Source: a virus. From it: a DNA stretch of 33,572 nucleotides. Where the stretch lies: positions 1 through 33,572 of IMG/VR virus record IMGVR_UViG_3300030106_005119; one strand, 5' to 3'. The notes under the pieces are model-generated. The model was not told where the DNA came from, searched no databases, and saw nothing but the letters and a program-made list of their open reading frames with translations. The number at the start of each line of letters is the position of its first letter. The stretch's first letter is position 1. Positions 1 through 33,572 of this stretch are shown in pieces. The position numbers and the translations under genes were made by a program.

Positions 1-7539: not shown

Positions 7540-8946
7540 TTAAACGATTCCCCTAATGTTACGCTTTAGGGGCTGACTCCAATTAGTAGAAGCGCCACGA
7601 CCTTTAAGGCCGATGGCAGCATCACCAGCAAAGGTAAGACACAGAGCATCAGCCTTATCAGGGGAGGGTAGGCCACGCTTCTTCATATCATCCTTGGACT
7701 CGATCTTCATCTTCCCAGCCGATGTGAACTGGTATCTTGGAGATACCAGTTCAGCTAAGAGCTTGTCATCCTTTGGTAGCCTGACTTCGCGTGTCTCCAG
7801 CCACGCCTTCACCTTGAACCAAAGCTCAGCCCTTAGATTCATGTAAGTCGTTCCCATCGAGGGTGCTTCAGCGGTATTAATACCTATCGCTGGTAAACCC
7901 AGCTCTTGTAAACGATCAACTACTCCACCGCCCACACCAATGGAGTCCACCAATATCTCCGCTGGTTGCTCACTCGGCCTGATCGCATCGAAGTCAGCTT
8001 TGATAGCGCCAGTAAGCTGCATCAAGTCCAAGTTCTTCCAATCTTGAAAGTGAGTAACTACGCGGCCTTGTCGTTTACATAGCACTGAGTAAGCAGAGCC
8101 AAATCGGGCTACATCCAGACCCCAGATGATCTCAGCCTCCTCGTCCACCTCTACATCTCGTTTAAAACTCGATTCAACGATTTCTAATCCAATAACCGTA
8201 TCGTCATCAGCCTTTGGAAAGTCACCCTCTACACGAATCTTAAAATTGTTGCTTTCAGGGCCGTAACGTAACTTCATCTCTTCAATGTATTCAGGTGCTA
8301 CGCGAGGCGAATCCAAACACGAGACTTTGCGGGTGAACCACTGATCCGCATTGGTGTGGTGTGTGTCAAAAAAGAAACCCGATGTTCGTGTGGGGTTGCC
8401 TAAAAGCAACACCACACTATTCTCAGCAGTCATGCTGCCGTAGCCAGCCTCGAAGACCGCCTCTGGTACACCAGAAGCTTCGTCTACAACGAGTAAGGTA
8501 TTAAGAGAATGAACGCCTTGTAGCGCCTCTGGGGACTCTGCACGACTCGTCCTGGCACTTATCCAGGCATCATTCGGTGCAGCCTTTAGATACACACGAT
8601 CAGTCTTAGTCTCCAGAAGTGCCTGAAGCACTTCTGGTAGTTCTTGTACCCACTTCTTCACCTCACCAAACAAGGCATCAAATAGCTGAGCAGAAGTAGG
8701 GGAAGTGCATACTACCTTTACAGGAAAACGAGTTAATAAGAACCAAATCATCGCCCATGATGCAGCAGAGCTTTTGCCTACGCCGTGACCAGAACGATAA
8801 CTTAGCTTTCGAGTACCCTTAGCAATCTCATTCAATAACTCAGCTTGCCAAGGATCAGGTTCCACACCCAAAACCTGTTGCACAAAAGCAACAGGGTTTT
8901 GGTGGTAGCTTTCTACAAATTCAACGAATGGGTTGTTTTGTGTCAT
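7540..8946 (-). CDS. Terminase large subunit (TerL)
   Basis: The 468-aa packaging motor has a Walker A SGHGVGKS at ~52-59, a Walker B ending in VVDEAS with acidic residues near 155-156, and the ATPase coupling segment LLLGNPTRTSGFFF. The C-terminal RNase H-like nuclease begins at WGLDVARFG and includes VDSIGVGGGVVD and a late SPDKADALCLTF motif. I chose ATG 8946, whose ATGA overlaps the upstream stop and has GGAAG four bases before it, over a GTG four codons earlier. It would translocate DNA into the prohead through the portal encoded downstream; the small subunit gene lies apart, at 13809-14249. Confidence 0.92.
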   Translation of the reverse strand: MTQNNPFVEFVESYHQNPVAFVQQVLGVEPDPWQAELLNEIAKGTRKLSYRSGHGVGKSSAASWAMIWFLLTRFPVKVVCTSPTSAQLFDALFGEVKKWVQELPEVLQALLETKTDRVYLKAAPNDAWISARTSRAESPEALQGVHSLNTLLVVDEASGVPEAVFEAGYGSMTAENSVVLLLGNPTRTSGFFFDTHHTNADQWFTRKVSCLDSPRVAPEYIEEMKLRYGPESNNFKIRVEGDFPKADDDTVIGLEIVESSFKRDVEVDEEAEIIWGLDVARFGSAYSVLCKRQGRVVTHFQDWKNLDLMQLTGAIKADFDAIRPSEQPAEILVDSIGVGGGVVDRLQELGLPAIGINTAEAPSMGTTYMNLRAELWFKVKAWLETREVRLPKDDKLLAELVSPRYQFTSAGKMKIESKDDMKKRGLPSPDKADALCLTFAGDAAIGLKGRGASTNWSQPLKRNIRGIV

Positions 8947-9386
8947 ACCGCTTCCCACTTTAGCTTTTTCTGTAAAGGGTGAGTGTCAACCCTTGGCCTA
9001 CTCGCCACATTCCAACCTTGCCCATGCCTAGTTGTCGCTTCCCCTAAACAACGCCAACCAGCACCACGCAAACTTGAACCACCTTCAGACTTCAATGTGT
9101 AAGTAATTAATCGTTTATATCCTAGAGCTTTAGCAGCTTTCCATGCGCTTGCGTACAGCATTGAACACGCATTGCGTGTTCCATCTGTACAACAACGATT
9201 AACTTCCAGCGTAAAACCATCATCCAAAAATCTTGCAACTGGCCTTCCAACGATTGCTACCCCATGAACAATTTCAGATGAAACAGCTATGCAAAATTTT
9301 GCACCAACGACAGGCTTGTGGTGTCTATGATGTTCTCCTACAAAACAATTAGCTTCCTTAAAAGTAATTGGTGTAATCGACAACAT
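8943..9386 (-). CDS. XF1762-family (GNAT-like) protein
   Basis: The 147-aa product matches the XF1762 family by the segments TFKEANCFVGEHHRHHKPVV, VAIVGRPVARFLDDGFTLEV, NRCCTDGTRNACSMLYASAW and AAKALGYKRLITYTL. The family is usually placed in the GNAT acetyltransferase fold; its substrate is unknown, and the gene is frequent in phages and prophages. It overlaps the terminase start (ATGA) and lies 2 bp after the recombinase, so all three genes are likely co-translated. A role modifying a small molecule or protein is inferred from fold only. Confidence 0.8.
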   Translation of the reverse strand: MLSITPITFKEANCFVGEHHRHHKPVVGAKFCIAVSSEIVHGVAIVGRPVARFLDDGFTLEVNRCCTDGTRNACSMLYASAWKAAKALGYKRLITYTLKSEGGSSLRGAGWRCLGEATTRHGQGWNVASRPRVDTHPLQKKLKWEAV

Positions 9387-9388
9387 CT

Positions 9389-10075
9389 TTACGCTGCTTC
9401 GTCATTCTTGTGCCCATTCAATATTTTGCCGATAGTACGCAAAGACAGCTTCACTTTATTTTGGCCACATGAATATCGTTCAATTATGTCCTTCTGAATC
9501 TCTCGGTAACTCTTACCCTCCAAACTCATCTCAATCATGCGATCAATAGCAAGTGCGCGATAACCGTGATCGAACACCCTGTCATCGTCAACAAACTGCC
9601 CCCACTTACAATCTGAGCGGGTGGAGTACAAACCCTTAGCCTTCTTCTCAGCGCGGCCTTCGGCAGTTCTCTCAACGAGGTTCTTACGCTCCCATTCGAT
9701 GAACATGGACATGACAGAGACCAGTAACGCTGCCATCTGATCTTCTGGGTCAGTGAGCTTGCCAAAGTCACCTGTGATAAGAGTGATATCCGATTTTTTG
9801 AAATCGTCTATCACTTGCAGTATGTCTAGTTGCGTTCTGGATAAACGATCTATCTTGGCGACCAATAAGACATCGCCGGCCTGAAAGTCTATGTCAGCAA
9901 CTCCAGGACGCTCGTAGAACGGTTTAGTGCCAGTGACGGCTAGGTTGTTGATCCATTCATCAACCACTAGGTCGTGCTTGGCTGCGAGGGCATTTATCTG
10001 CTTCTCTTGCCACTCTGGGGAGGTGTTGTCTATCTGGGTGAAACTGGAAACGCGAATGTAGCCGTAGCATTTCAT
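9389..10075 (-). CDS. Serine recombinase (resolvase/invertase type)
   Basis: The 228-aa protein starts MKCYGYIRVSS, placing Arg8 and Ser10 where gamma-delta resolvase has its catalytic Arg8 and Ser10. The second active-site block AKIDRLSR and the helix-E region MSMFIEWERKNLVERTAEGR follow. The C-terminal part (~185-222) contains a short helix-turn-helix, YREIQKDIIERY... SLRTIGKILNG. ATG 10075 is preferred over 10081 because GGAG lies 7 nt before it. It is too short to be a large serine integrase. With a separate tyrosine integrase present, its role may be resolution of multimers or inversion; no target sites were recognised. Confidence 0.85.
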   Translation of the reverse strand: MKCYGYIRVSSFTQIDNTSPEWQEKQINALAAKHDLVVDEWINNLAVTGTKPFYERPGVADIDFQAGDVLLVAKIDRLSRTQLDILQVIDDFKKSDITLITGDFGKLTDPEDQMAALLVSVMSMFIEWERKNLVERTAEGRAEKKAKGLYSTRSDCKWGQFVDDDRVFDHGYRALAIDRMIEMSLEGKSYREIQKDIIERYSCGQNKVKLSLRTIGKILNGHKNDEAA

Positions 10076-10107
10076 ACGCATTCTCCTTTAGAATCCTTAT
10101 AAGCCAT
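10072..10107 (-). CDS. Possible 11-residue leader peptide before the recombinase
   Basis: A tiny frame, MAYKDSKGECV, begins at ATG 10107 with a good AAGGAG site 7 nt upstream, and its TGA overlaps the recombinase ATG as ATGA. The recombinase also has its own GGAG inside this frame. The arrangement would couple recombinase translation to passage of ribosomes through the leader. Expression is unproven. Confidence 0.4.
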   Translation of the reverse strand: MAYKDSKGECV

Positions 10108-10367
10108 CTGAATTTCTCCTTGGTTATTCGGGTGGTTAGGCTGGGGCGTAGCTGTAACTGCGCCCTGTGCCGACCAGTCTACAGTAGATGTGACAGATTT
10201 TTCAAAATTTTTTCAGGAATTTTTTTTTGGTGTGTGGGGACTACCTAGACCCACCCCCCCTACCTGGATTTGAGGGTGGGGTTGCTGGCGAGAGCCCGTA
10301 CTAACAAGCCAACACACGCCAACACGAGGTTCAGCTCCTAAGTCATTGATTGAACTAGATAAAACTG

Positions 10368-10418
10368 GTTTAGCGAGTTTACCTGTTTACACACCTTAGT
10401 AAGTAAACACTGCTAAAC
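10368..10418. repeat. GTTTAC/GTAAAC repeat cluster inside a GTTTAGC/GCTAAAC dyad
   Basis: GTTTAGC (10368-10374) and its inverse GCTAAAC (10412-10418) enclose GTTTAC at 10377-10382 and 10385-10390 and its inverse GTAAAC at 10403-10408. Five related half-sites within 51 bp suggest a cooperative protein-binding site, either an operator for the divergent operons or part of an origin. Confidence 0.55.
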
Positions 10419-10553
10419 GCCTACCTGTAGCGCCTTCTTGTCTTTCTTTGTACTTTTTCTTTCCTTCTCACGCATTTGCCGCGCATAACGCCAGCGTTAC
10501 CTGTGCGATGTGCGAGAGTTGATTAAATATCTACAAATGAAGTGATAAATAGT

Positions 10554-10582
10554 TTTACATCGTAGTAACTAATCGGTACTAT
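10554..10582 (+). promoter_or_regulatory. Early-operon sigma70 promoter
   Basis: TTTACA (10554-10559) is followed after exactly 17 bp by TACTAT (10577-10582), about 45 bp before the first early gene. The -35 matches consensus at 5 of 6 positions and the -10 at 4 of 6. It is the best placed start for the rightward small-gene operon. Confidence 0.6.
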
Positions 10583-10627
10583 TCTTATATCGACTTTACA
10601 GAGCCACTAACTAACCAAGGAAACAAA

Positions 10628-10903
10628 ATGACAGAACGACACTTAACAACGACCTACCACATTGATGAGTCACACGGCTACGTCACGACTACGCTCAGCC
10701 TGTTACGCGAGCTAGGCATAGAGAACGACATAAGCCAATTCAGCTATCAGGACGGCGAGAAGGTATACCTAGAAGAAGACTGCGACCTTTCACGATTCAC
10801 CAAAGCGCTAACAGCTAATAACATCATTTATACCTTCGAAGAAAAGGTTCATTACAAGGATTGTTTTGTGCGCTCTCTCCCACGTTACAGAGTAGGAGCA
10901 TAA
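10628..10903 (+). CDS. Early small protein, unknown function
   Basis: The 91-aa product contains VTTTLSLLRELGIENDISQF, YLEEDCDLSRFTKAL and ends KDCFVRSLPRYRVGA. I do not assign a function. It is the first gene after the early promoter and has the leader AACCAAGGAAACAAA directly before its ATG, the same ribosome-site block used by two later early genes. First-position early genes of temperate phages often act on host processes; that is inference only. Confidence 0.7.
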   Translation: MTERHLTTTYHIDESHGYVTTTLSLLRELGIENDISQFSYQDGEKVYLEEDCDLSRFTKALTANNIIYTFEEKVHYKDCFVRSLPRYRVGA

Positions 10904-10905
10904 CC

Positions 10906-11100
10906 ATGGATCGACTCATAACCTTTATATGCTTCTCAATGTGCATAGTACCAGCGCTAACCATGGCGCTGTTTCTATGGGCTATCGTTAGCAATCAATT
11001 CCTACCACTAGAAATCTTCACAATAGGTTTCAGCTATACGTTCCTGGCGTATTTCTTATTTGACTATCTATTGAAGAAGAGAAGCAAAGAAAACGATTAG
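10906..11100 (+). CDS. Small two-helix membrane protein
   Basis: The 64-aa product from ATG 10906 (AGGAG 8 nt upstream) has two hydrophobic segments, ~4-26 (LITFICFSMCIVPALTMALF) and ~33-53 (IFTIGFSYTFLAYFLFDYLL), and a basic tail KKRSKEND. A longer frame starting inside the upstream gene lacks a ribosome site and was rejected. It should insert in the inner membrane. Early-expressed small membrane proteins in phages can serve superinfection exclusion or membrane modification, but nothing in the sequence shows this specifically. Confidence 0.65.
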   Translation: MDRLITFICFSMCIVPALTMALFLWAIVSNQFLPLEIFTIGFSYTFLAYFLFDYLLKKRSKEND

Positions 11101-11160
11101 AGCGCATCTAAAGCGCTCTTTAAGAGAGCGCTTATAGATACGCTTTTGTATCGATACCGA
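11101..11160 (+). other. Intergenic double-hairpin RNA element, copy 1
   Basis: Hairpin 1 is AGCGCTCT (11112-11119)/AGAGCGCT (11125-11132), extended by an outer stem ATCTA/TAGAT. Hairpin 2 is GATAC (11137-11141)/GTATC (11148-11152). The outer stem of hairpin 1 and hairpin 2 share bases 11137-11139, so the full forms exclude each other. The element lies ~20 nt before the AACCAAGGAAACC ribosome site of the next gene. Confidence 0.65.
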
Positions 11161-11178
11161 AAACCAAGGAAACCAAAA

Positions 11179-11541
11179 ATGATTTACGACTATAAGAGAG
11201 AAGAAATAAAGCGACACTTCGAAGACTTTCTAAACGAAAACAAAGATTACTTAATCGAGCATAACGGCGACTCGTGGACTGATGATCTACACCACAAAGC
11301 ATTTAACGAAGATTATTACATCGTAGGGACATACAAAGCGACACAATGGCTTGGCGATATGGCGTTCTCAGTAATTGGTCATATCAAAGACTACGAACAA
11401 TCCAATTTCGGAAAAGTTAACACCGATCTATCTGATCCTGAGAAGGTTGTGAATATGTACACCTACATAGTCGGAGAAGAAATCGTTAACGAGTACATCG
11501 ATAACTTAACTGATGAGCTGTTAGAGAGCGAAGCGGTTTAG
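11179..11541 (+). CDS. Conserved early phage protein, unknown function
   Basis: The 120-aa protein begins MIYDYKREEIKRHFEDFL and contains DDLHHKAFNEDYYIVGTYKA, WLGDMAFSVIGHIKDYEQSN, TDLSDPEKVVNMYTYIVGEE. This block pattern is shared by small proteins of cyanophages and other marine phages; I know no function for it. ATG 11179 is chosen because the AACCAAGGAAACCAAAA ribosome block precedes it; an upstream ATG at 11146 lies inside the RNA element. The product is acidic and probably soluble and helical. Confidence 0.75.
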   Translation: MIYDYKREEIKRHFEDFLNENKDYLIEHNGDSWTDDLHHKAFNEDYYIVGTYKATQWLGDMAFSVIGHIKDYEQSNFGKVNTDLSDPEKVVNMYTYIVGEEIVNEYIDNLTDELLESEAV

Positions 11542-11605
11542 AAACCATCGCAAGCGCTCTCATAAGAGCGCTTAACGATGTTTTTTACATCAATCGATAA
11601 ACAAC
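11542..11605 (+). other. Intergenic double-hairpin RNA element, copy 2
   Basis: Hairpin 1 is AGCGCTCT (11553-11560)/AGAGCGCT (11565-11572), extended by an outer CATCG (11546-11550)/CGATG (11576-11580). Hairpin 2 is GATG (11577-11580)/CATC (11588-11591) around a T-rich loop, and competes with the outer stem. Same design and same distance to the downstream ribosome site as copies 1 and 3. Confidence 0.65.
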
Positions 11606-11619
11606 CAAGGAAACAAAAA

Positions 11620-12264
11620 ATGGATACAGCAATGAAAACACAAAGCGCAGCGCAGCCAATTGAATTTGGTTTTGATGGTTTCGAATGGAACGCATTGAAC
11701 CTGTTCGCATCAAAGCATGACGTTCGATACTACTTGCAAGGTCTACACCTAACACGCGACCGCATAGCAGCGACAAATGGCCATGTACTAATGGCAATTA
11801 GGCATAACGATGTTTTAAAGCAAATGCTCAAAAATTTGCCGGATGAAGGCGTGATTATTCCGACCACCAAAGCAATGGTTACAACAAAAAATAATATTGT
11901 TGAGATTTCTATTGATGACATAGGTAGCGGAACAATAGAAAAACAGTTCGAAATCAAAATTGTCGATTCCAAGTCCACACAAATCGTTCAAGCAATAAAT
12001 GGCAAATTTCCCGATATAGAGCGAGTGATACCTAAAGACATAGAAGCAAGCTATGTAGAGAACAAAAAGCTTACTTTAGATGAAGAACCGCATTTTCAAG
12101 CGCAATACTTCGAACTGGTAGCTAAAGCAGCGCAGCTAATCAGTAAATCATCTTCTAGCAAGCTTTGTTGCGTTCGCGTAGTCGGAAACGCCAACAACGC
12201 TGCCAAGGTGCAGATAAATGGCCGAGCCGATATAGACATCGTTTTGATGCCTTGCAGAGTATAG
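11620..12264 (+). CDS. Two-domain sliding-clamp (DnaN-like) protein
   Basis: The 214-aa product resembles the middle and last domains of bacterial DNA polymerase III beta clamp. RYYLQGLHLTRDRIAATNGH (36-55) matches the DnaN domain-2 pattern RYYLNG...ATDGHRLA. GVIIPTTKAM (77-86) matches VIVPRK. GKFPDIERVIPK (128-139) matches the hallmark GRFPDYRRVLPK. The end IVLMPCRV matches the DnaN C-terminus (VVMPMRL). DnaN is ~366 aa with three domains; domain 1 is absent here. ATG 11620 follows the AACCAAGGAAAC ribosome block. It probably rings DNA and recruits host polymerase; an alternative is a decoy that inhibits the host replisome. Confidence 0.75.
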   Translation: MDTAMKTQSAAQPIEFGFDGFEWNALNLFASKHDVRYYLQGLHLTRDRIAATNGHVLMAIRHNDVLKQMLKNLPDEGVIIPTTKAMVTTKNNIVEISIDDIGSGTIEKQFEIKIVDSKSTQIVQAINGKFPDIERVIPKDIEASYVENKKLTLDEEPHFQAQYFELVAKAAQLISKSSSSKLCCVRVVGNANNAAKVQINGRADIDIVLMPCRV

Positions 12265-12273
12265 GAGGGGAAA

Positions 12274-12399
12274 ATGGAAAAACAATCAAAACAAAAAAAG
12301 AAAACAGTCGGTAAGCCAGTTAAAAAAGGCGACCTCGCTTTTATAGATGAGGGCTTATCGTTTCTATTAAAGCCTAGTAAGAAAAAGAAAAACGATTAA
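12274..12399 (+). CDS. Small Lys-rich protein
   Basis: A 41-aa frame starts at ATG 12274 with a strong AGGAGG site 5 nt upstream. It is flanked by lysine runs (MEKQSKQKKK at the start, PSKKKKND at the end) around a central GDLAFIDEGLSFLLKP. About one third of the residues are Lys. It follows the clamp-like gene by 9 bp. Nucleic-acid binding or binding to an acidic partner is plausible from charge; no family is recognised. Confidence 0.65.
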   Translation: MEKQSKQKKKTVGKPVKKGDLAFIDEGLSFLLKPSKKKKND

Positions 12400-12465
12400 G
12401 GGAGTCATCATCTAAGGCGCTCTCTAAAGAGCGCCTATAGATGCTGATTTTGGCATCGTAACCAA
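12400..12465 (+). other. Intergenic double-hairpin RNA element, copy 3
   Basis: Hairpin 1 is GGCGCTCT (12416-12423)/AGAGCGCC (12428-12435), extended by CATCTA (12409-12414)/TAGATG (12438-12443). Hairpin 2 is GATGC (12440-12444)/GCATC (12453-12457). Compared with copy 1, the first base pair of hairpin 1 (A-T to G-C) and one pair of hairpin 2 (A-T to G-C) change on both sides, keeping pairing. Confidence 0.65.
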
Positions 12466-12476
12466 GGAATAAGACT

Positions 12477-12779
12477 ATGAACCAATACACAAAGCGCTTT
12501 ACAGAGTGCAACCTTACCGACCTAAAAAAGCTTATTCGCTTTTTTGGTAGTTTGCCGAGAAAGACTGAAAACCAATTTTTGCTCTATCAAGCTATGCAAG
12601 TAGCATTTTTGAGAGCTAGCGAGATACCAGCTAGCGAAAAGAGAGCGCCTATCATAGAGAATCGTTTCAACTGTTATGCCTGTAAAGCGCCAATAGTGAG
12701 CCAAGGCGAACAAGTAATAGAGTGCAGCGTTTGCAGCTATCCTCATATGGCTAACGGCCAAGCATACGCAATCAACTAA
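12477..12779 (+). CDS. Early zinc-ribbon protein
   Basis: The 100-aa product has a helical N-terminal half and a C-terminal four-cysteine zinc ribbon: C66-x2-C69 (NCYACK) and C83-x2-C86 (ECSVCSYPH). Zinc ribbons of this size in phages contact RNA polymerase, DNA or another protein; the partner cannot be told. It follows RNA element copy 3 with an ACCAAGGAA ribosome site. A strong terminator follows, so it is the last gene of the first early transcript. Confidence 0.7.
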   Translation: MNQYTKRFTECNLTDLKKLIRFFGSLPRKTENQFLLYQAMQVAFLRASEIPASEKRAPIIENRFNCYACKAPIVSQGEQVIECSVCSYPHMANGQAYAIN

Positions 12780-12787
12780 CAACCAAG

Positions 12788-12816
12788 GCGACTCGCTGGC
12801 CGAGTCGCTTTTTTTT
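12788..12816 (+). terminator. Rho-independent terminator
   Basis: A perfect 8-bp stem GCGACTCG (12788-12795)/CGAGTCGC (12801-12808) with a 5-nt loop is followed by eight Ts (12809-12816). It lies 9 bp after the zinc-ribbon stop and ends the first early transcription unit. Confidence 0.9.
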
Positions 12817-12829
12817 GGCTTTTTGCCAG

Positions 12830-12919
12830 GAGAAGCGAAACGGTCAACGAATCCCTTTTTACCCAAAATTAAGGACAATGCGAAATGAACAACGAATCCC
12901 TTTTTACCGAAATGGAGAG
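12830..12919 (+). repeat. 45-bp imperfect tandem duplication at a gene start
   Basis: CAACGAATCCCTTTTTACC occurs at 12845 and again at 12890, exactly 45 bp apart, with similar GCGAAA context before each. The second copy holds the start and first codons of the Cro-like gene; the first copy is the same region with the start codon lost and a stop (TAA) soon after. Confidence 0.75.
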
Positions 12920-13094
12920 CCGATTTGGATCTGCTCAAAACGTAGCTGATTTATTGAAAATCAGCTTGAAGGGGAGTTATTACGCTTTCAAGCGTGGTAG
13001 CAAACCTTTACCCAACTATATCCGGCAATCTATGATTGCTCATCTAGCACTTGATGAAAAACAAGTCGCTAAACTAACCGAGAAAAAACCATGA
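12885..13094 (+). CDS. Cro-like small DNA-binding protein
   Basis: The 69-aa product has the pattern FGSAQNVADLLKISLKGSYY followed by AFKRGSKPLPNYIRQSMIAH, which fits a short helix-turn-helix of the Cro/YdaS kind (SAQNVADLL = helix 2, SLKGSYYAFKRG = recognition helix). The size is typical of Cro-type regulators. ATG 12885 follows an AAGGA 9 nt upstream within the duplicated segment. It begins a second early cluster after the terminator; its stop overlaps the next ATG. It may control the early operon, but the operator is not known. Confidence 0.55.
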   Translation: MNNESLFTEMESRFGSAQNVADLLKISLKGSYYAFKRGSKPLPNYIRQSMIAHLALDEKQVAKLTEKKP

Positions 13095-13387
13095 TTAAAA
13101 ATGCTATTTACACAATTGATGAAAACGTAGACCAAAAATTTAACATTCTGGGATGGGAAAAAATAACCATCCTTGCTACTCGACTGTTTAAAACAAGAAA
13201 AATAGTGGTTGAGAACGAAGAAACGAATCGGGAAGAAGAACTTACCTTTTACGAGAATATGTTTATTTTTGAGGGGTTGATTGACGGTAGAAGAGATTTA
13301 TCAGAAATGGCAGAGGACGAGTTTCTTGAAACATTAATGCACTGTTATCAATTTCAAGGATTTGTTGGGGAGGTAAACGATGGCTAA
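13091..13387 (+). CDS. Early acidic protein, unknown function
   Basis: The 98-aa product is acidic and soluble (ETNREEELTFYENMFIFEGL, SEMAEDEFLETLMHCYQF). No family is recognised. Its ATG overlaps the stop of the Cro-like gene (ATGA) and its end overlaps the next gene by 8 bp, so it belongs to a tightly coupled four-gene cluster. Small acidic early proteins are common among host-takeover proteins, but no specific evidence is present. Confidence 0.65.
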   Translation: MIKNAIYTIDENVDQKFNILGWEKITILATRLFKTRKIVVENEETNREEELTFYENMFIFEGLIDGRRDLSEMAEDEFLETLMHCYQFQGFVGEVNDG

Positions 13388-13619
13388 TCGTTTAGATCGT
13401 TTTTGCATTCTCATCAAAAACAAAGAAGGCGAGTCTGGCATCTTCGGAGAATTTGGTTCTCCGAAAGATGCTAGTGAATACTATGAGCATTTTTTAAGCG
13501 CACAGTTCAAACAAAACGAGGTAACGATTTTACCGCTAACAATGGTTAATCGTTTAAATGATGCTGGAAATACCGAGGTTTTAGATCCCGACTTCCACAA
13601 GGAGATAATCGATGACTAA
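13380..13619 (+). CDS. Early small protein, unknown function
   Basis: The 79-aa product begins MANRLDRFCILIKNKEGESG and has a mixed alpha/beta pattern with SPKDASEYYEHFLSAQFKQN and VTILPLTMVNRL. This resembles a small strand-helix-strand domain. It overlaps both neighbours by 8 bp, indicating translational coupling. No function is assigned. Confidence 0.65.
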   Translation: MANRLDRFCILIKNKEGESGIFGEFGSPKDASEYYEHFLSAQFKQNEVTILPLTMVNRLNDAGNTEVLDPDFHKEIIDD

Positions 13620-13812
13620 AGAAACTACTTATACAATTTGGTTCCAGGATGGAGGAGGCCGACAAGAGTTCTTAACTGAAGAGCAAATGAGAAAGCAATC
13701 GGAGCGGTATAGCTTTGATGCAGATGAAGTAGTTGAGTCAGGCGAGGTAACTTTTATCGATGAATTAGGTGAAGAGGTCGGCGGTTGCTTTAAAGAAACG
13801 ACCTTAGACTAA
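13612..13812 (+). CDS. Early small acidic protein, unknown function
   Basis: The 66-aa product (TYTIWFQDGGGRQEFLTEEQ, then DADEVVESGEVTFIDELGEE) is acidic with probable beta structure. It overlaps the preceding gene by 8 bp. Its TAA stop (13810-13812) overlaps the stop of the oppositely oriented small terminase gene (13809-13811), so the two operons converge with no spacer and no visible terminator. Confidence 0.65.
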   Translation: MTKETTYTIWFQDGGGRQEFLTEEQMRKQSERYSFDADEVVESGEVTFIDELGEEVGGCFKETTLD

Positions 13813-14249
13813 TCCTCCTTAATCTCTTTAGCCTTGCTGGTTATATCCTTGAGCGCCTGCACGTGCATATCTCCTAAAGAGATATTCACGGTCGGGCCGC
13901 TCTTATCCCCAAATGTATCTGGATCATAACGACTTGCTAACCATTGCCTTACTTGAGTCTGTAGCTTTGCTTTTGGAACGTCTTCTGGATGTTTAACGCC
14001 ATCTGCTATCTCAAGCGTTTCGCCGACAAGCGTTTCCGCTGCGACCTTTCGAGCTTGCTGGTAACGACTCCATCGTTCAGGTTCTTTTTTATCGTGGAGC
14101 CACGCATAGAAAACGCGAGTGCCGACATTGTACTTTTTGGCTACCCGCACGATAGGCATACCCGCCATCACGTCATCGAAAATCATTTGCTCACCGATCT
14201 CCTCGGTAAGCATCTTCTTGCCTTTAGTCGTTATCTTCTGACTGACCAT
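13809..14249 (-). CDS. Terminase small subunit-like protein (TerS)
   Basis: The 146-aa product has an N-terminal helix-turn-helix (EQMIFDDVMAGMPIVRVAKK, VGTRVFYAWLHDKKEPERWS), then the TerS pattern YQQARKVAAETLVGETLEIA and AKLQTQVRQWLASRYDPDTF followed by GDKSG. This order (DNA-binding HTH, oligomerisation helices, RQWLASxxxPxxFGDK) fits the Sf6-like small terminase family. ATG 14249 has GGAG 7 nt upstream. It would recognise the packaging site for the large subunit at 7540-8946; the two genes lie about 4.9 kb apart, which is unusual but not rare. Confidence 0.8.
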   Translation of the reverse strand: MVSQKITTKGKKMLTEEIGEQMIFDDVMAGMPIVRVAKKYNVGTRVFYAWLHDKKEPERWSRYQQARKVAAETLVGETLEIADGVKHPEDVPKAKLQTQVRQWLASRYDPDTFGDKSGPTVNISLGDMHVQALKDITSKAKEIKED

Positions 14250-14583
14250 CGCTCAACTCCTTTTCAAACATGGCGACCTCACCTGCAATAGCCATATAAC
14301 CAGCACCATCGACAAAATGGTCAACGAAATCGGTTTTACCGTTCCACACCCTGATCATCTTTAAGTCTGCCAACATCAGCGCCGCTTGATGCGGCTTGAT
14401 GTCCACCCCTAATCGAAGCGACCATATTTTTGATAACGATTCCATATTCTCGTAAACCTTCCCATGATGATCCTCACGGTCGCCTGTTGTTAGCTCTATC
14501 GCTTTGCCCAGGATAATTTCTCTTTTACTGGTCAAATTCGATTCCACGATCTCGTAGTATGTTTTCTGCTTCATATCGCTCAT
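14224..14583 (-). CDS. DUF6378-like phage protein
   Basis: The 119-aa product has the pattern ILGKAIELTTGDREDHHGKV, ENMESLSKIWSLRLGV, PHQAALMLADLKMIRVWNGK and DHFVDGAGYMAIAGEV. This matches the phage DUF6378 family as I remember it: all-helical, with conserved GDR, ALM and D-x-x-GY positions, comparable to MazG-like helical folds. Biochemical role unknown. It overlaps the small terminase by 26 bp and the zinc-ribbon gene by 59 bp; this long upstream overlap leaves the start uncertain (14583, 14574 or a later non-ATG). Confidence 0.7.
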   Translation of the reverse strand: MSDMKQKTYYEIVESNLTSKREIILGKAIELTTGDREDHHGKVYENMESLSKIWSLRLGVDIKPHQAALMLADLKMIRVWNGKTDFVDHFVDGAGYMAIAGEVAMFEKELSDGQSEDND

Positions 14584-14812
14584 CTAAATAGTCGAAGTCT
14601 TCCTCAAACTGGCGATCAAAATTCCTTTTAGTAATTTTGCTCACCGATTTTGCTTTTACTGCTTTCTCCTTTACTGGCTCCTGATAAAAACGCTCAACGG
14701 TTCGCCATTTATGACCACAACGATTGCACTTTCGCCTTCTGTAAACGACTTCACCCTCTGGTCGAGAATCGTAAACACTCGTTGAGCTAATTTGGCACTC
14801 AGGGCATTTCAT
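14525..14812 (-). CDS. NrdR-type zinc-ribbon phage protein
   Basis: The 95-aa product begins MKCPECQ and contains YDSRPEGEVVYRRRKCNRCG followed by HKW. C3-x2-C6 and C29-x2-C32 form a zinc ribbon closely like the N-terminus of the repressor NrdR (CPxC, DSR, RRRR-x-C-x-x-C). The ATP-cone of NrdR is absent, replaced by a basic then acidic helical tail. ATG 14812 overlaps the upstream stop (ATGA); a longer frame with an upstream start was rejected. It probably binds DNA or RNA; it is not a full NrdR. Confidence 0.7.
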   Translation of the reverse strand: MKCPECQISSTSVYDSRPEGEVVYRRRKCNRCGHKWRTVERFYQEPVKEKAVKAKSVSKITKRNFDRQFEEDFDYLDERYEAENILRDRGIEFDQ

Positions 14813-15198
14813 AATCGTTTCTTCACCTCTTCGATCCAGAAGGAAGCTGGCATACACGCAATCATCTCGCGTGGGTTATCAACGATTTCATTAGCCATCC
14901 ACTGTAAAGGCACAACTGTTTGCCAATCGCTTCTGTCAAAGCGATAGGCCAACATAGGAATCAACGATTCTTTTTCAGCGTTATCACAGCTTTGATGCCA
15001 CCATTCCCTGCGATGCACATTGCCGACTTTGTAGCGCTTAATTTCTAACGATATATTAGGTAAACCAATTAGATCAGAGCCGCCAAAAGCGGCCTGATCG
15101 TAATTACGCTGAAAGCAAATTGAAGGTAGGTGGCCTTCGAGGAATGAGAGAAATTCTCTTTCACCTACAGCGCCTTTTCTTCGAGACTTAGCACTCAT
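14809..15198 (-). CDS. PD-(D/E)XK nuclease, Holliday-junction-resolvase-like
   Basis: The 129-aa protein has a basic start (SAKSRRKGAVGEREF), an early E13/E15, then GGSDLIGLPNISLEIKR with D42, E52 and K54 as the D...ExK catalytic set. PMLAYRFDRSDWQTVVPLQW follows as the last strand. The size and motif spacing fit small phage PD-(D/E)XK endonucleases that resolve branched DNA. Resolving recombination or replication intermediates before packaging is the likely role, fitting its place in the replication operon. Confidence 0.78.
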   Translation of the reverse strand: MSAKSRRKGAVGEREFLSFLEGHLPSICFQRNYDQAAFGGSDLIGLPNISLEIKRYKVGNVHRREWWHQSCDNAEKESLIPMLAYRFDRSDWQTVVPLQWMANEIVDNPREMIACMPASFWIEEVKKRL

Positions 15199-15211
15199 GA
15201 GTAAGGGAGTT

Positions 15212-15272
15212 CAGGTGCGCTATACGAAGTATTCGCGTACCGCTTTGGGGCGGTAGCGAAGGAACGCACCTG
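15212..15272. other. Long nested stem-loop between primase and nuclease genes
   Basis: CAGGTGCG (15212-15219) pairs with CGCACCTG (15265-15272). Inside, TTCGC-TACCGC pairs with GCGGTA-GCGAA around TTTGG. About 19 pairs in 61 nt. It lies within the 128-bp space between the primase stop and the nuclease start on the minus strand. No T-tract follows, so it may be an mRNA processing or stability element rather than a terminator. Confidence 0.6.
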
Positions 15273-15326
15273 AAAATACCTGAAAATGTTACATTCGTCA
15301 ACTTTCTGTCACCTTAAATGTTAATC

Positions 15327-16829
15327 TCATGGCACAAAAATAGGCTCTACAAACCTTAAAGAATCCTCATCAAGCTTGACTACTCTGTTTTGCGGCCAAG
15401 GGCCATTCCTAAGCTCGAAGGTGAGCTTTATGCCTTCCTCATGCCTAGTCATCATGATCCCGCTATCCATCCAACCCTGCATTGCTGAAGCGCCTCTAGC
15501 GCCTTCGAAGCCATCAGTGTCCTTCACCCCCTTCCTGGTATGGTGGATCAGGAAAACGGCCGGAGGAGTCGTTGTACCAAGTTCCTCGGCACTAAATAAC
15601 GAGTTCAGCATCTTCAGGAATCCATTCACCTCAGAGTTCATGGATTCATCGCCTGTAAAAAAGTTAGCCATTGGATCTATTGCAACGATTGTAGGCTTAG
15701 TCTTCTTAATCATCGTTTGCAGACGGTTATAATTGCTACCGATGTCAAAGTCGCCGCGATCAGTCCAGAGGAAGTTCTTTTTAAGTAATCCTTGTTGGGC
15801 TGGACTAAACGATCTAAAAAGAGGCTTTAGCCTCTCACCCACATAGGAGCCTCTAATCTCCGCTTGTAGCCACAAAACCTTGTGGGCCTTGTTCCACCTG
15901 TAGCCAAGGAAATCGCCTCCTACAGCGGCTGTGGTGAGCGCCTCAAGGACGAATTGGCTTTTACCGATCTTGGGCTGGCCGATGATGAATACTCTGAACC
16001 CTGCGCTTATAAAGCCATGTCCTAGATAGTCTTGCGGCTTGTTAGCTTCAAGCTCAAAGGCTTGAGACATCGTTAACACCTTTAAGGGCTCGTAATCTCG
16101 ATCAGCGCCGAAATCCTTATCCCTAGCGCCTTTGAGCATGATCGTTATCTCTTCTCTGGTCTGCTCATGCGTGTATCCTGGCTGAGTCAATTCCTCGCAT
16201 TCCCTAAGAATGCGATCGTCATTCCAACCCCAAGCTACGCGCTGTGCTGACCATTTGAGGGCGGTGTTGTGCCAGCCTTCACCACCACCCTCATTGGTGT
16301 TCATTAGGCTTTTAATGGCTTTCTCATGCTCTTCTTTAAGTTCTGGCAAATCAGAGAAGACATGAAAGTCTTCGTCTGATTGCCAGTTCCATTCGTAGCC
16401 CTCGCCAGCGCAGATTACATAGCCACCTGCCGAGCGCACATCTAATCCCGCTTGCGTCTGATGATTCATCAGGCTTGGAGCGCTACGATAAAACCAGTGT
16501 TCTCCACCGCTGCGAGTCTTCGCCTTTAAGGGCGTGAAGGGTAGATTGGTCAATGCCCATTGTTTTAGATCCGCATTCTTATGCGTATCTAAATCAACAA
16601 CCACGAATTTGTTACCTGTCACTGCACCCCATAAGTGGTTGGGGTACTTTTTAAACCATGAACTTAGTTCCTTGTTAGTGGGAACGCGCTCTTTGAATTC
16701 ATCCCATTTAACAACAGGAACCTTGTTTTTATTGCATGGGATAATCGCTATGTCGTGTTCTTCGACCAGTTCTGAAATGGCTTCTTGAACCTCTGAGTGC
16801 GACTTTGGCTTGTTCAAAAGTTTCAACAT
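15327..16829 (-). CDS. Primase-helicase (prim-pol N-terminus plus RepA-like ATPase)
   Basis: The 500-aa protein has an archaeo-eukaryotic prim-pol type domain (~25-150): KVPVVKWDEFKERVPTNKEL, metal ligands D79 and D81 in VVVDLDTH, and the SGGEHWFY motif with H111. A RecA-fold ATPase follows, with Walker A GQPKIGKS (284-291), Walker B IVAIDPMANF (D385) and FLIHHTRKG as a sensor-like segment, as in RepA-type hexameric helicases. It would unwind and prime phage DNA. It is transcribed divergently from the repressor, so the repressor probably controls it. It is the first gene of the leftward replication operon. Confidence 0.87.
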   Translation of the reverse strand: MLKLLNKPKSHSEVQEAISELVEEHDIAIIPCNKNKVPVVKWDEFKERVPTNKELSSWFKKYPNHLWGAVTGNKFVVVDLDTHKNADLKQWALTNLPFTPLKAKTRSGGEHWFYRSAPSLMNHQTQAGLDVRSAGGYVICAGEGYEWNWQSDEDFHVFSDLPELKEEHEKAIKSLMNTNEGGGEGWHNTALKWSAQRVAWGWNDDRILRECEELTQPGYTHEQTREEITIMLKGARDKDFGADRDYEPLKVLTMSQAFELEANKPQDYLGHGFISAGFRVFIIGQPKIGKSQFVLEALTTAAVGGDFLGYRWNKAHKVLWLQAEIRGSYVGERLKPLFRSFSPAQQGLLKKNFLWTDRGDFDIGSNYNRLQTMIKKTKPTIVAIDPMANFFTGDESMNSEVNGFLKMLNSLFSAEELGTTTPPAVFLIHHTRKGVKDTDGFEGARGASAMQGWMDSGIMMTRHEEGIKLTFELRNGPWPQNRVVKLDEDSLRFVEPIFVP

Positions 16830-16979
16830 ATCTCTATATCTAGTTCTACAACCGTTGTTGACAAAACTAAACGAATCGTTTTCTACAAGAAAGAACTTTT
16901 GATAATTTATTGCGTTGTTAGGTATATATGGTTTATTGTGTTTGTAGTGTTTTAATAATCTATAACAAGGGACGGGTAG
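16830..16979. promoter_or_regulatory. Immunity region with divergent promoters and operator-like dyads
   Basis: Leftward promoter: TTGTCA (16864-16859), 16-bp spacer, TAGATA (16842-16837). The spacer contains the dyad ACAACGGTTGT, well placed for repression. Rightward promoter: TTGATA (16899-16904), 18-bp spacer, TATATA (16923-16928). A second dyad, AAACGAATCGTTT, lies at ~16869-16881, and TTCTACAA-like half-sites occur on both sides of it. The layout is that of a CI-type switch. Confidence 0.6.
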
Positions 16980-17336
16980 ATGAGTTCAAAAAAACAAGAA
17001 GTTGGTGCGCGAGTCAAGCAGTTAAGGAAAGCGCGAGAAATGACATTGCGCGAAGTTGGCATGAAACTTGGTGTAGCAGCGAACACTGTTAATCGTTGGG
17101 AAAGGGGAGAGTCATCGCCTACCAGAGCAAATCTGGTAGCTATGTCCGACCTTTTTGCTGTCGATCCAAGCTGGCTTATGTTCGGCATTACACAATCGAA
17201 CACCAAGAAGGACGAAGAAAAGCTGTTAAGGAAGTTGAGGTTGTTGACTGACAAACAATACGAAAACATTGAATTCTTGGTTGACGAGTTAATAGGGGGG
17301 ATAGAACAAAAGGGGGAAAGTAATGGATCTGCTTAG
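16980..17336 (+). CDS. XRE/CI-type repressor without protease domain
   Basis: The 118-aa protein has a classic N-terminal helix-turn-helix (~11-65): VKQLRKAREMTLREVGMKLG, VAANTVNRWERGESSPTRAN, then LFAVDPSWLMFG. The rest is a short helical tail (KLLRKLRLLTDKQYENIEFL), probably for dimerisation. There is no LexA/CI S24 peptidase, so RecA-stimulated self-cleavage is not expected; induction must use another route. It lies beside operator-like dyads and is divergent from the primase gene, the usual position of the lysogeny repressor. The next gene overlaps it by 14 bp. Confidence 0.85.
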   Translation: MSSKKQEVGARVKQLRKAREMTLREVGMKLGVAANTVNRWERGESSPTRANLVAMSDLFAVDPSWLMFGITQSNTKKDEEKLLRKLRLLTDKQYENIEFLVDELIGGIEQKGESNGSA

Positions 17337-18291
17337 TACAGAAGCGAAAGATTTTGTTGCGAAATGCGCGAATAACTTTATGAGAGAAGAACTAGTTCTT
17401 AGGTTTGTCGGCGAATCTGGGAGGAAATATTTTTGGATGAAAGATGGATATATTGAGAAATCATATTTGAAAAAAAAGCTAGCTGATGCGTATGGTCAAA
17501 AAAAAGGTAATTACTTTGATTCGGTTGTTTACGATTGCTTGGTGAATTCTGGTCAGACCAAAAATAGTTTTGTTTATGCGTTCTACAAGGGTGAATCTAA
17601 TGGGGTTTTCATTGTGGGAGATATGAAAGAATTTTTAGTGGAAGTAGTACCTGAATCTATTTACCAGGAATTGAAATGTTTTTGTCAAAGAAATAAGGCA
17701 TTTGCCGAGGTGACAAACCAATTATCAGGTGTTTTCAAACAAAACAAAAACATTACTCAAATAAGACCGCTTTACCCATTCGAAGTCGAGCCAATTCGAG
17801 CAGATGGTAGTAAACATAAACCAATACAGTTAGATAAAGTTGAGTCTTTCATCAAAGAAGTAAGACTAGAAACTTTGGATGCAAACTCAAAACCATCAAG
17901 GAAAATCATAATACACCGAAAAGAGGGTCGAGATGTTTTTGTGGAGTACCACTGGCACGAAAACGCAATTTTTCTATACGAGCTTCTTTTGAAATTAGTC
18001 GAGAACAAAACCCAAGTAATAAAATACTTTTTGAGTTTTCCCAGTATGAAAAACGATGTTAAGGAAGGATGGGTCGTTTTAGAAGAAAAAAATATAGGTG
18101 TTTTCTTGGAGTGGCGGTGCGGTAACAAAATGTTTTGTAAGAAAGCACCAGTTCTTTTAGAGGATCAATTAAGAGAATTTGCAAAACAAAGAGGTAGACT
18201 TTTTCTAGCTCCCACGTTTTTGCTCGATGAAAATAATAATAAAACTATCGGTTTTTATAAAATAAACTCTACAAACAATGTAGACAAGTAA
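17323..18291 (+). CDS. Unrecognised 322-aa protein co-transcribed with the repressor
   Basis: The gene overlaps the repressor by 14 bp and has AGGGGG before its ATG, so it should be made in the lysogen together with the repressor. The protein is Lys/Glu-rich and soluble. Its first ~75 residues (VLRFVGESGRKYFWMKDGYI, KLADAYGQKKGNYFDSVVYD) might form a winged-helix-like domain. The C-terminal half is mixed alpha/beta (SRKIIIHRKEGRDVFVEYHW, EKNIGVFLEWRCGNKMF). No metallopeptidase HExxH and no nucleotide-binding motif was found. The local DNA is richer in A/T than its neighbours. Candidate roles are superinfection immunity, an anti-repressor partner or defence against other phages; none is proven. 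Confidence 0.75.
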   Translation: MDLLSTEAKDFVAKCANNFMREELVLRFVGESGRKYFWMKDGYIEKSYLKKKLADAYGQKKGNYFDSVVYDCLVNSGQTKNSFVYAFYKGESNGVFIVGDMKEFLVEVVPESIYQELKCFCQRNKAFAEVTNQLSGVFKQNKNITQIRPLYPFEVEPIRADGSKHKPIQLDKVESFIKEVRLETLDANSKPSRKIIIHRKEGRDVFVEYHWHENAIFLYELLLKLVENKTQVIKYFLSFPSMKNDVKEGWVVLEEKNIGVFLEWRCGNKMFCKKAPVLLEDQLREFAKQRGRLFLAPTFLLDENNNKTIGFYKINSTNNVDK

Positions 18292-18315
18292 GACAAGAAT
18301 GTAGTACCTTCAGTT

Positions 18316-18358
18316 CAGGGGTGTTAATTAATTAAATTAACGCCCCTGCAACGAGGGG
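18316..18358 (+). promoter_or_regulatory. Hairpin that can compete for the ribosome site of the next gene
   Basis: CAGGGGTGTTAATT (18316-18329) pairs with AATTAACGCCCCTG (18335-18348): 14 pairs including one T-G, loop 5 nt, with no T-tract. The CCCCT of the right arm is also complementary to AGGGG (18354-18358), the ribosome site of the 48-aa gene at 18364. The two pairings exclude each other. Confidence 0.5.
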
Positions 18359-18363
18359 TACTT

Positions 18364-18510
18364 ATGACTTTAAAAAAACTAACCGCATTTGTGCGGAAAC
18401 AGGTTCGCCGCATAACATGGCGAGACTTCGAAAGACACGAATTACCCTTTCCACTTGAAGATGAACCATCCTGGTTCACAAAAAAACCAAAGGAGAATCA
18501 CGAATGGTAG
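18364..18510 (+). CDS. Small basic protein upstream of Sak4-like gene
   Basis: A 48-aa frame begins MTLKKLTAFVRKQVRRITW and ends WFTKKPKENHEW. The N-terminal half is a basic amphipathic helix; the middle is acidic (FPLEDEPSW). It has a GAGGGG ribosome site 5 nt before the ATG, and its end overlaps the next start by 7 bp. No family is recognised. It opens the recombination operon; nucleic-acid or partner binding is a guess. Confidence 0.6.
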   Translation: MTLKKLTAFVRKQVRRITWRDFERHELPFPLEDEPSWFTKKPKENHEW

Positions 18511-19292
18511 ACATTCTGAAACCTTCCTCTGGTCGAAAAAAAGATCCATTTAAATGGGTAATTTCAGGCGTTAATGGCGTTGGTAAAACGACATTATGTA
18601 CTCAAATGCCCAAGCCGCTCTTTATTGATTTAGAGGGTGGTACTGGTTATCTGGATGTTAATCGATTAGAGGCTAAGACCTATGCGGATGTTCTGGATAT
18701 TTTCAATCAAATCAAAGAGAAAGATCACGAATATAAAACTGTTGTTCTGGACTCATTGGATTGGTTTGAAACGATCATGGAAGAATCCATTGTTGCTGAA
18801 GCAGCACAAAAGAAGATGGGCATTGAAGACATAGCTGACATACCTAACTTCAGAGGCTACTCATTAAGCCAATCAAAAATGAAATCGTTTCTTAATCTTT
18901 GCAGTGAGGTTGTAGATACAGGGGTGAATATCGCCCTGATTTGCCACACAGCGCCCAAAGAGATCACTAGTGATCCTCTGATACCTGCACACCAGAAATG
19001 GGTGCTTAAACTGCGCGAGAAGAACGCTGGGAAGGTAAAGGAGTGGTGTGACTTTCTTTTCTTTGCTACCTACGACAGAGGTATCGAAGTGAAGGGTGAT
19101 TTCTTTAATAAGCAGACTACTGCAAAGGAGAAAGGTGAACGAGTTATGTACACAAGTGGTGTAGATAAGTTCGACGCTAAAAGCAGAGTGCCTTTGTTAA
19201 ACGAAGAAGGTGAGCCAGTGCTTCCTTTGAAATGGGATGCGTTCAAAGAGACTTACATAAAAGCGATTGAGACAAAAGAGGAAGCAGCATGA
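18504..19292 (+). CDS. Sak4-like RecA-fold ATPase (AAA_24 type)
   Basis: The 262-aa product has Walker A GVNGVGKT (22-29), the next strand KPLFIDLEGGTGYLDVNRLE, and Walker B YKTVVLDSLDWFE. It also has NIALICHTAPKEIT and the late segment CDFLFFATYDRGIE, as in phage NTP-binding proteins of the AAA_24/Sak4 group. Sak4 proteins are RecA-core single-strand annealing recombinases. The gene immediately upstream of a DUF669 ssDNA-binding protein is the standard Sak4-SSB pair, and a RecB-type nuclease follows. It therefore likely anneals or exchanges strands during replication and recombination. Confidence 0.85.
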   Translation: MVDILKPSSGRKKDPFKWVISGVNGVGKTTLCTQMPKPLFIDLEGGTGYLDVNRLEAKTYADVLDIFNQIKEKDHEYKTVVLDSLDWFETIMEESIVAEAAQKKMGIEDIADIPNFRGYSLSQSKMKSFLNLCSEVVDTGVNIALICHTAPKEITSDPLIPAHQKWVLKLREKNAGKVKEWCDFLFFATYDRGIEVKGDFFNKQTTAKEKGERVMYTSGVDKFDAKSRVPLLNEEGEPVLPLKWDAFKETYIKAIETKEEAA

Positions 19293-19789
19293 CAGATATT
19301 ACTGATTTTTTGGATGGCAGTAGCAGCGGCGAAGGCGAGTACGTTAGAAGACTACTTGATCCTGGTCATTACAAGGTAACGGTACTCAAACACCAAATGG
19401 TTGATACAGATTTTGGCAAATCAATCATGTTGGTGTGCGAGGAAGAGGGTTCAAAAAACTGGATCAACACATTCTTCGGCTATGAAACACCAGAACAGGC
19501 TTTTGATGCGAAAGGGTTATCTCGATTGCGCTACGCGATGAAAGCATTTGGTTTGAAACTGGAAGATGCTGTGATTAAAGATGAAGGCAAATCAATCTTT
19601 GACGCACAAAAAGCGGGTGAGTTATGTACAGGCCATTCAGCGACCGCTGAGCTTGCGATCAAGAACAATGGCAAAGAGAACATCATCATTAAGTTTATAG
19701 AGGCAGCAGACAAGCACGCTGCTCCGGCCTCTCCACCACCACAAAAAGCCGAATCTTCATCAGAAGATACGAGCTTTTTAGATGATTGA
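19289..19789 (+). CDS. DUF669-like single-stranded DNA-binding protein
   Basis: The 166-aa product has a DUF669-type beta-rich core: RRLLDPGHYKVTVLKHQMVD, NWINTFFGYETPEQAFDAKG, RLRYAMKAFGLKLED, GHSATAELAIKNNGKENIII. The C-terminal ~25 residues are a flexible Pro/Ser/Glu tail ending in DTSFLDD. An acidic terminal tip like this is the partner-binding feature of SSB proteins. It overlaps the Sak4-like gene (ATGA) and the nuclease gene (8 bp). It probably coats phage ssDNA and loads the recombinase. Confidence 0.82.
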   Translation: MTDITDFLDGSSSGEGEYVRRLLDPGHYKVTVLKHQMVDTDFGKSIMLVCEEEGSKNWINTFFGYETPEQAFDAKGLSRLRYAMKAFGLKLEDAVIKDEGKSIFDAQKAGELCTGHSATAELAIKNNGKENIIIKFIEAADKHAAPASPPPQKAESSSEDTSFLDD

Positions 19790-20858
19790 TCGTATCAATA
19801 AGATTGTCTCCTCTCTGCTTGTGAACTTGGGTTCACTTGCATCGAGGCGGCATTACTTGGGTGGATCTGAAATCGGCAAGGAGTGTCCAAGAGAACTTTG
19901 GCTGGGATGGCGTTGGTGTTTACCGTTATTAAACGATGGGAAGAAACAGCTTACTTTTCAAATAGGGCAGCACATCGAAGATATATTAGTTGAGAATTTT
20001 GGTTCTCAACTAATATCAATCATGCCGCAATCGAGAGAACAGGTCGGCGGTTCTTTCTTTGGTGGTCACCTTTCCTGGCACGTTGATGGTTTTTTTGTTC
20101 TGAACGGCGCTGAAAACACCAATGTGTTATGGGAATGTAAATCAGCGAACAGTAAACGATTTAATCAATTAGCCAAGAATGGCGTGTTGGCATCGTTGAG
20201 TCGTGAAACTGATTTAGCGTATTCACAATGGGATGAAGCCTACGGCGCTCAGCTTCAGTTTTATATGGGGGCATTAAACGAGGGCGGCATGGAAGTAAAT
20301 CATGCTTTGGTCACGGTCGTGAACAAGAACACCTCAGACATCTACAGCGAAGTCGTTACCTACGATCCTACACAGTATGAATCGTTAAAAGCGAAAGCAG
20401 AGTGGATTCTGGGCCTCTCTGCACCCCCTGACGGCGCGTGGCAAGAGAACCACTACAAGGTACGCAACTTCATGAACAGCGACGATAGAGGGGTTTATTT
20501 GGGCGATCTAACGCCCAAAAAACCCAACTGTAGGAACTGCAAGTGGAGTAAGCCAAACCTCTCAGACAAGAGCAAGAAGGCTGTCTGGGGCTGTAAGAAG
20601 TCCAGGAAGCTGCTTAGCTTTGAGGAGCAGCTAACTGCTTGCTCAGACCACCAATGGATTCACGATCTGGTTCCAGCGATTTGTATCGATGAGGACGAAG
20701 CAACTTATGTCAGAGATGGCATTGAATTCACGAACAGTGAAGAAGGCTTTACCAGCGCTGAGATCGCTTGGCTTTGTAGAACAAATTGGAACATCGAAGA
20801 TTTAGAAACTTTGAAATCGTTGAGACACGATTTTGATGCGGAAATGGAGATTATGTAA
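19782..20858 (+). CDS. RecB/Cas4-type PD-(D/E)XK nuclease with probable Fe-S cluster
   Basis: The 358-aa product shows the RecB nuclease motifs: GGSEIGKECPRELW near the start, D102 in WHVDGFF, E118-C-K120 in WECKSAN, and Q157-x3-Y161 in AQLQFY. Four cysteines, C35 and then C250, C253 and C271 (with C287 nearby), are spaced as in Cas4/AddB nucleases where one N-terminal and three C-terminal cysteines hold a 4Fe-4S cluster. It likely resects DNA ends to make ssDNA for the Sak4/DUF669 pair encoded just upstream. The cluster could instead be zinc. Confidence 0.82.
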   Translation: MIDRINKIVSSLLVNLGSLASRRHYLGGSEIGKECPRELWLGWRWCLPLLNDGKKQLTFQIGQHIEDILVENFGSQLISIMPQSREQVGGSFFGGHLSWHVDGFFVLNGAENTNVLWECKSANSKRFNQLAKNGVLASLSRETDLAYSQWDEAYGAQLQFYMGALNEGGMEVNHALVTVVNKNTSDIYSEVVTYDPTQYESLKAKAEWILGLSAPPDGAWQENHYKVRNFMNSDDRGVYLGDLTPKKPNCRNCKWSKPNLSDKSKKAVWGCKKSRKLLSFEEQLTACSDHQWIHDLVPAICIDEDEATYVRDGIEFTNSEEGFTSAEIAWLCRTNWNIEDLETLKSLRHDFDAEMEIM

Positions 20859-21065
20859 ATGAGTGAACTATTCACGGTAAGAAACTTTCACGAAGCACAC
20901 CCCTTCATGCACAAGAATTTGCAAGCTCTCAAGTTCGAGATTGCTAACCGTGACAAAAATGGATTGATGGATGCGGGTGCAATTATCGAAAAGAGAACAG
21001 GCACTAATAAGCGTCATTCAATCTTGATAGATCGTGACGCTTATTTTGCATGGTTAAAAAGTTAG
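20859..21065 (+). CDS. Excisionase-like small DNA-binding protein
   Basis: The 68-aa product has the pattern FTVRNFHEAHPFMHKNLQAL, EIANRDKNGLMDAGAIIEKR and SILIDRDAYFAWLKS. This is a winged-helix type shared by small mobile-element proteins related to excisionases and AlpA-like regulators. It follows the nuclease stop directly and has GGAG 9 nt before the ATG. Its position a few hundred bp before attP and the integrase supports a directionality-factor role, inferred from context. Confidence 0.65.
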   Translation: MSELFTVRNFHEAHPFMHKNLQALKFEIANRDKNGLMDAGAIIEKRTGTNKRHSILIDRDAYFAWLKS

Positions 21066-21139
21066 ATCAAAGGTGCATGGTTCACCTTTCGGAACAAGGC
21101 TGGCCCACTTGTGATCGAAAACGGGCCTTTGGAGAATCA

Positions 21140-21346
21140 ATGAGTAAAACAAAAGACGAAGAGCGGAAAGAAATAGAGGATCAGATAAGCAAGTTCTTAT
21201 CTGAAGGTGGAGAGATTCAAGAGGTTGATATGTCAGTGTCAAAAATCAAAGTACATTTCAACCGAAAGCAAAGGAAGGCACAAAGCTACTTTAAAAACTC
21301 GAATCACACACTGTTTAAAGAGCAGCAAAAAAACAGTAAAAGCTAA
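21140..21346 (+). CDS. Small acidic/basic protein with SutA-like FLxxGGxIxxV motif
   Basis: The 68-aa product from ATG 21140 (GGAG 6 nt upstream) begins MSKTKDEERKEIEDQISKFL and continues SEGGEIQEVDMSVSKIKV, then a basic tail. The pattern FLxxGGxIxxV occurs in short proteins of proteobacteria and their phages, some related to the RNA-polymerase-binding SutA. A longer frame beginning at 21050 would overlap the preceding gene without a ribosome site. Short inverted repeats (AAAGGTG/CACCTTT near 21068-21088, GGCCC/GGGCC near 21103-21127) precede it. Function not proven. Confidence 0.6.
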   Translation: MSKTKDEERKEIEDQISKFLSEGGEIQEVDMSVSKIKVHFNRKQRKAQSYFKNSNHTLFKEQQKNSKS

Positions 21347-21354
21347 AAATCTCG

Positions 21355-21377
21355 ACCCTACTTTTACCCTACTTTTT
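21355..21377 (+). repeat. Integrase arm-type site, left pair
   Basis: Two head-to-tail copies of ACCCTACTTTT (21355-21365, 21366-21376). The same 23-bp string occurs at 21580-21602 in the same orientation, on the other side of the tRNA-like core. CAAACTCA follows both copies a few bases later. Paired arm sites around a core are the standard layout of tyrosine-integrase attP. Confidence 0.8.
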
Positions 21378-21466
21378 CACCAAACTCACCAAATAAAGCA
21401 AACTTTACGAACTATTTATATCAATTAAATCAATGATTTAGGTATATAGAGTTTGCATGAGACTCC

Positions 21467-21511
21467 CTTCTAAGCCGAGGGTTAGAGGTTCGAGTCCTCT
21501 CAGGCGCGCCA
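21467..21511 (+). other. attP: attP core: 3' 45 bp of tRNA-Arg(UCU)
   Basis: The 45 bp read as the 3' part of a tRNA from the anticodon loop: loop CTTCTAA with anticodon TCT (21469-21471), 3' anticodon strand GCCGA, variable loop GGGTT, T arm AGAGG-TTCGAGT-CCTCT (21484-21500), acceptor strand CAGGCGC, discriminator G, and encoded CCA ending at 21511. The bases before 21467 do not pair with the anticodon strand, so it is not a whole tRNA gene. Integration would rebuild the host tRNA gene. The host tRNA should therefore start GCGCCTG. Confidence 0.88.
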
Positions 21512-21579
21512 TTAAACTATAATAAAATCAATAGTTTACAATGCTTTCGAGCAAAATCTAATATTTTGCGCTTGACTCA

Positions 21580-21602
21580 ACCCTACTTTTACCCTACTTT
21601 TT
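21580..21602 (+). repeat. Integrase arm-type site, right pair
   Basis: Identical 23-bp copy of the tandem ACCCTACTTTT pair at 21355-21377. It starts 69 bp after the core, while the left pair ends 89 bp before it, and it lies ~28 bp before the integrase start, so integrase binding here could also repress its own gene. Confidence 0.8.
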
Positions 21603-21630
21603 TTGCAAACTCAAAAAACTTTATATATTT

Positions 21631-22734
21631 ATGGTTAAGCCAAAAAAGCAAAAGGATGGTCGTTATCGAGTACAAATAAAAAGGCCAAACATAGGTTTGA
21701 GAAAAGATAGAATCTTCAACACCAAGAGAGAAGCGGATCACTACATTGCACAAATAAATCTTAAGTACGCTGACAGCCATGCTGAACCTACGATAATAAA
21801 AAAGCGTTTTGCAGATTTGGTTGAGGAAGTAACCAACAAATCTGTTTTGTACGGCTTAAAGAGAATAGACAAAAAGCCTTACTCAAAAAGCACCATTGAT
21901 AATTGGGCTAACCAGTGGAAGCTTTTGTCTGATGCTGGCAACTTTAAAACGATTCCTGTTAACGATCTAACATGGAAGTTTATGAACAATCGTTTGTGGG
22001 AATTGTTTGATGAAAGAGATTGGCAGTTCAGCACCCACTATAAGTACACCATCGGATTAGGCGTATTGTTTGAATACGCCAAATCCAAATCCTACGTTGC
22101 CAGGAATCCATTGAATGACGTTGAGAAAGGTGATCGTTTTAACAAAGGCAACCAACGCCACCGAGTCGTTACTGAGTCCGAATTTAAACGATTACTATTA
22201 TGTGCAGAGCAGTTAGCGGCTAACGCTCAAAACACCCAAGAATCGTTACTCCATGTATTCATTCGTTTTATGTGGGAAACAGGTTGTAGGCGAGGGGAGT
22301 TACTCAAGCTGGAATACCAAAATATCATCTTTTTAGAAGATGATGATTTTGGAGCGCAGATAATATTCAAAGGTGAGACTACTAAGAACTCAGAAGAAAA
22401 GGTTTCGTTTATCAGCAAAGACTTGGCAAACCTTATCAACGACATAAAGAAAAAAACGAATAACCACAAACTGTTTCTATTCAAAGCGCCATACAAGGAA
22501 TGGGCAACAGTTAAACGAATGGCTAACCTTGATGGTAAGGACGCAAGGTACGATGAACCAATCACTTTTCACCATCTGCGACACTCTTGGGCTACAAGAC
22601 TAGGATCAGCGGGAGCTAACCTAAAAGAACTAAAAGATGCCGCTGGTTGGAAAAGCTCTAGCCAAGCAGATCGTTACGTCCACTCTACAGAGGAGTCTGT
22701 CAGGAGTGCGCTCTTGAAACGTATTAAAGACTAG
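21631..22734 (+). CDS. int: Tyrosine-family site-specific integrase
   Basis: The 367-aa protein has an arm-binding N-terminus (PKKQKDGRYRVQIKRPNIGL), a SAM-like core-binding domain (~55-160) and a C-terminal catalytic domain. Active-site residues visible: R220 in TGCRRGELL, K252 in the beta-hairpin TTKNSEEK, H314 and R317 in FHHLRHSW, W340 in the H/W position (AAGWKSSS), and nucleophile Y349 in DRYVHS. It integrates the phage at a tRNA-Arg(UCU) gene, as the adjacent attP core shows. There is no clear Shine-Dalgarno before ATG 21631. It overlaps the convergent late operon by 11 bp with no terminator. Confidence 0.93.
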   Translation: MVKPKKQKDGRYRVQIKRPNIGLRKDRIFNTKREADHYIAQINLKYADSHAEPTIIKKRFADLVEEVTNKSVLYGLKRIDKKPYSKSTIDNWANQWKLLSDAGNFKTIPVNDLTWKFMNNRLWELFDERDWQFSTHYKYTIGLGVLFEYAKSKSYVARNPLNDVEKGDRFNKGNQRHRVVTESEFKRLLLCAEQLAANAQNTQESLLHVFIRFMWETGCRRGELLKLEYQNIIFLEDDDFGAQIIFKGETTKNSEEKVSFISKDLANLINDIKKKTNNHKLFLFKAPYKEWATVKRMANLDGKDARYDEPITFHHLRHSWATRLGSAGANLKELKDAAGWKSSSQADRYVHSTEESVRSALLKRIKD

Positions 22735-24400
22735 GTATCTCATCGAGGAGCGTTCTAAGCCTCTGTTCGTCTTCTGTTTCTTGTACTGGATCAAGCATAG
22801 AACCAGTGTAACGAGACATGATGCCAGCTCTACTAATTATGTCTTTGTTCGCGTCCAGCAAACCTCTGAATTGACCAGCACCCCTAGTAACCTCCCCAAC
22901 AACTCTTGGAGATGAGCCAGTAAGCACAGCTGCCATTTCAGGTATGTTCCCTGTTAAGCCAAATGTTGCTCCAGCAGTAGGGCCAGCATATCGAGCAATA
23001 CCCGCTGGCATATAATCTGACATCGCCCTGCCAGAAATGCTTGCAACGATGTTGGTCGCTTCATCCATATCGTCGATTTGTTTCAACAAATTTAACTTCT
23101 CACCAAAGTTTGTGTTGACGTTGTTTCTTAACGATTGCTGAAGTTTTCGTAGCACTTGATTAGCGCTTTGTTCTCTATCAGCCCTAAACTCTGTCCTAAA
23201 CTCGTTTAAAAGCTCTTGCGCTTCTTCGTATGGCTTCATGACTTCGCCATACTCAGGCGCTAATCGCTCTATTTCATCTCTAACCTTTCTCCTAGCTTTG
23301 TAAAAAATTGCTGAAACTGTAGAAGGAACATTTTCAGGTAACTGAGAAATCATGATGTCCATTGATTTTTTTAAACCGTCCATAGAAGCAACGCTTTGAT
23401 TATTAGGATTCATCATGTAGTTATTGACTTGCGTTTTTAAAGATTTATAAAGATTTGTGAAATCACCTAATGCAGTTTTGAAAGGCGTTTCTCCTTTTAA
23501 TCCTTCAGGGTAAACGATTTTCCCTAAATCTTTTCTAACAAAATCATCGATAGGCGCGTAGTCAGCTTGTAATTCATTTAGACCAAGACCTGATTTACCA
23601 TGAAGATATTGCGATTGAGCCTGTTTTTTAAACAGCTCAACACCATCGTCAAAATCCTCAACAATATCGAAAGCATTTCCTCTACCGCGCAGAAATTGAG
23701 CGCTTGTAGCGCTTGCGTCACCGCCTTCTCTAGCTGCATCAAAAACTCCCTGTATGTTATCAGGGCCAACACCAGTGCTTACACCTAAAGCATTTTTAGC
23801 AACCATACCTGTCGCATCTAAAACCTTTTCACCAGCTCTACCCACAACATTTACAGGGTCAACATAAGAAGACGCCTCTTCTACTTGTTTAGCAATTTGC
23901 CCAACCTTTCCTGGAGCCTTAGCCGCAATAGAAGCGCCACCAGTAACAATACCAGCTATGTCGGATGTGACACCCGCTGGGTCTGTTCTCAACGAGTTCA
24001 TAAAAGCATCAGTAGATCCATACCTACCAGACAGATAATCTCCCATAGCATCGACTAACTCTTCTTTGTCTTTGCTGTCTACAATGCCAAGCTTACTCAA
24101 CAAGCCTTCTCCTATGTCCTTGAAACTTTTTAAAGTTTCAATAGGACTTAGGATTGGTTCTATTATGTCTGAAACTAATTTAGTGGTACTGGATGGTAAG
24201 TTATAAACGATTTCAGGGTTTTCATTTATAAAGCCTGTAAGGATTCCAGCGCCATATAAGTTATTACCGTATTCTTTGGCTACGTCCCTATCGACACCAA
24301 CATTCATTGCCATATCTTGAACTAAGGTGTCACGACTAGGCTGTATGCTTGCATTGCCTTGCAGTAACGCCTCTAATTGCTTCGGTGAATTGATACTCAT
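22724..24400 (-). CDS. Probable internal virion / DNA-ejection protein
   Basis: The 558-aa product is helical, with Ala/Gly-rich stretches (IAGIVTGGASIAAKAPGKVG, GPTAGATFGLTGNIPEMAAV) and a long central coiled-coil region (~330-430). It is the last gene of the late strand, after two other large helical proteins, an arrangement like the ejection-protein cluster of podoviruses (P22 gp7/16/20, T7 gp14-16). No lysozyme motif is seen. The start is ATG 24400, sharing a base with the upstream stop (TAATG); a TTG three codons earlier sits too close to the ribosome site. The specific role is inferred from position and composition. Confidence 0.65.
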   Translation of the reverse strand: MSINSPKQLEALLQGNASIQPSRDTLVQDMAMNVGVDRDVAKEYGNNLYGAGILTGFINENPEIVYNLPSSTTKLVSDIIEPILSPIETLKSFKDIGEGLLSKLGIVDSKDKEELVDAMGDYLSGRYGSTDAFMNSLRTDPAGVTSDIAGIVTGGASIAAKAPGKVGQIAKQVEEASSYVDPVNVVGRAGEKVLDATGMVAKNALGVSTGVGPDNIQGVFDAAREGGDASATSAQFLRGRGNAFDIVEDFDDGVELFKKQAQSQYLHGKSGLGLNELQADYAPIDDFVRKDLGKIVYPEGLKGETPFKTALGDFTNLYKSLKTQVNNYMMNPNNQSVASMDGLKKSMDIMISQLPENVPSTVSAIFYKARRKVRDEIERLAPEYGEVMKPYEEAQELLNEFRTEFRADREQSANQVLRKLQQSLRNNVNTNFGEKLNLLKQIDDMDEATNIVASISGRAMSDYMPAGIARYAGPTAGATFGLTGNIPEMAAVLTGSSPRVVGEVTRGAGQFRGLLDANKDIISRAGIMSRYTGSMLDPVQETEDEQRLRTLLDEIPSL

Positions 24401-26061
24401 TATTGCCAATCCTTCCTTTTAAAAAATTCAGATTTTATTGCTCGTTTGTCAGCATCATCTAATGTATTGAAGTAACGATGTGAGCTATCGTTGTTATTGA
24501 GAAGCAACTTTTCCATTTCGTCCAAAGTGAACTTGGAATAATCACGATCAGTCTGCCAAGATTTAAGTATGTCTTCAGCTAAACCGTTAGAGCCGTATGC
24601 TTTAGATAGATAGAGCGGGTCGTAACCTTTCTCGCCCTCGCCATATAAAGTTCGGTACTTTTTTAGGTGAGCAAACATGGCAGCTTTGTTGTCATACGCA
24701 TCTCTAATCGATTTTGCTAATGATCGTATTCTTGCCAAGTTAACTTCAGGAGGCAGCGTTTCGTCGTAGGTGTTTTGTACTAACTTTTCACCTTCTAAGA
24801 AAGCAAACTGACCACCAAGGATTGCTCGTAACGATTTCATCACCACGTTTCGTATTGCAGCGCGAGCATCAAGAGCTTGTTTACCATCTTCAGTCATAGC
24901 TCTCAAATAATCAGGAAACTGAGAAACGATTGGGCCTGTAAAAAATGCCGATTCTCGATCAGCAGCATCCATCAACAGATTTTGAGCTTTATCTAAATCA
25001 GCTAAATCACGAAGCGCAAAAATCGAACCTTCTTGCTGCCATTCGACGTTTTGTTTCGCAAATTCTTTGTTAGCGACACTTTCCCAATCTTCAAGAATCC
25101 TTCCATACCTGTCGATTTGCTGAGCATCACGAAGGTCTGGGATGTAAATTTTGTCTACCTTCCCATTAAGATCGTCAACTTGAACAACAGATCCAGGAGG
25201 CAAGCCCATTGCTTCTGCTTTTTCTCCAGCAATAGTAGACTTTTGTTCAGTGACAAAGTTCATAAATTCTTCGTCATTTAACGAAAGAACTTTTGCTCTC
25301 TTCTTAGGATCGTTGACAAAAAACTGACTGTTCGAGTCACCATAAAGAGTGCGTAACTGATTAGCAGCGCGTCTATCACCAAGCGCAATATCGTATTCGA
25401 GCTTTTCTTTCAAATTCATATCAAGACCAGCTTGCCGCTCAGCAATATCAATCAAGTTTTCTTCTGGGAGAACCGCAGCGGCTACTTCAGGGTCTTCGAT
25501 ACCTAATGCTGGATTAGCTTCGACATCACGAAATGCCTGTTGTCTTAGCTGTTCAATTTGATCTTCGGCGTAATTGGCGCTGTCACGGAATGTTTCAGCT
25601 AATTTGTTTTGTTGAGTTATCCTAGCAACGTCCTGTGATGCAATGTCAGTAGGAGATTCCAGCAACCCTCTTTGTATTAAACGATTTCTAGTAAGGGTTT
25701 GCAGACCCCTAAGTATCGGATTCTTAACTTCCTTGTACATCAAACCTTGACGATCAGAGGGAGATCGCAAAGGCGATCTAGGGTCTAGCTCTACTGGCCT
25801 ACTAGAAATCTCAAAAGCTCTGGCCATATCATCCATTTTGTCTTGTCGCAGAGCATCAATCTCAGATCGTTGTGATCTGAGATTTTGCATACCAGATCGT
25901 CTAGCATCGACCAATGACTGCACACTAGGATCAAGAGAAGTATCAATACCCCCTAGCAGATTAGAAAGCCTTTCAGCAGAGGTTTTAGCAAAGTAATCCT
26001 CATCAGCAAGACTTCTCAAGCTGCCATCAGGGTTAAATATCGATACATATTCTTCAGCCAT
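24400..26061 (-). CDS. Probable internal virion / DNA-ejection protein
   Basis: The 553-aa protein is almost entirely helical and charged (LRSQRSEIDALRQDKMDDMA, AEDQIEQLRQQAFRDVEANP). It has a more conserved C-terminal block: VVMKSLRAILGGQFAFLEGE, RIRSLAKSIRDAYDNKAAMF, then HLKKYRTLYGEGEKGYDPLY. This block resembles a family of podovirus internal virion proteins I recall from marine phages. TAGGAG precedes ATG 26061. With its neighbours it likely leaves the capsid first to form the trans-envelope channel; no enzymatic motif is seen. Confidence 0.65.
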   Translation of the reverse strand: MAEEYVSIFNPDGSLRSLADEDYFAKTSAERLSNLLGGIDTSLDPSVQSLVDARRSGMQNLRSQRSEIDALRQDKMDDMARAFEISSRPVELDPRSPLRSPSDRQGLMYKEVKNPILRGLQTLTRNRLIQRGLLESPTDIASQDVARITQQNKLAETFRDSANYAEDQIEQLRQQAFRDVEANPALGIEDPEVAAAVLPEENLIDIAERQAGLDMNLKEKLEYDIALGDRRAANQLRTLYGDSNSQFFVNDPKKRAKVLSLNDEEFMNFVTEQKSTIAGEKAEAMGLPPGSVVQVDDLNGKVDKIYIPDLRDAQQIDRYGRILEDWESVANKEFAKQNVEWQQEGSIFALRDLADLDKAQNLLMDAADRESAFFTGPIVSQFPDYLRAMTEDGKQALDARAAIRNVVMKSLRAILGGQFAFLEGEKLVQNTYDETLPPEVNLARIRSLAKSIRDAYDNKAAMFAHLKKYRTLYGEGEKGYDPLYLSKAYGSNGLAEDILKSWQTDRDYSKFTLDEMEKLLLNNNDSSHRYFNTLDDADKRAIKSEFFKRKDWQ

Positions 26062-26069
26062 TTCTACTC

Positions 26070-26450
26070 CTAATCCAGAATGCCTTTCTGGACATAAGTG
26101 TTATACGGTACGTCCTCTTCCTCTTCATCGTCTAATAGACCAGAAGAATCAGTAGGAGGTTTCATTGCTTGCTTGATAATATTGTCTTGTTCTTCACCAA
26201 AAATATTATTTGCTTTAAGCTGAGTTCTAAGAACACCCTCGATGCGTGTCTGATCCATTCTTTCAGCATGATCTGGCATCAAGATTTGTCCAGCCGTAGT
26301 TCTGCCAACAAAGAGGTTTTTAGCGCTTTCACCTAAACTTTCACCATCCATCAAATCCTTGGCAAAACCAGGAAGAGTGCCAGCACCCATCACATCCTTT
26401 TTCTTCTGTTCCATCTTTGCTCTAGCAATTTGAACAAGCATATCTGCCAT
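26070..26450 (-). CDS. Late protein of the ejection cluster, unknown function
   Basis: The 126-aa product is helical and soluble, with KMEQKKKDVMGAGTLPGFAK, an internal SLGESAKNLFVGRTTAGQIL and an acidic LLDDEEEEDVPYNTYV near the end. No family is recognised. Tight spacing (9 bp either side) with two large ejection-type genes suggests a virion protein or assembly chaperone of that complex. AAGGA lies before the ATG. Confidence 0.6.
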   Translation of the reverse strand: MADMLVQIARAKMEQKKKDVMGAGTLPGFAKDLMDGESLGESAKNLFVGRTTAGQILMPDHAERMDQTRIEGVLRTQLKANNIFGEEQDNIIKQAMKPPTDSSGLLDDEEEEDVPYNTYVQKGILD

Positions 26451-26459
26451 AATTATTCC

Positions 26460-27872
26460 TTATCCGATTCCAAACGATCTTGAGCTGCCACTCTGCATAA
26501 CAGGAGATGGCAACATTCCAGTAGCACCACGAAGTACGTCAAACATCTGGAGAGGGAAGTTGCGAGCATCAAGGTATCGACGATATTGATCGTCAAGCAT
26601 TTGCTGTCCCACTTGTCTTTGTTGCTGCCCTACGCCAGTGATGGCTTGTGCATCACCAAAGTTCATGCCGCGATACTGGTTAGCTAGATTACCTAACATC
26701 CCAGCACCCGCTAGGTTTTGAGCAGCGCCTTGAAGCCCTGCTTGCTGGTTAGCCATGCCAGCCCTCAAAGCGGCTTGCATATTAGCTTGTTCTGCTTGGC
26801 TTCCTAAGCCCATAGCTTGCAAACCCGCAGCCTGATTAAGCTGTTGCGCTCTCATCATATTATTGGCTGTTGTGGTATCAGCAGCTAGATTTCCACGCAT
26901 TTGCGCTTGTTCCATTTGAGCGCGAGTACCCTGATTTGCCCTCTGTCTGGCAAGCTCATTTTGGACATTTTGCTGTTGTGCTAATTGAGATAATTGCTGC
27001 CCTCGAAGATCCGCAGATTGGTTCGCAAGCATTCTCTGAGTGTTTTGGCCCTGTGCCGCTAAAGCGCTCTGGAGACCTGCCCTTTGATTGGCTAGATTTC
27101 CCTGAAGGCCAAGCTGTGCTGAAGAAGTATCAGCTTGTAACGATCTGTTTAAGTCAGCTTGCGCTCTCTGAGCGCCACTCTCAAAGCCTTGCTGTCTTAA
27201 TCTAGCAGCCGTGTCAGCACTTTGTTGTAGTGCTGCTCTGTTAGTTTCAGCCTCTACAAGTCCTTGTCGGCTACCACCGAATGCACCAGCGCTTACTGCG
27301 CTGGCTGCATTCTGATTTTGTTGCATTTGTCTCGCTCTTTCTATGTCACGCAATGCTGGATCAATGACTCCTTGTTGATACTGATTCATATAAGGATTCA
27401 TGTCAGTCTGCGAAAACTGACCAGCAGTAACGCGATCAGCTTGTACATTCTGAGTAGGAACAGCGTTCGCCATACCAACTTGCTGGGCATTAACACCGCC
27501 AACCTGTCCGAGAGGCCCGATACGATCCATACCCATCTGGGTTGCTGTCACGCCTTGCCCCTGCACTTGGCTAGGATTAAATTGAGTATTCACATTTTGT
27601 TGTGTCACCTGTCCAGGCTGAAACTGAGCGACATTCTGTGCAGCGTTCATAGCCGCTTGCACTTGTGGCTGACCCATACCAGCTCTCGCAACGTCTACAG
27701 TCCTGTTCATCCCCTCAAGCTGAAAAGGGCTCATAGGAGCAACGGTGGCAGCGTCATAGGGCGCGTAGGGTAGGGCAGCTACACGTTGACCAGCACGATA
27801 GGTTCCTAGCGCTGCTTGTTTTAACTCAGGGTCAAATGTGGTTTCTTGTGAGCTTTTACTTTTACTTCCCAT
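26460..27872 (-). CDS. Gln/Ala-rich internal virion protein
   Basis: The 470-aa product is very rich in Gln, Ala, Asn and Gly. Landmarks are YAPYDAATVAPMSPFQLEGM (~35-55), MNPYMNQYQQGVIDPALRDI (~157-176) followed by ERARQMQQ, and ASAVSAGAFGGSRQGLVEAE. After these come long heptad-like repeats (LANQRAGLQSALAAQGQNTQ, then QAGLQ variants) to ~400. The DPALRDIE and AFGGSRQ motifs mark a family common in marine podoviruses and annotated as structural or internal virion proteins. The low-complexity helical body suggests a flexible, channel-forming ejection protein. AGGAA precedes ATG 27872. Confidence 0.72.
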   Translation of the reverse strand: MGSKSKSSQETTFDPELKQAALGTYRAGQRVAALPYAPYDAATVAPMSPFQLEGMNRTVDVARAGMGQPQVQAAMNAAQNVAQFQPGQVTQQNVNTQFNPSQVQGQGVTATQMGMDRIGPLGQVGGVNAQQVGMANAVPTQNVQADRVTAGQFSQTDMNPYMNQYQQGVIDPALRDIERARQMQQNQNAASAVSAGAFGGSRQGLVEAETNRAALQQSADTAARLRQQGFESGAQRAQADLNRSLQADTSSAQLGLQGNLANQRAGLQSALAAQGQNTQRMLANQSADLRGQQLSQLAQQQNVQNELARQRANQGTRAQMEQAQMRGNLAADTTTANNMMRAQQLNQAAGLQAMGLGSQAEQANMQAALRAGMANQQAGLQGAAQNLAGAGMLGNLANQYRGMNFGDAQAITGVGQQQRQVGQQMLDDQYRRYLDARNFPLQMFDVLRGATGMLPSPVMQSGSSRSFGIG

Positions 27873-27881
27873 AATATTTTC

Positions 27882-28544
27882 CTAAAAAATACCCATGTTT
27901 CGAGGTGAATAACCCATCGCGTCAAATTCATCGTAGTTTTCATCAGCAAAAACAGGTGGAACGACAACCTGTTTTGTTTTCACTCTAAAGTTTCTTTGCC
28001 TACCTGTTGGCTGTTCGTTTCGTGCAGATCGGTTTCGGTCGAAAATAGTTTTTCTACCTCTCATCCCTACTTGAGTTTGAGCAGCCCCGAAATCCTCTGC
28101 TCGATCACTCAATGCGGCTGGGTCAATCTCAATGGTTTCTGAACCCATCGTAGAAGGCCCAGCAAAAGCGCCTGGAAAAGATCGATTCATTTGACCCATT
28201 GGTATACCAGCAATAGATTGGTCAGTCCTGATAGGGTTTCTTCGTCTACCTGTTGTTTCGACAGGCATCGAGTCTTCGCCATCAGGATTTCGTCTAAACA
28301 AATAGCCACCCAATCGATTGAAATAACTAGGTGGTAGCATACTTACGGGATCGACCGCCTCGGTCGTAAATCGATCAAAGTAATCAGCCATAGGCTGTTC
28401 GACACGACCACTATCGCCGTAAAAAGACCTTGCCGCATCAATTAACGGGACATCTTCAACCTCCATCGTGTTTTTTTTCGACTTAGGTTTTTTGTCTTTA
28501 ATTCGACCGCCTTTTATTGCTTGACCAGCAGCGCTATCTGCCAT
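27882..28544 (-). CDS. Late basic protein, unknown function
   Basis: The 220-aa product starts with a Lys-rich segment (GGRIKDKKPKSKKNTMEVED) and is largely disordered in appearance, with RRRNPIRTDQSIAGIPMGQM, GRKTIFDRNRSARNEQPTGR and a final FDAMGYSPRNMGIF. No family is recognised. Its place between the gp13-like and Gln/Ala-rich genes, with an 11-bp overlap upstream, suggests a virion component. Net charge is positive, so contact with packaged DNA is possible. Confidence 0.6.
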   Translation of the reverse strand: MADSAAGQAIKGGRIKDKKPKSKKNTMEVEDVPLIDAARSFYGDSGRVEQPMADYFDRFTTEAVDPVSMLPPSYFNRLGGYLFRRNPDGEDSMPVETTGRRRNPIRTDQSIAGIPMGQMNRSFPGAFAGPSTMGSETIEIDPAALSDRAEDFGAAQTQVGMRGRKTIFDRNRSARNEQPTGRQRNFRVKTKQVVVPPVFADENYDEFDAMGYSPRNMGIF

Positions 28545-28929
28545 GATTTACTCTCTTAAATAAACTTATATGAGCCGCTTCATAACCCATATCTTTTAAC
28601 GATTTCTTCCAACCAGCCCTGCCAGATAAGCTCACAAAGTCACACTCGAAATGTTTTGCAAACTCAACAAAGCAAGGCTCCATCTCCTTTAATTCCTCCA
28701 TGTCACCCGCCGCTAGAAAAATGTGCATACAGCGTTTTCTGGGAAACTCTAAAACCTCTGTGATTGCTGCACTTCGTTTTCCAGGCCAAAAAAACATATC
28801 TTTTTGATCTACCGCTTCAACGATGTCTTCCCAAAGGTGAGTGCCTTGGCTATGTGCCAACGCCCTCTCAAGTAAATCTCGATAAGGCTCCATGACGTGT
28901 GCAGTAGTGAGGCATAAAACTTCGCTCAT
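28534..28929 (-). CDS. Gp13-like (GNAT-fold) internal virion protein
   Basis: The 131-aa product has the pattern HLWEDIVEAVDQKDMFFWPG, SAAITEVLEFPRKRCMHIFL, AAGDMEELKEMEPCFVEFAK, VSLSGRAGWKKSLKDMGY. This order (WEDI, FFWPG, AA-E-ypRxk-lhiFLaGG, GRxGW-k-L) is that of T7 gp13-like/GNAT-like proteins of podoviruses. T7 gp13 is needed for internal-virion-protein assembly; acetyltransferase activity is not shown for it. The ATG overlaps the preceding stop (ATGA). Confidence 0.7.
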   Translation of the reverse strand: MSEVLCLTTAHVMEPYRDLLERALAHSQGTHLWEDIVEAVDQKDMFFWPGKRSAAITEVLEFPRKRCMHIFLAAGDMEELKEMEPCFVEFAKHFECDFVSLSGRAGWKKSLKDMGYEAAHISLFKRVNHGR

Positions 28930-29132
28930 ATTGATGCCGCCGACAGGTTTCCAGAGTTATCCACGGTGACGCTGTATCGAGTGCCGTCTGGAGACTTCAG
29001 TATCAAACGAGCATCCCCTACCTCAACGTCCTGACGCTTTTTGTGATTGTCATAATCAGCTTGCTCGATCTGCAAATTTCGTTGCGACTCAATTCGCATA
29101 TCGTAGTTGTCAGAAGGTCTAGGCAACTTCAT
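28926..29132 (-). CDS. Small conserved structural-cluster protein
   Basis: The 68-aa product begins MKLPRPSDNYDMRIESQRNL and contains DYDNHKKRQDVEVGDARLIL, then KSPDGTRYSVTVDNSGNLSA. A helical N-terminal half is followed by a short beta domain. Small proteins with this N-terminal motif and SPDGTRY strand pair lie just after the nozzle gene in many marine phages; a tail-tip or plug role is possible. It overlaps both neighbours by 4 bp (ATGA). Confidence 0.65.
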   Translation of the reverse strand: MKLPRPSDNYDMRIESQRNLQIEQADYDNHKKRQDVEVGDARLILKSPDGTRYSVTVDNSGNLSAASI

Positions 29133-30598
29133 CGCTTGCTACCCTCAACAACTTCTAACCGCATGGTTCCCACTCTGAAATCACTACCAGCATCCTTCTC
29201 TATTCGCATCTGGAGCTGTCTACCTGTGAAACGAACAGGAGTAGGGTTAGCCAGCGTATAAGGCCCATGAGTTGTCTCTGTGCCTGTAGGGAAGTTTCTA
29301 GTCTTAAATGTCGCTTTGACATCGCCAAGGTTTGATTCGTCAGGAATCAAACTCTTGGCTACTGTTAAACGATCACCATTGCCTAACTGGATAGGGCCAC
29401 TTTCAGCAAAGACGGTTTCATCGTCATAAGAGAAACCCACCTCATGTTCGTATAAATAACCATCCGAGGTCACAAGGGTAGGGTATTGAAAGATTCCTTG
29501 ACCAACACCAGCCGTTCGACCCAGCGATCCAATCGTCCAGGTATTTTCACTGTAATTCCAAGCGACGTAGTGGGAGTTCTCATTGCCTTGGGGGTAAAAC
29601 CACCATACTTCATCAAACGTGCTGTTATGGTAGGCAAATACCTTAGATCGTTGAGACTCGTTGAGATTAGTGAACAGGTAGTCACCAACAGTGCATCTGA
29701 GGGTGCGTAAGCTGCCATCATAGATGTGAAACGAGTTTCTACCCATCCACACGGCAAAGCCATCTGCAATCGCACAAGCGTTTGCAGATATAGCGCCACA
29801 ACCATCTCCAACTTTCTGAAACCCATAAACAAACGGTGGGCCTTGATAACGAGCGACATGAGCATCGGTCGTACTCAACAGCAAAGTCTCACCACGCATC
29901 GGATAACCAGCTAACAAATCACCACCGCTGTTAAGAATGAAATCGCCAGCTTGGTTTGTGGTAGCAGCAGCCCATAAATTATTGTTCTCTTGGTCTGACC
30001 ACTTGATCTGGTTATGTACGCCTGAAGCACCTAGCGCGAACACAAACCGTTCTTCAGTCACAACGATTGCGTTATTATTTGTGGGTGCATTGCTCAGAAC
30101 CGCTGCTATGGTTCCAGTAGCATTTGCCCATTGATAGATTTTTCCATCTTTAGAGCTACACCCAAGCGCATACTCCCCCCAAGGAGCTAACGACCATGTG
30201 GTCGCTGGAGTATAAGATCCTGTATCTGGTCGAGGTGTACCCCAGCCGTTTGTGCCGTAGGTCAGTCCACCGTAACCCATGTTCTGTACGGCATCCGCAT
30301 CACCCGCTGTAAAGCTGGTAGGCGTTATGTCGTGAACCGCATTTGCCTCATCGATGACATATAACTTGCTGTGTGTACCGGCAACCGTTCGACGGTTGCC
30401 TGAATTATCGTTGTAAGTAATGATCGCTCTGCAAAGACCTGTCATTTGTGATGTCGTGCGAGATCGCCAACCACCGACAGGTTGCATATTACCTTCATAC
30501 CAGCGAATCAGGTTTGCATCGTTCCAGCTATTTGCTTGCTGAAACTCTGTGCCGTTTTTGACGACACCCGCTGGGATTGCTAAAGGTAACAAAGCCAC
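29129..30598 (-). CDS. Tail nozzle / tubular protein B-like
   Basis: The 489-aa product begins (GTG 30598) with PLAIPAGVVKNGTEFQQANS and IRWYEGNMQPVGGWRS, the start typical of podovirus nozzle proteins. Beta-propeller-like repeats follow, rich in W and G (LYVIDEANAVHDITP, WGEYALGCSSKDGKIYQWAN, WSDQENNNLWAAATTNQAGD, NCAIADGFAVWMGRNSF-like segment). A C-terminal beta domain ends VGTMRLEVVEGSKR. The nozzle attaches below the adaptor ring and forms the end of the DNA channel. The start shares a base with the endolysin stop (TAGTG). Confidence 0.85.
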   Translation of the reverse strand: MALLPLAIPAGVVKNGTEFQQANSWNDANLIRWYEGNMQPVGGWRSRTTSQMTGLCRAIITYNDNSGNRRTVAGTHSKLYVIDEANAVHDITPTSFTAGDADAVQNMGYGGLTYGTNGWGTPRPDTGSYTPATTWSLAPWGEYALGCSSKDGKIYQWANATGTIAAVLSNAPTNNNAIVVTEERFVFALGASGVHNQIKWSDQENNNLWAAATTNQAGDFILNSGGDLLAGYPMRGETLLLSTTDAHVARYQGPPFVYGFQKVGDGCGAISANACAIADGFAVWMGRNSFHIYDGSLRTLRCTVGDYLFTNLNESQRSKVFAYHNSTFDEVWWFYPQGNENSHYVAWNYSENTWTIGSLGRTAGVGQGIFQYPTLVTSDGYLYEHEVGFSYDDETVFAESGPIQLGNGDRLTVAKSLIPDESNLGDVKATFKTRNFPTGTETTHGPYTLANPTPVRFTGRQLQMRIEKDAGSDFRVGTMRLEVVEGSKR

Positions 30599-31023
30599 TA
30601 GGGGTATTCTCCTGTTGCAATCATGTGGGCTACGTCATCGGATCTGTTGCCGACTTGCTTTGCCCATCTGCTATCTAGGAATTCTTCTGACGCAAGTAAA
30701 AAATCGCCACTTTCCATAAAGCGCAGTGCTTTCTGAAACCCACGAAGCCGAGTAAGACCAAGATTAAAGTGTAAGTTACACATACCGTCTTGACGGACTT
30801 CATCAAGATCATCAAACCAGCTAAACGATTCTGACAACTCTTTACGAGATCGAGCAATGTCGTTTTTAAGCAAGAAGTTGATCTCACCCTCTGACAGACC
30901 CAATCCACCATCGGGATCAATGTTTCTCCCAACGCCGACCGTAATCTTGCCAGCAGTGCATTCATAGGCGTGAGTCTCAACCCCTTCGTGAATCCTTAGT
31001 TGTTCGATCAAACGATCACTCAT
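30598..31023 (-). CDS. Endolysin, GH24 T4-type lysozyme with Cys in the triad
   Basis: The 141-aa muramidase cleaves peptidoglycan between N-acetylmuramic acid and N-acetylglucosamine. The active site is E13 in RIHEGVETHAYE, C22 in place of T4 Asp20, and T28 in ITVGVGRN, the known E-8aa-(D/C)-5aa-T spacing of GH24 phage lysozymes. A C-terminal helical lobe follows (LHFNLGLTRLRGFQKALRFM, DSRWAKQVGNRSDDVAHMIA). No signal-anchor or export signal is seen at the N-terminus, so release should depend on a holin; holin candidates lie a few genes upstream. Confidence 0.9.
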   Translation of the reverse strand: MSDRLIEQLRIHEGVETHAYECTAGKITVGVGRNIDPDGGLGLSEGEINFLLKNDIARSRKELSESFSWFDDLDEVRQDGMCNLHFNLGLTRLRGFQKALRFMESGDFLLASEEFLDSRWAKQVGNRSDDVAHMIATGEYP

Positions 31024-31127
31024 TTTTTGGTTTTAGCCTTTTTCATCATTTTCTTTTTCATAGTCATTGCTTTCTTTTTTGGCGGTCTGCCAACCTTAGA
31101 CCCATAAGTTCCTTTGCCTCTTGGCAT
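31020..31127 (-). CDS. Small Lys-rich protein (35 aa)
   Basis: The frame starts at ATG 31127 with GGAG 6 nt upstream and reads MPRGKGTYGSKVGRPPKKKA followed by Met/Lys-rich residues. About half of the residues are Lys, Arg or Met. The ATG overlaps the previous stop (TGATG), and its own stop overlaps the endolysin start, so it is embedded in a chain of coupled genes. Similar MPRGKGTYGS peptides occur in marine phages. Function unknown. Confidence 0.65.
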   Translation of the reverse strand: MPRGKGTYGSKVGRPPKKKAMTMKKKMMKKAKTKK

Positions 31128-31279
31128 CATCTTCTCCTTTTAGGTTTCTTTGCAGTTTTAGCTGCTTGTTCGAACGCTTTATCTGTTGGAGCGCCCTTTG
31201 ATCCAGGCTTACGCATTTTTTCTTTGCTGCCAGCCTTGATTCGTTTTCTTTTGTTGTGAATGTTTCGATAAAGACTCAT
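31127..31279 (-). CDS. Small Lys/Arg-rich protein (50 aa)
   Basis: The 50-aa product begins MSLYRNIHNKRKRIKAGSKE and ends TAKKPKRRR; about 40 percent of residues are basic. ATG 31279 has GGAG five nt upstream, better than a start 13 codons earlier inside the neighbouring gene. Its stop overlaps the next ATG (TGATG). Nucleic-acid binding is plausible from charge alone. Confidence 0.65.
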   Translation of the reverse strand: MSLYRNIHNKRKRIKAGSKEKMRKPGSKGAPTDKAFEQAAKTAKKPKRRR

Positions 31280-31280
31280 A

Positions 31281-31580
31281 TCAACTCCATTTCGTTTTAT
31301 CTGCCCAAAAAGCAGCACTCATTTTTCCTTTGGCAATGTTGCGACCATGCCGAGCTTTGAAGCTTGCACGTTTCTTCTTCATTGCCTCGCTCTCACCTTT
31401 CTTCGGCTTTCCAGCGGTTTTCGCGCCTTGCTGCCCAAAACGAATCAGCTTCATTTCGTGACCTTGTTGAGCAAGAACAACATGACTCTTGGTTTTGTGG
31501 TTAGGCGTTCTCTTAGGTTTGTTCACGCCTTTTAAACCATGCTTTTTGAGTAAGTTTTTCTTTCTGGTTTCGTGAGCCAT
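31281..31580 (-). CDS. DUF6321-like small basic protein
   Basis: The 99-aa product contains HKTKSHVVLAQQGHEMKLIR, FGQQGAKTAGKPKKGESEAM and KGKMSAAFWADKTKWS, the pattern of a family widespread in cyanophages and other marine phages (DUF6321 as I recall it). Function unknown. ATG 31580 overlaps the holin-like stop (TGATG) and has AGGTGAAGG upstream; an earlier TTG is less likely. With two smaller Lys-rich neighbours it forms a basic-protein trio between holin and endolysin. Confidence 0.72.
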   Translation of the reverse strand: MAHETRKKNLLKKHGLKGVNKPKRTPNHKTKSHVVLAQQGHEMKLIRFGQQGAKTAGKPKKGESEAMKKKRASFKARHGRNIAKGKMSAAFWADKTKWS

Positions 31581-32062
31581 CAACCTTCACCTTTATGACT
31601 ATTACCAAAGTAGAAAGATGAAACACTTGCCACATTAGCCAGCAATCCACCGAGGATAATGTTTAGCAAAGGTTCCATTTCTCTGTTCCAATCGTCACTA
31701 ACGATGTAGAAAACAAAGGCAAAAAAACCCAGAACAATCGTCATTGCAAAAATTTTAGGAGTCCAATCGCCAGCAAAGGCTTTTCTAGCATCTTGGATGT
31801 CTTCGTTTTCTAGTTTGAAAACGTCAACATCCAATTCTTTCATCTGCTTCTCAAACTCTAGCTCTGCTTTTTTAATCTCTGCTAACTGCTCTGGTGTAGC
31901 GTTTGCGAGAGCGTTCTCAATGCTTTTTGAGTCATTTTTGACTCCAAGCACATTACTAATCGCTTGGCTTGCTAAACCGCCTAGAGGCCCACCAAGGGCT
32001 TGCCCGATGGTTGGAGCCACCGCATTGATGATGCCTTTAAGTTTGCCAAACTTTAGTGCCAT
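31580..32062 (-). CDS. Holin (3TM, gene-transfer-agent type)
   Basis: The 160-aa product has a Gly/Ala-rich hydrophobic start (IINAVAPTIGQALGGPLGGL, ASQAISNVLGV), a charged helical middle (PEQLAEIKKAELEFEKQMKE) and two clear membrane segments at ~104-122 (IFAMTIVLGFFAFVFYIVS) and ~132-153 (LLNIILGGLLANVASVSSFY). This order matches holin_3TM proteins of gene-transfer-agent and phage release systems. It lies with the endolysin in the late operon and would time its release. Confidence 0.78.
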   Translation of the reverse strand: MALKFGKLKGIINAVAPTIGQALGGPLGGLASQAISNVLGVKNDSKSIENALANATPEQLAEIKKAELEFEKQMKELDVDVFKLENEDIQDARKAFAGDWTPKIFAMTIVLGFFAFVFYIVSDDWNREMEPLLNIILGGLLANVASVSSFYFGNSHKGEG

Positions 32063-32292
32063 ATCAACGCTTCTTTTTCTTCTTTGAAGACATAGGCTGT
32101 TTTACAGTAGGCTCCGACTCGACCTTTGGAGTATCGATAGTGACTTCGGTTTCTTTGATCTCTAAGGGCTTCTGCAACTCCGAGGCATCTTTGAAGAGAG
32201 TAGAAATAAACTTCTTCAGGCTGTTCAACATTAATTTTATCCTCACTTTCTATGATTACGACTAATTGAAAAACCAATAACAGCGTTTTCAT
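32053..32292 (-). CDS. Small secreted-type lysis-cassette protein
   Basis: The 79-aa product has a hydrophobic N-terminus (MKTLLLVFQLVVII) and a soluble part with YFYSLQRCLGVAEALRDQRN and KGRVGAYCKTAYV. The C...C pair and the SLQRC...AYCK pattern resemble small exported proteins of marine phages. The ATG directly follows the previous stop, and the end overlaps the holin by 10 bp. A periplasmic or spanin-like lysis role is only inferred from location and the signal-like start. A second frame lies entirely inside it (32064-32231). Confidence 0.6.
   Translation of the reverse strand: MKTLLLVFQLVVIIESEDKINVEQPEEVYFYSLQRCLGVAEALRDQRNRSHYRYSKGRVGAYCKTAYVFKEEKEALIWH
32064..32231 (-). CDS. Possible nested gene in another frame (55 aa)
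   Basis: Inside the preceding gene, in a different frame, ATG 32231 has GAGG 9 nt upstream and opens a 55-codon frame. It starts MLNSLKKFISTLFKDASELQ and ends SSKKKKKR, stopping one base before the holin ATG. An amphipathic start and a basic tail make it protein-like. It could be a real overprinted gene, as Rz1 is nested in Rz in other lysis cassettes, but it lacks the Rz1 lipobox. It may be chance. Confidence 0.35.
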   Translation of the reverse strand: MLNSLKKFISTLFKDASELQKPLEIKETEVTIDTPKVESEPTVKQPMSSKKKKKR

Positions 32293-32763
32293 TTATCGAA
32301 AGATCGCTATGACCAAGGCAATAATGATTGCCGCTAGTATCAGTCCAATCCCACTCACGCTTGTCCACACAAACAGATCGTGAAGGAGCTGCTTTCGGGC
32401 TTTGCGCTTTTCGATTACGGCCTTCACTGAGGCTTCGTGTTGCTGCCGCGACTCCTCCATGATGCGAAAATACTCGTCTACGAATTTCTGATGATCCCGT
32501 GAGAGTACCGCCATGTTGCGGAGTTCGTCGTGAAAACGATTTACCTGTTGTTTCGCCATCGAAAGTTTTAACGCTTCTTGAGGTGTTAGCGGTTGTGTTA
32601 ACGATTCTCGCTTTTCGATCTCGAACTTCTGCATCCCAGAGTTGATCGCTTGCATACGATCTAAAACGGAATTTATGTGACCGCCTGATTCCTTCACTGT
32701 GCTTATCATGCCGTTCACGGCTGAAAGAGCCGCTGTGATGGCCGCTATACTCTCGAAGATCAT
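32293..32763 (-). CDS. Helical protein with C-terminal membrane anchor, lysis region
   Basis: The 156-aa product has an N-terminal amphipathic helix (FESIAAITAALSAVNGMIST), a coiled-coil middle with PLTPQEALKLSMAKQQVNRF and SRQQHEASVKAVIEKRKARK, and one C-terminal hydrophobic segment (~131-154, VWTSVSGIGLILAAIIIALV). The pattern matches proteins of unknown function from cyanophages and marine podoviruses. Its location between holin candidates suggests lysis or virion-membrane work. A same-strand frame of 179 codons (32243-32782) is an Arg/Ser-rich shadow and is not accepted. Confidence 0.65.
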   Translation of the reverse strand: MIFESIAAITAALSAVNGMISTVKESGGHINSVLDRMQAINSGMQKFEIEKRESLTQPLTPQEALKLSMAKQQVNRFHDELRNMAVLSRDHQKFVDEYFRIMEESRQQHEASVKAVIEKRKARKQLLHDLFVWTSVSGIGLILAAIIIALVIAIFR

Positions 32764-32942
32764 TTTTTAAATTTTTTAACAATGCTTCTTACCGTGTTCG
32801 TTTCAAATATGCGAATGGTTGTCCATATAATCGTTAAGAGAGCTGCGATTGGCGGTAGCCAACCCATAAGCGCACCAGCGACTGTGCCAACTGACACAGC
32901 ATCTAAAGCGCCTTTTGCTATCTCTCCAGTTTGTTCAGCCAT
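32760..32942 (-). CDS. Second holin candidate (60 aa, class II-like)
   Basis: The 60-aa product has two hydrophobic stretches: GALDAVSVGTVAGALMGWLP and PIAALLTIIWTTIRIFE, then a basic tail KKFKK. The WLPPIAALLTIIWTxIRI pattern is that of small T7-type/class II phage holins from marine phages. Its stop overlaps the next ATG (ATGA). With the 3TM holin downstream, the phage has two possible lesion formers, or one holin plus an antiholin-type partner. Confidence 0.65.
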   Translation of the reverse strand: MAEQTGEIAKGALDAVSVGTVAGALMGWLPPIAALLTIIWTTIRIFETNTVRSIVKKFKK

Positions 32943-33177
32943 TGGCTACTTCTTCTTCCTGTGACTCTTTCTGTAACTCTTCCTCATTCTCTTCTTGCAA
33001 AGAGTTCATCAAAGCCTGGACGTATGCAGAATGAGCAACTTGACGTTGCTCAAGCTGCATTTCAAAAGTTTTCATTTGAGCTTCTAAGTCAGTGATTTGA
33101 TCCAACATCTTTTTTTGATTGTCAGTCCAATCATCAACATTGTGTTCATTGCCTAAGAAATTAATGACGTTGCCCAT
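32935..33177 (-). CDS. Coiled-coil late protein, unknown function
   Basis: The 80-aa product begins MGNVINFLGNEHNVDDWTDN and is a predicted coiled coil with heptads (MLDQITDLEAQMKTFEMQLE, then QRQVAHSAYVQAL), ending in a Glu-rich tail. It overlaps the oxygenase gene by 17 bp and the holin candidate by 8 bp. A role as an assembly or membrane partner is possible; no family is recognised. Confidence 0.6.
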   Translation of the reverse strand: MGNVINFLGNEHNVDDWTDNQKKMLDQITDLEAQMKTFEMQLEQRQVAHSAYVQALMNSLQEENEEELQKESQEEEVANG

Positions 33178-33572
33178 TTTCCTCTACCTTCCAAACATTT
33201 AAATTAGCAGCGACAGTACGCCGTTCTCCTTCACCCTCGAAGGGATAAACCATGTGTTGAAGCCATGACGGAAACATCAAGAACTTTCCGACTTCTGGCT
33301 TAATCACAAAACTCTGCGGGGGTGCTAACCGCTCTACATCCAATAAGCTGTTTCGACCATAACTAAACGCAAGGCAACCATCCGCATTACCAGACGAGTT
33401 ATACAGGCTATACTCTGGGCTTCCCGCTGTGGGCTGATCTAAGATTTGTTGGGGTACTTTTGTCCATGTAGTACAGGAAACCCCCATAATGGTCTTAGTC
33501 CCATGATCGTGGATCGGGTTATAATCTCCATGATAACTATGCACCGACCACAACTCATCGGTTAATACTTCT
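33161..33572 (-). CDS. 2OG-Fe(II) oxygenase-family protein (5' end beyond window)
   Basis: The frame is open to the right edge (EVLTDELWSVHSYHGDYNPI is its first visible part), so it is a partial gene of at least 136 codons. The segment YNPIHDHGTK with the first iron ligands, FLMFPSWLQHMVYPFEGEGE with the distal His, and RRTVAANLNVW with the 2-oxoglutarate-binding Arg fit the 2OG-FeII_Oxy_5 family of cyanophages and marine phages. It would hydroxylate an unknown substrate. On a circular map it would follow the tail fibre gene, a common neighbour. The apparent TTG start at 33553 is an edge artefact. Confidence 0.8.
   Translation of the reverse strand, partial: EVLTDELWSVHSYHGDYNPIHDHGTKTIMGVSCTTWTKVPQQILDQPTAGSPEYSLYNSSGNADGCLAFSYGRNSLLDVERLAPPQSFVIKPEVGKFLMFPSWLQHMVYPFEGEGERRTVAANLNVWKVEENGQRH

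Follow-up and report, generated by a model that had tools for sequence, protein, structure and literature searches.

The window, that is, the whole stretch of DNA analyzed here (33,572 bases, an IMG/VR virus record), encodes portal, head, scaffold and terminase proteins together with two recombination functions, a Sak4-like annealing protein and a Cas4-domain exonuclease. Both a serine recombinase (9389-10081) and a tyrosine integrase (21631-22734) are encoded by this phage. Downstream of the recombinase gene lies a run of small plus-strand genes, probably early to judge from the gene arrangement, which is bounded by a weak promoter-like site and a terminator-like hairpin; the promoter scan of positions 10000-14000 gave 4 sites, compared with 7.9 in shuffled sequence. 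Three spaces between these genes hold the elements E1 (11099-11152), E2 (11539-11591) and E3 (12401-12457), each made up of a long stem, with hairpin 1 inside it, and a second hairpin (hairpin 2). The features of the region are listed below, where the relative is a closely related contig and p values for hairpin 2 are those of the linker shuffle and the reuse test, both described further on.

10554-10582, plus strand: promoter-like site ahead of the early-gene run, weak (9 of 12 consensus bases)
10906-11100, plus strand: 64-aa ORF upstream of E1, membrane-like by reading, 98% identical in the relative
11099-11146, plus strand: long stem of E1, starting within the TAG stop codon (11098-11100) of the 64-aa ORF; lower helix 11099-11104/11141-11146, 1x1 mismatch 11105/11140, outer stem 11106-11110/11135-11139, hairpin 1 at 11111-11133
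11137-11152, plus strand: hairpin 2 of E1, GATAC/GTATC, reusing the 3' strand of the stem; p 0.10 (linker shuffle), 0.028 (reuse test)
11163-11171, plus strand: ribosome site ACCAAGGAA after E1; homology to the relative stops at 11172
11179-11541, plus strand: 120-aa ORF between E1 and E2, phrog_10208, function not assigned; ArdA instead in the relative
11539-11587, plus strand: long stem of E2, starting at the TAG stop codon 11539-11541; hairpin 1 at 11552-11573
11577-11591, plus strand: hairpin 2 of E2, GATGT/ACATC; p 0.042 (linker shuffle), 0.64 (reuse test)
11604-11612, plus strand: ribosome site ACCAAGGAA after E2; homology to the relative stops at 11613
11620-12264, plus strand: 214-aa ORF after E2, sliding-clamp-like or phrog_3007
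12401-12451, plus strand: long stem of E3, starting one base after the TAA stop codon 12397-12399; hairpin 1 at 12415-12436
12440-12457, plus strand: hairpin 2 of E3, GATGCT/GGCATC; p 0.012 (linker shuffle), 0.048 (reuse test)
12461-12469, plus strand: ribosome site ACCAAGGAA after E3
12477-12779, plus strand: 100-aa ORF after E3, with a homologue downstream of E2 in the relative (45% over 44 aa)
12785-12811, plus strand: terminator-like hairpin (11 pairs) and T run after the 100-aa ORF

Annotation of the 214-aa ORF was in conflict, the best PHROG (phrog_3007) being named RusA-like resolvase whereas sliding-clamp models also matched, with scores below their cut-offs. A phage DNA search with the window gave one match, which was within the 120-aa gene, and a plasmid search gave no DNA match; positions 11374-11481 of this gene are 73% identical to a gene of Lactococcus phage PMBT69. 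The 120-aa gene has relatives in phages of Lactococcus and of Enterococcus, which is a broad distribution for so small a gene. At 12780-12811 a AACCAAGG box without a gene runs directly into the terminator-like hairpin and its T run, and may be what is left of the ribosome site of a gene since lost. At about 12844-12909, before and at the start of a 69-aa ORF, a direct repeat (AACGAATCCCTTTTTACC, about 18 bases) was observed.

The inverted repeat GCGCTCT-N2-7-AGAGCGC was found exactly three times in the window, at E1, E2 and E3, with none expected from 100 shuffles, and ACCAAGG lies downstream of each element at 11163, 11604 and 12461. An earlier sequence-only reading had described a three-copy element composed of hairpin 1, an outer stem and hairpin 2 ahead of a ribosome site, and the copies, the pairings it quoted and the ribosome sites were all present. 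Fold energies of E1, E2 and E3 were -27.8, -21.1 and -29.3 kcal/mol with z-scores of -5.8, -6.1 and -5.6, and none of 200 shuffles folded equally well. Raw energy was unexceptional, E3 being 10th and E1 13th among 66-nt windows on both strands, with E2 absent from the best 16. The design as first described was incomplete, having missed a lower helix of 6-7 pairs which lies below the outer stem, across a 1x1 mismatch, in the MFE folds of E1-E3. Taken whole, the fold is a single long, imperfect hairpin that has about 20 pairs and spans 48-51 nt, with layouts of 6(1x1)5(0x1)10 in E1, 6(1x1)5(1x2)9 in E2 and 7(1x1)6(0x1)9 in E3, and it begins at or beside the upstream stop codon in each. No Rfam family matched the window at the gathering score. 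The suggestion that such an element precedes each early gene did not hold, since the 91-aa ORF at 10628 has a ribosome site only and the ORFs at 10906 and 12274 have neither.

Pattern scans of IMG/VR for the GCGCTCT hairpin with CCAAGGA returned 3 and 16 stretches, among which the only true kin was contig 3300030372_004473 (L005, L020, L025, L105). This close relative, the one such kin found in IMG/VR, was reached by both pattern and protein scans, and its terminase is 99% identical. The candidate L004 was rejected: it has a similar hairpin before ACCAAGGAG, but CCAAGGA occurs there once, as by chance, and it scored 14.1 bits (E 3.7) with the covariance model. The relative keeps E1 and E2 with different genes between them, while E3 was absent from it by covariance model, so that conservation in relatives, whose absence would have spoken against the earlier reading, extends to two elements in one close relative. 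Among the listed terminase relatives (80 kept of 393), no element was repeated within a locus except in the window and this relative. A covariance-model search, as had been proposed with the earlier reading, was run over 100 loci and the window on both strands (model R1); both copies of the relative scored above noise, but no copies were recovered beyond the five from which the model was built.

In the alignment of these five copies (three from the window and two from the relative) 94.3% of the cells of 21 pairs were paired and six of the 21 pairs had changed on both sides, with none of 500 shuffles as high on either measure, although the copies are few, they come from two genomes, and related sequences can beat such shuffles without structure. 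Slid controls for the same alignment reached at most 57.9% paired. Between E1 of the window and E1 of the relative the 5' strand of the stem has changed at three places and the 3' strand is unchanged; the single mismatch is shifted by one position and the remaining pairs are kept. E1, E2 and E3 are real, structured and covarying. The compensatory changes reported from the window are borne out, and the selected RNA fold that had been argued from them is supported by covariation in the five copies and by two unrelated families of the same design, which are presented below.

BLAST of the window against the relative gave, in this region, homology blocks at 9389-10633, 10896-11172, 11536-11613, 12814-13094 and 13369-13619, and the ORFs between these blocks had no DNA match. 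The edges of homology near the elements were gene edges, located 3 bases past the ATG of the first gene, at the ribosome site after E1, at the last codon ahead of the stop at E2, and at the ribosome site after E2. In the relative, the 120-aa gene behind E1 is replaced by an ArdA anti-restriction gene (PF07275, E 1.3e-35), and the gene behind its E2 is the homologue of the gene which follows E3 in the window. As E1 and E2 are kept while the genes change, these spacers can be regarded as seams of exchangeable early genes, and genes have been exchanged at the elements, presumably by recombination. One rival explanation is that E1-E3 are recombination anchors only, i.e. repeated spacers for homologous gene swaps whose RNA fold has no function of its own. 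The homology which stops at gene edges beside E1 and E2, the annealing protein and exonuclease of the phage, and the 12 downstream and 11 upstream gene families flanking the elements of family D (see below) would all suit such anchors. The compensatory changes, however, keep pairing while the sequence identity needed for recombination is lost, and we regard the anchor explanation as improbable.

Hairpin 2 was weak (-4.5 to -7.4 kcal/mol in E1-E3) and was absent from the ground state of the intact elements. The competing hairpins of the sequence-only reading exist as an alternative pairing, which entered the MFE in four of the five copies only when the first 17 nt, comprising strand 1 and the foot of hairpin 1, were left off. 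The significance of hairpin 2 was assessed in two ways. In the linker-shuffle test the linker alone was shuffled and p was taken by energy. In the reuse test, strong stems before ribosome sites were chosen blind to hairpin 2. A first version was negative (p<=0.1 in 4 of 24 strong stems; mirror control 2 of 20) and was judged to be too insensitive, since strand 3 is pulled into the stem in the MFE; when redone with a different stem definition, p<=0.05 was obtained in 12 of 20 strong stems and in 1 of 19 mirror controls. Five of the 12 passes belong to one low-complexity family, and counted by family (our own grouping) the result is four of nine; nor is the test fully independent, because several of the passing stems had suggested the idea. 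It failed for E2 (0.64), E2 of the relative (0.40) and L139 (0.77), in the case of E2 because the stem absorbed strand 3. When fragments were started from the internal loop or mismatch, at positions which we placed ourselves, all 14 folded into a hairpin, at a distance of 0-3 nt from the 5' end. We regard reuse of the 3' strand of the stem by hairpin 2 as moderately supported.

The Shine-Dalgarno sequence was mostly unpaired in both predicted states (mean 0.60-0.91 in the intact element, 0.46-0.88 without strand 1), which speaks against the two-state switch on translation that had been among the proposed functions. It also weighs against a wider explanation in which the element is a regulatory RNA, with a protein or a terminating ribosome shifting the balance between long stem and hairpin 2 and thereby altering translation or antitermination. 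In four of the five known copies the start of the stem falls within the TAG stop codon upstream (in E3 it starts just past TAA), so a terminating ribosome would open strand 1, and the appearance of hairpin 2 in the MFE once strand 1 is left off agrees with such a mechanism. Hairpin 2 cannot, on the other hand, prevent termination at the stem because it is transcribed after it. For the nut-like sub-case, with boxA in hairpin 1, we noted CGCTCTTTA, which we take to be boxA, in window E1 and in the two copies that the relative has; the letters are not kept in E2 and E3 of the window, and a nut site was rejected. Overall a regulatory RNA of this kind appears improbable, and refolding after a predicted cut would account better for the alternative pairing.

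The main rival explanation is that E1-E3 are weak intrinsic terminators or attenuators, where the long stem and a U run grade expression along the operon and hairpin 2 is incidental. The stems are strong, and a T run (T4, T6 and T4 in E1, E2 and E3) overlaps or directly ends the 3' strand of each; the PeSL elements of T4-type phages contain terminators and bring about shuffling (PMC4503421). Because T runs are found at all three stems this explanation keeps its weight. The terminator scan did not list E1-E3 on the plus strand, though it is blind to interrupted stems, and most T residues of the run are paired in the predicted stem. In other phages with the same design, the stem end of L133 and of copies A and B of L145 is without four consecutive T, while in copy C of L145 a T8 run follows hairpin 2. 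Terminators would also leave reuse of the 3' strand unexplained. We therefore consider terminators unlikely as the sole explanation, while termination and processing could coexist in E1-E3.

Relatives of the 120-aa gene (phrog_10208) led to elements of the same design in other uncultured phages. There were 128 confirmed relatives in IMG/VR, of which 80 were kept, and reading of the spaces before phrog_10208 genes revealed several contigs in which the three-strand plan recurs although the letters are unrelated. Only 25 of 79 upstream regions (the 80 loci minus one too short) folded at -15 kcal/mol or better, so most relatives of the gene are without a strong upstream stem, and none of 20 spaces in named phages which carry it (Lactococcus 949 and AM9, Enterococcus EFC1) reached the reuse-test criteria. 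Weaker similar hairpins were seen in EFC1, a cultured phage, in two consecutive spaces beside the phrog_10208 gene (L194, 3111-3190 and 3521-3609), with z-scores of -3.2 and -1.3, below those criteria. In contig L182 a 58-nt leader with 98% identity is repeated ahead of two genes (2321-2378 and 2935-2992); its fold is a stem of 16 pairs, with no clear hairpin 2.

Contig L145 contained three copies in three consecutive spaces, following a 48-aa membrane-like ORF, the phrog_10208 gene and the next gene, which is the order of parts seen in the window. Its copies have 21 pairs, 96.8% paired, and in six of these pairs both sides have changed, as high a value being reached in 3 of 500 shuffles. Just upstream of each long stem of this contig (1737-1760, 2220-2246 and 2899-2919) there is an additional G/C-rich hairpin around GTTTAAAC.

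In family D (L130, L132, L133 and L135) the stem begins at the phrog_10208 stop codon, and the layout is 6(1x1)5(2x2)10 in three of the four. The hairpin 2 pattern of this family matched 113 IMG/VR stretches; the 80 loci listed yielded 67 distinct occurrences with enough upstream sequence, 21 with the long stem (including those of L130, L133 and L135 again) and 46 without. The 21 elements were 91.8% paired, a percentage inflated because they were selected for pairing. Both sides had changed in 9 of 21 pairs, compared with 5.2 in shuffles (1 of 500 as high), and 38 cells were doubly changed, compared with 9.4 in shuffles (0 of 500 as high); in the upper helix, both-side changes occurred in 8 of 9 pairs. 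Supporting covariation was thus obtained in three sequence-unrelated families, namely the window with its relative (5 copies), L145 (3) and family D (21). The downstream ORF was readable for 19 of the 21 family D elements and BLASTP sorted these ORFs into 12 families; the 21 upstream ORFs formed 11, and one upstream group (five cases, phrog_10208-like by letters) was followed by four different gene families. PHROG matches were obtained for 2 of 10 downstream ORFs scanned, both to PHROGs without assigned function. One downstream gene of family D (L262) shows 37% identity over 62 aa to the relative's first early gene, indicating that the phage groups of the window and of family D draw on a partly shared pool of small genes.

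Five RNase III sites from between the early genes of T7 (R0.3, R0.5, R1, R1.1 and R1.3) were folded with the same procedure as the elements. These hairpins span 47-53 nt and have an internal loop and a lower helix, with an upper helix of 9-10 pairs in four of five; E1-E3 likewise have about 20 pairs with an internal loop between upper and lower helix, and lie in spaces between the stop codon and ribosome site of small early-type genes. R1, 4(1x1)5(2x3)9 with a loop of 4, and R0.3, 3(1x1)5(1x1)1(2x3)9 with a loop of 4, share with E1-E3 the 1x1 mismatch five pairs below, while the other three sites depart from this layout. Of the 14 elements folded, seven (E1-E3, the relative's E1, L132, L133 and L135) have, in this order, a lower helix, 1x1 mismatch, 5 or 6 pairs, small internal loop and 9 or 10 pairs. 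The other seven show just a single mismatch, a differently placed one, or none at all; the internal loop is missing from L145 copy A and L115, and the mismatch from E2 of the relative. The start of hairpin 2 lies at a distance of 7-12 nt from the stem 3' end, and of 9-12 nt in 12 of the 14 (L134 and L115 at 7). The five T7 cuts fall 9-12 nt from the stem 3' end, and hairpin 2 thus begins about where a T7-type cut would make a new 5' end. By analogy with T7, the predicted new 5' ends are 11137 for E1, 11577 for E2 and 12440 for E3. R1.1 is described as an intercistronic early-region hairpin with an asymmetric internal loop which is cut into 47 and 13 nt (PMC6121014 and PMC8708148, the latter naming proximal, middle and distal RNase III boxes). 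After the cut, a clear 5' hairpin was found in T7 at R1.1 only, whereas hairpin 2 is found in each copy here. The likeness to T7 is one of layout, and cutting of E1-E3 by RNase III is a prediction.

The reading we favor, at a probability of roughly 0.55, is that E1-E3 are candidate intercistronic processing signals of the T7 RNase III kind with a refolding 5' cap hairpin, which double as seams for gene exchange. It builds on the computed folds, the covariation, the layout shared with T7 and the gene swaps at the seams. E1-E3 would lie in a polycistronic early mRNA, where host RNase III would cut the 3' strand of the long hairpin close to its small internal loop, leaving a downstream mRNA whose first base would be the G of GATAC, GATGT or GATGC. 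The freed 3' strand would pair with strand 3 as hairpin 2, and each processed mRNA would thus begin with a 5'-terminal stem-loop which, just ahead of the ribosome site, may hinder 5'-end-dependent decay. Because the element lies wholly between a stop codon and a ribosome site, it would also be a seam for early, partly anti-defence genes, with homologous recombination as the probable route of exchange. The RNase III model explains reuse of the 3' strand, its register, and the stems without a T run in other families. Among the functions offered by the sequence-only reading an RNase III site is therefore the best supported, by its layout, and an mRNA stabiliser would fit the same model.

We suggest more tentatively, at somewhat less than even odds, that these elements represent a widespread class of phage intercistronic 'cut-and-cap' RNA, in which one strand of a candidate RNase III substrate becomes half of a protective hairpin; the class would be defined by structure, comprise at least three sequence-unrelated families and form seams for early anti-host genes. 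If right, this would link the division of an early transcript into separately stabilised mRNAs with swappable accessory genes, subjects usually treated apart, and would provide a structural signature by which early gene arrays in uncultured phages could be recognized from between-gene sequence. The model predicts RNase III-dependent new 5' ends at the first base of hairpin 2. It also bears on a dispute, as the cleavage mode of T7-type sites and their effect on mRNA stability are called contradictory in PMC6993053.

With regard to known systems, an anti-restriction gene lies behind T7 R0.3 (gene 0.3, by annotation) as it does behind E1 of the relative (ArdA). Stem-loops at the 5' terminus reportedly stabilise mRNA, to judge from the titles of Emory 1992, Bouvet and Belasco 1992 and Bricker 1999 as cited in PMC3997798; hairpin 2 would resemble these in lying 0-3 nt from the new 5' end and would differ in forming only after an internal cut. 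Arbiol 2010 and Comeau 2014 reportedly describe the PeSL promoter-terminator cassettes of T4-type phages. E1-E3 are similar to PeSL as repeated stem-loops between small accessory genes where genes exchange but, unlike PeSL with a sigma-70 early promoter in each element, had no sigma-70-like promoter in the scan of 10000-14000. The Frpo single-strand promoter, with -35 and -10 elements within a hairpin (PMC11541004), was rejected, as nothing promoter-like was listed at E1-E3 by the same scan. N4-type hairpin promoters and integron attC sites were set aside from reading. No earlier description of such repeated phage spacers was found in a narrow search of the open-access literature. The SAS/ESAS of Cluster K mycobacteriophages, as described in PMC3203893, comprise a 13-bp sequence that occurs in 11-19 copies, together with sequence-conserved 17-bp repeats, and have no assigned function. 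E1-E3 resemble them as inverted repeats with a variable spacer directly 5' of a conserved start-site sequence at a subset of non-structural genes. The 13-bp GGGATAGGAGCCC was not present at the start sites, where the sequence is ACCAAGGAA, and SAS/ESAS was rejected; unlike SAS/ESAS, E1-E3 are present in three copies, have compensatory changes and carry a second hairpin.
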